Shown: piece after piece, positions 1 through 64,000 of the stretch
Layout: every line of letters begins with the position of its first letter
Position numbering within the stretch: the stretch's first letter is position 1
Notes under the pieces: model-generated
Database searches by the model: none
What the model saw: the letters and a program-made list of their open reading frames with translations, nothing else
What the model was told of the DNA's origin: nothing
Position numbers and translations under genes: made by a program
DNA from: Candidatus Gastranaerophilales bacterium
GTDB lineage: Bacteria; Cyanobacteriota; Vampirovibrionia; Gastranaerophilales; Gastranaerophilaceae
Direction: 5' to 3'
Assembly (NCBI GenBank): GCA_944326585.1
Contig: CALVEN010000001.1
Coordinates: 310,001-374,000 of the forward strand
Length of the DNA stretch: 64,000 bases

Positions 1-53
1 TATACACCTAAATTGTAGTACAAAATAAACAGATTGTAAAATAGTTGCATAAT

Positions 54-90
54 TTGTCAAAATTTGTTATTCTTATAAAAAAATAAGGAG
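54..90 (+). promoter_or_regulatory. Putative promoter and RBS of the first leader-prepilin unit
   Basis: A TTGTCA box at 54-59 is followed by TATAAA at 74-79; the 14-base gap is short, so the promoter call is tentative. AAGGAG at 85-90 lies nine bases before the ATG at 100 and is a strong ribosome binding site. The second copy of this unit has TTGACA at 7461-7466, TTAATA at 7485-7490 and AAGGAG just before its ATG at 7512. Confidence 0.45.
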
Positions 91-99
91 AGTGTTGAT

Positions 100-138
100 A
101 TGACTAGTTTGAATAACGGGGGGGGGCGACTCCTCTAG
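100..138 (+). CDS. Short G9-containing leader ORF, 12 codons, upstream of prepilin 1
   Basis: The ATG at 100 has an AAGGAG site upstream and encodes MTSLNNGGGRLL before TAG at 136-138. Nine consecutive G (118-126) encode the three glycines. The prepilin frame (positions divisible by 3) contains no stop from 117 to the prepilin proper, so adding one G (or removing two) would fuse this leader to the prepilin. A near copy lies at 7512-7559. It is either the OFF state of a phase-variable start or the result of a miscounted homopolymer. Confidence 0.55.
   Translation: MTSLNNGGGRLL
118..126 (+). repeat. G9 homopolymer, candidate slippage tract
   Basis: Nine G in a row stand out in AT-rich surroundings. 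The tract sits six codons into the leader ORF and decides whether translation stops at 136 or continues into the prepilin frame. The second prepilin has a tract of the same length at the same place (7539-7547). Confidence 0.7.
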
Positions 139-175
139 GTACAGATAGCAAGGTTTTAGACGGTATTGGTTTAGT

Positions 176-401
176 AAAGATACTAAGATACTATGGCAGT
201 AAGGCACTAAGAAGTAACAGAAATGCAAGTCGTCATTACAAGGCCAACAACGAAATTGACAAAGAAGCAAATACAAATTATAATTCTAATATGATGAATT
301 ATAATTTAGAGATGCTGAAACGAGTTCAGCATGACAGCTCAGGGAGCGAAGCTCACAGTAAACACTTAGTGCCTTACTGTCTTAGTAACTTAGTATCTTC
401 T
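176..401. repeat. Inverted-repeat-bounded insert in the 5' part of prepilin 1
   Basis: The left arm (176-214, core AGTAAGGCACTAAG) and right arm (364-401, core CTTAGTGCCTTACT) are imperfect inverted repeats of nearly 40 bases. The reading frame stays open across the insert. Inside lies a small palindrome at 312-335 (TGCTGAAACGAGTTCAGCA). The same arm family bounds the S23 gene at 38155-38598 and the matching insert in prepilin 2, which suggests a shared mobile or recombinogenic origin. Confidence 0.7.
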
Positions 402-1097
402 AAAAAAATTGCCTTTACCTTAGCGGAGGTTTTAATAACCCTTGCCATAATCGGCATTGTGGCAGCCATGACTATTCCGACGCTTGTCGCCAAATATCAG
501 GAAAAGGTAATGGTAACAAAAGTTAAACAGGCTCATTCACAATTAATGAATGCAATACAGTTATATGTGGCAAAAAATAATTGTCAGAATATGCTTTGTT
601 TATTTGATACAAAAAAGACGTCGGATGAAGTAGCTGCAGAATTGGCAACTGTATTGAGAAAAGCAAAAGTATGCAAAAACGGTGATACTGAAAAGGCTTG
701 CAGATATTATGGTTTTAAGAGTAATAAACCTTTCATAGTAGATGGTGTTTATTCTGTTGGTGATGGTATGGGAACAACCGGTCGTATATATCTTCCAAAT
801 GGCATGATTTTTCGTGTAGGTCAGAATTCACAGTGCCCCAGCACTTATGAAACAATAATACGAGATGAAAACGGATACGAGATTGATCGTGTGGAATCAG
901 TAAGTCCTAATTGTGCTTATGTATATGTTGATATAAATAATATAGAAGGACCAAATCAGTTTGGTGCGGATGTATACAGGTATGATATTGAATACACCGG
1001 AAAAATCGAGCCGTATGACAAAAAATTATTAAATAATGCGCTTTTATATAACAAAATAGAATATACACCGTATAATATTGGTGATCCGGTTGAATAA
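291..1097 (+). CDS. Type IV/type II secretion prepilin-like protein, copy 1
   Basis: It is a class III signal-peptide protein. The segment KKIAFTLAEVLITLAIIG carries the phenylalanine, the +5 glutamate and the hydrophobic helix expected for prepilin peptidase processing, here starting about 40 residues into the 268-residue frame. The C-terminal domain has several Cys and a GPNQFGADVYRYD motif also present in the other two prepilins of the window. The start is uncertain: ATG 291 has no clear RBS, whereas ATG 100 has a good one but is one frame off because of the G9 tract. The residues just before the cleavage site are encoded by the inverted-repeat insert. It is a near duplicate of the gene ending at 8533. 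The role as a pseudopilin or minor pilin is inferred from the N-terminus. Confidence 0.85.
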   Translation: MMNYNLEMLKRVQHDSSGSEAHSKHLVPYCLSNLVSSKKIAFTLAEVLITLAIIGIVAAMTIPTLVAKYQEKVMVTKVKQAHSQLMNAIQLYVAKNNCQNMLCLFDTKKTSDEVAAELATVLRKAKVCKNGDTEKACRYYGFKSNKPFIVDGVYSVGDGMGTTGRIYLPNGMIFRVGQNSQCPSTYETIIRDENGYEIDRVESVSPNCAYVYVDINNIEGPNQFGADVYRYDIEYTGKIEPYDKKLLNNALLYNKIEYTPYNIGDPVE

Positions 1098-1142
1098 CTT
1101 TCTTTTGTGTAAACAAAATTTGCGTAAAGCATACACTTGTTC

Positions 1143-1170
1143 TTGATAAAAAATATTTTTATGGGATAAT
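1143..1170 (+). promoter_or_regulatory. Sigma70-type promoter of fusA
   Basis: TTGATA (1143-1148) and GATAAT (1165-1170) are separated by 16 bases and lie about 55 bases before the fusA ATG. No terminator is obvious between prepilin 1 and this site. Confidence 0.55.
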
Positions 1171-1226
1171 TTTTGTGTAGCTTAAATAGCAGAAGTACAC
1201 AATTATATAAAAAAGGGAAAAACAAA

Positions 1227-3314
1227 ATGGCTAGAAAAACTCCATTAGAGAAAATCAGAAACATTGGTATTGCCGCTCACATTGATGCCGGTAAAACCAC
1301 TACAACAGAGCGTATTTTGTTCTATACAGGTAAAACTCACAAAATCGGTGAAGTTCACGATGGTGCTGCTGTTACCGACTTTATGGAACAGGAACGCGAA
1401 AGAGGTATTACAATCCAATCCGCTGCTGTAACAGCATCCTGGAAAGGTCACCAGATTAACATCATTGATACCCCGGGTCACGTTGACTTTACAATTGAAG
1501 TTGAACGTTCTTTGCGTGTATTAGACGGTGTTGTTGCTGTATTCTGTGCGGTTGGCGGTGTTCAATCTCAATCAGAAACCGTTTGGCGTCAGGCTAACAG
1601 ATACGAAGTTCCGCGTATGGTTTTTGTTAACAAAATGGACAGAACCGGTGCTAACTTCTATCGTGTAGTTGACCAAATAAGAAATCGTTTGGGCGCTAAC
1701 GCTCATCCTATCAGATTGCCTATCGGTGCTGAAGATCAATTTAAAGGTCTTATCGACTTATTTGAAATGAAAGCTTATATCTATACCAACGATTTGGGTA
1801 CTGATATTAAAGTTGAAGATATTCCTGCTGATATGGCTGAAAAAGCTCAACAATACAGAGATGCTCTTGTTGAAGCTATCGCTGAATGCGACGACGATAT
1901 CATGATGAAATATCTTGAAGGCGAAGAAATTTCAATTGATGAATTGAAAAAAGGCTTGAGAAAAGGTGTTTGCGACAATAAAATTGTTCCGGTAACCTGC
2001 GGTACAGCTTTCAAAAACAAAGGTGTTCAGTTGTTATTGGATTCAATTGTTGAATTAATGCCTTCACCGGTTGATGTTAAAGCTATTGAAGGTGAACTTG
2101 AAGACGGTACAAAAGTTGAAAGACATTCATCTGACGATGAGCCGTTCTCAGCTCTGGCTTTCAAAGTTATGACAGACCCTTATGTCGGTCGTTTGACATT
2201 CTTGAGAATATATTCAGGCAAATTGACTTCAGGTTCTTATGTTCTTAACGCTACTAACGGCAAAAAAGAACGTATTTCAAGACTTGTTCAAATGTATGCC
2301 GATCAAAGAATTGAAGAAAATGAAGTTTATGCAGGCGACATCTGTGCGGCTGTAGGTTTGAAAGATACCACAACAGGTGATACTTTGTGTGATGAAAAAT
2401 CACCGATTATCCTTGAAAAAATGGTATTCCCCGAACCTGTTATTTCAGTTGCTATTGAACCTAAAACAAAAGCTGACCAGGATAAAATGGGTATCGCTCT
2501 TCAAAAACTTGCTGAAGAAGATCCGTCATTCAAGGTTAAATCTGACAATGAAACAGGTCAGACAATTATCTCAGGTATGGGTGAACTTCACTTAGACATC
2601 ATTGTTGACCGTTTATTACGTGAATTCAAAGTTGACGCTAACGTTGGTAAACCTCAGGTTGCTTACCGTGAAACTATTCGCGGCAATGCTGATCAGGATT
2701 CCAAATTCATCCGTCAATCAGGTGGTAAAGGTCAATACGGTCACGTTAAGATTAAAATTTCACCTGCTGAAGAAAATGCCGGATTTGTATTTGAAAACAA
2801 AATCGTCGGCGGTGCTATTCCTAAAGAATACATTGAACCTGCAAGAAAAGGTATGGAAGAAGCACTTGAAGGCGGTATCTTAGCAGGCTATCCGATGATT
2901 GACGTTAAGGTTGAGCTTTATGACGGTTCATACCACGAAGTCGACTCATCTGAAATGGCATTCAAAATTGCCGGTTCTATGGCAATTAAAGAAGGCTGCC
3001 GCAAAGCAAAACCGTGTATCCTTGAACCTATGATGAAGGTTGAAATTGAAGTACCGGAAGAAAATACAGGCGATATTATCGGTGATATTTCATCACGCAG
3101 AGGCCGTGTTGAAGGTATGGAAATTATCGAAGGTACCGGAATTCAAAAAATCAATGCGATTGTACCTCTCGGCGAAATGTTCGGTTATGCAACGGATATC
3201 CGTTCAAAAACTCAAGGCCGCGGTACTTTCTCAATGGAATTCAAATGCTATGAACAGGTTCCTGCAAATATCGAAAAAGAAATTATCGAAAAATCAGGCG
3301 CTGCAAAAGCATAA
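1227..3314 (+). CDS. fusA: Elongation factor G
   Basis: This translational GTPase moves tRNA and mRNA during elongation and, with RRF, splits ribosomes. The 695 residues match the usual EF-G length. The G1 motif AHIDAGKT is at residues 17-24, DTPGH follows near 80, NKMD near 136, and domains III-V follow with the [10 protein letters not shown] segment. Start ATG 1227 gives the standard N-terminus [14 protein letters not shown]; an upstream in-frame extension has no family support. AAGGGA precedes the start. The gene stands alone with its own promoter and terminator; the usual str neighbours rpsL, rpsG and tuf are absent here. Codon use is more biased to highly expressed codons than in neighbouring genes. 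Confidence 0.98.
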
Positions 3315-3330
3315 TGAATTTATAATTACC

Positions 3331-3364
3331 AAAAGGAGCTTCCGAAAGGAAGCTCCTTTTTTTT
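3331..3364 (+). terminator. Rho-independent terminator of fusA
   Basis: AAAAGGAGCTTCC and GGAAGCTCCTTTT form a 13-bp stem around a GAAA loop, followed by a T run, 17 bases after the fusA stop. Confidence 0.93.
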
Positions 3365-3382
3365 AAGCCACACATTGAGACT

Positions 3383-3410
3383 TTTGCTCCAGTATATTGG
3401 AGCAAATTTT
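3383..3410 (+). terminator. Second hairpin, possible backup terminator
   Basis: TTTGCTCCA and TGGAGCAAA form a 9-bp stem followed by TTTT. It lies between the fusA terminator and the lysozyme gene; the rest of this 200-base gap is AT-rich with no other feature seen. Confidence 0.5.
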
Positions 3411-3531
3411 TACATTTTGTCAATATTTGGAAATTTTTTAATGTGTAAACTAAATGTAACAACTTATCATTTTGTATTAAAGTTTTTTTATCAGCAATCC
3501 GTATTTTTAAATGTGTAGCAGAGGTTTTATA

Positions 3532-5724
3532 TTGAAAATAAATAATTTTGATACCAATATATATATTCAAAAAGCGTCGCAATCGCCGGATAAATCCTCC
3601 CCTGCGGCAACTCCTTCCGATACATTAAAGCATGAGGTGCAAAAACCGGTACAAGCTGATGTTGAAGAAGTCGTAATTGATTCAACCATTACCGTTCCGC
3701 CCGGAAGTCATCTTGTGCAGCCGAAAGAAACTCTATACAGTATTGCCAATCATTACGGTACAACTGTTGCCGAAATTATAGCCCTTAATCCGGATTTGGC
3801 AACGGATAAAAACGGAAATAAGATTATTATATCGGGTTCGGTAATTAAAGTTATGCAGGCTCCGGTTGTTGATGAAATTCCCTTGCCTGATACGGATTCT
3901 GAACAGGTTTACGGTGCATGGGAAATTGAACAGGGCAAAGGTGCATATTCCGTTATGACAAAATTTAATCTGTTTCGTGAAGAACTGGAATTTTTGAATC
4001 CCGAAATTGACCTGAATAATATTAAAAAAGGTGAAATTTTTAAAGTCCCCGGTTATAAAGTTAAAACCGGCGACTCAATGTATGAAATTGCTAAATCACA
4101 TGATATTACAATTGAAATGCTCAAAGAATTAAACCCCGGACACAGCGAAATTTTAAAACCGGGTGAAATTCTTAATGTGCCTAAACTTGCAGGGCAGGAG
4201 CTTAAATCCGAAGAGTCTGAAGATGTATATGAAACAATTCCTGAACTCCCTGAAAGAATTACCCATACGGTTAAAAACGGAGAAGCGCTTTCCAAAATCG
4301 CAGAGAAATATAATGTCCCTATGTGGGCAATTATGCTGCATAATAATATTGAAAATGAAGATAAAATCTTTAAAAACCAACTTCTTGAAATCCCGACAAA
4401 AGAAGAGATTTCTCAGCTGGAAGCCCTTAAAAATAAACCAGAAGAAAAACCTGCAACTTATAAGGTCCGAAAAGGCGATACCTTGTCCGAAATTGCTTTG
4501 AAACACGGTGTTTCCGTTAAAGATTTGAAGGAATGGAATAATTTAAAAACTGACAGACTGGATATAGGTAAAGTCCTCAGGCTTTCAAAGCCTGACGGAG
4601 ATGCAAAACCCGTTTTGCAAGAAAATATAAAATATACTATAAAAAGCGGGGATGTTCTATCCAAAATTGCATTAAAATATGGAGTTTCGACTGCCTCTAT
4701 AATGTATAAAAATAACATTACAAACCCGAAGCACATTCAACCCGGACAAGTTATTACAATTCCTTCTAAAGAAGAAGCAGCGGAGCTTGGAGCAGCTCAA
4801 AAAGCAATAAAATCCCAGCAAAGTTCCCGTTCTGAAAAGACCGGCGGCTCAAAAAATACGTCGTCCGGCGGAACTCACTCAGATACAATCAGCTCAAGAC
4901 GCGGTATTGTCGTTCATAAGGTTAAACGAGGCGATACACTTTCTGATATTTCTAAAAAATATAATATCCCCGTAAAAGATTTGCTGCTTTATAACGATAA
5001 TCTCAGAGGTGTGAAATCTTCCGACAAGCTTTCGGAAAAAGAAATAAAATCAATAAGAATTATCGCCACAAAAAAAGCCGTAATAGACGCAACAGGTGTC
5101 AGTGAAGAATTTATTAATGATTTGATTTCAATTGAAAAGAAGAAAAATCGGTTATATAACGACGATTGCGGTATTCCGACAATCGGAATCGGTCATAATA
5201 CAAGAGCTCATGGCGATACAAGTTTTTACCGCGGTAAAACTCTTTCAGATAATCAGATTTACAGCCTTTTAGCCAGAGATATTTTTGACGCGCAAAATAA
5301 AATCAAAAGCGCCATTGGCAAAGATGCTTTTGATAACCTTAGCAGAGGACAGAAAGAAGCATTATACGGTTTAGTGTTTAACACCGGCGGATTAAACGGC
5401 AGCCCGAAACTCGCTGCAGCTTTGAAAAATGGTGATTATGTCGAAGCAGCATGTCAGATGGATCACGCTTGCGGAACAATAAACGGCAGGCAGCAGGTTC
5501 TTCCCGGTTTGGCAAAGCGCAGGTTTATGGACATTGCAAGATTTATTGAAGGCTCAAAATTTTCAAGAAGTGAAGTCAAAGCAATAATGAACGCACTTCA
5601 AACATTGTATAACAAAGGTTTCAATAATATCGAAAGAGAAAATACAAAAGTTGATTATAATGCGTATGCAAAGAAATTTTTGGGTGAATATATAGATAAA
5701 GGCTGGATTGAACTTAGAGTTTAG
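3532..5724 (+). CDS. LysM-repeat protein with C-terminal GH24 (T4-type) lysozyme domain
   Basis: This predicted peptidoglycan-binding muramidase has 730 residues. About seven LysM-like repeats run from residue 50 to 480; good ones begin YKVKTGDSMYEIAK, YKVRKGDTLSEIALKHG, YTIKSGDVLSKIALKYG and HKVKRGDTLSDISKKYN. The C-terminal 220 residues fit GH24: IEKKKNRLYNDD followed by TIGIGH reproduces the T4 lysozyme Glu-9-Asp-6-Thr spacing and GIGH. TTG 3532 is preferred because AGAGG lies seven bases upstream; ATG 3511 has no RBS. No signal peptide is seen; the N-terminus (MKINNFDTNIYI) resembles other lineage proteins here that start M-x-(I/V)-N. It could remodel the wall or be a released lysin. The 3' end overlaps the convergent asparaginase gene by 11 bases. 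Confidence 0.9.
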   Translation: MKINNFDTNIYIQKASQSPDKSSPAATPSDTLKHEVQKPVQADVEEVVIDSTITVPPGSHLVQPKETLYSIANHYGTTVAEIIALNPDLATDKNGNKIIISGSVIKVMQAPVVDEIPLPDTDSEQVYGAWEIEQGKGAYSVMTKFNLFREELEFLNPEIDLNNIKKGEIFKVPGYKVKTGDSMYEIAKSHDITIEMLKELNPGHSEILKPGEILNVPKLAGQELKSEESEDVYETIPELPERITHTVKNGEALSKIAEKYNVPMWAIMLHNNIENEDKIFKNQLLEIPTKEEISQLEALKNKPEEKPATYKVRKGDTLSEIALKHGVSVKDLKEWNNLKTDRLDIGKVLRLSKPDGDAKPVLQENIKYTIKSGDVLSKIALKYGVSTASIMYKNNITNPKHIQPGQVITIPSKEEAAELGAAQKAIKSQQSSRSEKTGGSKNTSSGGTHSDTISSRRGIVVHKVKRGDTLSDISKKYNIPVKDLLLYNDNLRGVKSSDKLSEKEIKSIRIIATKKAVIDATGVSEEFINDLISIEKKKNRLYNDDCGIPTIGIGHNTRAHGDTSFYRGKTLSDNQIYSLLARDIFDAQNKIKSAIGKDAFDNLSRGQKEALYGLVFNTGGLNGSPKLAAALKNGDYVEAACQMDHACGTINGRQQVLPGLAKRRFMDIARFIEGSKFSRSEVKAIMNALQTLYNKGFNNIERENTKVDYNAYAKKFLGEYIDKGWIELRV

Positions 5725-6667
5725 TAATGATTTCACCGACGATTTTTCCGTGAATGGTTTTGATTGTTCTGTCAAAAGGTATATTTTCAGCCCAGCGAAG
5801 ATTTTTCAAAGTGTCAATAACAACAATTTCACGTGCTTTCATATCGCTGTCGCAGATTTTTACGGCAAAACCTTCTTCCTTTTCCGTATTTACTACAATA
5901 CAAAGTCCGCCGGCTCCGACTTTTGCTATTATATTTTTTGAATTTTCAATAATTTTAGTGTCGGTTCTGTCCTCGCCGCCAATGATGTATGGTTTATTTA
6001 GAAAAGCGTGTGTAAGCTTTTCATAAACCGGATTACAAAAAAGATTCAGGTAGCCTTTTACCATATTAAAAAGCGGCATTGAGTGAATTGGAACACCGCA
6101 TCCGTCAGATGTTACGGGGTAATTTTGTTTGATTTCGCACAAATCGTAAATTCTTTGTTTAATGAGTTTCTGTAAAGGATGATTTGTATCGTCATAAGTT
6201 AATATATCCCAGCCGTTCATAACGCATAATCCGAGCATCATTATGTGTTTGCCGGAACAGTTGTTGTGGAAAACATTTTCGCCTTCACTATTCAAAAGCA
6301 ATTTTTTTTGTTCGGTTTTGGATAAAGGCTTATGCAGTCCGCATTTTAGTGAAGCCGGCTCAAGTCCTATTTTTTTTAAAAGTCCTTGTGCTGTTTTTGT
6401 GTGAATTTCTTCTCCTGCGTGGGATGCACAGCAAAGCGCAATTTCGTCTTCCGTCATATTAAAAAATTTGTCCATGCCAAAATCTATTAAAAGGCTTGCC
6501 TGTAATGGTTTTGCGCAGGATCTTAAATAAAACGGACAGTTGTTTGTTTCTCCGGTTGTGCCTATTATTTTTTCTCTGTTGCATAAAACAACAAAACCGA
6601 AGTGCTCCTGTTCAACAAGTCCGTCGCGAATATATTCTACAAGTTTTTCAGGATAGGTCTGTGTCAT
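5714..6667 (-). CDS. Asparaginase II-like protein
   Basis: It resembles the L-asparaginase II family (PF06089), distinct from the AnsA/AnsB type. Segments that fit include RSCAKPLQASLLID near residue 50, the CCASHAGE block near 80, HNNCSGKHIMML near 135 and SDGCGVPIHSMPLFNM near 190. It has 317 residues, close to family length. The gene overlaps the start side of its partner gene by 20 bases, so the two are probably co-transcribed. The predicted reaction, asparagine or related amide hydrolysis, is assigned by family only. Confidence 0.85.
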   Translation of the reverse strand: MTQTYPEKLVEYIRDGLVEQEHFGFVVLCNREKIIGTTGETNNCPFYLRSCAKPLQASLLIDFGMDKFFNMTEDEIALCCASHAGEEIHTKTAQGLLKKIGLEPASLKCGLHKPLSKTEQKKLLLNSEGENVFHNNCSGKHIMMLGLCVMNGWDILTYDDTNHPLQKLIKQRIYDLCEIKQNYPVTSDGCGVPIHSMPLFNMVKGYLNLFCNPVYEKLTHAFLNKPYIIGGEDRTDTKIIENSKNIIAKVGAGGLCIVVNTEKEEGFAVKICDSDMKAREIVVIDTLKNLRWAENIPFDRTIKTIHGKIVGEIITKL

Positions 6668-7394
6668 TTTTCCTTATTATTTCCAGCAATTGCGTTATTT
6701 GTTTTTTAAGTTTATCGTTTTCTGTTTTTAAATCGGATATTTCTTTTTTGTACATTTCTTCTTTATTGCAAAACTCGTTTTTTCCTTGCGGAACAGTATT
6801 ATAATCAAGGATAAAGCGTTTTTTTGCTTCTTCTTTAATCATCAGCATGGCAGAAACGTCATCCTGTGTTATAAAGCCTAAATCAACAAGAATTTCGGCA
6901 AATTTTTTCTGAGATTTGGAACTTATGTTAACTGCTTTTTCAAGTTGCTCATCGGAGATTATCCCTTTTTCTTTAAAATATTCTCCCGTTCTGAATTTGC
7001 CTGCAATAAAACCTGCCATTGCTTCAATTTCAATATTTTCAGGTCTTTCAATATATCCCTGTTCCGTGCAAAAAATAAAGTATTTTGCAACTTCTTCCAT
7101 TGATAAAAATGTATTTAATGAAATTTCCGAGATACTTGAATTGTTTTCGCAGTAGTCCAAAAAGTTGTATATATTCAAATCAAGCCCGCAGGAGCGTTTT
7201 TTTAATTCTTCACTGCCTTTAAATGTCAGGGTAGGTTTGTAAAGCGAAAAAATGTTTTCTGAATTTTCTTTTAAAAATTTTTCGCAAACCTGTGATTTTA
7301 TATCATCAGACAATCTTAAAAAAATAATCTGCTTAATCCAGAGCGGAAAATCGTCAATTTTAGATAAAAATGTATTGAATATATTTTTTTTCAA
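6648..7394 (-). CDS. Protein with PilB/GspE N-terminal (MshEN)-like domain and C-terminal coiled coil
   Basis: It has 248 residues. The middle (about 135-185) reads KFRTGEYFKEKGIISDEQL then FAEILVDLGFITQDDV, two half-repeats like the N-terminal domain of type II/IV secretion ATPases, which in some proteins binds c-di-GMP. The first 120 residues resemble a DUF4388-type helical domain, less surely. The last 35 residues are a Lys/Glu-rich coiled coil. TTG 7394 is chosen because AGGAG lies seven bases upstream; a GTG 30 bases further up lacks an RBS. No ATPase domain is present, so a regulatory or adaptor role for pilus-type machinery is inference. Confidence 0.6.
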   Translation of the reverse strand: MKKNIFNTFLSKIDDFPLWIKQIIFLRLSDDIKSQVCEKFLKENSENIFSLYKPTLTFKGSEELKKRSCGLDLNIYNFLDYCENNSSISEISLNTFLSMEEVAKYFIFCTEQGYIERPENIEIEAMAGFIAGKFRTGEYFKEKGIISDEQLEKAVNISSKSQKKFAEILVDLGFITQDDVSAMLMIKEEAKKRFILDYNTVPQGKNEFCNKEEMYKKEISDLKTENDKLKKQITQLLEIIRKNDTDLS

Positions 7395-7511
7395 AACTAC
7401 TCTCCTGTAAACGGATTTTAACACAGAATATAAAGGACTTCAAGGGTGTTGATGATAAATTTGACAAAATATAAAAAATATGTCTTAATAAAAAAAGAAG
7501 GAGAAACGCTT

Positions 7512-7559
7512 ATGGAAAACAAAAGGTTTGAAAATAATGGGGGGGGGCGACTCTCCTAG
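7512..7559 (+). CDS. Short G9-containing leader ORF, 15 codons, upstream of prepilin 2
   Basis: The ATG at 7512 has AAGGAG upstream and encodes MENKRFENNGGGRLS before TAG at 7557-7559. As at 100-138, nine G (7539-7547) put the leader one frame off, and one more G would join it to the prepilin frame, which is open from 7538. Both leaders share NNGGGRL and the same frame relation. Confidence 0.55.
   Translation: MENKRFENNGGGRLS
7539..7547 (+). repeat. G9 homopolymer, candidate slippage tract (copy 2)
   Basis: It has the same length and same context (AAT before, CGACTC after) as the tract at 118-126. Confidence 0.7.
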
Positions 7560-7576
7560 ATAGAAATAGCAAGGGT

Positions 7577-8533
7577 TTGGGCGGTATATTCTGGGGAAAG
7601 TTACTAAGATACTATGATACTAAGGCACTAAGAAGTAACAGTCGGATTAGTAAATCCGACCTACAATATGTCATCCTGAACTTGTTTCAGGATCTCAAAA
7701 ACAATGTGAAGCCCCTCTCCCCCTTGGGGAGAGGGTGTCACGAAGTGACGGGAGAGGGGCTAAGTGGCAAAAATGTGAGCGAAGCCCACAGTAAACACTT
7801 AGTGCCTTACTGTCTTAGTAACTTAGTATCTTCTAAAAAAATTGCCTTTACCTTAGCGGAGGTTTTAATAACCCTCGCCATAATAGGTATAGTAGCTGCG
7901 ATGACTATTCCGACGCTTGTCGCCAAGTATCAGGAAAAGGTAATGGTAACAAAAGTTAAACAGGCTCATTCGCAGTTGATGAATGCAATACAGCTATATG
8001 TGGCAAAAAATAATTGTCAGAATATGCTTTGTTTATTTGATACGAATAAGACATCAGATGAGGTTATAGCGGAACTGGCGACTGTTGTCAGAAAAGCAAA
8101 AGTATGCAAAGAAGGTGATACTGAAAAGGCTTGTAAGTATTATGGTTTGAAAGATAATAAGCCTTCATATAAAGTGGATGGAGTTTATGCCTCAAGTGAC
8201 GGAATTACTACTAATGGTCGTATGTATTTGCCAAATGGTATGATATTTCAAGTGCGTCAGCGGTCTCAATGTCCGCGTACACTGGAAACAATAATACGAG
8301 ATGAAAACGGTTATGAGATTGATAGAATTGAACAAATTAGTCATTCTTGCGCAGTTGTCTATTTTGATGTGAATAATACGCAAGGTCCGAATCAATTCGG
8401 GGCTGACGTATATCGGTATAATGTTCAGGATACGGGGAAAATAGTGCCTGGTGACAAAAAACTATTAAACAATGCACTTTTGTATAATAAAATAGAATAT
8501 ACACCGTACAATATCGGAGATCCGGTTGAATAA
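7577..8533 (+). CDS. Type IV/type II secretion prepilin-like protein, copy 2
   Basis: It closely resembles the prepilin at 291-1097, with KKIAFTLAEVLITLAIIG, GPNQFGADVYRYN and a matching C-terminal tail. No in-frame ATG exists between the G9 tract and the prepilin motif; only TTG and GTG codons without RBS are available. This supports the leader ATG at 7512, reached by a +1 slip, as the real start. TTG 7577 is given as the current open frame. About 90 residues of insert precede the cleavage site, including translated palindromes that differ from those in copy 1. A terminator follows immediately. Confidence 0.82.
   Translation: MGGIFWGKLLRYYDTKALRSNSRISKSDLQYVILNLFQDLKNNVKPLSPLGRGCHEVTGEGLSGKNVSEAHSKHLVPYCLSNLVSSKKIAFTLAEVLITLAIIGIVAAMTIPTLVAKYQEKVMVTKVKQAHSQLMNAIQLYVAKNNCQNMLCLFDTNKTSDEVIAELATVVRKAKVCKEGDTEKACKYYGLKDNKPSYKVDGVYASSDGITTNGRMYLPNGMIFQVRQRSQCPRTLETIIRDENGYEIDRIEQISHSCAVVYFDVNNTQGPNQFGADVYRYNVQDTGKIVPGDKKLLNNALLYNKIEYTPYNIGDPVE
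7597..7834. repeat. Inverted-repeat-bounded insert in the 5' part of prepilin 2
   Basis: The left arm (7597-7634, beginning AAAGTTACTAAGATACTA) and right arm (7797-7834, the same sequence as in copy 1) are inverted repeats. Inside are a perfect hairpin at 7641-7660, a CATCCTGAA-type palindrome at 7670-7696 and a CCCCTCTCC/GGAGAGGGG palindrome at 7710-7761. The arms match copy 1 and the S23 element; the cargo differs. Confidence 0.7.
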
Positions 8534-8557
8534 TCCCACTTAAGTGGGATTATTTTT
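8532..8557 (+). terminator. Terminator of prepilin 2
   Basis: AATCCCACTT and AAGTGGGATT form a perfect 10-bp stem followed by five T, directly overlapping the stop codon. Prepilin 1 lacks it. Confidence 0.88.
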
Positions 8558-8627
8558 CCCGCTTTATGCTATTGATTTATCACATTCAGGCGTGTAAAAT
8601 AGTACTAAAGAATAAGGGGAGAAAAAG

Positions 8628-9815
8628 ATGAACATTGATAAAAAGAAATTGTCTATATCAATTTTGACGCTGATTGGTATTGTGACCACTATTAAGCTTG
8701 CGATTATTTATTATAACGCTAATTTTAATCCGTATGCGCTGGCAAGTTTTTGTTCGGTAAATGAATTTATTGACTGCGACGGTATTGCAAAAACAACCGA
8801 ATCTCAGTTCTTCGGAATTCCGCTTGCTTATTGGGGATTGTTTTTGTATTCGTTTATTACAATGCTGCTTTTTGCGGACAGGCTTAAAAATATCAGATTT
8901 TTAAAATTTTTGGAAGTTTTTAAAAATCCTTATTCATACATAGCGGCACTTGGCGTAATTTCATTTACAATTTCTATGATTTTGTTATGTTTAAGTCTTT
9001 TTGAGATTAAAAAGCTATGTGTGCTTTGCGCATTTACTTATCTTTTGAACCTTTTAATCGGTGTTGTTGCAGCCCGCGGTATTGGGTTTAAACAGGCATT
9101 CAAGGATAGTTTTATTGATTTTAGAGATGCTTTGAAAATTAAGCCTTATGCAATTGCATTTGGTGTTGTTGCATTAATTGCCGCATCATTTTTAACTTAT
9201 ACGGGCGTTTCATATGTATTTGCTCCGCAGGTTAAAAGACAAAAAGAATTTAAAGAATTCAAACGCCCGAAAAAGAATAAATACGCAGTATCCGGCAATC
9301 TTTTAGGTGTTGAAAATGCTAAAGTTGTTTTGCACGCCTATACTGATTACCAGTGTCCGATGTGCTATTCATACAATATTATGATTCATAAACTTGTTAA
9401 AGAGATGAAAAATGTTAAAATTGTTCACCATAACATGCCTTTAGACACGGAGTGCAATAAGTATTTGAGAAGCGAATTTCATAAAGGCTCCTGTATGATG
9501 GCAAAATATGCTATTGCTGCCGAACATCAGGGGAAATTCTGGGATATGAATACTCAACTGTTTGAAAAACAGCCGGTGTCGGAAAAAGAAATAATTGAAA
9601 TAGCTAAAAATTTGAATCTTGATATTAATAAACTTCAAGATGATGCAAACAGCCTTGATACTATGCATAAAATTCAAAAAGATATTGATGAGGCGTATTC
9701 TTTCGGAATAAACGGCACCCCGAGTACGGTTATCAACGGTAAATCAAAAGTTGGTATAAAATCTTATTCCGAATTAAAACAGTGGGTTATTGATGCAGGC
9801 GGAATTGAAAAATAA
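8628..9815 (+). CDS. Vitamin K epoxide reductase-DsbA-type thioredoxin fusion
   Basis: This membrane protein of 395 residues should make disulfides in exported proteins. The N-terminal half is a VKOR domain: loop cysteines C42 and C50, the quinone-side CVLC pair at 131-134, and four or five membrane helices. After a helix near 185-200 follows a periplasmic DsbA-like domain with CPMC at 243-246 and the cis-proline loop GTPS near 366. VKOR-thioredoxin fusions are typical of cyanobacteria and relatives. AAGGGGAG precedes the ATG. The stop overlaps the queH start, so the two are translationally linked. Confidence 0.93.
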   Translation: MNIDKKKLSISILTLIGIVTTIKLAIIYYNANFNPYALASFCSVNEFIDCDGIAKTTESQFFGIPLAYWGLFLYSFITMLLFADRLKNIRFLKFLEVFKNPYSYIAALGVISFTISMILLCLSLFEIKKLCVLCAFTYLLNLLIGVVAARGIGFKQAFKDSFIDFRDALKIKPYAIAFGVVALIAASFLTYTGVSYVFAPQVKRQKEFKEFKRPKKNKYAVSGNLLGVENAKVVLHAYTDYQCPMCYSYNIMIHKLVKEMKNVKIVHHNMPLDTECNKYLRSEFHKGSCMMAKYAIAAEHQGKFWDMNTQLFEKQPVSEKEIIEIAKNLNLDINKLQDDANSLDTMHKIQKDIDEAYSFGINGTPSTVINGKSKVGIKSYSELKQWVIDAGGIEK

Positions 9816-10344
9816 AATACTTTTGCATGCATGCTGTGCGATATGTTCAGGGTATCCCATAACTTTATTAAAGGAGATGGGATATTCTCCTGTTGTGTAT
9901 TTTTATAATCCGAATATTTATCCGGAAAGTGAATATAAAAAACGCCTTGAGGCTGAGCGTATTTTGTGCCAGTCTCTCGGGTGTGAACTTATAGAAGGCG
10001 ATTATAATCCGGATGAATTTTATACCGTGGTAAAAGGTCTGGAAAATGAGCCGGAAAAAGGCAGACGTTGTGACAAATGTTTTGAATTAAGACTTTTGAA
10101 AACGGCTCAGCTTGCAAAAAAATCAGGTATAAATGAATTTACCACATCTATTGTCATAAGTCCGCATAAAAATTTCCAAAAATTAACGGAAATCGGCGAA
10201 AAAATCGCAAAAGATTACAATTTATTGTATAAAGCTATCGATTTTAAGAAAAAAGACGGATTTTTAAAAACAAATAAAATAGCAAAAGAGTTGAATCTGT
10301 ACCGCCAAAATTATTGCGGATGCGAATTCAGTAAATATTTGTAG
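9793..10344 (+). CDS. queH: Epoxyqueuosine reductase QueH
   Basis: It catalyses the last step of queuosine synthesis in tRNA wobble positions, the cobalamin-independent alternative to QueG. Diagnostic cysteines are present: LLHACCAICS at the N-terminus, RRCDKC near residue 97 and YCGCEF at the C-terminus, which together can bind iron-sulfur and metal centres. It has about 183 residues, normal for the family. ATG 9793 overlaps the previous gene by 23 bases; TTG 9805 is an alternative giving MKNKILLHACC. No other queuosine genes are seen in the window. Confidence 0.92.
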   Translation: MQAELKNKILLHACCAICSGYPITLLKEMGYSPVVYFYNPNIYPESEYKKRLEAERILCQSLGCELIEGDYNPDEFYTVVKGLENEPEKGRRCDKCFELRLLKTAQLAKKSGINEFTTSIVISPHKNFQKLTEIGEKIAKDYNLLYKAIDFKKKDGFLKTNKIAKELNLYRQNYCGCEFSKYL

Positions 10345-10356
10345 TATAATATTTAT

Positions 10357-10926
10357 ATGCATGAATTGTTATCACAAATGAATAATTTATTTCAGAGTCT
10401 GGGTGTGCAAGGGTTGGCCTTAAATTCGTTTATAGAGAGTTTTTTCCTTGTGCCGCCGCCGGATATTTTGTTGGTTGCAATGGATCTTGCAAAACCCGAA
10501 AGAGCATTGTACTATGCTACAATTTGTACGATTTTTTCGGCTTTAGGCGGTGTTGTCGGGTATTTAATAGGTTTTTGGGGCGGCCGGCCGGTATTTAATT
10601 TTTTATTCAGAAATAAGCATGAACAATTTGATAACGTAGAAAAGTTATATGATAAATACGGTTCTATAGCTGTGTTTTTATCAGCTTTTACACCTATTCC
10701 TTACAAAATTTTTACAATTGCAAGCGGGATTTTGAATATGAATTTCCCTCAATTTGTGTTTGCAAGTTTTGTCGGCAGAGGCTTAAGATTTTATCTGGTT
10801 AGTCTTGTCTTGATGTTTTTCGGTGAAACTATAAAAGAATATATTGAACTTGTTATTATCGGGGTAACACTACTTATTATATTGTTTTTTGTGATTTTAT
10901 ATAAAAAACGTCATGTTATTAAATAA
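10357..10926 (+). CDS. YqaA/DedA-type (VTT domain) membrane protein
   Basis: This integral membrane protein of 189 residues belongs to the SNARE-associated/DedA superfamily, YqaA branch. The segment SFIESFFLVPPPDILL, the glycine-rich GGVVGYLIGFWGG stretch and the FLSAFTPIPYKIFTIASG re-entrant-like segment fit the family, some members of which move lipids. A TATAAT at 10345-10350 lies six bases before the ATG and no RBS is visible, so a leaderless transcript separate from queH is possible. Confidence 0.85.
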   Translation: MHELLSQMNNLFQSLGVQGLALNSFIESFFLVPPPDILLVAMDLAKPERALYYATICTIFSALGGVVGYLIGFWGGRPVFNFLFRNKHEQFDNVEKLYDKYGSIAVFLSAFTPIPYKIFTIASGILNMNFPQFVFASFVGRGLRFYLVSLVLMFFGETIKEYIELVIIGVTLLIILFFVILYKKRHVIK

Positions 10927-11019
10927 TTTCATTTATTTATATTAGTAAATATTATAAAAAATGTTATATAATTGATTTATAGAAAGAAATCATTATACTA
11001 ATTATAAAGGATAAAACAC

Positions 11020-12015
11020 ATGAAAAAAACATTAGTTTTGCTGTTATCAATAATATTAATCTCAAGCCCTGCATTCGCTGCCGTAGGCAAGGAAACAAAA
11101 GGACCTTTCGGGTATAATCTTTATGATGATATTACCAGAAAGCCTGATGACAAAAAGGCTGATAATGAAAATGACGATAAAGCTCAGATAAAAGAATTTT
11201 ACGGCGACGAAACCGCTGCCGAATGGGAATCTGAGGGAATTTATTATAAAAACGCAAATCTGAACAGTGCCGTAAACAAATACAAAAAAGGCAATTATTC
11301 AGGTTGTTTGCAGGAAATGATTTCTTTAACAAAAACAGATTCCTCTAATCCGATTGTTTATTATTACATGGGAATGTCTTATTCAAAAGTCGGGAAAAAA
11401 GATCAGGCAGTCAAAGCTTATGAGCAGGTAATTAAATTGAATCCCGATAAAACGCTTAAACAATATGCGACAAAAGGCCGTGATTGTCTTGTCGGCGGTC
11501 CCACCTGCGTACAGGATACGGAAAATTCAAATTCCGAACTGGATGATTTTATAAATTCACCTTACGGAAACGGTTTTTCGAATGAATTAAACGAACAGAT
11601 TAAACAAAAACAATTGAAAAATATTCAAAAAACTATTAATAAAAAACAGGATCTTGAAGAAGAAGATATTCAGGAAATTCAAAAATTCGACGAAAAAAGC
11701 GGAATTGAATCGGAAGATAAAATTGCTTCGGCAGGTACATCGGATGATGAGATTTTAAAGGCTATTCAAACACTGAAAAATGCCGGTGTTAACGTTTCAA
11801 TTACTCCTGCCGCAATGCCTAATCAATATAATGAGTACGCTATGATGTTAGGTAATAATAATGGTAACAATAATAATTCCATGATGAATATGGTTCCGTT
11901 TCTGCTTAACCAGTATCAAAACGGTGAAAAAATTAATCCCGAAATAATTCAGGCAATGATGATGAATTCTATGATTCCTGATTTTACTTTTAATAACGAC
12001 AATAAAAATTATTAA
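11020..12015 (+). CDS. Secreted TPR-repeat protein
   Basis: It has 331 residues. A clear signal peptide (MKKTLVLLLSIILISSPAFA) ends at residue 20. A TPR pair lies near residues 90-150 (VYYYMGMSYSKVGKKDQAVKAYEQVIKLNPDK). The remainder is Glu/Lys- and Asn-rich with low complexity and a NNNGNNNNSMMN tract. It is a likely periplasmic scaffold; no enzymatic motif is seen. AAAGGAT precedes the ATG by seven bases. Four bases separate it from the next gene. Confidence 0.8.
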   Translation: MKKTLVLLLSIILISSPAFAAVGKETKGPFGYNLYDDITRKPDDKKADNENDDKAQIKEFYGDETAAEWESEGIYYKNANLNSAVNKYKKGNYSGCLQEMISLTKTDSSNPIVYYYMGMSYSKVGKKDQAVKAYEQVIKLNPDKTLKQYATKGRDCLVGGPTCVQDTENSNSELDDFINSPYGNGFSNELNEQIKQKQLKNIQKTINKKQDLEEEDIQEIQKFDEKSGIESEDKIASAGTSDDEILKAIQTLKNAGVNVSITPAAMPNQYNEYAMMLGNNNGNNNNSMMNMVPFLLNQYQNGEKINPEIIQAMMMNSMIPDFTFNNDNKNY

Positions 12016-12018
12016 TGT

Positions 12019-12624
12019 ATGATAACGGATTATTCTAAAGCAAAAAAAGATTTTTTATCCGCAAAGTTCCAAGGGTGTAAACATTTTTTTCAAACCCATA
12101 ACTATAAGCTTGAACAGGCTTATTGTGAAATGATTCTGGATAATCTTCAAGAAGCTTATGAGTTATTCAAATCGCTTGAAAATATTGATTTAAGAGCTAA
12201 TTGGGGCATGGTCATGCTTGAATTTATAAAAGGCTGCGTGTCGCATTATCCCACGTATTTTGAATTGAGGAATTTTCTGGAAATTGATTTGAATATTTTG
12301 ATAACATATTGCAAAGGAGATTACGTTGAAAAAATTGTGAGATACGCAGATTTTATGTTTACGATTAATCCGGAAGTTTACAAATTCATCGGCAGAGTAT
12401 TTTTAAATAATGATTTAAAACCTCAGGCATTATTCTTTTTAAATAGAGCCAGAGATAATTTTTATCAGGATCCGGAATTGCATTATATTTTTGCGCAGAT
12501 ATTTAAAGAAGAAAACAATATTGCACAATGCAGAAAGGCACTTTTAACCTGTCTTGAAATCCTTCCGGGTTATGCACCGGCGGGAATTTTACTCAAAGAA
12601 ATTTCAGGCTGTTCTGCAGGCTGA
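12019..12624 (+). CDS. TPR-like hypothetical protein
   Basis: This 201-residue helical protein has TPR-like pairs, for example EVYKFIGRVFLNNDLKPQAL followed by FLNRARDNFYQDPELHYIF, near residues 120-165. It has no signal peptide, unlike its upstream neighbour, with which it is probably co-transcribed. Its last 55 bases overlap the 3' end of the convergent gene at 12570-13025. The function is not recognised. Confidence 0.65.
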   Translation: MITDYSKAKKDFLSAKFQGCKHFFQTHNYKLEQAYCEMILDNLQEAYELFKSLENIDLRANWGMVMLEFIKGCVSHYPTYFELRNFLEIDLNILITYCKGDYVEKIVRYADFMFTINPEVYKFIGRVFLNNDLKPQALFFLNRARDNFYQDPELHYIFAQIFKEENNIAQCRKALLTCLEILPGYAPAGILLKEISGCSAG

Positions 12625-13025
12625 GACTCAATTTGATTTTGCGAGTCATCTTTTAAATAAAACATCTCTTTGACGTCATATTTTTCAAAAAGTTTTTGCT
12701 GGTTTTTGTAAACTTGTCTGCCGGCAAGGCTTATTGCGCCAAGACCGAAAGCAATTCCTCCCGCAACAGCTCCTGCCCAAGAAAGAATGGATTTTTTTGC
12801 AACTTTTCCGCCCAGGAAAACTCCTAACAATGCTGCAATACCTGTAGAAATCCAGGCAATAAGCGGATCTCTTTTCTGTTGCTTCTCAAAAGATTTTGAA
12901 AATTCGTCAACTTTTTCCTTAGGAACCGAAAAATGCCTTACAACTGAATTTTGTTTAAAAATTTTGTTGTTATAAACAAGCTCGGTTCGATTTCCTTCTA
13001 ATTCTCTTACAGGTTTAATCTCCAT
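12570..13025 (-). CDS. Small membrane protein, unknown
   Basis: It has 151 residues with two closely spaced membrane helices (about 60-80 and 85-105, each Gly/Ala-rich: LIAWISTGIAALLGVFLGG and AGAVAGGIAFGLGAISLAG) and a charged C-terminus. ATG 13025 is chosen because AAAGGAG lies five bases upstream; a GTG two codons earlier overlaps that site. It lies 80 bases after the R3H ATPase gene on the same strand. No family is recognised. Confidence 0.7.
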   Translation of the reverse strand: MEIKPVRELEGNRTELVYNNKIFKQNSVVRHFSVPKEKVDEFSKSFEKQQKRDPLIAWISTGIAALLGVFLGGKVAKKSILSWAGAVAGGIAFGLGAISLAGRQVYKNQQKLFEKYDVKEMFYLKDDSQNQIESQPAEQPEISLSKIPAGA

Positions 13026-13105
13026 AGACACTCCTTTGTTATTATATTAAATGAAAACAAAGAAAAATTTGCCCGAACCTGAAAAAATTAATACAATTCT
13101 TTACA

Positions 13106-14704
13106 TCAAGCGCTTTTATCCTGCATATCCCGGCCGCCGACAATCCTTAAATGCCGCTGGTCGCCCTCTCCGACGGATTGGCTTTCAAGGTTGTGCTGTT
13201 CAACAAGCTCATGTTGAAGTTTTCGTATCTGGTGGTTTTGCGGCTGGAGTTCAACGTGTTCGGCGCCTGCGAGGATTTTATTTATTGCGGCTTTAGCTTC
13301 ATCAAGAGCCCGCTCCGCATCGTCATAGTATCCGCGCAAAGTTTCGTTTGATTCCGGGACATCAAGTGCTTCTTTCAAAACTTTTTGAATTTGTGCCATT
13401 GAGTTTGTCTTTACGTAAAAAATTCTGAGTCTGTAATCGTTTGCGGTATTCAGAACTTTTGCCCCGCCTTTTGCAAAGTTTTTGTGGGCAATTACAATAT
13501 CAGCATCTTCAATGCTTCGAGTTATTTCCGCATTCAAGTCAAGTCTTTCAATTACTTTTTCAACAATACTTCTTGATACTGCATAAAGGTAGATTTTCTT
13601 AAACGCTTTTACGCTTTCGGTGTAATCTTTTCTGTTAAAGCTGAATTTAAGACTGTCTGCAGAATCCGGAATTTTTTCTTCAAGTTTGTGAATTTCTTCA
13701 GCGATTGTGGGTTCGTGATACTCATATGTCTGGTCAACTTTTCTGATTTCCGGTCTTATCGGCCAGCCTCTGAGAATGTAGTCAACAGCTTCTGCAGTAT
13801 CTTTGTAGACAGCGAGTGTGTTTCTGTCCAGAATTTCTATAACTATATCAAAAGTCGGCTGTTTTTCGCGTTCAAGAACGGTTTTTTGGGATGCTCTGCG
13901 TTTCGCTTCATCGTCGCCTAAGGTTACCGATTGAATTCCGCCGACTAAATCCGACAGTGTCGGGTTTTTGATTAAATTTTCCAAAGTATTACCATGGGCA
14001 GTTGCAATCAACATAACGCCGCGCTCTGCAATTGTTCTGGCTGCTTGAACTTCGGCTTCGGTACCGATTTCGTCGACTACAATAACTTCAGGTGTATGAT
14101 TTTCGACAGCTTCTATCATTATGTCTTTTTGAAATTCCGGTTGGCGGACCTGCATACGACGTGCATGGCCTACTGCCGGGTGCGGAACGTCACCGTCGCC
14201 GGCAATTTCGTTTGACGTGTCGACTATCACCACCCGCTTTCCGAGTTCATCGGCAACAAGTCTTGAGATTTCTCTCAGTTTTGTTGTTTTCCCGACGCCC
14301 GGTCTGCCCAAAAATAATATACTTTTGTTTTGCATACAGAAATCTTTTATACAAGCAATTGTTCCCGTAACAACTCTTCCGATTCTGCAGGTAAGGCCGA
14401 TAATTCTGCCCTGACGGTTTCTTATCGCGCTTATCCTGTGGAGTGTTCCGGGGATTCCCGAACGATTATCCGATGTAAATTCCTGAACTCTTTGCGTTAT
14501 AAAGGAAATATCTTCATCTGTAACTTCATTTTTGCCAAGATACTCAATCTTCCCCGAAGAATGACGTATTTCGGGGACTCTGCCAATATCCAAAACGATT
14601 TCTATAACATCTTGCAAACTCTCATAGGTGATGTATTTTCGAACCTTTTCGGGCAAGATTGCGATCAACTTTTCTAAATCGTTTTGAAATTGTAAATCTG
14701 TCAT
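13106..14704 (-). CDS. R3H-domain AAA ATPase (Ycf45/SpoIIIAA-like)
   Basis: It has 532 residues. The ATPase core has Walker A GRPGVGKTT near 132-140 and Walker B VIVVDEIG near 210, with a SpoIIIAA-like NEIAGDGDVPHPAVGHARR block between. A C-terminal R3H-like segment ends the protein (KLQHELVEQHNL then RHLRIVGGR), predicted to bind single-stranded nucleic acid. This architecture is typical of cyanobacteria and plastids (Ycf45), which supports the lineage call. ATG 14704 is chosen since AGGAGG lies ten bases upstream; the frame opens 68 codons earlier without family support. The cellular role is unknown. Confidence 0.9.
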   Translation of the reverse strand: MTDLQFQNDLEKLIAILPEKVRKYITYESLQDVIEIVLDIGRVPEIRHSSGKIEYLGKNEVTDEDISFITQRVQEFTSDNRSGIPGTLHRISAIRNRQGRIIGLTCRIGRVVTGTIACIKDFCMQNKSILFLGRPGVGKTTKLREISRLVADELGKRVVIVDTSNEIAGDGDVPHPAVGHARRMQVRQPEFQKDIMIEAVENHTPEVIVVDEIGTEAEVQAARTIAERGVMLIATAHGNTLENLIKNPTLSDLVGGIQSVTLGDDEAKRRASQKTVLEREKQPTFDIVIEILDRNTLAVYKDTAEAVDYILRGWPIRPEIRKVDQTYEYHEPTIAEEIHKLEEKIPDSADSLKFSFNRKDYTESVKAFKKIYLYAVSRSIVEKVIERLDLNAEITRSIEDADIVIAHKNFAKGGAKVLNTANDYRLRIFYVKTNSMAQIQKVLKEALDVPESNETLRGYYDDAERALDEAKAAINKILAGAEHVELQPQNHQIRKLQHELVEQHNLESQSVGEGDQRHLRIVGGRDMQDKSA

Positions 14705-15556
14705 ATTCTTTTTGCCTCCTGTCAGTACAGGGTTCAGGCAGATATTTATTATCTCCTCTAATATTATTATACCACTTTTTTGAAACTTTTCATCGGTCAA
14801 TGGTGCGACATAAATAGTAATTTTACAAATCTTAATTTGTAAATCATGCCAAAGTCTTTGTTGACGCATGTTTTGCAAGGTAGTTCGCGGCTTGAATTTT
14901 ATATTCAAAATAAATCTTAAGATTGAGAAATGTTTTACATAAAAAGTGCCAAAGGCACGATAACATATTGTGAGAATATTTGTGTCGCGTTATACATAAA
15001 AATTATTATCAGTACATGGTACTTTCTTGTACCGACAAAAAGTAACCAAAGAAGCTCTCGACCGGAACTGCACTCGCTAAACGTCATCCCGCACTTGTTG
15101 CGGGATGCAAATACATTTACCGCTCAGACAATACACGCCTATAAAGATTGTTTCGGCTACAGTTATTATTCGCTATCGCGGTATTTGTGCTGCATAGCAG
15201 CTCCGCGCCGTGATTATAGGCGCGGTAAAAGATTGCATGATTTTAGCCCCTCTCCCGTCACTGCGTGACACCCTCTACCCCAAGGGGGAGAGGGATAAAA
15301 TACTGCAACTCACGGAGTGCGCCCGTTAGGACTTGGGCAATCCGTAGGATTGCAAATAAAAAGACATACCTATAATAATTTTTATGTAAAGCGGTAATAT
15401 TAATGCTTGTATTATTTTACAAATAATCATATAAAGCGGCTATACAAATATTGTCACAATATGTTGTCCTGCCTCAGGCAGTTTTTATGTAAAATTTATG
15501 CAAAAGAGAGCGCAATTGCGCTCTCAGGTTTTCGGGGATTGTATGAAGAAATTTTG
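14705..15556. other. 852-base gap holding dispersed repeat copy A; no gene seen
   Basis: Bases 14705-14931 are the AT-rich upstream region of the R3H ATPase gene. Bases 14932-15390 are repeat copy A. The remaining 165 bases before the methylase gene are AT-rich with no convincing feature. Short open frames here are translations of the repeat. Confidence 0.7.
14932..15390 (+). repeat. Dispersed intergenic repeat, copy A
   Basis: It is bounded by TTTTACATAAAAA on the left and TTTTTATGTAAA on the right, an inverted pair. Modules in order are GCCAAAGGCACGATAACAT, a CGTCATCCCGC palindrome (15082-15108), the TTTACCGCTCAGACAATACA block, CCGCGCC stems, the CCCCTCTCCC palindrome and a GCAATCCGTAGGATTGC hairpin. 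Related copies lie at 24030, 40387 and, inverted and shorter, 55388. This copy lacks the long terminal hairpin of copies B and C. Confidence 0.85.
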
Positions 15557-16429
15557 TTAACGTTTTTGGAATACCATGACGTATTCGTGTTTAAAGATAT
15601 AAAATCCGCCTGCAAGCGCTCTGTAGCGCCAGAGGTTTGCGGTTTTGCCTTTTGCACGTTCGTTGCCCTGCATGTCTTTTACAATAATTGCTTTTAAGGC
15701 AAATCCTAATTTCTGCATTCTTGCCATGCACTCAAATCCGAGCGGCTGAACTTCGGAATTTTTGTAGCTGTCGCCGATAATCAACGCGGCAAATCTGCCT
15801 TTTTCAAGCAAGTCATATCCGTTTTTGGCAACTTTCTCAAACAAATCGTAAAATTCCTCCGTAGATGCGCAGTTTGATAAGTCCTCTTTTTTGTCGGAAA
15901 ACTTGATAATATCGTCATAAGGCGGGTGAAGAATTAAAAATTGTGCAAAATCTTCGCCCATGATATCAAGTCTTGCTTTGATTTTTTCTTTTGCAAGTTC
16001 GGATGCGGAATCCGCGCAAATAATATTCACATCTGTTACAAGTTGTTTCGGGGTGAATTTTTCCGAAACTTTTTCTGCCAGCTCGTCTTTTAATTCAACA
16101 CCGATGCAGCGTCTGTTCATATTTATGGCTTCAATGCCCGATGTGCCTGACCCGAAGAACAAATCCAGTACAACGTCGTTTTTCTTTGTAAATCTTTCGT
16201 ACAATTGCTGTGCAATCTGGGGGATGTAGTTCCCGTGGTATTCGTTTGAATGTCCGTGTTCCTTTAATCTTGACGGAAATTCCCACAAGGTATCGGTTTT
16301 AATGTGGGGGTAATCTTTCCACGCATTCAAGTTTATGTCGCTGTATTTGGTGGTTTTTACCTCTTTTACAATTTGAAGATCCGCTTTTTTAGCCGGTCTT
16401 AATTTAGTATTAGTCTTTAATCTTGCCAA
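15557..16429 (-). CDS. DNA N4/N6-methyltransferase-like protein (orphan)
   Basis: It has 290 residues and resembles the N6_N4_Mtase family (PF01555). The order is an N-terminal TLWEFPSRLKEHGHSNEYHGNY target-side block, motif I DLFFGSGTSGIEA near residue 90 for SAM binding, and motif IV ILHPPYDD near 170. The catalytic motif reads HPPY rather than the usual (D/N/S)PPY; this may be a subfamily trait. TTG 16429 follows a GGGGGAAGAG site; extension further upstream has no support. No restriction endonuclease is adjacent, so it is more likely a regulatory or phage-derived methylase than half of a restriction system. Confidence 0.83.
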   Translation of the reverse strand: MARLKTNTKLRPAKKADLQIVKEVKTTKYSDINLNAWKDYPHIKTDTLWEFPSRLKEHGHSNEYHGNYIPQIAQQLYERFTKKNDVVLDLFFGSGTSGIEAINMNRRCIGVELKDELAEKVSEKFTPKQLVTDVNIICADSASELAKEKIKARLDIMGEDFAQFLILHPPYDDIIKFSDKKEDLSNCASTEEFYDLFEKVAKNGYDLLEKGRFAALIIGDSYKNSEVQPLGFECMARMQKLGFALKAIIVKDMQGNERAKGKTANLWRYRALAGGFYIFKHEYVMVFQKR

Positions 16430-16543
16430 TTCTCTTCCCCCGATTAACTGATATAGGATAATTTTATAGAAATGTTTCAAATTTGTAATCAAACGTTTAG
16501 ATGAATTTGTGTTTGTAGTAGATTAAAATTGAATGGAGGAAGT

Positions 16544-17563
16544 ATGTTAGAGAACGGATTTACATTAAGCTCATGTTTTATGATTGTTGGCTTCCTTCTT
16601 GCAATGTTTTCCTGTGTCTCAAATGATATTATTCAGACCCTCGGAACTTTTTTAAGTGCAAATAAAAAAACAAATTCGCTTTATATCTGGGCATTTACAA
16701 GTATAGTTTTAATATTAACGATAGGCATAGGCTGGGTTGTAAATGACGGAGATATGTCGTTCGGACGTTTAGACAGAATTCCTGTTACACATACGTTTAC
16801 GATAATACATGTTTTACCGCCTATTATTTTGTTAGTTTTAACACGCTATGGCATTCCTGTTGCCACAGCGTTTTTAATATTAAGTATGTTTTCGGTGAGT
16901 GATGCTCATGTTATAGGCTTAATGCTTACAAAATCTTTTATAGGTTATGTTGTAGCATTTGTTTGCGCATTAATTATTTATAATATTATTGCTCGTCCTA
17001 TTGAAAGATATTTTTATTACACCCAGAAAAAACATTCAAAAAATATCTCAAAATGGTGGATGGTCGCAAAATGGTGTTCAACGGCATTTTTATGGTCGCA
17101 GTGGATTATGCAGGATGCGGCGAACTTGTTTGTGTATCTGCCCAGAAAGGCATCGCTCGGTGAATTAATATTTGTACTTGTATCTTGTACAATATTTATG
17201 GGGTTTATTGCGTTTAACAGAGGCGGCGAAATCCAAAATATCGTTAAGATGAAAACAAATGTTCAAGACCCCCGCTCTGCAACTATTATTGACTTGATAT
17301 ACGCGTCATTATTATTGTATTTTATTCAATTAAACAATATTCCTATGTCAACAACGTGGGTATTTTTAGGACTTCTTGCAGGCCGTGAAATAGCGCTTTA
17401 TCACAGATTGCGTTTTGAGTCACCCAAAAAAATGTACAAGCATATCTTAAAAGACCTTGCAAAAGTAACTTTTGGTATGATAGTTTCACTATTAACCGTG
17501 TTGATTCTTACACAATTCCATGTGGTAAAAGATTTTTTCTTAATGCATTTTATTAATATGTAG
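16544..17563 (+). CDS. PHO4/Pit-like multi-pass membrane protein
   Basis: It has 339 residues and about nine membrane helices. SNDIIQTLGTFLSANKK near residue 25 resembles the first signature of inorganic phosphate permeases (ND.ANAFGT), and NIPMSTTWVFLGLLAGRE near 270 resembles the second (IPVSTTH). Overall similarity by eye is weak, so phosphate as the substrate is only a suggestion. ATG 16544 follows GGAGG by four bases. It ends eight bases before mutL. Confidence 0.6.
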   Translation: MLENGFTLSSCFMIVGFLLAMFSCVSNDIIQTLGTFLSANKKTNSLYIWAFTSIVLILTIGIGWVVNDGDMSFGRLDRIPVTHTFTIIHVLPPIILLVLTRYGIPVATAFLILSMFSVSDAHVIGLMLTKSFIGYVVAFVCALIIYNIIARPIERYFYYTQKKHSKNISKWWMVAKWCSTAFLWSQWIMQDAANLFVYLPRKASLGELIFVLVSCTIFMGFIAFNRGGEIQNIVKMKTNVQDPRSATIIDLIYASLLLYFIQLNNIPMSTTWVFLGLLAGREIALYHRLRFESPKKMYKHILKDLAKVTFGMIVSLLTVLILTQFHVVKDFFLMHFINM

Positions 17564-17571
17564 AGGCAAAG

Positions 17572-19326
17572 ATGGCAAGAATAAAACAATTGTCAAAACA
17601 TTTGATAAATCAGATTGCAGCCGGCGAGGTGATTGAGCGTCCTGCATCCGTTGTAAAGGAATTAACCGAAAATTCCGTTGATGCAGGTGCCTCAAAAATA
17701 AGTATAGAAATTACAAATGACTGCCGCGATATAAGAATTGCGGATAACGGTTCGGGAATTCATCCCGATGATATATTGCTTGCGTTTTCAAAGCATGCCA
17801 CAAGTAAAATTCAAAATGACGAAGATTTGTTTGATATTCATACCCTCGGATTCAGAGGAGAAGCGCTTTCAAGTATAATTTCAATTTCAAAATTAACCTG
17901 TACAACAAGAACAAAAGACTTTGAAACAGGTACAAAAGTCAAGTGTGAAAATTCCGAAGTCAAGAAAACCGAAACAGGATGCGCAATCGGTACAATTATG
18001 GAGGTTAAAGATTTATTTTATAACCTCCCCGTCAGGTTGAAATTTTTGCGTAATCCGAATACGGAATTTTCTTATATTCAGGAAATTGTTCAATCGCTCG
18101 CCATTATAAATACAAATGTTGCCTTTGAGTTAAAACGCAACGGCAAAACCGTTTTAAAAACGACAGGGCAGGGAGATTTGGCGCAAACTTTGAAAGAGGT
18201 TTATTCGGCGGATGTTGTGGAAAATTTAAAATCTGTTTTAAAAACCGATGAATTATCTCATCTTAAAATCACCGGCATGGTCAGTAAGCCGGATTATACA
18301 CGTTCAAGCAAAAAGAATTATCATCTCTATATAAATTCCCGCTCAGTTAAATGTCCTGTTATGCAAAAAGCTGTTGATACGGTTTATAAAACACTTATTG
18401 CAAACAGTAAATATCCTTTCGTGGTTTTGAATCTTGAACTACCGTCGCATGACGTGGATGTTAATGTCCATCCGACTAAAAAAGAGGTACGTTACAAAAA
18501 TCCGAATCAGATTTTTAATTTTGTACGGACTGCGGTTGAGGCTGGACTTTCCAATTATGTTGAAAAAGAGTTTAAGCCCATACCGCAGACGAGTAATATT
18601 GTGGAGCTGCAGCCGGTATCCAAAAGGGATCTAAAAATTGATAATGACGATGATACCATGTATGTTTCCGATAGTTTGATGCAAAAAATTCATGATGAAA
18701 TTTCAACGCCGAAAGAAGATATTGTTGAACAAAAGACAATTATACAGCAGTCTGTAATTAAAGAGCCGGAACCTGAAGAAAATATTATCGGACAATACAA
18801 AAATACTTATATTTTAATTGAACAGGATAACGGTCTTGAAATTGTTGACCAGCATATTGCGGAAGAAAGATTTATTTATGAAAAACTTAAGTCCGAAAAG
18901 CAAATAGCATCTCAAATGCTGTTCGTATCTGATGTTGTGCCGGTATCATCCACGGATATGGCAATGATTAAGGAAAATTTGGATAAATTTGAAAAGTTCG
19001 GCTTCGGGATAGAATTTTTGAACGATAATGAACTTATTTTCAGAAAAATTCCCATGCTTATTGCAAAAGTCAATCCTAAGGAAATTCTTGCGGATATTTT
19101 GGAAAATATTGAAGGCGATATTGACAGGCTTGAAGAAAAAATACTTATTACAACTGCTTGCAAAGCTTCTGTTAAAGCCGGTCAAAAACTTTCGCTGTGG
19201 CAGATGCAGGAGATTATAAAAAAATGGCGTACGACAAAAATGCCATATACCTGCCCCCATGGCCGCCCTATCTCGCACATTATTCTTCACAAAGAAATCG
19301 CTGCATTTTTTCAAAGACAAAATTAA
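17572..19326 (+). CDS. mutL: DNA mismatch repair protein MutL
   Basis: It has 584 residues. The GHKL ATPase motifs are in order: ELTENSVDAGA, DNGSGI, FSKHATSKI and GFRGEALSSI. The C-terminal domain keeps the endonuclease motif as DQHIAEERFIYE (one change from the DQHA-x2-E-x4-E pattern) plus the metal-site cysteines in TACKASVKAG and CPHGRPIS, so it is predicted to nick DNA itself, as in bacteria without MutH. No mutS is seen nearby. It probably shares a transcript with the upstream membrane protein. Confidence 0.97.
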   Translation: MARIKQLSKHLINQIAAGEVIERPASVVKELTENSVDAGASKISIEITNDCRDIRIADNGSGIHPDDILLAFSKHATSKIQNDEDLFDIHTLGFRGEALSSIISISKLTCTTRTKDFETGTKVKCENSEVKKTETGCAIGTIMEVKDLFYNLPVRLKFLRNPNTEFSYIQEIVQSLAIINTNVAFELKRNGKTVLKTTGQGDLAQTLKEVYSADVVENLKSVLKTDELSHLKITGMVSKPDYTRSSKKNYHLYINSRSVKCPVMQKAVDTVYKTLIANSKYPFVVLNLELPSHDVDVNVHPTKKEVRYKNPNQIFNFVRTAVEAGLSNYVEKEFKPIPQTSNIVELQPVSKRDLKIDNDDDTMYVSDSLMQKIHDEISTPKEDIVEQKTIIQQSVIKEPEPEENIIGQYKNTYILIEQDNGLEIVDQHIAEERFIYEKLKSEKQIASQMLFVSDVVPVSSTDMAMIKENLDKFEKFGFGIEFLNDNELIFRKIPMLIAKVNPKEILADILENIEGDIDRLEEKILITTACKASVKAGQKLSLWQMQEIIKKWRTTKMPYTCPHGRPISHIILHKEIAAFFQRQN

Positions 19327-19400
19327 AATTAATTTGTATTTTCCGATTATGCTATTGTAACGAAATGTAAAGATGTATTTAAAATAGGTCGAAAACCAAT

Positions 19401-19537
19401 TATAATGCTTTATAGAGCAGGATAGACGTCGTATATCTAATTAAAGAAATAAATTTTTTCGTCGTTATCATGGTTATAGGAAAAAAGGGAACGACAAATT
19501 TACGGCGGATTGAAATTTTTCAATCCGTTTTTTTTTT
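19401..19537 (+). ncRNA. Candidate small RNA or terminated leader
   Basis: A TATAAT at 19401-19406 is followed by about 125 bases ending in a strong terminator. The predicted transcript contains GTCGTT...AACGAC, which can pair across a 25-base loop, and carries no ORF. It matches no RNA family I recognise. It sits between mutL and the F-x-G membrane gene, so it could be a free RNA or an attenuated leader of the latter. Confidence 0.4.
19504..19536 (+). terminator. Rho-independent terminator
   Basis: CGGATTGAAA and TTTCAATCCG pair, followed by ten T. It could end mutL transcription or the candidate small RNA. Confidence 0.88.
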
Positions 19538-19634
19538 GTGCTTAAAAAAATTGTAAAAAAAAGTTAAAAAACTAACAAAAAATCTTGATTTTTTGTTTTA
19601 TAAGAGTGAGAATAAATGCAATGGGTGGAGGACG

Positions 19635-21995
19635 ATGAAAGTAGACAAAACTCAATTTTATAGCGGTGAAAAGCGACATCTGGCAGGCATGGTGTCCGAC
19701 AAATTGCTCCCGTTGAGTTCTTATCCCATGACACAATATAATAATCGATATTTTGAGAGACCTTTAAAAAATAATTCCCCTGATTTATCTTTTAAAGGTC
19801 TTTCTTTTACCGGTGAGTCTACGATAAAAGAAGAACCGAAAAAACATAAGCCTATAAATCCCACACTTGTTTTATTGGGCGCTTTGGGTGCGGCAGGTCT
19901 TGCATTAAGACTTGCACCTTCTTACAAACAGGCTGTAAAATTTAATGTCCCCGAATTCAAAAAATTTACTAATAAATATATAGAAAACATCGGCGGAGAT
20001 TTATTTGAACATTTGAAAAATTCCAAATTGTCTCAAAAAATGTTGAAAATTGATGGTGATGAGGCAATCATTTATAAGAAAACTATTCCGCAATTAATTT
20101 GGGACGGTTTAAAATATCCGTTTACTGTTCTTCCGGGAGATTTGTTGAACGGTTCCGTTGAAATGCTGGGAAAAATCAAGCCGTTTAGAAAATGGTCTGA
20201 AAATATGCTGGCAAAACCGTTTTTCAAAAATATACGTCAGCATTCCAAAATTGATGCTAAAATGAATGCGTTGCAGGGACTTGTTGAAACCCAGCAAAAA
20301 TTATCTTCAAAACTTGCTAAAGGCGAATTGACGGAAGCTGAAGTTTCGTCAGAAATGTTCCAGCGATCCGTTAAAATGTTTGATAAAGAAAAGTACGGTG
20401 CTTATGATACAAAGCATGAAAGAGCTTTAAACAGGCTTGTATCAGGTCTGCCGCCGGCAGTATTCTTGGCAAATGATGCTTATAACCTTTCACGTATGAT
20501 GGATGATGATCCGAAAAAAGCCGATAAAGAGAAGAAAACAAGGTTTAACCAAGAAGCAACACGAATTTTGACCAGCGGTTATCTTACATTGATAACCCTC
20601 GGAGCATTGAATAAATATATTAATAATTCTAAATTCGGAATAATGCTGATGACAGGCGGTACGGTATTATTTACGGAAGCATTTTCACGTCTTGCAAACG
20701 GAAAACATATAAAACGCTTGACTCCGGAAGAAGCCCGCGCTGAAAATGAAAAAAATAATGCGCCGGAAAAAGAGATAAAACCGGATACATCATTTAAGGC
20801 TAATCCGGAATTTGAGAAAAAATCAGAAAAAGGACAGCAAAAACCGTTATTATCTTTTGACACTTTGATGAAAGCTTCAGCGGTTGTTATCGCTGCAGGG
20901 TTCGGAATTAAAGGGTTGAGAAAATTTAAATCGGTTGATGATATGTTTAAAATTGTTCAGGAACCTTTCCAAAAGTTGTATAAAAAATTGACGGTAATCC
21001 CTGATTATACAATAAGTAAAGATAAATTTGACAAAATTATAAATGTTCTTAACGAAAACGGTTATAAGGATTTGGCTTCAAAATACCAAAATATTGCGGC
21101 TACTGTTACGGATAAAAGCGACATAATTCATCTGGGCGCAAAAAATAAAAAATATGTGAAACCTGCTGTCAATTTTGTTATTGCACCGTTTAAATTTGCG
21201 TTCAATACTGTAACTTTGCCATATCGCTTGGTTAATAAGGCTGTAAATTTAGTCATGCCGAAACCAAAAGCCGTTCCAAAGACCGCCGAACAGCTTGCTA
21301 AAGAGTTATCCAAAAAAGATGTTGAAATTCTTGCAAAAACAATTGAAAATATCGGCAAAGAAGCAGTTAAAAAAGGTATGACTCCTAAAAAATTCCAGTC
21401 TTACGTAAATGATAATATTTTGAAAGCATTCAATGTAACAACAATGTCAAACCTTTCAAATGCAGAGCTTTCAAATCTTGCGAAAACCGCCGCATCCGCT
21501 GCAACGATATGGTTCCTGATGACGGATAACTACAATATGGTAATGTTGAAATCCAACGGTAATGATAAAGAAGGTGCAGAAACTAAATTCAAAGAACGTT
21601 TTGTACAGGAAGGTTCAAGATTATTTTATCAAACTCTTTTAATTGATTTATTTAATTCAACATTCAGGAGTCAGTATAACGGTTCGCTTGCCGGCATGAG
21701 CTGGGTAACTCTTGTTGACACAACTCTGGGCGAAATTCTTACAAGAAAGTCAGTCGGTATGCCTGTTGGTGCTCATACAAGAGATGAGCTTGAAGCTATT
21801 GAAAAGAAACAAAATGAAGCAACAGGTTTTGTAAAAGGTTATTATGACTTTATGCGCAGATTGACAGGAAAGCGTTCAATTGAGTCATACCATGTAAATA
21901 ATAATAAAGTTGAAACCCCTCAATTACCGAAAAATGATTTACCGATTAATTTTACCAATAATCATTCTGTATTACAGCAGATGATAAAGGGATAA
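19635..21995 (+). CDS. Large membrane-associated protein with N-terminal F-x-G motif, unknown
   Basis: It has 786 residues. Near residue 50 it carries PDLSFKGLSFTG, a motif also found near the start of other unrelated proteins here (31465, 42411). Hydrophobic segments occur near residues 75-95 (TLVLLGALGAAGLALRL), 310-350, 410-430 and 620-640, mixed with long Lys-rich helices. A KPKAVPKTAEQLAKELSKKD linker lies near 550. No enzymatic motif is seen. ATG 19635 follows GGAGG by four bases; an upstream ATG has no RBS. It may be a lineage-specific envelope protein. Confidence 0.7.
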   Translation: MKVDKTQFYSGEKRHLAGMVSDKLLPLSSYPMTQYNNRYFERPLKNNSPDLSFKGLSFTGESTIKEEPKKHKPINPTLVLLGALGAAGLALRLAPSYKQAVKFNVPEFKKFTNKYIENIGGDLFEHLKNSKLSQKMLKIDGDEAIIYKKTIPQLIWDGLKYPFTVLPGDLLNGSVEMLGKIKPFRKWSENMLAKPFFKNIRQHSKIDAKMNALQGLVETQQKLSSKLAKGELTEAEVSSEMFQRSVKMFDKEKYGAYDTKHERALNRLVSGLPPAVFLANDAYNLSRMMDDDPKKADKEKKTRFNQEATRILTSGYLTLITLGALNKYINNSKFGIMLMTGGTVLFTEAFSRLANGKHIKRLTPEEARAENEKNNAPEKEIKPDTSFKANPEFEKKSEKGQQKPLLSFDTLMKASAVVIAAGFGIKGLRKFKSVDDMFKIVQEPFQKLYKKLTVIPDYTISKDKFDKIINVLNENGYKDLASKYQNIAATVTDKSDIIHLGAKNKKYVKPAVNFVIAPFKFAFNTVTLPYRLVNKAVNLVMPKPKAVPKTAEQLAKELSKKDVEILAKTIENIGKEAVKKGMTPKKFQSYVNDNILKAFNVTTMSNLSNAELSNLAKTAASAATIWFLMTDNYNMVMLKSNGNDKEGAETKFKERFVQEGSRLFYQTLLIDLFNSTFRSQYNGSLAGMSWVTLVDTTLGEILTRKSVGMPVGAHTRDELEAIEKKQNEATGFVKGYYDFMRRLTGKRSIESYHVNNNKVETPQLPKNDLPINFTNNHSVLQQMIKG

Positions 21996-22034
21996 TTTGC
22001 AAAAGGCATTAGTTTTTGTTAGACTTTTATTATA

Positions 22035-24023
22035 ATGGTTGAAACAGACAAAAAAATTAAAATCATAATAGGTTCACTAATTGTCGGGGTTTGTTTTATA
22101 ATAGGTTTTTTGTTCGCTTATGTTTATCAGCCGGCGGAAAGGACAATGCAGATATATAGCAATGCCATGAAAGATTATGCGAATAAGGATTATCAAAATT
22201 CTTATTATTTGTTTTCGCGTGTAAGTTTTTTGTCCAATCTTAAACCTTTTGCCATCTATCATCAAGCATTGTGTGCAAAAGAACTTGGCGATAAAAAGTC
22301 TGAAATGAAACAGTATCAGCTGCTTTTTAATAATTATACAAAAAATAAATTAAGCCTTAAGGCAAAATATTTTGCGGCGCAAATGCTTATTGAAGATGAA
22401 CCTAATCAGGCAAAGCGATATTTTGAACAGATTATCAAAGATTATCCTGATAGTGATTATGCTATTGCCGCGGAGTATTATTTGGGTGTTATTTTATTGA
22501 ATAAATATAAAAATGGCAGAATTTTTCCGATGTCAGTAAAAGACGATATAGAAATGTCTTTCAGACATTATCTGGAAAAAGCTCCTCAGGGACGACTGGC
22601 ATTAAATGCTGTTGAAAATTGGCTTACTCTGGATAAAGAAATTGCCAAAGACGATTATTTGTTAATGGCGAAGAGTTATTATCTTTTCGGCGACTATGAA
22701 AACGCAAAAAAATTACTTGCGAATACGGATTTGAAAGAAAGCTGGGTGCTGGATGTTAAAAATTCATATGCTTTAAAAAACTATGCCCGCGCCAAATATC
22801 TTGCTCAATACGGTTTGCAAAATTATACGGCTTATGTCGATGAATCGGATATCCATGACACAGTTGATATATTTATAGATATGTCAAGCTCCAAAACAGA
22901 TGCGATAAATCTTTTGTATAATTTGTCCGCGCCAAAGGGCAAGGATTATATATGGAGTTTAAAATGTGAGGCAGCGCCCGTTGATTATCAGGCAGGATGC
23001 TACAGGCAGCTGTATTTGAATTTTCCGAAAGGGCGTTATGCGCCTTTAGCTACCGCAAATTTATTTTTTGATCGTATCAAAGCCAGAGATTTTGAAAATG
23101 CTGCCAAAATCGGAAAGGATTTTTTGAATAAATATGAAAATAACCAGAATGCACCGATGGTAATGTTCTGGCTTGGAAAAATTGCCGAGCATGAAAATAA
23201 TTATAATGAGTATATGAACTATTATAAAAGCACCATAGCGAATTATCCTGACACATATTATGCATACCGTGCTTATCTTGCGATGAAGCACATAAAAACA
23301 TCAATTTTAAACGCATATATTAAAGAACAGCCGGTAGAATATCCTTATCCGAATGTATCAAAGAATGACGTAATTTTTAAACTTGCGGAATTAAAAGATT
23401 ACGATTTAATGATGGAAATTACGGAAGATGATTTTATAAAAAGCTGGATATATTATCAAAAAGGCGACTATTCACATTCCATGCTGGTAGCTCGCGATGC
23501 TATGGAAAAAATTTATCCCAAACCGGAAAGGACGGATCTTCGCTGGCGACTGGTGTATCCGATAGATTATTATGATGAAATTCAAAAATATGCTCATTCG
23601 GTAGGCAATGATGCACCCCTGATGCTTGCGTTAGTCAGGGAAGAAAGTTATTTTAATCCGGATGCAAAAAGTTCGGTTGGTGCAAGAGGCTTAATGCAAC
23701 TGATGCCGGCAACCGCAAAAGAAATAAGCGCACATTACGGTTACGGATTAACTGATGAAAACGATTTATATAAACCGGAATTGAATATAAAAATAGGGAA
23801 TACATATTATGCGCAGTTGAGGAGCATGCTCAATAATCTTGATATATCTGCGATTGCTGCATATAATGGCGGAATCGGTTCAATCGGCAGATGGAAAAAG
23901 AATTTGAATTATGCCGATACTGATGAATTTGTCGAACAAATTCCCTACCCTGAAACCAAAAATTACGTCAAAAAAGTTTTCAGAAGCTACTGGAATTACC
24001 TGAGAATTTATATTGATGAATAA
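22035..24023 (+). CDS. Soluble lytic transglycosylase-like protein (Slt70 type)
   Basis: It cleaves the glycan strand of peptidoglycan, forming 1,6-anhydro-muropeptides. It has 662 residues with an N-terminal membrane anchor (about 10-30), a long TPR-like helical region, and a C-terminal SLT domain with REESYFNPDAKS (catalytic Glu near residue 537), GARGLMQLMPAT and AAYNGG. The match in layout to Slt70 is good. No RBS is clear at ATG 22035; a TATAAT overlaps the start codon by chance or marks a problem with the start. Confidence 0.93.
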   Translation: MVETDKKIKIIIGSLIVGVCFIIGFLFAYVYQPAERTMQIYSNAMKDYANKDYQNSYYLFSRVSFLSNLKPFAIYHQALCAKELGDKKSEMKQYQLLFNNYTKNKLSLKAKYFAAQMLIEDEPNQAKRYFEQIIKDYPDSDYAIAAEYYLGVILLNKYKNGRIFPMSVKDDIEMSFRHYLEKAPQGRLALNAVENWLTLDKEIAKDDYLLMAKSYYLFGDYENAKKLLANTDLKESWVLDVKNSYALKNYARAKYLAQYGLQNYTAYVDESDIHDTVDIFIDMSSSKTDAINLLYNLSAPKGKDYIWSLKCEAAPVDYQAGCYRQLYLNFPKGRYAPLATANLFFDRIKARDFENAAKIGKDFLNKYENNQNAPMVMFWLGKIAEHENNYNEYMNYYKSTIANYPDTYYAYRAYLAMKHIKTSILNAYIKEQPVEYPYPNVSKNDVIFKLAELKDYDLMMEITEDDFIKSWIYYQKGDYSHSMLVARDAMEKIYPKPERTDLRWRLVYPIDYYDEIQKYAHSVGNDAPLMLALVREESYFNPDAKSSVGARGLMQLMPATAKEISAHYGYGLTDENDLYKPELNIKIGNTYYAQLRSMLNNLDISAIAAYNGGIGSIGRWKKNLNYADTDEFVEQIPYPETKNYVKKVFRSYWNYLRIYIDE

Positions 24024-24029
24024 CATAAG

Positions 24030-24599
24030 TTTTTTACATAAAAAGAGCCAAAGGCACGATAACATTTTAGGTTTTGCATAAATTTGTTGTGTCACCCTGA
24101 ACTTTACAAAACGAACCAACGAGGTACGAGTTGTGTGAGCCTGTATCCGTCGGCGCAGCCGTTAGGTGTTTCAGGGTCTCTTGTACTTTACCGCTCAGAC
24201 AATACACGCCTATGAAGATTGTTTTGGCTACAGTTATTATTCGCTATCGCGGTATTTATGCTGCGTAGCAGCTCCGCGCCGTGATTATAGCGCGAGCGAG
24301 CAGAGGCTGAAGGTCGGCGGAGAACTCCGCCGCCGTAATGCCGTTTAATGCGAGCGAGTAAGAAGGCGCGGTAAAAAATTGCAGGATTTTAGCCCCTCTC
24401 CTGTCCTTCGGACACCCTCTTCCGGGCGAGGGATAAAATACTGCAACGGCACGAAGTGCGCCCGTTAGGGCTTTTGCAATCCGTAGGATTGCAATTTATT
24501 TAGCGTGTTTCTCTTTCTTTTGCCAGCATTTTCTTTCTCTTTTCCTTGCAAAAAAGAGAAAGAAAATGCTGATATATACCCATAATAGTTTTTATGTAA
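24030..24599 (+). repeat. Dispersed intergenic repeat, copy B
   Basis: It is bounded by TTTTTTACATAAAAA and TTTTTATGTAA. It has the same modules as copy A plus an extra insert near 24290-24360, and ends in a near-perfect 20-bp hairpin at 24524-24571 (arms CAGCATTTTCTTTCTCTTTT and its complement). It fills the 615-base gap between two convergent genes; no gene is seen in it. Confidence 0.88.
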
Positions 24600-24610
24600 C
24601 CGGTGCAATA

Positions 24611-24640
24611 AAAAGCCGGTTTTAAAACCGGCTTTTTACT
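24611..24640. terminator. Bidirectional terminator hairpin
   Basis: AAAGCCGGTTTT and AAAACCGGCTTT pair with a T run on one side and an A run on the other. It abuts the stop codon of the convergent coiled-coil gene and can serve it. Confidence 0.85.
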
Positions 24641-25037
24641 ATAACATATTTTTTCTGATTTTTTCTTTAGCCTTGTCAATTTGTTTGATGCGTTTTTCAA
24701 TAGCTCTGATTTGCTGATCAAGCGCTTTTCTTTCCGCCTTGATTAATTTGTATTGAGCATCAACATCAGAATATTTAGCTTTGTAGTTTAATAATTCATT
24801 TCTTACGTCAACTTGAGCGTTGTCAAGCTGTAAAATTGCATTTTGCATTTTGTCATTTCCTGCAATGTCTTGCGGATTGGTGGTTTGAGCAGGTGCAATT
24901 GTGGTTGTCTGGTTTCCGCTGTAGCTTGCATCGTCAAAGTTTAACGGTGTAAAAGCACTTCCGTCAGCAAAAGCGGCAGTTGAGCATGCCAATACTACAG
25001 CTAATGTCAATGCAGCTTGTTTAAAAGTTTTAATCAT
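24639..25037 (-). CDS. Small exported coiled-coil protein
   Basis: It has 132 residues. The signal peptide (KQAALTLAVVLACSTAAFA) ends near residue 24. A Thr/Ala/Gln-rich stretch follows, then a continuous coiled coil from about 60 to the end (QLDNAQVDVRNELLNYKAKY and beyond). AGGAG lies seven bases before the ATG. It could be a periplasmic structural or chaperone-like (Skp/OmpH-style) protein; no family is certain. Confidence 0.75.
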   Translation of the reverse strand: MIKTFKQAALTLAVVLACSTAAFADGSAFTPLNFDDASYSGNQTTTIAPAQTTNPQDIAGNDKMQNAILQLDNAQVDVRNELLNYKAKYSDVDAQYKLIKAERKALDQQIRAIEKRIKQIDKAKEKIRKNML

Positions 25038-25393
25038 GATTAATCTCCTATATTGTGTATAATATTACATATTAAATCATGCGGCATGAAATAACAAATT
25101 TGTTAATATATATTAATAATTTATGACGGAACTTTTTTTGTATTTTGTCGTCAATGATATTACCGGAACATGCATTATTCTTGATTATTAACATTTGTAA
25201 ACGTCTTAAATCCAGATATACATTGAAATTTAAAAAAAACATATAAAATTATAAAAAACATGAAAAACATGTCTTGATTTTTAAAAATCTTTGAAATATG
25301 ATGATTCATGTGCGCTGAGCACAATGAACTTTTTAAAGTAAATAGCAAAGTTAAGAAGTTTTAAGAATTTTAAAAAATATTTTAAAAAACCTC
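25038..25393. other. AT-rich gap between the coiled-coil gene and the rRNA promoter
   Basis: It contains the upstream region of the coiled-coil gene (TATAAT-like sequence near 25058 on the minus strand) and otherwise very AT-rich DNA, consistent with an UP-element region for the rRNA promoter. No gene is seen. Confidence 0.5.
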
Positions 25394-25424
25394 TTGACAA
25401 AAAAATTTGAAGTAATAATATAAT
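25394..25424 (+). promoter_or_regulatory. rRNA operon promoter
   Basis: TTGACA at 25394-25399 is followed by overlapping -10 candidates TAATAT (25416-25421, spacing 16) and TATAAT (25419-25424, spacing 19). A long A/T stretch precedes it. About 365 bases of leader follow before 16S, with inverted segments likely to pair in precursor processing. Confidence 0.75.
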
Positions 25425-25789
25425 AATTACCGCGAGAAAAGAGCGGTTGAGGACAAAGGGATAACCCGAGTTCGAAGTGTGAAGAAAGGCATTAAATGAT
25501 TTGCACATCTGCCTGTTCTAGCTAGCCCCAAGCACTTAGCTTGTAGTCTGCAAAATTAAATTAACTACCTAAGAAATGGTGGCAAAGGTTTTGACCGAAC
25601 ATTGAAAACAGAATAGCTGAAAACCCGCGTGAGCAGAAAACACTTCAAGTGTTTAAATGTGAACGCGAGAACAATACTTGTTAATTCAACAAAAATGATT
25701 CTAAACACGCAAAAGCATAAGCTTAGCGATAAAATAAAGTCGAGCAGTTTATATGCTAGCCGCATATAAACGATGGACATAAACTTTCT
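25425..25789 (+). other. Pre-16S leader
   Basis: This is the transcribed region between promoter and mature 16S. It contains short hairpins such as CACTTCAAGTG and TATATGCTAGCCGCATATA, and no ORF or tRNA. Processing stems with the downstream spacer are expected. Confidence 0.6.
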
Positions 25790-27312
<1,523 letters not shown>

Positions 27313-27551
27313 TAGGGAGATTGAGGTAACATCACAGGATGTTTTAAAATTAGCCTCCATCCCAAGGTCGAGAGCCGTTGAAGATATTAATTTTATATTT
27401 TTGGTTAATATAAGAGGCTCGAATTAACGAGTATGTTTTCAGACTATTTTGTCTCCAGTGTTTGGATTGTACATTGAAAATTGCATAAGATTATAAGCGT
27501 AAATCGAGATAAATGTTATTTTATTAAGATAAAACGTAATCATCAATGTTA
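27313..27551 (+). other. 16S-23S spacer without tRNA genes
   Basis: The 240-base spacer contains no recognisable tRNA-Ile or tRNA-Ala cloverleaf or T-loop sequence. It has GTACATTGAAAATTGCATAA, similar to spacer segments in cyanobacteria and Firmicutes. Confidence 0.7.
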
Positions 27552-30556
<3,005 letters not shown>

Positions 30557-30630
30557 TTGGAAATTGATGATAGCGTTGACTTATAATCATTATGCAACTT
30601 TCAAGGTGCTTCAAGCACAGGTTACCAAGT

Positions 30631-30750
30631 TTGTCGGTGACCAAGAGTGAGGAAACCACCCGTTCCCATCCCGAACACGGTCGTAAAGACTCATTTCAGC
30701 GAAAATACTTGGCGGGCCACCGCCTGGGAAGATAGCCCGTTGCCGACATC
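30631..30750 (+). rRNA. rrf: 5S ribosomal RNA
   Basis: TTGTCGGTGACC at the 5' end pairs with TGCCGACA at the 3' end to form helix I. The core contains CACCCGTTCCCATCCCGAAC. About 120 bases. It lies 75 bases after 23S. Confidence 0.93.
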
Positions 30751-30756
30751 TAATTT

Positions 30757-30795
30757 TAAAAAAGAGGAATGACAAAAAGTTGTTCCTCTTTTTTA
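30757..30795 (+). terminator. rRNA operon terminator
   Basis: AAAAAGAGGAA and TTCCTCTTTTTT pair directly downstream of 5S. Confidence 0.88.
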
Positions 30796-30818
30796 TGTGA
30801 ATTTTGTTGTGGCAAGCG

Positions 30819-30945
30819 GCGGAAATACTTGGCGCAGTGTCTACGTGCGTAGCACACGTCTGGGAAATAGCCCGCTACATCTAATTTTAAAGTGAGGAAT
30901 GACGAAAAGATGTTCCTATTTTTTTGTGTGGAAACCACCCCCTTC
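30819..30945 (+). pseudogene. Degenerate 5S rRNA fragments with a second terminator
   Basis: GGAAATACTTGGCG and CTGGGAAATAGCCCG followed by CTACATCTAATTTTAAA repeat the 3' half of the intact 5S gene and its flank with small changes; GAGGAATGACGAAAAGATG leads into a second terminator-like hairpin (30894-30925). GTGGAAACCACCCCC at 30929 repeats an inner 5S segment. This looks like decayed tandem 5S copies. Confidence 0.72.
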
Positions 30946-31007
30946 AGCAAAATGATAATCAATTATTCTGCTTGCTTTTATAGTATAAATTTTGTATAAT
31001 AATATGC

Positions 31008-31430
31008 ATGCGCAGGAAGTATCATAATAAAATTATCACATTTATTGTAACTTTTTTGTTAATGTTTACGGGTATTTATTATTTAGGATTAAGCTATGTA
31101 CCGTTGGAGTTGTATGAAACGCAGACGATGCCTGCTGACAGAACCGAAGATTTCTACGTAACCCAATGGTGCAAGACGGATTTTGGCAGAAAAGAAGCTG
31201 TTCTGTGGGATTTGACACGGGTCGATTGTCTTACTAAAGATTATGCTATAGAATTTGATTTTGCTAAAAAATGGGCTGAAAGCGTCGGACAATCACTTTA
31301 TTATGCAGAGTTGACGCATAAAAAACCTGCTGTTGTTTTAATTTTGAATAACTGGGCTGATTTAAGGTATGTTAAAAGAGTTGAGAGATTAAATCAGGAT
31401 ATTCAAATTTTTCTTGTAAAAGCGTTTTAG
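31008..31430 (+). CDS. Membrane-anchored protein of a PD-(D/E)xK-like family, unknown
   Basis: It has 140 residues with an N-terminal membrane helix (about 8-30). The soluble part reads TRVDCLTKDYAIEFDFAKKWAESVGQSLYYA, the arrangement of acidic residues seen in small predicted nuclease-fold proteins (D...E-F-D...K). Catalysis is inference. TTGCTT, a 17-base spacer and TATAAT (30995-31000) end seven bases before the ATG, with no RBS, so the message may be leaderless. Confidence 0.65.
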   Translation: MRRKYHNKIITFIVTFLLMFTGIYYLGLSYVPLELYETQTMPADRTEDFYVTQWCKTDFGRKEAVLWDLTRVDCLTKDYAIEFDFAKKWAESVGQSLYYAELTHKKPAVVLILNNWADLRYVKRVERLNQDIQIFLVKAF

Positions 31431-31464
31431 CAAAATTATTTTTGTTAGGTTTTTATCTTAGAAC

Positions 31465-32598
31465 ATGTTAACGATTTTACCTCTTAAAAATATTTGTTAT
31501 ACCTCTAAAATAAATTCGACCGGCAGTTCATTTGTAAAATTTAAACAGCCTGATGCCGATTGTTTTGTATCAAGTAAAAATGTTGCGTTCACCGGCAGCA
31601 AACGGCTTACGGAAAATATCGAATATGAGCAATATGTCAATTTGACAGAGAAACAGAAAGAAGAATTGCGCTGTAAATATAATAATTTTTATAACTTAAT
31701 TGATGTAAATGAATTATATTCATCAAAATATCCAAAAGAGGGTGCTTTGCCTTTAAGCAAGGAACGTGACATGCAGGATTTTTTAAGGGTGGCGGAATCT
31801 TATAATAAATACAGATCTAACAAAATTATTTGTGTCGGCAGAAGTCCAAAATGGTTTTTAAATGCGTCTATCTGGATGAAAAACGGTATTGAAGATTACT
31901 CATTCGCTGCTTTTTCTTCTTATTGGTACAGCAGAAATCATTTGGGTTTGGGACCAAAATTATACAAGATAGAGGAAAGATTACCTACCGAAAAAGAAGT
32001 ATCCGCGTACAGGCATTATATGAAAAAAATTAATTGTGATCCCGTATCTATAGTTAGAAAAGCGCAAAAGTCCGGTTTGCCTGTTATTATTACGGATTAT
32101 ATTCATTCCGGCGGCGGTTTAACATCATATTTGGATTTGATGTCGCAATTTGCGGAAAAAGCCGGTGTGTTGGATGATTTTGTGCAGTCTATTGAACTTT
32201 TTACTATGGGCTCGGTAGAATATTTGGATACTTTAGGTTACGTAAATTATTTTGCTTTACCTACAGCTTTAATGCCCGAAAAATTACAAAATTATAAAAT
32301 AAAACAAGTTTATCATGATATGTCGGCAGATGTTTTGAGAAGTATTTTGGATAATAAAAATACTAATGAGTGCAGATCAACGTATTATCCGCCTGCAGCC
32401 TGGACGGTTTATAATCCTATCAAGTATAAAACAGGTTTTATTTCTGATGAAAAACTTAAGGACATGTCTAAAATGAAACTTGGTGCATCTGATAACTTTA
32501 CCGCAGCCATGAAAGATTACAGGAATTTGATGAATTTCAGAATTCTTGACTATTTATATTTGACAGGTCGTTTAAAAGAATCTCATAAAACCCGTTGA
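31465..32598 (+). CDS. F-x-G motif protein with phosphoribosyltransferase-like loop, unknown
   Basis: It has 377 residues. The N-terminal 45 residues include SSKNVAFTGSKRL, the F-x-G motif shared with other proteins here. Further on, NKIICVGRSPKWFLNA near residue 120 and PVIITDYIHSGGGLTSYLD near 205 look like the first strand-loop and the PRPP-binding loop (hydrophobics-D-x-x-x-S-G-G-x-x-T) of a phosphoribosyltransferase fold. A second acidic residue after the D is missing, so activity is uncertain. No clear RBS is seen at ATG 31465. Confidence 0.6.
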   Translation: MLTILPLKNICYTSKINSTGSSFVKFKQPDADCFVSSKNVAFTGSKRLTENIEYEQYVNLTEKQKEELRCKYNNFYNLIDVNELYSSKYPKEGALPLSKERDMQDFLRVAESYNKYRSNKIICVGRSPKWFLNASIWMKNGIEDYSFAAFSSYWYSRNHLGLGPKLYKIEERLPTEKEVSAYRHYMKKINCDPVSIVRKAQKSGLPVIITDYIHSGGGLTSYLDLMSQFAEKAGVLDDFVQSIELFTMGSVEYLDTLGYVNYFALPTALMPEKLQNYKIKQVYHDMSADVLRSILDNKNTNECRSTYYPPAAWTVYNPIKYKTGFISDEKLKDMSKMKLGASDNFTAAMKDYRNLMNFRILDYLYLTGRLKESHKTR

Positions 32599-32634
32599 TT
32601 TTGACTTTTATTAAATAATCATTATTACTTTTAT

Positions 32635-33009
32635 ATGATAGTTATGGAGTTTTTTAAAAACAAGTGTAACCATGATAAATTTCCTGTCGACAAAGACACG
32701 GGTTATTGTCCTGATTGCGGCGAATTGATTGAAAATCAGTGGTTTATAGTGCGCTGCGGGTGCTGCGGGGTTAAACATAAAGCTGTTATCAAAAACGGTC
32801 AAATTGTTCCGGTCGAAAAATTTTGCCACAATTGCGGCGGTAAAGATTTTGTTGTTGAGCGTGTCAATAAAATAAACTTTATTGACATAAATTATGCCGT
32901 ATTAGTTAAAACAATAATCCCGTGTGAGCATTTTGAATTTACTCAGAGCTGGGCAGAGTCTAAAGAAACATCCAATTACACACGCAAATTGCTGCAACAA
33001 TTCCGATAA
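32635..33009 (+). CDS. Zinc-ribbon protein, unknown
   Basis: It has 124 residues with three Cys pairs: CNHDKFPVDKDTGYCPDCG (10-30), RCGCCG (near 42) and FCHNCGG (near 65), consistent with one or two zinc ribbons. The C-terminus is helical. An ATG at 32644 is an alternative start. The last 50 bases overlap spmB on the other strand. Confidence 0.6.
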   Translation: MIVMEFFKNKCNHDKFPVDKDTGYCPDCGELIENQWFIVRCGCCGVKHKAVIKNGQIVPVEKFCHNCGGKDFVVERVNKINFIDINYAVLVKTIIPCEHFEFTQSWAESKETSNYTRKLLQQFR

Positions 33010-33496
33010 AATCCGCTAGAAGTCCTACAAGCAAGGCATATCGGAGTTTTGAAATTCCTACAGCTCCGAAATATACAGCTAAAACGTAAAATGTTGTTTC
33101 GCTTGAGCCGACCATTATTGCGGAAAGTTTTGTTGCATAATCATCAGGTCCGAGAGTGTTTGCAATGTCTGAAAATACCCCGAGTGCTGCAGAGCCTGAA
33201 AGCGATCTTACAATCATAATCGGGATTACGTCTGCAGGAACATGAATTCGGCAAAGTAGTCCGGATAGTGTCAGCTCAAGCATTTCAATTATGCCTGAGG
33301 CTCTGAACATTGATATTGCAACGATTATTGCAACTAAATACGGAATAATATTTACCGCAACCTTGAATCCGTCTTTTGCACCTGTTGTAAATGTTTCATA
33401 TATAGGAACTTTTTTTGCCAGTCCCATTGTTAAAATTAATAAAAGAATCGCCGGCAGCGCCCACAGTGACAGGAGGTTCATTATTTGTTGGAACAT
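32960..33496 (-). CDS. spmB: Spore maturation protein B-like (nucleoside recognition domain)
   Basis: This 178-residue membrane protein with about five helices contains PYLVAIIVAISMFRASG and a VRSLSGSAALGVFSDI block characteristic of SpmB, then GSSETTFYVLAVYFGAVG. In Bacillus, SpmA and SpmB act together in spore core dehydration, but homologues are widespread in non-sporulating bacteria with unknown transport roles. It overlaps spmA by 16 bases. Confidence 0.9.
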   Translation of the reverse strand: MFQQIMNLLSLWALPAILLLILTMGLAKKVPIYETFTTGAKDGFKVAVNIIPYLVAIIVAISMFRASGIIEMLELTLSGLLCRIHVPADVIPIMIVRSLSGSAALGVFSDIANTLGPDDYATKLSAIMVGSSETTFYVLAVYFGAVGISKLRYALLVGLLADFIGIVAAICVCNWMFL

Positions 33497-34167
33497 GTTT
33501 CACCTCCGATACCCTCACCCGAATTTCTAACACTCATTCTTCGTGTTGAAATTCTACCCTCTCCCGGAGGTAGAGGGGGAATATTAGTTTGTATAGTCCA
33601 AAATCTTTGGAAAACTTTCGCTAAAATAATTGCCGATACAAATGCTATTGTTGTAACTAAAAGAGTCGGTGCAATTATTTCTGTCGGATTTTTGTAACCT
33701 ATTCCGATTAAAACAGCAAGTACTGTCGCAGGAATTAGCTGAAATCCAGCTGTATTCATTGCAAGAAGCATACACATAGCGTTTGATGCGGAAGTTTTAT
33801 CAATATTTTCTTTTTGTAATTCTTCCATTGCCTTTAAACCGATTGGTGTTGCTGCATTGGTTAGACCAAAGGCATTTGCTGCAAAATTCATTGCAATGTC
33901 GCCAATAGCCGGACTTTCTTCCGGTATCTCATCGAATAAACGTTTTGTGACCGGCTTTATAATTTTTGCGATAGTTTTTATAAGTCCGCATTCTTCGGCG
34001 ATTTTCATCATCCCCAGCCAAAATGCCATTATACCTATCAATGAAAATGCTACCTTGACGGAAAGTTCAGCACCCGTCAAAATTGAATTCACAACATCCG
34101 TCAATCTGCCGTTTATTGCGCCGAATATTATTGAAATTACAATTAAAAAATAAAATATGTAATTCAT
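33481..34167 (-). CDS. spmA: Spore maturation protein A-like, with repeat-derived C-terminal tail
   Basis: It has 228 residues. MAFWLGMMKIAEECGLIKTI, NFAANAFGLTNAATPIGLKA and NTAGFQLIPATV are the SpmA signature blocks. The conserved protein ends near residue 195; the last 33 residues (from PPLPPGEGRISTRRMS) are encoded by a palindromic intergenic-type repeat at 33500-33580 that has entered the 3' end while preserving the overlap with spmB. Confidence 0.9.
   Translation of the reverse strand: MNYIFYFLIVISIIFGAINGRLTDVVNSILTGAELSVKVAFSLIGIMAFWLGMMKIAEECGLIKTIAKIIKPVTKRLFDEIPEESPAIGDIAMNFAANAFGLTNAATPIGLKAMEELQKENIDKTSASNAMCMLLAMNTAGFQLIPATVLAVLIGIGYKNPTEIIAPTLLVTTIAFVSAIILAKVFQRFWTIQTNIPPLPPGEGRISTRRMSVRNSGEGIGGETCSNK
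33500..33580. repeat. Palindromic repeat inside the spmA 3' end
   Basis: It contains CCCTCACCCGAATTTCTAAC, a TCTTCG-centred stem and CCCTCTCCCGGAGG, related to the CCCCTCTCC/GGAGAGGGG palindromes within the dispersed repeats and prepilin 2. Confidence 0.6.
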
Positions 34168-34208
34168 AAAATAATTAAACCATTAAATTTTTATATGGTC
34201 AAATAATT

Positions 34209-34922
34209 CTAAAATTTTAAGCTGTCCCAGTATTTTTGGGTTTCATCATCAGGATTTCGGTCGTTGGTTGCATACCAGCTGCAGCCAATTCCGTTTAAAA
34301 TTTGCGGGGAGTCTTTAGTACAGGGCCATCCTTCAACATGTGAAAATTGTACATCTTCAAGTTCTTCTTCTGATGTGTATTTCGCATACATTTTTGTCGG
34401 TTTCAACATGTCATTTGTAACAGAAAATCTAAAGATATCATAACCCAGTCTGTTGGGTCCGGAATTCGGTCCGTTAGTATCAGCATATACTCTTATTGTG
34501 CTACCGTTGACCCCTACATCAACCGAGGTGCCGTTTTTGAGCATGTATAAAGGTGTAGGATAATCACCACCGGGTCTATAATTGGCAGTCGAATATGATT
34601 TTGTGTTATTAAAATTGGTTATGGTGTAATCTTTGGCTGTTTTTTGCAGGTAATTACAGTTTTTTAGAAAGGTTTCCTTAAATTTGTCACTGAACGGATA
34701 ATATATTGCCCCGTTTTTAAAACAATTTTCTAATAAATTTTCTCCAAGCTCCATTCTGGTTTTAATGACAGCTTCCGACAATATCGCATAGGTTTGTGTA
34801 TAGCGCGTTTTTAAAACTTTCAATCTGTAATTTTGTATAAGTGTCGGGATAGTCATAGCCGCTACAACACCTATAATTGCCAGTGTTATCAATATTTCTG
34901 CCAGAGTGAATGCTTTTTTCAT
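34209..34922 (-). CDS. Type IV/type II secretion prepilin-like protein, copy 3
   Basis: It has 237 residues. The N-terminus KKAFTLAEILITLAIIGVVA begins at residue 2, so the leader is only three residues long, unlike the long leaders of the first two prepilins. The C-terminal GPNRLGYDIFRF motif matches theirs; the cysteines differ. AAGGA precedes the ATG by eight bases. A near-consensus promoter lies upstream within a putative operator shared with the divergent XRE regulator. Confidence 0.88.
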   Translation of the reverse strand: MKKAFTLAEILITLAIIGVVAAMTIPTLIQNYRLKVLKTRYTQTYAILSEAVIKTRMELGENLLENCFKNGAIYYPFSDKFKETFLKNCNYLQKTAKDYTITNFNNTKSYSTANYRPGGDYPTPLYMLKNGTSVDVGVNGSTIRVYADTNGPNSGPNRLGYDIFRFSVTNDMLKPTKMYAKYTSEEELEDVQFSHVEGWPCTKDSPQILNGIGCSWYATNDRNPDDETQKYWDSLKF

Positions 34923-34939
34923 AATTTTTTCCTTACACT

Positions 34940-34978
34940 ATTATAATAGTATAGAATACACATTGTCAATAGTATAAA
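34940..34978. promoter_or_regulatory. Divergent promoter region with direct-repeat operator
   Basis: On the minus strand TTGACA (34964-34969) and TATAAT (34940-34945) are 18 bases apart and serve prepilin 3. AATAGTATA occurs twice (34945-34953 and 34968-34976), 23 bases apart, overlapping these boxes, and ACTATTATAATAGT (34937-34950) is a perfect palindrome. On the plus strand TATAAA at 34973-34978 lies nine bases before the XRE ATG. Binding by the XRE protein is inference. Confidence 0.6.
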
Positions 34979-34987
34979 ATCCATTTT

Positions 34988-35206
34988 ATGGAAGATTATA
35001 GAGCTGTATTAAAAGAAATAGGTCTTAAATTCAGAGTTGAACGCACTAAAAAGATGCTTTCACAGGAAAAGTTTGCTGAAATTGCAAATGTTCATACAAA
35101 TTATATCGGTAAAGTTGAGCGCGGCGAGCAAAATCTTACAGTCAAAAAAATTGTAAATCTGGCAAATTCATTGGAAGTCCCTGTTAAAGATATTTTAAAT
35201 TTGTAA
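34988..35206 (+). CDS. XRE-family HTH regulator
   Basis: This 72-residue protein is nearly all one Cro/CI helix-turn-helix: LKFRVERTKKMLSQEKFAEI, then NVHTNYIGKVERGEQNLTVK, ending in LEVPVKDIL. No effector domain is present. It is divergent from prepilin 3 and probably controls it and itself through the repeats between them. No RBS is visible. The 3' end overlaps the GNAT-like gene by 12 bases. Confidence 0.88.
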   Translation: MEDYRAVLKEIGLKFRVERTKKMLSQEKFAEIANVHTNYIGKVERGEQNLTVKKIVNLANSLEVPVKDILNL

Positions 35207-35860
35207 ATCCAGAATTTCATTCAAGTTTTCTTTATAGGAGTTTTTAATTTTTTCCGTTAATATTAAATCGTCAAGGTATTTCATAGTTTTTTTAACTTTG
35301 GGCGCTGTTGTCTGCATAAATATCTGGTTTGATCTTCCTCCCCATTCAGTAAACCCCAGATTTTTGTATTTTGATACGGTATCAAAAGGACCGTCAGTAA
35401 TCGCTTCCAGTTGAATTCTATCCGCTTTTGAATCCTGAAAAATTTCAAACATCTGTTTGAAAAGAGTTGTACCTGCGAGTTTAACTTTTTTCCCGTATTC
35501 AATCGGCCATGTACAGATACAATCAAGATGGAATTTATTTTTCCCCGGTAAAAATACTGCAATCCCGCAGGGTTTGTTATCAACAACAGCTAATAATGTT
35601 TTTCTGTCAGGCGATAATGCTTTATCTGTTGCATATTCAAGCATTTCATGCCACCTGTCGTAGTTATCAGGGGTTAAATCAGGCATAAGTTTATACATTT
35701 TTATTTTGGCGGGTAAATCTTTCAAAAAACTTTTGTCTTTATTACTGTTCAGTTCATAAAGTTTGATATTGGTTTCTATATTGCCAAGATAGTTCTTAGC
35801 ATTTGCAATATGGATTGCCTGAAAATTCGGAGAAAATGTATTTGTTGTTCTAATCTGCAT
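35195..35860 (-). CDS. GNAT acetyltransferase-like protein with lineage N-terminus
   Basis: It has 221 residues. The central part (about 88-170) fits a GNAT core: KTLLAVVDNKPCGIAVFLPG, FHLDCICTWPIEYGKKVKLA, then DTVSKYKNLGFTEWGG. The CoA-loop glycine pattern is weak. The N-terminus MQIRTTNTFSPNFQAIH resembles the M-x-I/V...F-x-G/A starts of other proteins here. AAGGT precedes the ATG. Substrate unknown. Confidence 0.62.
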   Translation of the reverse strand: MQIRTTNTFSPNFQAIHIANAKNYLGNIETNIKLYELNSNKDKSFLKDLPAKIKMYKLMPDLTPDNYDRWHEMLEYATDKALSPDRKTLLAVVDNKPCGIAVFLPGKNKFHLDCICTWPIEYGKKVKLAGTTLFKQMFEIFQDSKADRIQLEAITDGPFDTVSKYKNLGFTEWGGRSNQIFMQTTAPKVKKTMKYLDDLILTEKIKNSYKENLNEILDLQI

Positions 35861-35910
35861 TATTATTACCTTGTGAATTTTATAAAACTTCTGAAAAAAT
35901 AATTTGCTAT

Positions 35911-35940
35911 TAAAAAGCTCTCCTAAAAGGAGAGCTTTTT
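35911..35940. terminator. Terminator of the acyl-CoA synthetase gene
   Basis: AAAAAGCTCTCCT and AGGAGAGCTTTTT pair around a short loop, 20 bases after the stop of the minus-strand gene. Confidence 0.9.
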
Positions 35941-35959
35941 AATTATTTTAGTTATCTGT

Positions 35960-38116
35960 TTAGCAAGAGCAAGCAGCGCATTCACAAGCCAGAACTTCTT
36001 TAGCTTCTGTCATTCTGACCTTAATTCTGCCGTCAACTGCAATGCCTTCGCCAGTTTTTTCACTGATTAACAACGGGTTAATATCAAGTTCATCAATGAA
36101 TTTGAAATCATTAACCAATTGTGACAAACGAAGAAGAGTTTCTTCAATTTGATCCATATCAGCAGGTTTTGTTCCTCTTGCGCCCTGGAGTAATTTGTAT
36201 GCCTTAACTGATTTAACCATTTCTTTTGCGTCTTGATCAGTCAAAGGTGCAATTCTGAAAGTTACGTCTTTCAACGCTTCAACAAACACACCGCCGAGTC
36301 CGAACATCATCATCGGACCGTATTGAGGATCTGTTGCAATACCGCAAACCATTTCGCGGTTGCCTTTTACCATTTCCTGAATAATTACGCCTTCAAGTCC
36401 TTCAATAAGTCCTTTTTCGGTTAATTTTTCAATCAGGTCTTTGTATTCTGCACGGAGTTGTTCTTCTGATTGGATGTTTACTCTAACACCGCCAACATCG
36501 GTTTTATGGGATGTTGTTTTGGAGGTCATTTTCATAACAACAGGGTATCCGATTGAGTTGCCAAGTGTTACGACTTCTTCTTCATTTGTTGCAAGACCGT
36601 ATTTGCAAGCTCTGATGCCATATGCTTGTAAAACATCAATTGATTCCAGAGTTGTTAATTGATCGCGACCTTCAGCAAGTGCGGCTTTGATGATTTTTTC
36701 AACTTTAGCTTTGTCAACATCGTAGCATGGAACTTTGCCTTGAGGTCTTTCCATCCAGAGTCTTTGTTGATTTAATCTGTTGAATCCGTCAGCAGCTTCT
36801 TCTGCGTACATAAAGAACGGCATGTTAACTTTCATATCGGAAAGTTTTGTAAAGAATTCGTTCTTAGTCATAAATACGCCGATAACAGGTTTGTGCGGAT
36901 ATTGTTCTTTAATTTCCATAACAGCTTTTGCCACGTCAATATCTTTCAAGCCCAAGAACGGCAGGTAAATTACCATAATCATATCAACATTTTCATCGGC
37001 AATAACCGTTTCAAGAGTTTGTTTATAGTGTTCAATAGGCGCTGATGCAATCATGTCAATCGGGTTTTTAACGGATGCTGCAGAGGGCAGGAAGCTTCTC
37101 AATTTTTCTTTTGTAGCATCTGAAATTTTAGCCATTTGCATTCCGTATTCGCAAACCGCGTCTGTTGCCATAATGCCCGGGCCGCCTGAGTTTGTGATGA
37201 TAGCTACTCTGTCACCTTTTGGAATAGGGCAGTTAGCAAAAACTTTTGCTGTTGCAAAAAGGTTTTTCAAAGAGTATTCTCTGATTACGCCTGATTGCTG
37301 CAAAAGTGCATTTGCTGCTTTATCAGCGCCCGCTAAGGAACCTGTGTGTGAAGATGCGGCTGATGCACCGGCTGCGGATCTTCCTGCTTTTAATGCCAAA
37401 ATCGGTTTTTTCTTAGAAATTCTTGATGCTAAGTTTCTGAAATTAGACGGATTTTGAATTGATTCCATATAAAGAAGAATTTGTTCAACGTCATCTTCAT
37501 TTTCCCAGTATTCCATTGCTGTTTCTGCGTTAACATCAGCCTGGTTGCCGATTGAAATAAATTGAGCAAAACCTAAATTTAAGTCTTTCAATATATTCAA
37601 GATACCGCCGCCCAGAGCGCCTGACTGTGATACAAAACCGATGTTGCCTCTCTCAGGTAAAGATTCTGCAAAACATCCGTCCATTCTGATATCAGGGTGA
37701 GTGTTTACAACACCAAGGCAGTTCGGACCAACGCATCTCATGCCGTATTCTCTGACTTTTGCGAGCAATTGTTTTTCAGCTTCAGCACCTTCGGCACCTG
37801 TTTCTTTAAATCCTGCAGTGATTATGCAAAGTCCTTTAATGCCTTTTTCATGGCATTGATCAATTGTATCAAGTACAAATTTTGCATTTACGACTATAAT
37901 TGCAAGGTCAACTTCTCCGGGGATTTCCAAAACGGAGGTGTAAGCCTGCAATCCTTCAATTATCCCGCCTTTCGGGTTTACCGGATAAATTTTTCCGTTG
38001 AAGTTGTATTCCTGTAATCTTTTCATCAAATCGGAACCGATGGTGTGTTCTTTTGTTGACGCACCGATTACCGCGATTGATTTCGGTTTCATAATTTTGT
38101 CTAAATTGCTGCTCAT
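35960..38116 (-). CDS. Acetate-CoA ligase (ADP-forming), fused alpha and beta domains
   Basis: It has 718 residues and interconverts acetyl-CoA (or another acyl-CoA) plus ADP and phosphate with the acid, CoA and ATP, an energy-conserving step in fermenters. The order is a CoA-binding domain (SIAVIGASTKEHTIG), succinyl-CoA ligase-like domains with the phospho-His region AASSHTGSLAG near 255, and a C-terminal ATP-grasp beta domain (GYPVVMKMTSKTTSHKTDVG). The C-terminus is Cys-rich (ACECAACSC). AAGGA precedes the ATG. It fits a fermentative gut lifestyle. Confidence 0.93.
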   Translation of the reverse strand: MSSNLDKIMKPKSIAVIGASTKEHTIGSDLMKRLQEYNFNGKIYPVNPKGGIIEGLQAYTSVLEIPGEVDLAIIVVNAKFVLDTIDQCHEKGIKGLCIITAGFKETGAEGAEAEKQLLAKVREYGMRCVGPNCLGVVNTHPDIRMDGCFAESLPERGNIGFVSQSGALGGGILNILKDLNLGFAQFISIGNQADVNAETAMEYWENEDDVEQILLYMESIQNPSNFRNLASRISKKKPILALKAGRSAAGASAASSHTGSLAGADKAANALLQQSGVIREYSLKNLFATAKVFANCPIPKGDRVAIITNSGGPGIMATDAVCEYGMQMAKISDATKEKLRSFLPSAASVKNPIDMIASAPIEHYKQTLETVIADENVDMIMVIYLPFLGLKDIDVAKAVMEIKEQYPHKPVIGVFMTKNEFFTKLSDMKVNMPFFMYAEEAADGFNRLNQQRLWMERPQGKVPCYDVDKAKVEKIIKAALAEGRDQLTTLESIDVLQAYGIRACKYGLATNEEEVVTLGNSIGYPVVMKMTSKTTSHKTDVGGVRVNIQSEEQLRAEYKDLIEKLTEKGLIEGLEGVIIQEMVKGNREMVCGIATDPQYGPMMMFGLGGVFVEALKDVTFRIAPLTDQDAKEMVKSVKAYKLLQGARGTKPADMDQIEETLLRLSQLVNDFKFIDELDINPLLISEKTGEGIAVDGRIKVRMTEAKEVLACECAACSC

Positions 38117-38154
38117 TGTTTAGTCCTTTCTTTTATACATTTATATTATATATC

Positions 38155-38598
38155 AAAGTTACTAAGATACTAAGGCACTAAGTTACTAAGTTCTTATCAT
38201 TAAGTTGTTTTTCATAATATTTTGCAAGTCCGATTAGCAAAGCTCTAACCTTAGAAATTTGTTGTTCTATAGTATCATAATTATTTATAAAATTAAGATT
38301 TTGGGATATAAGCATTTGAGTATCCAGTTCAGCTAAGGAACCCAGAGCAATATCCAAAAATCTTAAAGATTCTTTGTCCGAATGTTTTACAGAGCCTTCT
38401 GCAATGTTTGAAGGAATAGAAATAACAGATCTTCTTAGTTGATTTGTTAATCCAAAAAGTTCAGATTGAGGATATGTTTCTGTAATTTTATAGATATCAG
38501 TTACAAGCTTTATAGATTCTTTCCAAACTTCCATATCTTTGTAATACATCTTTTATCCTTTGTCTTAGTGCCCTAGTGCCTTAGTATCTTAGTAACTT
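38155..38598. repeat. Inverted-repeat element carrying the S23 gene
   Basis: The left arm (38155-38190, AAAGTTACTAAGATACTAAG...) and right arm (38564-38598) share about 24 of 25 bases in inverted orientation. The S23 stop codon lies within the left arm and the next gene's stop codon abuts the right arm. The same arm family bounds the inserts in prepilins 1 and 2. Confidence 0.78.
38178..38549 (-). CDS. Four-helix-bundle protein of the S23/IVP family
   Basis: It has 123 residues. MYYKDMEVWKESIKLVTDIY, SELFGLTNQLRRSVISIPSN, IAEG and the LRFLDIALGSLAELDTQ block are diagnostic of the family once called 23S rRNA intervening sequence protein. Family members are found inside rRNA intervening sequences and as free-standing genes; the biochemical role is unknown. 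Here the gene is free-standing but sits inside a pair of inverted repeats, with arm sequence supplying its last codons. Confidence 0.92.
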   Translation of the reverse strand: MYYKDMEVWKESIKLVTDIYKITETYPQSELFGLTNQLRRSVISIPSNIAEGSVKHSDKESLRFLDIALGSLAELDTQMLISQNLNFINNYDTIEQQISKVRALLIGLAKYYEKQLNDKNLVT

Positions 38599-39216
38599 TT
38601 ATTCGTATCCGTTTTCTATCCATTCGCGAACTCTGAGTGTTGCGCCGAGTTCTTTGGCAATATTGTTGCAGGCTTCTATATCCAGATGTCTGCCTTTGTA
38701 GCCTTCCACAATTGTTGCAATTGTTTTAATTCCTGCATCTGATGAGGCTTTTATGAATTTTTTAACTTCATCGTAAGCACCTTTAAATGAGGGTTTGGAC
38801 AGTTCATTATATTCTTCTTCCGTCGCGCCGTTTAAGCTTACGGAAATTGTATCAATCAACCCCTTTAATTCTTCGCATACATTTCTTTTATAAACGAAAT
38901 TTGCGTGTCCGTTTGTATTGATGCGAAGTTTGATATCAGGGTGTTTTTCTTTAATATATTCTGCAATTTCTTTTAAAATATCAAGTTTTAATAACGGTTC
39001 ACCATAACCGCAAAAGGTGATTTCTTGTGATAACGGCAGCTCTTCAATTTGTTCAATCACATCTTGTGCCGTGAAGTTTTCGCTGTCAAGCCACATATTT
39101 TTGCCGCAGACATCGTCTTTGTCGTTTCGCAGACAAAAAATACAGGAATTTGTACATCTGTTGGTTAAATTTATATAAATTTTGCCGTCTAATAAGTATG
39201 CAAGAGTGTTTGACAT
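38599..39216 (-). CDS. Radical SAM protein, TatD-associated type
   Basis: It has 205 residues. CTNSCIFC near residue 20 provides the cysteines for the 4Fe-4S cluster; ITFCGYGEPLL and LRINTNGHAN follow as in the small TatD-linked radical SAM family. No tatD is next to it here. ATG 39216 is used because AAGGG lies five bases upstream; a start 12 codons further up lacks support. The substrate is unknown. The stop codon is directly against the S23 element. Confidence 0.85.
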   Translation of the reverse strand: MSNTLAYLLDGKIYINLTNRCTNSCIFCLRNDKDDVCGKNMWLDSENFTAQDVIEQIEELPLSQEITFCGYGEPLLKLDILKEIAEYIKEKHPDIKLRINTNGHANFVYKRNVCEELKGLIDTISVSLNGATEEEYNELSKPSFKGAYDEVKKFIKASSDAGIKTIATIVEGYKGRHLDIEACNNIAKELGATLRVREWIENGYE

Positions 39217-39328
39217 GTCGTCCCTTCTAATACTTATATTATTGCACGTCAAAATATTTTTACAAGGAGATTTTTGCTGGACACAGCCTTAATTTTTATG
39301 TTATAAATGAATCTGAGGAGAAAAATTT

Positions 39329-40378
39329 ATGAATTATTTTACAGGATCATATATAGTAACAGCGGCAGGGCTTATAGGCGCATATTTTTGGGGCGAGCAT
39401 GTTCACCCCGGAACAGGCTGGCTGTGTGTTTTTATCGCTGTTATTTTAGGTATATTGGAAGTCAGTTTGTCTTTTGATAACGCTGTCGTGAATGCCATGA
39501 AGCTTGAAAAAATGACTCCTGTCTGGCGTCACAGGTTTTTGACATGGGGTATTGCAATTGCTGTTTTTGGAATGAGGTTTTTGTTCCCGATATTAGTTGT
39601 TGCGATTTTTGCTAAATTAAGTATGCTTGAAGTTACTAAAATTGCGTTGACTAATGTTAATAAATATGCCTATTACCTTCATCAAACCCACGCGCCTATT
39701 GTTTCTTTCGGCGGAATGTTTTTGATGATGCTGTTTTTGCATTATTTCTTTAACCATAAAAAAGTTGTTCACTGGATTAAAAAAATTGAGGAACCGCTTG
39801 CACATTTGGATCATGTAAAAAGTATTGAAACTATTTTATCTATGTTAATTTTGCTGGTTTTATATGATGTTGTTCCGGCTGAACAAAAGTTAAGTGTTGT
39901 TATCTCGGGTTTGTCGGGGATTTTAGTTTATCTTATAATTGACGGGCTGACTCATTATCTGGAACATCATGAGCAAATGCGGCTTGCTAAATGTGCAGAA
40001 GGTGTTAAATGTACAGGGTTGGTCAGTTTTATTTATCTTGAATTGATTGATGCGTCTTTTTCTTTAGACGGTGTTTTAGGGGCATTTGCATTGAGTAAAG
40101 ATATTATCATTATTACAATCGGGCTTGCAATCGGGGCTATGTTTGTAAGGTCATTAACTATTATGCTCGTTGAAAAGAAAACGCTTGCCCGGTTTATTTA
40201 TCTTGAACATGGCGCTCACTGGGCAATAGGGGCTTTGGCTCTTATAATGTTTATTTCAACCGTAAAAGAAGTTCCTGAAGTCGTGACAGGTTTAATAGGG
40301 TTTGGATTTATTGCAGCGGCATTTATTTCATCAATTCGCTACAATAAAAAACTCGAAAATCGTATTGCTGATATATAG
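39329..40378 (+). CDS. TerC/DUF475 family membrane protein
   Basis: It has 349 residues and about nine helices. EVSLSFDNAVVNA near 45 and LIDASFSLDGVLGAFALS near 240 are the paired acidic motifs of the TerC-like superfamily, which include metal-handling proteins; DUF475 is the closest branch. GAGGAG lies eight bases before the ATG. A role in metal export or metalation of exported proteins is inferred from the family. Confidence 0.88.
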   Translation: MNYFTGSYIVTAAGLIGAYFWGEHVHPGTGWLCVFIAVILGILEVSLSFDNAVVNAMKLEKMTPVWRHRFLTWGIAIAVFGMRFLFPILVVAIFAKLSMLEVTKIALTNVNKYAYYLHQTHAPIVSFGGMFLMMLFLHYFFNHKKVVHWIKKIEEPLAHLDHVKSIETILSMLILLVLYDVVPAEQKLSVVISGLSGILVYLIIDGLTHYLEHHEQMRLAKCAEGVKCTGLVSFIYLELIDASFSLDGVLGAFALSKDIIIITIGLAIGAMFVRSLTIMLVEKKTLARFIYLEHGAHWAIGALALIMFISTVKEVPEVVTGLIGFGFIAAAFISSIRYNKKLENRIADI

Positions 40379-40386
40379 TTTGAATA

Positions 40387-40937
40387 TTTACATAAAAACT
40401 ATTATCGGAAGTTATTTTTATTTATTATTTTAGAGCCTCCGGCGGGTGCTGCGCGCACGGCGGTCGCTTTTGGTGTCAAAAGCGACGCAAAACCACCGCA
40501 CGCTACGTTCACTAATAACTTGTACGCCTCAACATAAAGGCGTGTAAACTCGCTATACGTCATCCCGCATTTATTGCGGGATCCAAATACATTTACCGCT
40601 CAGACAATACACGCCTATGGAGTTTGTTTCGGCTACAGTTATTGTTCACTCCGCTATCGCGGTATTTGTGCTGCATAGCAGCTCCGCGCCGTGATTATAG
40701 GCGCGGTTAGAGATTGCAGGATTTTAGCCCCTCTCCCGTCACTGCGTGACACCCTCTTCCGGGCGAGGGATAAAATACTGCAACGGCACGTATGTGCGCC
40801 CGTTAGGGCTTGAGCAATCCAAAGGATTGCAAATAAATAGCGTGTTTCTCTTTCTTTTGCCAGCGTTTTCTTTCTCTTTTCCTCGCAAATAAAGAGAAAG
40901 AAAATGCTGATACATACCTATAATAGTTATTATGTAA
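40387..40937 (+). repeat. Dispersed intergenic repeat, copy C
   Basis: It begins TTTACATAAAAACTATTATCGG and ends ATAATAGTTATTATGTAAAA. It contains the CGTCATCCCGC palindrome (40559-40584), the TTTACCGCTCAGACAATACA block, the CCCCTCTCCCGTC module and a long terminal hairpin at 40861-40909. It fills the gap between the convergent DUF475 and ahcY genes; no gene is seen in it. Confidence 0.88.
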
Positions 40938-40961
40938 AAAGAGCCCTTTAGGGCTCTTAAC
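40937..40961. terminator. Hairpin terminator of ahcY
   Basis: AAGAGCCC and GGGCTCTT pair next to the ahcY stop codon; the A run before it gives the T run for the minus-strand transcript. Confidence 0.8.
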
Positions 40962-40967
40962 GATAAT

Positions 40968-42278
<1,311 letters not shown>

Positions 42279-42410
42279 TTAAATTATAATTCAGAAACAC
42301 TTATTCGTCATATATTATTAAAGTATGTAAAAATTTCTTAATATAAAAATCTTTTTTGGCAAAAAGAGTATTTCAGCTTTATTATAATCATAGGTGATAA
42401 GGAGCATAGT

Positions 42411-45400
42411 GTGAAAGTTAATTCAATAAATTTCAATATTCCGAAAATTTCTTTCCGGGGTTATGCACCAACAAAAGACAATTACGGCTATAAAGCATAC
42501 GAATTTAATTATCCGTTTGACGAGAATGAATTTGATTGTTATCTGGAATTATTTAATGTTGAAAAAGATAAGAACGGTAATTATTCAGTAACGGACGCAG
42601 TTCCGAATTTTAACAGTAAAAACGGTGAATTAAAACTGAAGAATGGTAAAAATACCGTAAATTTAGCGTCGGATTATTTTATTTTGGATGATACTCCTTT
42701 TGCTTATCATTATAAATTGGTGAGAAAATCCGGAGGTCATCCGTCCTATGCGGTTGATGCGGGTAATATTATTGATAATACCGAAAAAAATGCTTGTGAA
42801 ATTTATAATTACGTCACACAATCAGGCTCAAACCTTACCCATGGCGGAGCCATGAAGTTGATTGTACCGGATAATTACAGAGTCGGAGAAGTTTATAATA
42901 AAGAGTTATTTACGAAAGATAATATTATTAAAGATCAAAAATTGTTAAATAAAGCTATGAGGTCTTACAAACATTTTTCAAATAAAATGGGAGGAACTCT
43001 TGCAGGACTTGAAAAATCTTTGGATGAAGGAGTTTTGGACGGCTATTCAAGTATAATTTCATTGCCGTTATTTACCGATGACAGCAGGTCATCTCATGCA
43101 TATTGGAACAAAAATAATATGCAAATGGCTCAATCATTAGGTAATATCAATAATTATGCATCTGTTCAGAAAAAAATGTTTGCAAAAGGTATGACTTTCG
43201 TATCTGACGGTGCATTTGTAAACGAAGGTTTGGAAGGCATACATATCGCAAATGTCATGAAATGGCGTGAAAAATCTCCATATTACAACTGGTTTAATAT
43301 TTCCGGATTTCCCTTGACACTGGGTGTTTTTGGTAAAAATCAGAATTTCATATCTCACAAAATTGTAAACAGCCCGTATACATACAGGCAAACTTCGGAT
43401 GGTGTAATTCATATGGCGCAAAATGATGAATACGATTCCAAGGCACCGACTTATATTCAGATTTTTGACAAAAGGCTTGCAAGCGAGGAGCAGGCGCAAG
43501 ATACCAAAACTTTAATAAAATCTTACGATATTTTGAATACAAATAATCCATATGATATTAACACTCATAACGACACCGTAATCCCGTTTGCGTTTGAAGT
43601 TAATCCTGAAGTATATCATAAAAATATGCTCAATCTTAGTGATTATAATAAATTACACCGGAATAAGATTAAAATTGATGATATTAACGGCACAAGATTT
43701 TTGAGCAAGTTTGAAAGTTTTGAGCTTGAAGATAAAATCGAAAGTAATATCGAAACCTGGGATGCAAATACAGATATTTTAAAATTAAATTATGTTGATT
43801 CCCATGCTATAACAGAACAAATAAAAAATCTCCCGATTGAAGACAGAAAAGAGTTTGTAAAAAAATTGCAGCAAAGTAACATTGAAGTTCAGGATTATGC
43901 AGTGACTTCAGGGATTTTCTGGACGCAGAAAACAAAGGATATTTTAACATTATACGCCGCACAAAATTTGAAAGATATTGAAAATAAAAGTGCCGATGAA
44001 ATTCTTGAAAAAATAAATGACAATATAGAAAATAATATATTCCCTGCCAGAATTAAAAATCTTAATTTGAATGTTATCCAAAATATTTTAGACGGAAAAT
44101 ATATTTCAAACAGAAAATTTTATCCCGATTCCTATAAAGATCAGGTAAAAATGGGTTTGATGAATCTTCCTCTGGATTCAATTGAGCTGGGTGATAATAT
44201 AGCAGGTGTTTTGGCAACTCCTTATATCTCCAAACGTGCAATTCATAAAGATGAAATCGGTATTTCAAAATATGATTTGTATAAAAAAGGCAATCCTCAG
44301 GTTACTGATGAATACAAACGCGGCTATGATTATACTCAAAAAATGTATGATAAAGAATTGTCAGAATTTGCTCTGAAAATTCTTGATAATGTGCAAAAAG
44401 TTCTTCCTCAAAAATTTTCGGAAGGAACAGAAACCTCTTTATACGGCAAATACGCTTTGCCGATATTGACTCAGGAGATAGCGAAATTCGCGGTTATTAA
44501 AGCTTTAAAACCGGATGCAAAAGTTTACGCGGATGCTAAAACCGGCGAAATCGGATATGATTATGACGCATTGAAAGAAGTGTCACTTCAATCTCTCGGT
44601 ATTTTTGGCGCATCACCGGAGGATGAAGCAATAAGTCTTATTTCAAAAATAAGATCAGGTATTACAAAAATTGGTGACAAAGATAAAAAATTTCTTGAAG
44701 ATGCACTTGTAAAATCTTTAAAAGACACCAGCGCCGAAAGTTTTGCTCTAGCGGATATGATTGTCGACAGATCTGAAACCGGTCTGGATTGGAGAATTGA
44801 TGCTGCGAAAGATATCGGCAATATGGATTCTTTGAGAAATCAAAATACGGATTTTGACTATACATGGGGTAGAGTAACTGATTTTTGGAAAATGTTCAGT
44901 GATAAAATTCTGGAGATAAATCCGAATTCATATCTTGTTGCAGAATTAACCGATGAATACGATTTGCATAACATCGGTAACGGACATTCTTCTCAAAAAT
45001 ATAAAAATGCACTTGACGTAAGACGTAAATTCTTGAATGAAGCTGATTTAACCGCACTTGCAAATTATACTTATTATTTCAATGATATAATCGGTATGTT
45101 CGGGCAAAAATTTGAACATGAACCGGGAAATATGAAGGTTAATTTTAATGATTTACCTGCGCATATTTATCATAAAATGCTTTATAATAAGCATGATATA
45201 AATAAAAATTATCTTGCTTCTTCTGATTTGAATTCCCTTATATATTCATACACTTTTGTCGGCAATCACGATAAGCCGAGAGTTTTACACGGGTTGGCTC
45301 TGGATATGGGTATGTTCTTTACGGATTTGACAGATGCCGCAAATAAAGAATATCGTATGCGTGCTTATAAAATTGTAAACGACAGGTTTGACGAAAATAA

Positions 45401-46490
45401 TCCGCCGAGCGAAACTGAAGTGGATAATTTTAATTTTGCAAATATCAGCCCGAAAGCTGTTGCCATGGGCGAAGCTATGCGAACTGCTTTAATTGAATCA
45501 TTAAATGAATTAAGCGAATCTAATGAAACCTTCCGTGAAAATCATAAAGCTGTTTTTGAATCACTCAGTCATGCGGTTCAGGATATGGTAAACGGTGAAT
45601 ACCTCGGGGAACATTTTGAAGCTGATGCTTTTGGTGTAAAACCGTTTGATGTGACATTGGATGCAATTATAAGACAATCCAGATCTAAAAGAGAGTTTAT
45701 GAATCCTTTGGATGAGGAAAGCTGCAGATTATTGAAAAATAAAGCTTTTGAAAAGCTTGTAAAACCGGCATTTTCAAAACTTACCGGCATGATGGAATAT
45801 CTTGTCGCACTCCCGGGCAAACCGACTTTATATGCGGGTGATGATATAGCTTCAACAGGCTTTGAGTCAAAAACAAAAAATATTTATCTCCAAAATCGCG
45901 GCTATATTCATAATGAATGGCTTTCTGATGATAATAAAAAGTTTGTTAAAGAATACCATGACAAATTAAAAGATATAATGGCGCTTCGTTCACGTCCGGA
46001 GCTTGATGCATTAAATAACGGCGCGCCGATATTGTTGCCGTTGCAGCAGGTCTCTAACGGTGAATATAAATCACAAGTGTCTGCTATCTTCAGAGAAAAT
46101 ACAGACGGCAAAATGGCAATTTCTTTATTTAATACCGGCGGCATAAACCATAATCCGAAAGAAGAATATAAGCCTTTGCCTGTTTATTTACACGATAATA
46201 AAATATATCTTTCCGATCCGAAAACTTCGCATAAAATGCTGGGTATTAAGGCCGGACTAAAAGACGGGACAAAATTTATTAACGCAAATGATGAAAAAGA
46301 TGTTTATTATGTACATAAAGACGGCGACAGATATGTTCTTGAACATGGTGACAGAAGTCCGATTTGTATAAATGACGGTACAATGATATTGTATCATGTG
46401 CCTGAAAAATCACAGGTTGCATTTACGGGAAAAGTGTCTTACAAACCGTCATTAAATGATGTTGCGTTAGCTTATGCTGCATCTGTTTAG
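42411..46490 (+). CDS. Very large GH13 alpha-amylase-family protein with F-x-G motif
   Basis: It has 1359 residues. GH13 regions are in order: FVSDGAFVNEG near 265 (region I), DWRIDAAKD with nucleophile D797 (II), VAELTDEYD with acid-base E845 (III) and VGNHDKPR with D954 (IV); LPGKPTLYAGDD follows. About 500 residues separate regions I and II, an unusually long B-domain-like insertion. The N-terminus MKVNSINFNIPKISFRGYAP bears the F-x-G motif, with another (VAFTG) near the C-terminus. No signal peptide is seen. GTG 42411 is supported by AAGGAG six bases upstream. A role in alpha-glucan metabolism is by family. Confidence 0.88.
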   Translation: MKVNSINFNIPKISFRGYAPTKDNYGYKAYEFNYPFDENEFDCYLELFNVEKDKNGNYSVTDAVPNFNSKNGELKLKNGKNTVNLASDYFILDDTPFAYHYKLVRKSGGHPSYAVDAGNIIDNTEKNACEIYNYVTQSGSNLTHGGAMKLIVPDNYRVGEVYNKELFTKDNIIKDQKLLNKAMRSYKHFSNKMGGTLAGLEKSLDEGVLDGYSSIISLPLFTDDSRSSHAYWNKNNMQMAQSLGNINNYASVQKKMFAKGMTFVSDGAFVNEGLEGIHIANVMKWREKSPYYNWFNISGFPLTLGVFGKNQNFISHKIVNSPYTYRQTSDGVIHMAQNDEYDSKAPTYIQIFDKRLASEEQAQDTKTLIKSYDILNTNNPYDINTHNDTVIPFAFEVNPEVYHKNMLNLSDYNKLHRNKIKIDDINGTRFLSKFESFELEDKIESNIETWDANTDILKLNYVDSHAITEQIKNLPIEDRKEFVKKLQQSNIEVQDYAVTSGIFWTQKTKDILTLYAAQNLKDIENKSADEILEKINDNIENNIFPARIKNLNLNVIQNILDGKYISNRKFYPDSYKDQVKMGLMNLPLDSIELGDNIAGVLATPYISKRAIHKDEIGISKYDLYKKGNPQVTDEYKRGYDYTQKMYDKELSEFALKILDNVQKVLPQKFSEGTETSLYGKYALPILTQEIAKFAVIKALKPDAKVYADAKTGEIGYDYDALKEVSLQSLGIFGASPEDEAISLISKIRSGITKIGDKDKKFLEDALVKSLKDTSAESFALADMIVDRSETGLDWRIDAAKDIGNMDSLRNQNTDFDYTWGRVTDFWKMFSDKILEINPNSYLVAELTDEYDLHNIGNGHSSQKYKNALDVRRKFLNEADLTALANYTYYFNDIIGMFGQKFEHEPGNMKVNFNDLPAHIYHKMLYNKHDINKNYLASSDLNSLIYSYTFVGNHDKPRVLHGLALDMGMFFTDLTDAANKEYRMRAYKIVNDRFDENNPPSETEVDNFNFANISPKAVAMGEAMRTALIESLNELSESNETFRENHKAVFESLSHAVQDMVNGEYLGEHFEADAFGVKPFDVTLDAIIRQSRSKREFMNPLDEESCRLLKNKAFEKLVKPAFSKLTGMMEYLVALPGKPTLYAGDDIASTGFESKTKNIYLQNRGYIHNEWLSDDNKKFVKEYHDKLKDIMALRSRPELDALNNGAPILLPLQQVSNGEYKSQVSAIFRENTDGKMAISLFNTGGINHNPKEEYKPLPVYLHDNKIYLSDPKTSHKMLGIKAGLKDGTKFINANDEKDVYYVHKDGDRYVLEHGDRSPICINDGTMILYHVPEKSQVAFTGKVSYKPSLNDVALAYAASV

Positions 46491-46496
46491 CAGATT

Positions 46497-47594
46497 TTAC
46501 ACGCTGAATCTGAAATGAACCAAGTCTCCGTCTTGGACAACGTAATCTTTGCCTTCAAGACGTGTAACGCCTTTTTCTTTGCATGCAACGTATGAGCCGA
46601 GTTCTACAAAGTCTTTGTACGGGGTGATTTCAGCCCTGATAAAACCTTTCTCAAAATCCGTATGAATTACACCGGCAGCTTGAGGAGCTTTGGCACCGGC
46701 AGGAATCGTCCAGGCATGGACTTCTTTTTCGCCTGCAGTTATAAATGTTCTTAAATTCAATAATTTATAAACAGATTTAATCATACGATTAATTCCGCTG
46801 TCTTCAACGCCTAACTCGGATAAATATTCTTTAGCTTCTTCTTCGCCGAGTTCCGCAAGTTCTTCTTCAATTTTTGCGGAAATAAGAACAACTTCAGCGT
46901 TGTGCTTGGCAGCATATTCCTGAACCTGTTTTGTATAATCGTTTCCGTCTTTCAGGTCGTATTCGGAAACATTTGCCGCATAGATGACCGGTTTTGTAGA
47001 CATTAGGTTAAGCATTTTTACAACAGGGATTTCGTCCTCATTAAAATGATCTTTAACATTAATAAATGTTCCTTCAGAGAGGAGTTCCGTGAGTTTTGAA
47101 AGAACTTTATCCTCAAGAACGGCATCCTTGTCACCGCCTTTTGCCTGTTTTGAGATTCGTGCCTGACGTTTTTCAACAGATGCCAAATCCGCAAGTGCAA
47201 GTTCGGTATTAATAACTTCAATATCGTCAAGCGGGTTTACTTTTCCGGCGACGTGGATTGTATTCGGGTCGTCAAAACAGCGGACAACCTGAATAATCGC
47301 GTCAACTTCTCTTATGTTATGCAAAAATTGGTTTCCCAAACCTTCGCCTTTGCTTGCGCCTTTGACAAGTCCTGCTATGTCGACAAATTCAATCGCTGTC
47401 GGAATTATAACATCAGTTTTACAAAGTTTTGCCAGAATCGGTAATCTTTCATCCGGAACGTTTACGACGCCTACATTCGGCTCAATTGTACAAAACGGAT
47501 AATTGGCGCTTTGAGCGTTTTTTGAACTTGTAAGCGCATTAAATAAAGTTGATTTGCCTACATTCGGCAGTCCCACTATTCCTGTTCTAAGCAT
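46497..47594 (-). CDS. ychF: Redox-regulated ATPase YchF
   Basis: It has 365 residues. GIVGLPNVGKSTLFNAL starts the protein and DIAGLVKGASKGEGLGNQFL follows. In the YchF/OLA1 family the changed G4 motif prefers ATP; it binds ribosomes and affects stress responses. A C-terminal TGS domain (TAGEKEVHAWTIPAG) is present. The gene lies 11 bases after secA and is probably co-transcribed. Confidence 0.96.
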   Translation of the reverse strand: MLRTGIVGLPNVGKSTLFNALTSSKNAQSANYPFCTIEPNVGVVNVPDERLPILAKLCKTDVIIPTAIEFVDIAGLVKGASKGEGLGNQFLHNIREVDAIIQVVRCFDDPNTIHVAGKVNPLDDIEVINTELALADLASVEKRQARISKQAKGGDKDAVLEDKVLSKLTELLSEGTFINVKDHFNEDEIPVVKMLNLMSTKPVIYAANVSEYDLKDGNDYTKQVQEYAAKHNAEVVLISAKIEEELAELGEEEAKEYLSELGVEDSGINRMIKSVYKLLNLRTFITAGEKEVHAWTIPAGAKAPQAAGVIHTDFEKGFIRAEITPYKDFVELGSYVACKEKGVTRLEGKDYVVQDGDLVHFRFSV

Positions 47595-47605
47595 TTATAT
47601 TCCTC

Positions 47606-50239
47606 TTAATTTTCTTCCGGTTGTTTGTTGATTATTTGCACCCCGAATTTAGTTCGGAACAGGTGCCGTACAGTGTCTTTTTGGATTTCAAACATCATAT
47701 TGTTGAATAAATCGTAAGCTTCGCGTTTGTATTCAATCAGCGGATCTTTTTGTCCGTATGCGCGCAAGCCTATTCCGTCACGCAGCATGTCAATGTTGTG
47801 CAAATGGTCAATCCATTTGTTATCTACAACACGCAATAATATATCTTTTTCCAGATCCCGCATAACATTATTATCGGAAAACGGTTCTTGCGGGATGTAA
47901 TTCGGTTCATATTGCGAAATTACATCATTATAAAATTTGATAATCTCTGTTTCATGATCCCTGTATGCCTGCAGTGCGAAATCTTTTACCTTTTCGTACA
48001 TAGGCTCAAATCTCATGTTTTGAATATCCGAAACCTCAAAGTGAGATAATTGAGGGATATATGAGTGAAGTTCTTTAATCATTCTTACAAGATCTTCATA
48101 TATATAATCTTCAACGTGCATGTCAGGCGCGATGTAACTTCTCAAAATTCTGTCGACTTCGCGTTCTATCATAAACTGGATATCTTCATTGAGGTTTTTG
48201 CCGCGCAAAACTTTTCTCCGCTGCGCGTAGAATTTTTCACGTTGAATATTCATAACGTCGTCATATTCAAGAACGCTTTTTCTTATGTCAAAATGGTATG
48301 TTTCGACTTTTTTCTGAGCGGATTGAATTTGTCGTGTAATCAGTGGGGATTCAATTGCCATTGTTTCATCAACATTAAGCATGTTCATCAATGATGTAAT
48401 CTTATCACCGCCGAAAATTCTCATCAGGTTATCTTCAAGTGATAAGAAAAATCTTGTGGAACCGGGGTCTCCCTGACGTGCTGCACGGCCTCTCAACTGG
48501 TTATCAATACGGCGCGATTCATGGCGTTCTGTACCGATTACGTGAAGTCCGCCGGCATTAACTACTTTTTGGTGTTCGTCTTCAGTTAAAGCTCTTGCCT
48601 CAGCAAGCGCCTTTTCTTTTTCTTCTTCATAATTCGGATTATCAGGTGTAATTCCTTTGCTGTCCAGAGCTTCTTTTGCAAGAAATTCCGCATTACCGCC
48701 CAAAAGAATATCGGTTCCGCGTCCTGCCATATTGGTTGCAATGGTAACGGCACCGACTCTGCCTGCTTGCGCGATAATATATGCTTCTCTTTCGTGCTGT
48801 TTTGCATTCAAAACATTGTGTTTAATCCCGCGTTTTTTCAACAAGGCTGAAACATATTCCGATTTTTCAATGCTTATTGTACCGACCAGAACCGGACGTC
48901 CTATTTCGTGCATTTGTATAATATCATCTACAACGGACAGGTATTTCTGTCGTTCTGTTTTGTAGATTACGTCAGGATAATTAATTCTGATATCGGGTTT
49001 GTTTGTAGGTATTGTTGTAACTTCAAGGTTATAAATCTTTCCGAATTCAGCTTCTTCTGTCATTGCGGTACCTGTCATACCCGCAAGTTTCGGATACAAT
49101 CTGAAAAGGTTTTGGAAAGTGATGCTGGCAAGGGTTTGGGTTTCATCTTGAATTTGTACACCTTCTTTTGCCTCTACTGCCTGATGAAGTCCGTCAGACC
49201 AGCGGCGGCCTTCCATTAAACGACCCGTGAATTCATCAACAATCATTACCTCCCCGTCTTTTATTACGTAATCCGTATCACGTACAAAAAGTTCTTTTGC
49301 TTTTAAAGCCTGTAAGAGATGATGAGCGTATTGTGTATTGATATCAAAAAGATCTTTTATGCCCAAAAGTTCCTGTGCGTGGTCAATACCGTCTTCGGTT
49401 AAAATTATGTTTTTATTTTTTTCATCGACTTCATAATCCGTATTTTTTTGCATCTGCGGTGCAATTTTTGCCATAAGTTTGTAGGTTTCGGCAGATTTTT
49501 CAAGACGTCCGCTGATAATAAGAGGTGTTCTTGCCTCATCAATTAAAATACTGTCAACTTCGTCGATAATTGCATAGTTATATGGTCTTTGGACAAGCAT
49601 TTCCAAACTTCCCGCCATATTATCACGCAGATAATCAAACCCGAATTCATTATTTGTCCCGTAAGTTATGTCGCAATTGTAGGCTGCTTTTTTAGCTTCA
49701 AAATCCTCTGCATTCCGTCCGCCGGAAAGGATTACGCCTACGGAAAGTCCGAGGAATTTATAAATTTTCCCCATCCATTCGCTGTCACGTTTTGCAAGGT
49801 AATCGTTTACAGTAATAATATGTACGCCTTTGCCGGTCAAAGCATTCAAATATGCAGGAAGTGTCGCAACAAGGGTTTTACCCTCACCGGTTCTCATCTC
49901 AGCTATATGACCGTTATGTAAAAAATATCCGCCGATAAGCTGTACATCAAAGTGGCGCATATTCAAAACACGTTTGCCGGCTTCTCTGACAGTTGCAAAA
50001 GCTTCCGGTAAAATTTTATCTAATGCTTCTTTTTCAAGTTTTCTGTCTGTTTTAAAATCATTTGATGTAGGACGTTTTGCTAAGATTGCCTTGAATTCGT
50101 CTGTTTTGGCTCTCAATTCCTCATCCGACATAGCTTCAAATTGCGGTTCCAGAGCATTAATATGTTCCACAATCCCCATCATATTTTTAATTTTTCTGTC
50201 GTTAGGATCGCCTAACAGCTTCATTAGCAAACTTAACAT
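47606..50239 (-). CDS. secA: Protein translocase ATPase SecA
   Basis: It drives preproteins through SecYEG at the inner membrane. It has 877 residues. [20 protein letters not shown] (Walker A), [20 protein letters not shown] (DEAD-like and preprotein region), GRGTDI and [20 protein letters not shown] (motif VI) are intact. The usual C-terminal zinc-binding CxCxSGKK tail is absent; the protein ends soon after KFGVQI, so SecB-type docking through that tail is unlikely. It leads the secA-ychF unit. Confidence 0.98.
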
Positions 50240-50321
50240 TATTCCTCTCCAAATTTCTCTTATATTTCAATACTATCATAAACATAAGAGAATTTATATG
50301 CCTTAAGGAATAATTAATATT

Positions 50322-51893
50322 TTACTGGAACATTGTAAAGATTTTTTCAACGTTTTTACTGATTAAGTTTTTAACCGAATCGTATTCCGTTGTTAATGAA
50401 GAAATTTCAGTATCCAAATTCTTCATTTCCATATCAAGCTGTTCTTCTTTATATGTTAATTTTGCTTTTTTAGATGTAAATTCAGCTTCAGCCTGAGCTA
50501 TTGCATCTTGATCCGTAATTTCGACTATGCAATCTTCTTCGTTGTATCTGCCCTGGTAGAAATATCCGTCACCGTTAAGAGATGTTATAAAATATGTACC
50601 GTTTTTCAAAGCATTTTCGAGATAGTTGTTATCATCAACGCTGTTATTTTGCGTCCAGCCGTTTGCGCAAATGTTATTGTATAATTGCATATAGAAATCT
50701 GCCTGCATTATTGTAACATTATCTACGGCTTCTTTATCTTTCATTAAATAATTATAATAAGGGTCATCAGTTACAAAATAAGATGTATCGACTGTCGGTC
50801 CGACTGCGAAATTTGATTCATAGCCGTTATAAGACAATTCAAAATATGTCAAATATGCTGCAACCAAATTAGATAAATTTATTGCAATTGTAGAGTTATG
50901 TTTTTTGCCTTTTGCATTGCCGTATGCAATAAGGTTGTATTTTGAGGCATCGTTAACTGCGTTATTTAATGCGCCATCAGTACTCCTTCTTGCTTCAGAG
51001 GTGATTTCTGCAGTATTCAAAATGGTTTCTTCTACCATAAGTTTTGCAGTATTAAGAGCTGATTCCGTAACAGCATCAATTCCTAAAATTGATGTAAATA
51101 ATTCATGTATCTGATTCATTATGTTATCTAACGGAGTTTTAAAGAGATTTTCAGCATCTTCTGAGCCTGCTTTACCGTGTTGACCGTCAGCAAATGTATA
51201 CATAAATACAACATCATTTGTTAACAGATCGGAAATAGTTAGTTCAGAACCTTCTTTTGTTGGATCGATAAAATTACCGTTTAATTTAACTTTATAGCAG
51301 CTTCCTGCAGTGGTGCTTGTTGAGAAAGTTCCTTCAGGAAGTTCAATTTCATTATTGCCGGATTGTTCAGCTGCATATGATAAGCCTATAAGGTTGTTAA
51401 CCAGAGCACCGTTTTTATTCAACGGTTCTCCTCCGTAACCGGCATCTGCACTATATTCTTGGTCTCGTATTATTTCTGCTGCAGATTCTGTTATTACACC
51501 ATTTTTTTCAAGTGCGTCTACGAATTTTTTGAATCCGTTGGCATTTGCTGATGTAGGTGCCCCGCTTTCACTTATAGCAGCGGCTGCAGCAGCCAATTGA
51601 CCGTTCAAAACAACGGCACCCGTTCTGTTAGTTATAAGATATGGTGTATAATTGTTGAGGACAGACGGAGTCATTAGAACGCCATATGACAGGTTGTAAG
51701 GATTTTCTCCTGTTCCGTCATAATCCCATACAAGTTTTGTTTTATTCAATGCATTTTGGTATTCATCCGATATATCCGCCAAATCACGGGTAACGGAAAG
51801 CTTATCCTGTGCAATTTGCATGGATTGGAATTCGCAGTATGCTTTTCTGGATGTTATGGCTAAAAATCTTGCTTGTGATGCCGCCAGTCCCAT
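50322..51893 (-). CDS. Large protein with helical termini, possible export-apparatus substrate, unknown
   Basis: It has 523 residues. The N-terminus MGLAASQARFLAITSRKAYC and its following helix, and a C-terminal coiled coil from about 465 (KKAKLTYKEEQLDMEMKNLD onward, ending ISKNVEKIFTMFQ), flank an Asn/Thr/Tyr-rich middle with few charges. This helix-variable-helix layout recalls flagellin and hook-type proteins, though no flagellin motif is recognised. No Sec signal is seen. A type III export ATPase gene lies 2 kb away. The function is inference. Confidence 0.6.
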   Translation of the reverse strand: MGLAASQARFLAITSRKAYCEFQSMQIAQDKLSVTRDLADISDEYQNALNKTKLVWDYDGTGENPYNLSYGVLMTPSVLNNYTPYLITNRTGAVVLNGQLAAAAAAISESGAPTSANANGFKKFVDALEKNGVITESAAEIIRDQEYSADAGYGGEPLNKNGALVNNLIGLSYAAEQSGNNEIELPEGTFSTSTTAGSCYKVKLNGNFIDPTKEGSELTISDLLTNDVVFMYTFADGQHGKAGSEDAENLFKTPLDNIMNQIHELFTSILGIDAVTESALNTAKLMVEETILNTAEITSEARRSTDGALNNAVNDASKYNLIAYGNAKGKKHNSTIAINLSNLVAAYLTYFELSYNGYESNFAVGPTVDTSYFVTDDPYYNYLMKDKEAVDNVTIMQADFYMQLYNNICANGWTQNNSVDDNNYLENALKNGTYFITSLNGDGYFYQGRYNEEDCIVEITDQDAIAQAEAEFTSKKAKLTYKEEQLDMEMKNLDTEISSLTTEYDSVKNLISKNVEKIFTMFQ

Positions 51894-52033
51894 TGCTTTC
51901 CTTTCATGTGTTTAGTAACAAAGTATTTCATGTAGAATGACGGTTTCTGCGCTATAAAACTTTAAAAATATGAGGTATGTTTGTAACAAATATTTACATT
52001 TTTTGTAACAATTTGTCTTTTTTGAAAAAAAAT

Positions 52034-52120
52034 TGTATAATAAGCATGCTATTTATATTTCGGCTAGTGTAAATCTTAACAGGGGGAAATGAAAAAAACT
52101 TCCTGTTTTTTTTTTTTGAC
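52034..52120 (+). ncRNA. Candidate small RNA
   Basis: TTGTCT near 52014 and TATAAT at 52034-52039 precede about 75 bases ending in an imperfect hairpin (ACAGG...CCTGT) and twelve T. No ORF longer than eight codons is present. It lies between the helical protein start and trpD, on the opposite strand to both. Low-confidence call. Confidence 0.35.
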
Positions 52121-53137
52121 TTAATGTATTACGGATAAACTATTCTGCAAATTTTCCAATACTGTATAAACTTTACCGCTTTGGATTGCATTTTGTGCCA
52201 TTAGTATGCCGTCTTGTATATTTTGTACAGTTCCGTACAGATAAAGCATTGCACCTGCATTCAGACAAATTATATCGTATCTTGAATCTTTTTGTTTGCC
52301 TTTAAAAATTTCCGTTATGATTCGGGCGTTATCAATCCCTGAGGCGCCTTGAATAGCTTTTAATTCTGCTCTTTTCATGTCAAAATCTTCGGGAACTACG
52401 GTATATTCTTTGATATTTCCGTCTTTTACTTCAAAAATGGTGCTTTCGGAACAAAGGCTTATTTCGTCAATATTTGGATTTTTGCCGTTTACGACAATAG
52501 CGCGTTTGGTACCGAGTTTATTCAGAGCATACGCCATTTTGGCACACATTTCGTTTGATGAAACTCCTAAAAGCTGGGCATCGGGGAATGACGGATTAAT
52601 CATTGGTCCTAAGTAATTAAAAATTGTTTTAATTCCGATTTGCTGCCTTATGGGATTGTTAACTTTTGCAAAGTCATTAAAATACGGCGAATGCACAAAT
52701 GTTATTCCGTTTTTATTAAATTCTTGTAGTGCTTCAGCAGGCGTTTGAACAATTTTTATTCCGAGAGCATGCAAAAAGTCGCTGCTCCCGCAGTGGCTTG
52801 TAATAGAAGAATTCGTCTGTTTTACCACCTTTGCGCCGCATGCATTCGCAACAATTGCAGCGGATGTTGAAACGTTAATTGTTCCTGAAAAATCCGCGCC
52901 TGTCCCGCAGCTGTCAACAACGAATTCATTTGTTATAACACGTCTTGCAAATTTTCGCATGGCATAGGCAAATCCGTAAAATTCATCTTTATTGACACCT
53001 TTTTGCGTAATTCCGGTTAAGAATGCGCCGATTTGTGCATCAGATGCTTCATTATTTGCAATTTTAGACACAATATCATTTATTTCTTCAAATGATAATT
53101 CTTCCTTTGCTAAAATTTTTTTAATATATTCTTTCAT
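52121..53137 (-). CDS. trpD: Anthranilate phosphoribosyltransferase-like protein (TrpD family, divergent)
   Basis: It has 338 residues with an overall TrpD layout. SCGTGADFSGTINVST takes the place of the GTGGD PRPP loop and NIDEISL keeps the Mg-binding Asp-Glu. However, the KHGNR motif reads KQTNS and the region IGIKTIFNYLGP has Lys where Arg binds anthranilate in studied enzymes. No other trp genes are adjacent; zupT is three bases upstream. It may be TrpD with unusual residues or a paralogue with another substrate. Confidence 0.82.
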   Translation of the reverse strand: MKEYIKKILAKEELSFEEINDIVSKIANNEASDAQIGAFLTGITQKGVNKDEFYGFAYAMRKFARRVITNEFVVDSCGTGADFSGTINVSTSAAIVANACGAKVVKQTNSSITSHCGSSDFLHALGIKIVQTPAEALQEFNKNGITFVHSPYFNDFAKVNNPIRQQIGIKTIFNYLGPMINPSFPDAQLLGVSSNEMCAKMAYALNKLGTKRAIVVNGKNPNIDEISLCSESTIFEVKDGNIKEYTVVPEDFDMKRAELKAIQGASGIDNARIITEIFKGKQKDSRYDIICLNAGAMLYLYGTVQNIQDGILMAQNAIQSGKVYTVLENLQNSLSVIH

Positions 53138-53140
53138 AAT

Positions 53141-53938
53141 TTATCCGATTAGAATTAAACTTACCCAGATGAATAAAATTCCCGACACAATTCCTATCAT
53201 TGAAAGGTGCCAGCTTCCGTATTCTTTTGCAAGCGGGAGCAAGGTATCAAAAGATATGTATGTCATAATTCCGGCAACAGCCGCCATTAATGCCCCGACA
53301 AGCGCCTGCGGTAAAAATATTCCGAAAATAAACATTCCGACTAATGCCCCGATTGGTTCTGTTATACCTGATAAAGAAGCATAAAGCATTGCGTAACGTT
53401 TTTTGCCTGTTACCTGATACATGGGAAGCGCAACGGCAATTCCTTCAGGAATATTATGGATTGCGATTGCGAGCGCAACCGAAAGTCCCAATGTTATATT
53501 TTGCGTCGTTGTTAAAAATGTTGCCATGCCTTCCGGAAAATTGTGGACACATATTGCAATTGCCGTAAATATTCCGGCTCTTTTTAACCGGTGTCTGTGC
53601 AGGCTCGGAGCATCGGGATTTAACAGTTCTTCCGTATCAATATGATCAGGAAGAAAATAGTCTATTAAAATCGCCGTAATTATACCGATTATAAAGCCTG
53701 TATAAACTATCCAGTTGTAGTCATTCGGGAAATTTATCCTGAGCATCTCGGCTGATTCCGGTATAATTTCGTTAAACGAAAGAAAAATCATAACACCAGC
53801 TGAAAAACCCAGTCCAATAGAAAGCGCTTTGAGGTTGTTTTTCTTTACAATAAAGGCTATTCCTCCGCCGATTGCAGTTGCAAGTCCGGCAAAAAGTGTC
53901 AATAAAAGGGCTATTCCGTAATTTTCGGGTAAGTTCAT
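53141..53938 (-). CDS. zupT: ZIP-family zinc transporter
   Basis: This metal-uptake protein has 265 residues and eight helices. HNFPEGMATF near 135 and HNIPEGIAVA near 163 are the two metal-binding helices of the ZIP/ZupT family. A His/Asp-rich loop (DHIDTEELLNPDAPSLHRHR) lies between helices 3 and 4. It is probably co-transcribed with the trpD-like gene. The substrate is zinc or other divalent metals by family. Confidence 0.93.
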   Translation of the reverse strand: MNLPENYGIALLLTLFAGLATAIGGGIAFIVKKNNLKALSIGLGFSAGVMIFLSFNEIIPESAEMLRINFPNDYNWIVYTGFIIGIITAILIDYFLPDHIDTEELLNPDAPSLHRHRLKRAGIFTAIAICVHNFPEGMATFLTTTQNITLGLSVALAIAIHNIPEGIAVALPMYQVTGKKRYAMLYASLSGITEPIGALVGMFIFGIFLPQALVGALMAAVAGIMTYISFDTLLPLAKEYGSWHLSMIGIVSGILFIWVSLILIG

Positions 53939-54002
53939 TAAATCTCCTTTGCGTAACTATTTTAACACAAAAGAAAAATTTAAAATGTTTGTTTTGAAAA
54001 AA

Positions 54003-55349
54003 TTAAATATCTACGTTTTTCATCATATCAACAAGAGTATTGATAGTGTTTTCCATAGTAACACTGTCGGATGTCCGCTGCTGTAAAAATGCATTGACCT
54101 GCGGCATCATCTCAATTGCCGTATCAAGTTTCGGGTTTGTACCCGGCTGGTACATACCGACGTCAATAAGATCTTTATTCTCGCGGTACATAGCAAGAAT
54201 TTTTCTCATCTTGCCTGCAGCTTCTTTGTGTTCAGGGGTTGCAATTGATGACATAAGCCTTGAAATACTTCCCAGAACATCAATTGCGGGGTAATGGTTC
54301 ATTTCGGCAACTTTTCTTGAGAGGAAAATGTGACCGTCAACAATACCTCGCACGGTATCTACAATCGGGTCAGAGATGTCATCGCCTTCCATAAGAACCG
54401 TGTATAACGCTGTAATAGAACCTTTTGGGCTGTTCCCTGCGCGTTCAAGAACTTTTTGAAGCCATGAAAAAATTGAAGGCGGATAACCTTTCATAGTAGG
54501 CGGCTCACCTGTCGCGAGACCGACTTCACGGCCTGCCATCGCGCAACGGGTTACGGTATCTGTCATTAAGAACACTTTTTTCCCTTGATCTCTGAAATAT
54601 TCGCAAACTGCAGTTGCGGCAAGCAGAGCTTTTTGACGGATTAGCGGAGGTTTATCGCCTGTTGAGCAGACAAGTACTGATTTTTTCATACCTTCTTCTC
54701 CCAGAGAATCCTCAATAAATTCTTTAACTTCACGGCCGCGTTCTCCGATTAGCGCCATAACGTTTACATCTGCGTCTGAATTTCTTGCAATCATACCTAA
54801 AAGTGTACTTTTACCTACACCGGATCCTGCGAATAGTCCTAAACGCTGACCGCAGCCCATTGTCATGCAGGAATCAATAGCTCTGACGCCCGTTGAAAAA
54901 ATTTCGGTGATAATCGGTCTTTCAAAAGGTCCGGGAGGCGGCCCTTCAATTGAACGCCACTGAGCGCCTGTTGTGTCAAGAGGTCTGCCGTCTAAAGGCT
55001 GTCCCATCGGGTCAATTAAACGTCCGAGCAGAAAATCTCCGACAGGAATTATAATCGGGCGGCCGGATGAGGTTACAAGGCTGCCCTGTCCTATGCCGAC
55101 ACCGTCTAAAAGCAAAAGCAATTGTGCCATTTCACCTTTAAACGCAACTACTTCCGCCGGTTTTTGCTGACCGTCGTTCGTTTCAATATAGCACAGGTCG
55201 CCGATTTTCAGCCCCGGAAGTTTAACTTCTACCGTCAAGCCCAGAAGCTTTGATACGGTGCCTTTGTAGCGGAAAAGTTCGGTTTCCTCAAGCTTTTGGT
55301 GAACTTTTGTTTTTATTTCTTCTAATCTTGATATATCAATTTCTGTCAT
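54003..55349 (-). CDS. fliI: Flagellar/type III secretion ATPase (FliI/SctN family)
   Basis: It has 448 residues. LGLFAGSGVGKSTLLGMIAR is the Walker A typical of FliI/SctN rather than F1 beta; GERGREVKEFIEDSLG, MTDTVTRCAMAGREVGLATGEPPTMKGYPPS and SGRPIIIPVGDFLLGRLIDP also fit. It energises unfolding and export of substrates in flagellar or type III systems. No other fli, flh or sct gene is in the window. TTGTCT, 17 bases, then TATAAT seven bases before ATG 55349, without RBS, suggests a leaderless message. Confidence 0.92.
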   Translation of the reverse strand: MTEIDISRLEEIKTKVHQKLEETELFRYKGTVSKLLGLTVEVKLPGLKIGDLCYIETNDGQQKPAEVVAFKGEMAQLLLLLDGVGIGQGSLVTSSGRPIIIPVGDFLLGRLIDPMGQPLDGRPLDTTGAQWRSIEGPPPGPFERPIITEIFSTGVRAIDSCMTMGCGQRLGLFAGSGVGKSTLLGMIARNSDADVNVMALIGERGREVKEFIEDSLGEEGMKKSVLVCSTGDKPPLIRQKALLAATAVCEYFRDQGKKVFLMTDTVTRCAMAGREVGLATGEPPTMKGYPPSIFSWLQKVLERAGNSPKGSITALYTVLMEGDDISDPIVDTVRGIVDGHIFLSRKVAEMNHYPAIDVLGSISRLMSSIATPEHKEAAGKMRKILAMYRENKDLIDVGMYQPGTNPKLDTAIEMMPQVNAFLQQRTSDSVTMENTINTLVDMMKNVDI

Positions 55350-55387
55350 TAATTTTATTATAATGAAGAATTCAATATCAGACAAGT

Positions 55388-55701
55388 TTTTTACATAAAA
55401 TATGTTATCGGTAACCTTTTGTTCACTTTTTCTTTTTATTGCGATGTAAAAAGAAAAAGTGAACCGAAAAAGAAAAACACGCTATTTATTTGCAATCCTT
55501 TGGATTGCTTAAGCCCTAACGGGCGCACATACGTGCCGTTGCAGTATTTTATCCCTCGCCCCTATGGGGAGAGGGTGTCCGAAGGACAGGAGAGGGGCTA
55601 AAATACTGCAATCTTTACCGCGCCTATAATCACGGCGCGGAGCCGGCACAGCCGGCTTTAACGTGGGTGCTGAAATTTACACCGATAACATATTTTATGT
55701 A
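55388..55701 (-). repeat. Dispersed intergenic repeat, copy D (inverted, short)
   Basis: It is bounded by TTTTTTACATAAAATATGTTA and GATAACATATTTTATGTAA. It has a long hairpin at 55421-55464 near the left end, then GCAATCCTTTGGATTGC, GCCCTAACGGGCGCACATAC, the GGGGAGAGGG palindrome and a CGCGCC stem: the same modules as copies A-C in reverse order. It fills most of the 499-base gap between fliI and rpsP, which otherwise holds only the rpsP upstream region. Confidence 0.82.
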
Positions 55702-55848
55702 ATTTTGTAACATCGTGCTTGATTATTGAATAGGTTTGTGGTTATATATACTTGGAAAAAGCGATTCCTCTTAGCTTTATTCCAGGAATGTGACAAGCGG
55801 CGGTTGCGTTCTGACCAGTGTTAACAATAATAAGAAGGAAAAAATTAA

Positions 55849-56289
55849 ATGCTAAAAATCAGACTTAAAAGATTGGGCGCTAAGAAAAACCCCACATACA
55901 GAATTATCGTTATTAATTCAACAACAAAACGCGAAGGTAAACCGATTCAAGAACTCGGTCACTACAATCCGAAAACTAAAGTTATGCAGTTAGATAAAGC
56001 ATCTGCTGAAAGCTGGATTAAAAAAGGCGCTCAGCCGACTGAAACCGTTGCTTACCTTATTAAAAACTGCAACGCTGACGGTACATTGAATTATAAAAAG
56101 AAAGAAACCGTAAAACTTTCTAAAAAAGCTCAGGCAAAAGCTGCTGCAGAGGCAGAAGCTAAAGCTCAAGCCGAAGCTGAAGCTAAAGCGGCTAAAGAAG
56201 CAGAAGAAGCCGCAGCAAAAGAAGCTGCAGAAGCGCCTGTGGAAGCTCCTGCGGAAGAAGCTCCCGCTGCTGAAACTACAGAAGCATAA
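55849..56289 (+). CDS. rpsP: Ribosomal protein bS16 with Ala/Glu/Lys-rich tail
   Basis: This small-subunit protein has 146 residues. The first 85 (MLKIRLKRLGAKKNPTYRII...HYNPKTKVMQLD...) are standard bS16. The last 60 residues are a low-complexity Ala/Glu/Lys extension (KAAAEAEAKAQAEAEAKA and on), probably a flexible helix. AGAAGGA precedes the ATG. No trmD or rimM follows, unlike in many bacteria. Confidence 0.96.
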   Translation: MLKIRLKRLGAKKNPTYRIIVINSTTKREGKPIQELGHYNPKTKVMQLDKASAESWIKKGAQPTETVAYLIKNCNADGTLNYKKKETVKLSKKAQAKAAAEAEAKAQAEAEAKAAKEAEEAAAKEAAEAPVEAPAEEAPAAETTEA

Positions 56290-56305
56290 TTACGAAAACT
56301 TTAAT

Positions 56306-56340
56306 AAAAACAGACAGCCTTTATCGGCTGTCTGTTTTTA
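56306..56340 (+). terminator. Terminator of rpsP
   Basis: AACAGACAGCC and GGCTGTCTGTT pair around TTTATC, followed by a T run. Confidence 0.92.
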
Positions 56341-56353
56341 TTCTAAAAATGTT

Positions 56354-56680
56354 TTAAAACTTTTTTGTAATGGATTTTATTATTGCGTTTGCAAAATCCA
56401 TAATGTTGAATTCTTGGATGTCTTTAGGAGATTTTAGTATTTTTTTTATATCATTCGCTAATGCCATTTGTCCTTCCGGTTTTAATAAGCCTGATTTTGT
56501 AAAGGTATCATTAGGATAGATTTTGTTTGCGACATGGTATGGTCTTACAGGGCCATACAAATTTAATTTTCCTGTTATAAGATTAGCAGTTTTTTTTGAT
56601 TTTACCATTGCAAAATTGAATGCGCGAGCAATATCTTTTGTTGTTGCGTCGATGAGTTTAATTTCACTGAGTCTTGCCAT
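56354..56680 (-). CDS. Small basic protein, unknown
   Basis: This 108-residue, Lys-rich, soluble protein has no recognised motif; segments DATTKDIARAFNFAMVKSKK and DIQEFNIMDFANAIIKSITK are probably helical. AAGGAGG precedes the ATG. It lies nine bases downstream of the response regulator gene and is likely its operon partner. Confidence 0.65.
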   Translation of the reverse strand: MARLSEIKLIDATTKDIARAFNFAMVKSKKTANLITGKLNLYGPVRPYHVANKIYPNDTFTKSGLLKPEGQMALANDIKKILKSPKDIQEFNIMDFANAIIKSITKKF

Positions 56681-56689
56681 TTTACCTCC

Positions 56690-57385
56690 TTATAAAACCA
56701 GTTTATAGCCTCCGCCATAAATGGTTTCTATGTACTTTTTACCATCTGAAATTTTGTCTAATTTAGCTCTCAAATGTCTTATGTGTACGCGGATAGTTTC
56801 AATATCATCATCAGGTGAATAGCCCCATATGTCTTTTAACAGCTGGGCTGAAGAAACCATATTGCCATGGTTTTGGAATAATAAATTGAATATATCAAAT
56901 TCAATCGGGGTTAATTTTGCTGTTTTGTCTTTAATTTTTACGGAATAAGTTTCCGGAAGGAGCGTAATATCTCCCAGTGTAAGTAATTCTCTTGTGGATG
57001 CTGATTCGGGAATCTGGTGAGAACGCTTTAAAAGCGCACGAATTCTTACCTGTAATTCTTCCATTTCAAAAGGTTTTACAAGATAATCATCAACACCTAT
57101 ATTAAAGCCGTTCACTTTGTCATTGAGCTGTGAAAGTGCAGTGAGCATGATTATCGGAATATTTTTTGTGGAATCATTTTTGCGAATTCTTTGTGCAACC
57201 GTAAATCCGTCAACCTCAGGCATCATAACATCCAGCACAACAACGGATGGCAGCTCTTGTTTGCATAATGCAAAACCGGTTGTCCCGTCAAATGCCTGAA
57301 GAACTTTGTATCCCGCAAGTTCCAGATTGACTTTTATAAGTTCGTTTATCGCTGAATCGTCATCTACTACCAGTATTTTATTCAT
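56690..57385 (-). CDS. OmpR-family response regulator (RpaA/RpaB-like)
   Basis: It has 231 residues. The receiver domain has DDD at 8-10, phospho-acceptor D52 in VVVLDVMMP and VKPF near 103; the winged-helix domain follows with TPIEFDIFNLLFQNHG and TIRVHIRHLRAKLDK, ending TIYGGGYKLVL. The last segment and overall layout recall cyanobacterial RpaA/RpaB, but assignment to either is inference. No histidine kinase is nearby. Confidence 0.92.
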   Translation of the reverse strand: MNKILVVDDDSAINELIKVNLELAGYKVLQAFDGTTGFALCKQELPSVVVLDVMMPEVDGFTVAQRIRKNDSTKNIPIIMLTALSQLNDKVNGFNIGVDDYLVKPFEMEELQVRIRALLKRSHQIPESASTRELLTLGDITLLPETYSVKIKDKTAKLTPIEFDIFNLLFQNHGNMVSSAQLLKDIWGYSPDDDIETIRVHIRHLRAKLDKISDGKKYIETIYGGGYKLVL

Positions 57386-57610
57386 AAATTAATTTTATAA
57401 CAAAAGTTAATTTTTTACTGTTACAAGGTTAATAATTCTTAACAAAAATAGTGCACCTGAACAGTACAATATTTGTGAATTTCGGGTATATTTTTTTGTA
57501 TGAAAAAATAAATTTTCAAAAAAAAAGTGTAAATTTTACAAATTTACGAATTTTTATTGTAATATGTTATAGCGACGTTAGAAATATACATTTATAAGGA
57601 GGCACATGAA

Positions 57611-58066
57611 TTGGCAATAACTTCACCTTTTACAGCATTCAATGACAGCGGAATTGAAGAAATCCACTTGGGACAACATGTTTTAGCAGAATTTTTTGAA
57701 TGTGATCCGAACATTCTTAACAGTTTAGATAAAGTAGAAAAATATATGGTGGATGCCGCCCTTGAATGTGGTGCAACTATTGTCCAAAAATGTTTCCATA
57801 TGTTTAATCCCTACGGAGTATCAGGTGTGGTAATTATATCAGAAAGTCATCTGGCAATTCATACATGGCCTGAATTGGGCTATGCCGCGGTTGATTTGTT
57901 TACTTGCGGCGACAAATGCGATCCGAAAGTTTCTTATGAATTTTTGAAAAAAATGTTTAATTCTAAAAAAGCAACGTTTACGGAATTAAAAAGAGGAATT
58001 ATCGACCGCGAGACTATGAAAGTTGCTGAAAAACCTTTTGAAATTATGCAGCAATTGGAAAATTAG
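57611..58066 (+). CDS. speD: S-adenosylmethionine decarboxylase proenzyme
   Basis: It makes decarboxylated SAM, the aminopropyl donor for spermidine. It has 151 residues, prokaryotic single-chain type. ESHLAIHTWPE contains the serine that becomes the pyruvoyl group after self-cleavage; FTCGDKCDP follows. The TTG start is supported by AAGGAGG eight bases upstream; the ATG five bases earlier is out of frame. No spermidine synthase gene is nearby. Confidence 0.95.
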   Translation: MAITSPFTAFNDSGIEEIHLGQHVLAEFFECDPNILNSLDKVEKYMVDAALECGATIVQKCFHMFNPYGVSGVVIISESHLAIHTWPELGYAAVDLFTCGDKCDPKVSYEFLKKMFNSKKATFTELKRGIIDRETMKVAEKPFEIMQQLEN

Positions 58067-58086
58067 GTCTAAAAAATAAATATAAA

Positions 58087-58112
58087 AGAGCCGGCTTTTG
58101 TCCGGCTTTTTT
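58087..58112 (+). terminator. Terminator of speD
   Basis: AGAGCCGG and CCGGCTTT pair around a short loop, ending in six T. Confidence 0.88.
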
Positions 58113-58187
58113 AATTTATGTAAAAATAATTTAAACATGTCATGACAAATTAAATATGTTATTCTATTATCAACATGCGGAGGTTGA

Positions 58188-58661
58188 ATGCTGGAAAACA
58201 TTCTTGACAAAAAATCGAATTTTGACTTAACTTCAAAAAGTACGTTTTCAAATGAATCCGACATATTCACGTCACGTTCGTATGCTGCGCTTCTTGCTCG
58301 TAATACTATTCCGTATTTTCACAGAAAACTCGCCGATAATTATGTGATTATTAAAAAAGTTTTCAAGTTTCAAGCTGTTATGAGCAGAATTTCAAATGTT
58401 GAAAAAGCATTGTTGAAAAAATATGACTTTAATACTCTTGAATTCACTACAATGAAACAGATGTATGAAGAATTAGCATTATTACAAAAATGGTCTTGTG
58501 ACCAGAAATTGAAGGATGACGCGGAAAAAATATTGGAAATTCGGGTAAAAGAGTTGAAATTTTTGGATGCAAGCCGTTATGCAAGTATTTCTAATGAGAT
58601 TTATAACGGTTACCTTGCACTTGAACATTATCTGCAGGAAATTAGTCGTTTTCCGAACTAG
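58188..58661 (+). CDS. Helical protein, unknown
   Basis: It has 157 residues, mostly alpha-helical, with no signal peptide or membrane segment. GGAGG lies five bases before the ATG. No family is recognised. It precedes the membrane metalloprotease gene by 17 bases and may be co-transcribed. Confidence 0.68.
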   Translation: MLENILDKKSNFDLTSKSTFSNESDIFTSRSYAALLARNTIPYFHRKLADNYVIIKKVFKFQAVMSRISNVEKALLKKYDFNTLEFTTMKQMYEELALLQKWSCDQKLKDDAEKILEIRVKELKFLDASRYASISNEIYNGYLALEHYLQEISRFPN

Positions 58662-58678
58662 CAAATTATATTTTTAGG

Positions 58679-59566
58679 ATGTTTTATATTAATATCATGG
58701 ATAAACAAGATTTAAATAATTTGTCGTTGGGCATTGCAGCAGGTTATACTGCAAAGATTGCGTCTGCAACTGCTTTAGGTAAAGCCCGCGTGGCTATAAA
58801 TAAAAAATGTACGGAAAATGTCTGGAAATTCGCGCCATTATTTACACAATCTTTAATTGATGACGTCTTTGAAAAGTCAGGACTTAAAGAAAAAGGTATA
58901 TCTATTGTTCATATGGATAAAGATAATAAAAATACCGTGCTGCATGATATGTTCTGCAGAAGGGATTCCGATTCAAAAATAGGGCAGGCCGGTAATTATT
59001 TTAAACGTTTGAGAAACAGGAAAAGAAATAAAAATTTTCAAAAAAGTATGTCATATGTTGCAGAGGGGTATAATTCCTGTTTTATCTATAAAAAGTCCGC
59101 AATTTTAATCAATGCAAAAAAATTGGGTGTCGTTGTATTCCATGAGATGGGGCATGCTCTGAATCGCAATAAACCTTTAAGAAAACTTTTGGTTAAATAT
59201 AAAACGCCGGTATTACAAATCTGCCCACCGTTAATTTTGGCTGTTGGGTTAGCAAAAAATAAAAAGGATAAATCAGAAGCTCCCAAAAATATTCTTGATA
59301 AAACAACGGACTTTGTAAAAAATAATGCCGGTGAATTGTCTGCATTATGTTATGTTCCCACCATTACCGAGGAAGCAATCGCGAGTATTAATGCAATAAA
59401 GGTTGCAAAAGGTGTTCTTGATAAGACCAGGCTTAAAAAAATGTGTAAATATAATGCTTTTGCATTTTCAACATATTTAGCGGGTGCTGCTTTGTCAGGC
59501 TTGACAACAGCAGGAGCGGTTTATATTCGTGATAAAATTGCTCAGCCGAAATCTGCAAAAGTTTAA
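58679..59566 (+). CDS. Membrane-associated zinc metalloprotease-like protein
   Basis: It has 295 residues. VVFHEMGHALN provides the HExxH zinc site (H155, E156, H159) and a glutamate near 231 (ITEEAIASINAIK) is a plausible third ligand. Hydrophobic segments lie near 180-195 and 262-280 (FSTYLAGAALSGLTTAGAVY). The N-terminus is Ala-rich. ATG 58697 is an alternative start. The substrate is unknown. Its stop overlaps era by four bases. Confidence 0.7.
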   Translation: MFYINIMDKQDLNNLSLGIAAGYTAKIASATALGKARVAINKKCTENVWKFAPLFTQSLIDDVFEKSGLKEKGISIVHMDKDNKNTVLHDMFCRRDSDSKIGQAGNYFKRLRNRKRNKNFQKSMSYVAEGYNSCFIYKKSAILINAKKLGVVVFHEMGHALNRNKPLRKLLVKYKTPVLQICPPLILAVGLAKNKKDKSEAPKNILDKTTDFVKNNAGELSALCYVPTITEEAIASINAIKVAKGVLDKTRLKKMCKYNAFAFSTYLAGAALSGLTTAGAVYIRDKIAQPKSAKV

Positions 59567-60450
59567 GCCTGTTCGTAGCCAAAATTTTTGAGTGCGGATT
59601 GTTTTTTTCGCCAGTCTTTTTCGACTTTGACATTTAATTCAAGGTAAACTTTTTTTTCGGTTATTTTTTCAAGTTCAAGTCTTGCTTCCGTACCGATTTT
59701 TTTGAGCATGGAGCCGCCTTTGCCGATTAAAATTCCTTTCTGGCTTTTTGTTTCGCAAAAAATTGCGGCATAAATTTTATCAATATCTTCCGTCTCATAA
59801 TAATTTTCAATTTTAACCGCAACAGAATGCGGAATTTCATCAGATGTATTCAGAAGAATTTTTTCACGTATAATTTCTTCCGCGACATCGCGCATTGTTT
59901 CTTCGGTTACAATATCTTCAGGATACAGAGGAGCACCCTCGGGCAGTTTTTTGAAAATATTTTTTATTAAGGTATCGATATTTCGTCCGGTTTTTGCGGA
60001 AATTCTGACGATAGGAATATTTTTGTTAAATAAAGTTTTATAGGAAAGCAAATTTTCTTCAATTTTTGACGGGTTTTTAACTTTGTCAACTTTGTTCATC
60101 ACAATTAAAATAGGAATATCTGTTTGCAAAAGATTTTGGGCAATCCATTTGTCGCCCTTGCCTGCAGGCTCGGAACCGTCTACGAGAAACAGAATTAAAT
60201 CAGCGTCGGGGATTGAAATTTTGGCTTCATCCAGCAAAAATTCGCCGAGTTTGTTAAGCGGCTTGTGAACTCCCGGGGTGTCCACAAAAACAATTTGTCC
60301 TTCGTCTGTTGTTAAAATCCCTTTGATTCGTTTTCTCGTAGTTTGCGCTTTGTCAGTTGTAATAACAATTTTTTGTCCGAGAATTTTGTTCAAAAGGGTT
60401 GATTTGCCGACATTCGGGCGTCCTATTATACTTGTAAATCCGCTTTTCAT
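59563..60450 (-). CDS. era: GTPase Era
   Basis: This essential GTPase binds 16S rRNA in small-subunit assembly. It has 295 residues. TSIIGRPNVGKSTLLN (G1), DTPGVHKP (G3) and MNKVDKV (G4) are followed by a KH domain with ILIGKGGSMLKKIG. The length is normal. No rnc or recO is adjacent. Confidence 0.97.
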   Translation of the reverse strand: MKSGFTSIIGRPNVGKSTLLNKILGQKIVITTDKAQTTRKRIKGILTTDEGQIVFVDTPGVHKPLNKLGEFLLDEAKISIPDADLILFLVDGSEPAGKGDKWIAQNLLQTDIPILIVMNKVDKVKNPSKIEENLLSYKTLFNKNIPIVRISAKTGRNIDTLIKNIFKKLPEGAPLYPEDIVTEETMRDVAEEIIREKILLNTSDEIPHSVAVKIENYYETEDIDKIYAAIFCETKSQKGILIGKGGSMLKKIGTEARLELEKITEKKVYLELNVKVEKDWRKKQSALKNFGYEQA

Positions 60451-60556
60451 AAAAAAATTATATCATAAAAGGTATCAAATTATTAAGAAACTAGCAAATT
60501 TTTTCTTCCTGCTGTATTATAATATTATTGGTGTAGTGTAACTTAACGGAAACGTG

Positions 60557-62398
60557 ATGATTAATAAAAAAAATATATTCGCGCTTGCAACATTAATGTG
60601 TTTGGCATTTGCTCCGGCAGACGCTTCCAATCTTGTTCAGATGGATATTAAAAAGACATCGGATAACGCTGTTGATGTTACCTTTTATACTACGGGAACA
60701 TCATCAAATCCTATGGTTACACGTAAATCAAACAATAAATATGTTGTCCTAATGCCGAGTGTCGCCGGTAATTCGGCTTCTGCTCCGGATTTAAGTGCTG
60801 TTAAAGATATAATTACAAATGTTGATATCAAAAATGTTGATGACGGCATGAGCGGTTATACAAAAGTTACATTCATCACCACAAAACCGCTTAATATCAA
60901 AACTTATATGCAAAAAACAGCTCCGCTTTCAAATGAAGAAAAGGAGGCAAAAGCTCTTATTGCACAGGTAAAAACTCATCCTAAACAAACAGTTGCGCCT
61001 GTTAAACCCGAAAAAGAAATTCCTAAGACAAAAGTTACATCAAGCACAGGCGCTCCAAAAACCGTTAAAAAAGAAGTTAAGCAAACCAATGTTGTTGTAA
61101 ATAAGGTTAAAGAGCAGCCTAAAAAAGTTGTAAAAAATGATCCCCCGACACCTGTTGTAAATCCGGTAAAACCGGCTGAGCCAAAACAAATTGAACCTAA
61201 AGTTAACGAAGTATCTAATAAATTTGACGTAAAAGAAATTGAAAAAATAGAAAAGATTTCGCATTCAAAAATTCCGGCACAATCTTTCAATGCAGGCTGG
61301 ACTTTTGTTGTATTGCCGTTATTGGCGTTATATATGCTGTTTAAGATGATAAGAAATTCAATTCAAAAGTCAAAAGTTTTGAGTGCATCTTTTGCTGAAA
61401 ATTTGGCTGAAAAACCGCCGCTTAAAGAGAATTATGACGATATAATTAATGATTCCGAATTGAATTGGCAGGAAAGATATCAAAAATTTGTCGAAGAATC
61501 AAAAGGTAACATTAAAAATCGTAAATATAATTTTATAAAAATAAATGATACAGTCAGTGATATTGATCAAAAACGTCTTGAGTTAGAAAATACTCTTGCC
61601 AAAACTCCTGAAATATATGAACATCACGATATTGATATTTCAGATGAGGTAAAACCTGAAATTCAGTCGGAAGACGAAGCTATTCAAAAAGATTTGAAAG
61701 AGATTAAGCTCAAAGCTTTTGCCAAACCTCTTTCTTTACAAATATCACATCGTAACAGAGTTAAAAAGCCTTTGCCGAAAATGCCTCGCATGAAAGAAGG
61801 CCGGTTCGTAAAACTTCAGGAAAATTCGTTAAACACTACATCAAGAAGATTTAATGATGCTAATCTTAAAGTTTCCGATTTGATTAAAACAGGCAGCAAA
61901 TACATCCCTGAAGGCTCTCAGGATGTGACAACTATTGAAAATGAACAAAATTATATTATGTCATCAATAGATGAATATTTTGCGCTTCTGGATAAAGAAC
62001 AGGAGAGAAGAATTACAAGACCTGATAATGATTTGTCTAAAAAGGTTGCCGCAAGCCTCGCACAGGTAAAACCTTCAATGAAAATTAATCCCGAACGTAC
62101 AGGCGTTTCATCAAATCCTATTGAAAAGAAAAAAGGCGATTATCTGAACGGTCTGGTTGTGAAATCAGGGTATAATATTGACGAAAACAGAGGTTTTTAT
62201 CTCGTAAGCCTTGACGGAGTTACGGCTCTTGTCGGACGGGTTAAAGAAGAAATTTTTGTGCTTAAAAAATTCGACAGCAATGTCGATAAACTTCAGGTAA
62301 GGCACGACAATGAAAATGTATACATGGTTAAAGCCGGAGATTTTAAATCTTTAGTTGACGTTGATGAAGATAAAATGGGCGTTTTGATTGAACTTTAA
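60557..62398 (+). CDS. AMIN-like exported domain protein with central membrane helix
   Basis: It has about 613 residues. The N-terminal signal sequence (NIFALATLMCLAFAPADA) is followed by an AMIN-like domain (about 25-125, VQMDIKKTSDNAVDVTFYTT), a Pro/Lys/Val-rich linker, a membrane helix near 250-270 (WTFVVLPLLALYMLFKMI) and a charged region, ending in a 100-residue domain (NGLVVKSGYNIDENRGFYLV). AMIN domains bind cell-wall components in other proteins. An envelope-spanning role is inferred. GTG 60554 is an alternative start. Confidence 0.7.
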   Translation: MINKKNIFALATLMCLAFAPADASNLVQMDIKKTSDNAVDVTFYTTGTSSNPMVTRKSNNKYVVLMPSVAGNSASAPDLSAVKDIITNVDIKNVDDGMSGYTKVTFITTKPLNIKTYMQKTAPLSNEEKEAKALIAQVKTHPKQTVAPVKPEKEIPKTKVTSSTGAPKTVKKEVKQTNVVVNKVKEQPKKVVKNDPPTPVVNPVKPAEPKQIEPKVNEVSNKFDVKEIEKIEKISHSKIPAQSFNAGWTFVVLPLLALYMLFKMIRNSIQKSKVLSASFAENLAEKPPLKENYDDIINDSELNWQERYQKFVEESKGNIKNRKYNFIKINDTVSDIDQKRLELENTLAKTPEIYEHHDIDISDEVKPEIQSEDEAIQKDLKEIKLKAFAKPLSLQISHRNRVKKPLPKMPRMKEGRFVKLQENSLNTTSRRFNDANLKVSDLIKTGSKYIPEGSQDVTTIENEQNYIMSSIDEYFALLDKEQERRITRPDNDLSKKVAASLAQVKPSMKINPERTGVSSNPIEKKKGDYLNGLVVKSGYNIDENRGFYLVSLDGVTALVGRVKEEIFVLKKFDSNVDKLQVRHDNENVYMVKAGDFKSLVDVDEDKMGVLIEL

Positions 62399-62414
62399 CC
62401 CCTTTGAGGAATAA

Positions 62415-63569
62415 ATGTTAAAAAAGTTTTTTATAATTTTAGGGATATTAGGAGTTTTTTTTCTGTGTCTATTGGGATTTAACAAAAGTTCCGATAGCAG
62501 AAGAACTGTAATTCAGTTTGCAAGCTGGGGGTCAAAATCGGAAATTGATATTTTGAAACCGCTTTTGGAAAAATTTGAATTGGAAAATCCTGATATAAAA
62601 GTGGATTTTATGCATATCCCGCAGAATTATTTCCAAAAAATTCATCTTTTATTTGCTTCAAACACGGCACCTGATGTAATTTTTATAAATAATCATTATT
62701 TACCAATGTATGCTAATGCCGGCTTGTTGGAACCTTTGCAAGCGGACAAAAGTTTTTATAAAAAATCGCTTGAGGCTTTGTCATGGGGCAATACTTTGTA
62801 TGCAATCCCGCGTGATATTTCAAATCTCGTGATTTTTTATAATAAAGATATTTTTGATAAATATAATGTCCCTTATCCAAAGCCGGGCTGGACATTGGAG
62901 GACTTTTTGGCAACCGCTCAAAAACTTACGATTGATGGAATTTTTGGCATAAGCTTTGAAGAAGATGCTTTATTCTATCTGCCGTATTTAATGAGCCAAG
63001 GTGGCGGAATTTTAGCGGATGACCTTTCAAGATTAATTATTTATGATGATAAAAGTCAAAACGGCTTGAATTTTTATGCGGATTTAAGAAAAAAATATCA
63101 CGTTGCGCCGTTAAAAGAGGAAAGTGCAAGTGCAACTATGGCGCAAATGTTTTTGCAGGGAAAACTTGCAATGCATCTTTCAGGCAGATGGCTTGTTCCA
63201 AAATACCGTGAAGAAGCCGTTTTTGATTGGGATGTCGCATTATTTCCGAAAGGCGATGAGGGAAGTATTGTACCTTTAGATGCGTCGGGGTGGGCAATCT
63301 CAAAATCTTCCGTGCATAAAATTGAGGCACGCAGACTGGTTGATTTTTTATCTTCTAAAGAAAGCAGTCAAAAGTTTGCACAAAGCGGTTTAATCGTTCC
63401 GGCGCGTTGTGATGTGGCTGAAAGCTCGTATTTTTTGGATAATAAAAAGCCGCTGCATTCGCGTGTGTTTTTGGATGTTATTGAAACATCCAAGCCGACC
63501 CCTGTTTCGGTTGATTATAAGGAAATTTTGGATAATTTGAACGGCAGGTTTGAAAAATTGTTTAACTGA
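62415..63569 (+). CDS. ABC-type sugar-binding protein (family 1)
   Basis: It has 384 residues with an N-terminal hydrophobic anchor (about 5-22); the sequence near it (FFLCLLGF) is a poor lipobox. IQFASWGSKSEIDILKPLLE, NTAPDVIFIN and the YNKDIFDKYNVPYPKPGWT block match UgpB/MalE-type solute-binding proteins. No permease or ATPase genes are adjacent within the window. The ligand is probably a sugar or glycerol phosphate, by family. Confidence 0.85.
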   Translation: MLKKFFIILGILGVFFLCLLGFNKSSDSRRTVIQFASWGSKSEIDILKPLLEKFELENPDIKVDFMHIPQNYFQKIHLLFASNTAPDVIFINNHYLPMYANAGLLEPLQADKSFYKKSLEALSWGNTLYAIPRDISNLVIFYNKDIFDKYNVPYPKPGWTLEDFLATAQKLTIDGIFGISFEEDALFYLPYLMSQGGGILADDLSRLIIYDDKSQNGLNFYADLRKKYHVAPLKEESASATMAQMFLQGKLAMHLSGRWLVPKYREEAVFDWDVALFPKGDEGSIVPLDASGWAISKSSVHKIEARRLVDFLSSKESSQKFAQSGLIVPARCDVAESSYFLDNKKPLHSRVFLDVIETSKPTPVSVDYKEILDNLNGRFEKLFN

Positions 63570-63571
63570 GA

Positions 63572-63577
63572 TATAAT
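63572..63577 (+). promoter_or_regulatory. -10 box of rsmI, close to the start codon
   Basis: TTGAAA at 63550-63555 and TATAAT at 63572-63577 are 16 bases apart; only six T separate the -10 box from the ATG at 63584, and there is no RBS. This predicts a leaderless rsmI message. Confidence 0.5.
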
Positions 63578-63583
63578 TTTTTT

Positions 63584-64000
63584 ATGAAAGAGTATGATTT
63601 TTATATAGTGCCTACACCTATCGGGAATTTAGGCGATATTACCAAAAGAGCAATTGAGGTATTGAATACAGTTGATATTATTGCATGCGAGGATATCAGG
63701 GTTACGCAAAAACTTCTAAATCATTTTGGGATTAAAACAAAATGTATTTCATATCATAAATTTAATGAAAAAGAACGTATCGAGAAGTTTTTAGGATTCT
63801 TGAATGATGGTAAAAAAATTGCACTTGTATCTGACGCAGGAACTCCTTTGATTTGTGATCCGGGAGCTGTTATTGTAGAAGAATTAAGAAAACGCGGTTT
63901 TAAAATAACATCGCTTGCGGGTGCCAATGCAATTATCACTTTTTTGGCGCAGGTTCCGCGCGAAGATGAACAATTTACATTTGTCGGATTTTTGCCCAAA
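63584..64000 (+). CDS. rsmI: 16S rRNA 2'-O-ribose C1402 methyltransferase RsmI (partial, runs off the window)
   Basis: The frame from ATG 63584 stays open to the window end, 139 residues. MKEYDFYIVPTPIGNLGDIT, IACEDIRVTQKLL, ISYHKFNEKERI, ALVSDAGTPLICDPG and LAGANAIITFLAQ fit the tetrapyrrole-methylase fold of RsmI, which methylates C1402 of 16S rRNA with SAM. The C-terminal half lies beyond the window. Confidence 0.93.
   Translation, partial: MKEYDFYIVPTPIGNLGDITKRAIEVLNTVDIIACEDIRVTQKLLNHFGIKTKCISYHKFNEKERIEKFLGFLNDGKKIALVSDAGTPLICDPGAVIVEELRKRGFKITSLAGANAIITFLAQVPREDEQFTFVGFLPK

What the first reader, a model, noticed from the sequence alone, without database searches (positions are those of the whole stretch)
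100..1097. G9 tract predicts an ON/OFF switch in front of prepilin 1
The best translation start (AAGGAG plus ATG 100) leads into nine G and then a stop at 136-138. The prepilin frame has no stop from 117 through 1097, so a +1 (or -2) change in the G run would fuse leader and prepilin. Long G runs inside 5' coding regions are classical slipped-strand phase-variation tracts for surface structures. As read here the gene would be OFF, or translated weakly from ATG 291.
Basis: partly seen in the sequence, partly recalled or inferred. Interest (0 to 1): 0.78.

Follow-up and report, generated by a model that had tools for sequence, protein, structure and literature searches.

The report
Slippage-switched pilin genes in gut bacteria
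In this gut bacterium about 40 pilus-protein genes each begin with a run of about nine identical bases that usually leaves the gene out of frame, so that gaining or losing a base should switch it on or off; the mechanism is known from other bacteria, but a set this large, devoted to pilins, was not found described for this group.

Summary
It is one of a genome-wide set: of 53 G/C runs of 7 or more, 38 lie within 700 nt upstream of one of 62 prepilins (1.35 expected), 36 of them in an open frame. The window holds a second copy (G9 at 7539-7547). Between run and prepilin, 28 of 28 main-class copies with a motif are open (0 stops; 282 and 309 in the other frames). None of 23 G9 copies offers the prepilin an SD-bearing start. 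Upstream of fusA, congener G008 has G10 and an intact 271-aa prepilin. Most copies are OFF: 32 of 39 here; 131 of 150 runs in four congeners are exactly 9. Other genera have G11-14, C9 or G14-18 before prepilins. Best reading: OFF-biased slipped-strand phase variation of a large prepilin set, inferred order Gastranaerophilales. Switching was not seen (no reads). The near-fixed nine keeps programmed frameshifting alive as a rival.

The parts
85..102 (+). Shine-Dalgarno AAGGAG (85-90) and start codon ATG (100-102) of leader/prepilin 1
   Evidence: the same SD-ATG arrangement precedes the run in the paralogues
118..126 (+). G9 run; OFF at nine, fused to the prepilin at ten
   Evidence: ten G in the copy at the same place in G008 goes with an intact ORF
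136..138 (+). TAG ending the nine-G frame (short leader peptide)
127..413 (+). Open leader in the prepilin frame, built partly of dispersed repeats
   Evidence: 0 stops in the prepilin frame against 12 and 12 in the other two (L076); open in 28 of 28 own main-class copies with a motif
177..211 (+). Left arm of a 35-nt inverted repeat inside the leader
   Evidence: 91% complementary
365..399 (+). Right arm of the 35-nt inverted repeat inside the leader
414..1097 (+). Mature prepilin 1 (FTLAEVLITLAIIGIVAAMTIPTL..), stop codon included
   Evidence: PF07963 N_methyl 23.8 bits, cut-off 21.2, query read from 291
7498..7514 (+). SD AAGGAG (7498-7503) and ATG (7512-7514) of leader/prepilin 2
   Evidence: L077
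7539..7547 (+). G9 run of prepilin 2, OFF at nine
   Evidence: L077
7557..7559 (+). TAG ending the nine-G frame of copy 2
7548..7846 (+). Open leader of copy 2 in the prepilin frame
   Evidence: L077 (0 stops, against 10 and 11)
7847..8533 (+). Mature prepilin 2, 84% identical to prepilin 1, stop codon included
   Evidence: PF07963 23.9 bits; identity

Best explanation
The G9 run is a slipped-strand contingency tract near the 5' end of a type IV-like prepilin gene, and the gene is one of about 40 of the same design in this genome. Translation starts at the SD-ATG before the run. At nine G it ends after about a dozen codons (OFF). At ten G it runs on through a long leader into the prepilin (ON). 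Most copies are OFF by default and a few ON, so cells should display changing small subsets of variable pilins. Shown: the anatomy, the open fused frame, the frame logic, the length difference at the same place between species, and the recurrence in other genera of the family. Inferred: that the length changes by replication slippage within populations, that ON copies make surface pilin, and that selection is for variation at the surface.
For: 53 G/C runs of 7 or more in the genome; 38 lie within 700 nt upstream of a prepilin, 1.35 expected (with the 62 N_methyl matches), 36 of the 38 in an open frame. Own copies sharing the flank after the run: 31, lengths 24 x 9, 6 x 10, 1 interrupted G8AG; 28 of 28 with a prepilin motif are open, 3 had no motif in reach. 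States from the best SD-start: 7 ON, 28 one short, 4 one long, of 39. Of the 23 G9 copies, 15 have a stop 4 nt before the run in the prepilin frame; two have an upstream start in that frame, neither with an SD; none has an SD-bearing start after the run. Same place upstream of fusA: G9 (own, G011, G015), G10 with an intact 271-aa ORF (G008), G8A (G002). Public contigs: 105 distinct G9 copies, 76 with a motif, 73 open, 68 one short of ON (partly the same genomes as). Loci from four congeners: 22 one short, 4 ON, 1 one long, 1 unassigned, of 28. Other genera have runs in prepilin leaders: G11-14 in G024 (15 of 20 stretches), C9 in G027 (8 of 10 loci), G14, 16 and 18 in G035 (3 of 10). The usual OFF offset is one short in this genus but one long in G024. 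Runs of G8 or longer per genome: median 39.5 over 36 genomes of this family, 2 over 23 genomes outside it (my tally of the table). 31 mature prepilins share a median 62% identity over the first 50 residues and 20% beyond. Literature: in C. jejuni, G8/G9 mostly gain and G10/G11 mostly lose a base (passage of PMC4085013 citing earlier work), which would hold runs at 9-10.
Against: Within-population variation could not be tested. In four congeners 131 of 150 runs are exactly 9 and only 1 is 8, narrower than a freely drifting run, although 8 is also OFF. A full-length MutS1 is present, so slippage may be slow. Runs in G029 (0 of 20 stretches) and most in G018 (2 of 10) and G035 (3 of 10) could not be tied to a prepilin, partly because contigs are short. 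24 of 62 own prepilins have no run within 700 nt upstream. The counts keep open frames only, so openness is evidence alone.
Confidence: 0.77

Rival explanations
1. Programmed frameshifting: the G9 run is held at nine, and RNA polymerase or the ribosome slips there in a set fraction of events, making a small constant amount of fused prepilin from every copy.
For: Length 9 is nearly fixed in the genus (131 of 150; 24 of 31 own); in the window copies a zero-frame stop follows the run closely; most copies need the same +1 shift (28 of 39 own; 68 of 76 public-contig copies).
Against: The offset differs elsewhere: in G024, 13 of 15 are one long; G027's C9 copies with an assigned start (5) are one long. 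The nine own copies outside the main class are 4 one short, 3 one long, 2 ON. In E. coli and Buchnera all run-associated transcription insertions were in A/T runs (passage of PMC5574713), though long G/C runs are scarce in those transcriptomes. G10 and interrupted G8AG copies exist. The folding test addressed SD pairing only, not a frameshift stimulator.
Confidence: 0.14
2. Silent donor cassettes: most copies are never expressed and supply variable 3' parts by recombination to a few ON loci.
For: Multi-copy, conserved N-terminus and variable remainder; dispersed repeats in the leaders; the copy upstream of fusA is cleanly absent in G012, G009 and G001.
Against: OFF copies keep their own SD, ATG and run and an open long leader, which silent donors need not; 7 of 39 copies are ON.
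Confidence: 0.06
3. Artefact: the run length is an assembly or sequencing error, or the copies are decaying genes.
For: All lengths come from draft assemblies without reads.
Against: Nine recurs in several genomes; frames are open after the run; the G10 copy of G008 is intact.
Confidence: 0.03

Closest known systems
Poly-G contingency loci (phasome) of Campylobacter jejuni
   Same: Many G runs inside reading frames switch genes; NCTC11168 has 29 loci with poly-G/C of seven or more (abstract of PMC4965091 as shown in the listing).
   Different: There the genes are mixed (glycan, LOS and restriction genes; recalled). Here most runs sit in front of one gene type, prepilins, and the length is near-fixed at 9, OFF.
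Neisseria pilC poly-G phase variation
   Same: A frameshift in a pilus gene turns piliation on and off (title in the reference list of PMC5084427).
   Different: pilC encodes an assembly/adhesin protein and is one or two genes (recalled); here the pilin-like subunits themselves carry the runs, about 40 of them.
Neisseria pilE/pilS antigenic variation
   Same: Large reservoir of pilins with conserved N-terminus and variable remainder (recalled for Neisseria; here).
   Different: pilS copies lack promoter and start (recalled) and act by gene conversion; here the copies have their own start and run.

Membership tests
Homopolymeric-tract contingency (phase-variable) locus | Run of 8 or more identical bases in the 5' reading frame | tested here: met
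   G9 at 118-126 after SD-ATG
Homopolymeric-tract contingency (phase-variable) locus | One-base change moves between a truncated and a full-length product | tested here: met
   intact G10 copy at the same place in G008
Homopolymeric-tract contingency (phase-variable) locus | Run length differs between related genomes at the same locus | tested here: met
   9, 9, 9, 10 and interrupted G8A upstream of fusA in 5 of the 15 genomes whose fusA locus was fetched; the other 10 show no run with a prepilin there
Homopolymeric-tract contingency (phase-variable) locus | Frequent reversible length change within one clone or population | not testable with these tools
   no reads and no second assembly known to be of this species
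Homopolymeric-tract contingency (phase-variable) locus | Expression follows run length | not testable with these tools
   no RNA or protein data
Type IV prepilin (class III signal) | FTLAE-type cleavage motif and hydrophobic N-terminal helix | tested here: met
   PF07963 over cut-off in both window copies
Type IV prepilin (class III signal) | Membership in a named pilin or pseudopilin subfamily | tested here: not met
   the six NCBIfam matches of each copy are below their cut-offs
Programmed frameshift site | Same shift direction conserved in relatives | tested here: not met
   mostly one short in this genus, one long in G024 (13 of 15) and G027 (5 of 5 assigned)
Programmed frameshift site | Conserved stimulatory RNA structure | not tested
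   asked only whether the SD pairs with the bases after the run; no stimulator search was made

The most novel reading that the evidence does not exclude
A family of gut-dwelling non-photosynthetic cyanobacteria has repeatedly evolved an OFF-by-default set of tens of prepilins, each held one slip from ON, so that each cell expresses a small random subset; in this genus the length may be actively held at nine so that low-level slippage samples the whole set at once.
Probability: 0.25. Interest if true: 0.8.

Novelty: new variant of a known kind. Interest (0 to 1): 0.62.

Why it matters
It points to a large, testable bet-hedging system on the surface of uncultured gut Gastranaerophilales (phage escape, host immunity or attachment; inferred), readable directly from existing metagenome reads. 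It also means that gene callers may miss or mis-start these genes: at nine G the true start and leader are out of frame with the prepilin.

Tried and rejected
SD-sequestering hairpin: the bases after the run often look complementary to the SD, but pairing above control was found in 14 of 35 loci only: all 6 class B loci scored (GGAGGTTAA..TTAACCTCC; strong) and 8 of 29 main-class loci. It was absent in the window copy (0.00) and below control in the second one (0.05 against 0.07). Rejected as a general feature.

A start codon downstream of the run: SD-bearing starts in the prepilin frame were found in 2 of 33 loci (L086, L108) and in none of the 23 G9 copies.

Phage-borne cassette: one exact pattern gave 0 matches in viral contigs.

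Loss of mismatch repair as the cause: MutS1 is present; 59 of 59 genomes matched, 54 over the cut-off. MutL was not searched.

Counting choices. The first openness count selected open frames by construction; one search repeats it without that condition and is the one used. Dropped there: 3 of 31 own copies (no motif in reach; one is cut by a contig end) and 29 of 105 public-contig copies (no motif within 800 nt); 3 of the 76 remaining were not open. The pattern admits nine G only, so those 105 copies say nothing about length, and they overlap with the congeners (for example L303 lies at the same contig number and position as a G009 match), so the two are not independent. One search left out rows repeated in overlapping stretches. 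admits only runs preceded by C and followed by its flank pattern; its lengths were counted by eye from the listing (one genome's counts checked). The G8-run comparison between families was not corrected for base composition.

Same-place comparison upstream of fusA, all 15 genomes fetched: run plus prepilin in 5 (own, G002, G008, G011, G015); prepilin but contig too short to show a run in G010; another prepilin without a run before it in G003; neither in G012, G009, G001, G007, G006, G013, G005; fusA start not found in G004. G015 is placed by position only; it was not among the 8 genomes aligned.

Literature: searches ('phase variation' with 'Melainabacteria', 1 paper, on flagellins; listing only; 'Gastranaerophilales' with 'pilin', 3 papers; passages of one, PMC5877343, which names pil genes and, in those passages, no runs) are complete lists. 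Searches were capped (30 of 1,389 and 10 of 386 shown); none of the 30 shown held the word Gastranaerophilales. No report of such runs was found; the library holds open-licence PMC papers only, and newer names such as Vampirovibrionia were not searched.

Full report
What is there. The window begins with SD AAGGAG (85-90), ATG 100, and G9 at 118-126. In the ATG frame the run is followed by CGA CTC CTC TAG, so translation stops at 136-138. The prepilin frame is closed by TAA at 114-116, just before the run, and open from 117 to its stop at 1095-1097. The mature prepilin starts at F414 and matches PF07963. A second copy has G9 at 7539-7547 with stop 7557-7559 and prepilin to 8533; the two mature proteins are 84% identical.

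It is a genome-wide set. Searching 401 bases around the run in the own genome gives 112 matches. 53 G/C runs of 7 or more were listed and fetched; their contexts are. The genome has 62 N_methyl matches; 38 have a run within 700 nt upstream, using 38 of the 53 runs, where 1.35 are expected. Two of these (L064, L079) have stops between run and prepilin; the other 36 are among the 39 open copies, which adds three that PF07963 did not list (L066, L096, L099). Three classes can be told apart: a main class (31 by flank), SD-ATG-short leader-G9/10-CGACTC; a class B with GGAGGTTAA..ATG..G7-12..TTAACCTCC, of which only L065, L070 and L108 were open to a prepilin; and a class C with the run as C7-11 on the coding strand inside the leader.

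The fused frame is real. Between run and prepilin, 28 of 28 main-class copies with a motif are open in the prepilin frame, with 0 stops against 282 and 309 in the two other frames; 3 of 31 had no motif in reach. The leaders differ greatly in length (29 to 578 nt) and contain different dispersed repeats, yet stay open. In 105 distinct G9 copies from public contigs, 76 had a motif, 73 were open (12 stops in all, against 357 and 516 in the other frames), and 68 were exactly one base short of joining the SD-ATG; 2 were one long, 1 was ON, 5 had no SD-ATG. These contigs partly belong to the congeners used below.

State. By the best SD-start, 39 own copies are 7 ON, 28 one short and 4 one long. In the 23 G9 copies there is no SD-bearing start in the prepilin frame before or after the run, so nine G means OFF unless the frame shifts. 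Thirty loci from four congeners gave 28 rows: 22 one short, 4 ON, 1 one long, 1 unassigned.

Length variation. In four congeners 150 runs of the main class are 131 x 9, 11 x 10, 1 x 8, 1 x 7 and 6 interrupted; the reversed control pattern gives 0 (counted by eye). Upstream of fusA, own, G011 and G015 have G9, G002 has an interrupted G8A, and G008 has G10 with a 271-aa ORF running from an SD-ATG into a prepilin that ends in the same residues as the window copy. The other 10 of 15 genomes show no run with a prepilin there; they are listed one by one under Tried and rejected. In G012, G009 and G001 the upstream flank and the fusA side align directly across the place of the gene, with an overlap of about 18 nt.

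Other genera. The main-class leader DNA was found in 12 of 16 genomes of this genus and in 0 of 43 outside it. Runs of G8 or longer are nevertheless common in the family (36 genomes, median 39.5, range 0-117) and rare outside it (23 genomes, median 2, range 0-15; my tally, not corrected for base composition). In G024, 15 of 20 fetched stretches have a G11-14 run before a prepilin in an open frame: 2 ON, 13 one long. In G027, 8 of 10 loci have C9 before a prepilin; in G035 3 of 10 (G14, 16, 18), in G018 2 of 10 (G11). In G029 0 of 20 could be tied to one. Recurrence with different run types, flanks and OFF offsets suggests that the run, not its flank, is what matters (inference).

Mechanism. 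Slipped-strand switching fits the frame logic, the 9/10 differences and the recurrence. The near-fixed nine has a possible mutational cause: in C. jejuni G8 and G9 mostly gain and G10 and G11 mostly lose a base (passage of PMC4085013 citing earlier work). Programmed slippage is weakened by the mixed offsets and by the report that run-associated transcription insertions in E. coli and Buchnera were in A/T runs only (passages of PMC5574713; long G/C runs are scarce there), but it is not excluded. MutS1 is present, so switching may be slow. Folding supports an SD hairpin only in class B.

Identity.

Novelty. The kind (homopolymeric contingency locus) is known. The searches named under Tried and rejected found no report of it in this group or for a prepilin set of this size; they cover open-licence PMC papers only and two of them were capped lists.

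Noticed in passing
window 177-211 / 365-399 and 7598-7648 / 7782-7832: Inverted repeats inside the prepilin leaders; both arms are read in the prepilin frame, and related arms recur many times in the genome.
   Followed up: partly
leaders of own copies, e.g. L074, L091, L104: Leaders are built of different dispersed repeats kept in frame (VILNLFQDLK-, CHPEAIAEG-, PTLTLPLKGG-like peptides), reminiscent of palindromic elements inserted in coding genes (recalled).
   Followed up: partly
L065, L070, L078, L079, L108, L111: Class B leaders: SD GGAGGTTAA and TTAACCTCC after the run form a strong predicted hairpin around ATG and run; run lengths 7-12; L078 and L079 are not open to a prepilin.
   Followed up: partly
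window about 50-1105 against L348, L349, L351: The whole prepilin gene upstream of fusA is cleanly absent in G012, G009 and G001.
   Followed up: partly
L106: Interrupted run G8AG in a frame that joins SD-ATG and prepilin, so this copy looks locked ON.
   Followed up: no
L144-L163 (G029): 92 runs of G8 or longer in this genome; at least 10 of 20 fetched stretches share the same sequence after the run (TAAACCGCTCA..), read as NRSxQRFWRFFxFLLS in five shown; not tied to a prepilin.
   Followed up: partly
L064, L071: G10 and G9 runs followed by similar sequence (both hold CCATACTTTA) in another, unidentified context.
   Followed up: no

What the first reader, a model, noticed from the sequence alone, without database searches (positions are those of the whole stretch)
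38155..38598. S23/IVP gene packaged between near-perfect inverted repeats
The arms match 24 of 25 bases, the S23 stop codon lies inside one arm, and the next gene's stop touches the other arm. S23 genes are known within rRNA intervening sequences, whose ends pair into a stem. Here the same layout occurs outside rRNA, suggesting the arms plus S23 gene are a small transposable unit.
Basis: partly seen in the sequence, partly recalled or inferred. Interest (0 to 1): 0.6.

Follow-up and report, generated by a model that had tools for sequence, protein, structure and literature searches.

The report
S23 gene between private repeat arrays
A small bacterial gene of unknown function (S23) turns out, across many phyla, to sit between two arrays of a short 7-8-letter repeat that differs from gene to gene, and copies of that repeat can be scattered through the same genome, which suggests a previously unrecognised small mobile element made of a protein and its own repeat.

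Summary
The arms (38152-38190 / 38564-38602) are inverted arrays of an octamer, NNACTAAG. The same array is dispersed in this genome (about 150 pattern hits, 0 in the reversed control; 59 of 68 arrays examined have four units), but the genome has one S23 gene. Of 185 S23 loci examined (Bacteroidota, Cyanobacteria, Proteobacteria, Clostridia and others), 148 (80%) have the same 7-8-nt unit on both sides; about 6% of control ORFs do. The unit differs between S23 genes, even between paralogues of one genome, tracks the S23 protein, and travels with it to unrelated sites. Polarity is conserved (113 of 117). In the genus the cassette is present or absent between species at two sites. No transposase is in the cassette, none of the loci tested is in rRNA, and 24 of 185 loci have direct arms, so a pairing stem is not the general rule. 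S23 looks like the protein partner of orphan heptamer arrays known from cyanobacteria and Xanthomonas. It works like REP-RAYT but belongs neither to that family nor to rRNA intervening sequences. Association and mobility are supported; binding and the mode of movement are inferred.

The parts
38178..38549 (-). S23 (23S_rRNA_IVP, four-helix-bundle) gene, 123 aa, ATG start; last codons and stop lie in the arm
   Evidence: Pfam PF05635 E 2.6e-34; model pLDDT 95.5 matches 2gsc, 2rld, Avd 4dwl; only S23 gene in the genome
38152..38190 (+). arm downstream of S23: array AAG TTACTAAG ATACTAAG GCACTAAG TTACTAAG
   Evidence: the repeat finder I1; period 8
38564..38602 (-). arm upstream of S23: inverted array AAG TTACTAAG ATACTAAG GCACTAGG GCACTAAG; reads towards the gene
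   Evidence: the repeat finder I1; period 8
38550..38563 (-). ribosome-binding-site-like AAAGGA between array and S23 start
   Evidence: sequence
38599..39252 (-). upstream host gene, radical SAM; its stop touches the arm
   Evidence: Pfam PF04055; boundary by empty sites
35960..38116 (-). downstream host gene, acyl-CoA synthetase (NDP-forming)-like ATP-grasp protein
   Evidence: Pfam PF13549, PF13607
183..211 (+). dispersed copy of the octamer array (left end of a mosaic element)
365..401 (-). dispersed copy of the octamer array (right end of the same mosaic element)
7604..7632 (+). dispersed copy of the octamer array (left end of a mosaic element)
7798..7834 (-). dispersed copy of the octamer array (right end of the same mosaic element)
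27552..30556 (+). 23S rRNA gene, full length, no S23 intervening sequence (negative check)
   Evidence: Rfam RF02541 1-2925/2925

Best explanation
The unit is an 'S23 cassette': a small mobile element made of one S23 gene and two flanking arrays, usually of four or more 7-8-nt units, that are private to that S23. Shown: the association, its generality, the private unit, the tracking of protein and unit, conserved polarity, presence/absence at exact sites, dispersal of solo arrays, and selection on the protein. Inferred: the S23 protein is a pentameric ring (both solved relatives have five chains) that recognises tandem units of its own array, and array recognition directs the spread of solo arrays and, more rarely, of the whole cassette, as RAYT is proposed to do for REPs. 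S23 has no recognisable catalytic domain, so strand transfer would come from the host (template switching, annealing, or a reverse transcriptase in the way Avd serves one).
For: Own cassette and dispersal. Same-unit arrays on both sides at 148 of 185 S23 loci (120 inverted, 24 direct, 4 both) against 16 of 247 control ORFs; inverted-flank score median 16.5 against 8.0 for mismatched pairs, p about 1e-39. Period 7 or 8. Paralogues in one genome have different units, each usually matching itself left and right. Period clusters on the protein tree: 9 changes against 20.5 shuffled, 0/500. Protein and arm similarity correlate at unshared sites: 83% high arm scores at protein similarity >=0.7 (12 pairs) against 2-3% at background. 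Polarity 113:4, p = 9e-29. Cognate arrays in cognate genomes in other phyla: GTGANC 95/21/35 hits, GGGANTC 165 and 17 hits and 0 in seven others. Presence/absence at exact sites. dN/dS 0.04-0.17. Five-chain relatives.
Against: No binding, movement or expression was tested. G012 has 112 octamer hits and no S23, so arrays persist without the gene. 37 of 185 loci fail the two-sided test (15 of 30 in the Xanthomonas family, many with an array visible on one side only). No target-site duplication was defined, and direction (gain or loss) at the two genus sites is not polarised. GTGANC also occurs 60 times in a clostridial genome with 16 S23 genes without a match to one of them having been made.
Confidence: 0.5

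Rival explanations
1. RNA-level element, like an rRNA intervening sequence outside rRNA: the arms pair in the operon transcript, RNase III cuts the stem, and S23 binds or protects the RNA.
For: 28-bp stem, z -8; arms inverted at 120 of 148 armed loci; neighbours mostly co-directional, 61 of 76 survey loci with both neighbours classed; RNase III excision is known for the Coxiella IVS (PMC4990558).
Against: 24 loci have direct arms; solo arrays without a partner are common; S23 loci antisense to both neighbours exist; none of the loci tested is in rRNA.
Confidence: 0.22
2. S23 is a regulator: it binds its array in front of its own gene (autoregulation) and in front of other genes, and the dispersed arrays are a regulon rather than a by-product of mobility.
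For: The upstream array lies just before the ribosome-binding site; TAACTGA arrays in a Beggiatoaceae genome lie mostly just upstream of start codons and were proposed as sites for an unknown regulator (PMC4679880); purifying selection.
Against: A downstream array of the same unit is the rule; S23 is sporadic, 7 of 40 relatives over the cut-off; in Xanthomonas arrays lie on both strands and long arrays are not at the same genes in two species (PMC4692102).
Confidence: 0.15
3. Passive: the arrays arise by slippage or another repeat system, and S23 is a passenger with no role in them.
For: Arrays occur without S23 (G012); in this genome arrays are also parts of mosaic repeats with other REP-like sequences.
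Against: Private unit per S23 with both sides matching, tracking with the protein at unrelated sites, conserved polarity, fixed four-unit size of dispersed copies.
Confidence: 0.08
4. The arrays are mobilised in trans by an IS200/RAYT-type (Y1) transposase.
For: G000 has one Y1 gene; the layout resembles RAYT between inverted REPs (PMC2817692).
Against: Y1 does not track array number: not found in G009 (148 hits), present in G003, G013 and G015 (0 hits).
Confidence: 0.05

Closest known systems
REP-RAYT (REP-associated tyrosine transposases)
   Same: Single gene between inverted copies of a repeat that is dispersed in the genome; repeat and protein co-evolve; each gene has its own repeat (PMC2817692)
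   Different: S23 has no HUH/tyrosine domain; repeats are tandem 7-8-nt arrays; 24 of 185 loci have direct arms; units change far more
23S rRNA intervening sequences with S23 ORF (Leptospira, Coxiella)
   Same: Same protein family; about 0.4-0.5 kb; ends can pair
   Different: Here between protein genes, not in rRNA; ends are iterated arrays also found elsewhere in the genome
Cyanobacterial STRRs and other heptamer arrays (GGGAATC in Xanthomonas, TAACTGA in Beggiatoaceae)
   Same: Same kind of array, mostly intergenic; in Xanthomonas mostly four units and often as inverted pairs (PMC4692102); cyanobacterial S23 genes lie between such arrays
   Different: No S23 partner is named in the two array papers read here; this work proposes S23
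Avd of diversity-generating retroelements
   Same: Same fold (4dwl TM 0.76); homology to PF05635 noted in PMC10053308
   Different: The Avd-like homologues scored here (L044, L049, L050) have no arms; Avd works with a reverse transcriptase

Membership tests
23S_rRNA_IVP (S23) protein family | Match to PF05635 over the curated cut-off | tested here: met
   118.1 bits against 33.8
23S_rRNA_IVP (S23) protein family | Four-helix bundle as in 2gsc/2rld | tested here: met
   TM 0.87 to 2gsc
23S_rRNA_IVP (S23) protein family | Homopentamer | not testable with these tools
   Inferred from five chains in both 2gsc and 2rld and the pentamer cited in PMC4990558
rRNA intervening sequence (IVS) | Inserted in an rRNA helix | tested here: not met
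   Protein-gene neighbours; 23S without insert; no rRNA in the loci tested
rRNA intervening sequence (IVS) | Excised by RNase III | not testable with these tools
   A stem is predicted
REP-RAYT | Tyrosine (Y1, HUH) transposase in the unit | tested here: not met
   Only PF05635 in the gene
REP-RAYT | Flanking repeats in inverted orientation | tested here: met
   120 of 148 armed loci
REP-RAYT | Palindromic repeat unit with conserved head | tested here: inconclusive
   Arrays are tandem 7-8-mers; palindromy of the unit was not scored
REP-RAYT | Repeat dispersed in the same genome | tested here: met
Diversity-generating retroelement (Avd) | Reverse transcriptase and template/variable repeats next to the gene | tested here: not met
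   Immediate neighbours are a radical SAM and an acyl-CoA synthetase-like gene

The most novel reading that the evidence does not exclude
S23 proteins are a large family of sequence-specific readers of short tandem units, one private unit per protein, and they drive the spread of heptamer/octamer arrays across bacterial genomes without a transposase. This would give one answer to two open questions: what S23/IVP proteins do, and where STRR-type heptamer arrays come from.
Probability: 0.4. Interest if true: 0.92.

Novelty: categorically new. Interest (0 to 1): 0.82.

Why it matters
S23/IVP proteins have no known function, and heptamer arrays in cyanobacteria, Xanthomonas and Beggiatoaceae have no known origin or partner. 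Joining the two gives a directly testable system. If each S23 reads its own 7-8-nt unit, the many natural protein-unit pairs amount to a recognition code in a 120-residue protein. If cassettes spread by array recognition without a transposase, that is a new way for a repeat to colonise genomes.

Tried and rejected
IVS in the window's own 23S: none. S23 in rRNA among the fetched loci: none. Y1 transposase as driver: does not track arrays. S23 in phages: no match. A general RNA stem: rejected because 24 of 185 loci have direct arms. In the Xanthomonas family the protein-arm correlation (rho 0.63) was not used as evidence of co-mobility, since nearly all similar pairs share neighbour genes.

Full report
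What is there. Between them lies a 123-aa S23 gene, 38178-38549 on the minus strand (PF05635, E 2.6e-34). The S23 stop lies in one arm and the radical-SAM stop at the edge of the other. The arms are not plain inverted repeats but arrays of an octamer: AAG TTACTAAG ATACTAAG GCACTAAG.

The array is dispersed. A search of the own genome with the cassette found the arms, not the gene, at scores of places. The pattern CTAAGNNACTAAGNNNCTAAG with one mismatch has 80 + 72 hits in 1.7 Mb and none in the reversed control. Of 68 arrays of three or more units in the fetched regions, 59 have four units and 9 have three. The genome has one S23 gene. Many dispersed arrays are parts of mosaic repeats.

The cassette comes and goes. 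Between the radical-SAM and acyl-CoA synthetase genes the cassette is present in G000 and G009. It is reduced to a left-arm footprint in G012 and a right-arm footprint in G013, and to a single unit in G002 and G008. The spacer is clean in G003, G005, G006, G007, G014 and G015. Between rimP and nusA the spacer is 25-29 nt in six species, holds an S23 cassette with AATAAG arms in G009 and G013, an S23 cassette with GTTAAG arms in G001 and G014, and an unrelated insert in G000 and G002 (in G000 a GIY-YIG gene between REP-like sequences), all from the same point after the rimP stop. A further S23 with GTGACCAAG-type arms lies before groEL in G014. Gain or loss is not polarised.

It is general. Eighty S23 loci from many phyla were fetched and nearly all show short arrays on both sides. 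Flank similarity in inverted orientation has a median of 16.5, against 8.0 for mismatched pairs and for control ORFs. The excess of periodicity is at 7 and 8 and their doubles. With a shuffle-based threshold, 74 of 85 loci of the survey set have the same unit on both sides, and 48 of 58 in a second set made of S23 genes of seven genomes (a few loci are in both sets); the control figure is 16 of 247 ORFs. With cyanobacterial plasmids and the Xanthomonas family the total is 148 of 185: 120 inverted, 24 direct, 4 both. The Xanthomonas-family set is weakest (15 of 30), mostly with an array visible on one side.

One protein, one unit. S23 paralogues in a single genome have different units, usually matching left and right (up to 16 paralogues). 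Period 7 or 8 clusters on the protein tree (9 changes, 20.5 when shuffled, 0 of 500). Across pairs with no shared neighbour gene, protein similarity predicts arm similarity (rho 0.116, 0 of 500; 83% high arm scores in the 12 most similar pairs against 2-3% at background). Arms therefore travel with the gene. Polarity is conserved: in inverted loci the G-richer strand reads towards the gene in 113 of 117 cases.

Cognate arrays elsewhere. GTGANC arrays are abundant in the three genomes whose S23 carries them (95, 21, 35 hits), also in a clostridial genome with 16 S23 genes (60) and at a lower level in Geobacter (13), and 0-3 in the rest. GGGANTC arrays occur in the two genomes whose S23 carries them (165, 17) and in none of seven others.

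Link to orphan arrays. In Luteimonas the S23 between accB-like and accC-like genes (named by me from the sequence) starts inside a GGGAATC array; its N-terminus MENRES is read from ATGGAGAATCGGGAATCG. The solved X. campestris S23, XCC0516 (2gsc), begins with the same MENRES, which suggests the same array there; its DNA was not seen. A published study counts 186 GGGAATC arrays in that X. campestris genome, mostly of four units, with 70 cases of inverted pairs, and does not mention S23 (PMC4692102). Cyanobacterial plasmid S23 genes lie between heptamer arrays (12 inspected, 11 pass the two-sided test). These look like the STRRs of these organisms (identity with named STRR classes is from my own knowledge and not tested). 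TAACTGA arrays in Beggiatoaceae are a likely further case (PMC4679880), not tested. In the held open-access library no paper that I found joins S23 to such arrays; subscription journals are not covered.

The protein. It is under purifying selection (dN/dS 0.04-0.17). The model (pLDDT 95.5) matches 2gsc and 2rld, both with five chains, and Avd (4dwl, TM 0.76). The three Avd-like homologues scored here have no arms.

Mechanism. I take S23 as a ring that reads its own tandem unit and steers the spread of arrays and, rarely, of the cassette. Shown: association, private units, tracking, polarity, dispersal, presence/absence. Inferred: binding, ring on array, role in spread, host-supplied strand transfer. 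The RNA-stem, regulator, passenger and Y1-transposase rivals are weighed in their own section.

Novelty. The parts are known and the layout resembles REP-RAYT, but a defining feature of RAYT (the transposase) and of IVS (place in rRNA) was tested and not met. Hence 'categorically new', with the reserve that the mechanism is unproven.

Noticed in passing
L243:950-1240 (G000, rimP-nusA site): A 96-aa GIY-YIG gene between REP-like GTCATTCTGAGCGAAGCGAAGAATCT sequences sits at exactly the point where other species of the genus carry S23 cassettes; G002 carries a similar insert. Possibly a second repeat-associated gene, and an insertion hotspot.
   Followed up: partly
window 183-401 and 7604-7834; also L011, L015, L017, L020, L024: Mosaic elements of 0.2-0.5 kb with octamer arrays at both ends lie in front of prepilin-like KKAAFTLAE coding sequences.
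   Followed up: partly
L259 (Anabaena sp. 90 pANA02) and L260 (Pseudanabaena pPg_01): S23 cassettes lie between cas6 and cas4 on two cyanobacterial plasmids.
   Followed up: no
L039 (G013): The upstream arm with the start of the S23 gene is repeated in tandem (about 82 nt), a partial duplication of the cassette end.
   Followed up: no
L107 and loci: In the Xanthomonas family many S23 reading frames run on through the upstream array, so the array can encode N-terminal residues (MENRES).
   Followed up: partly
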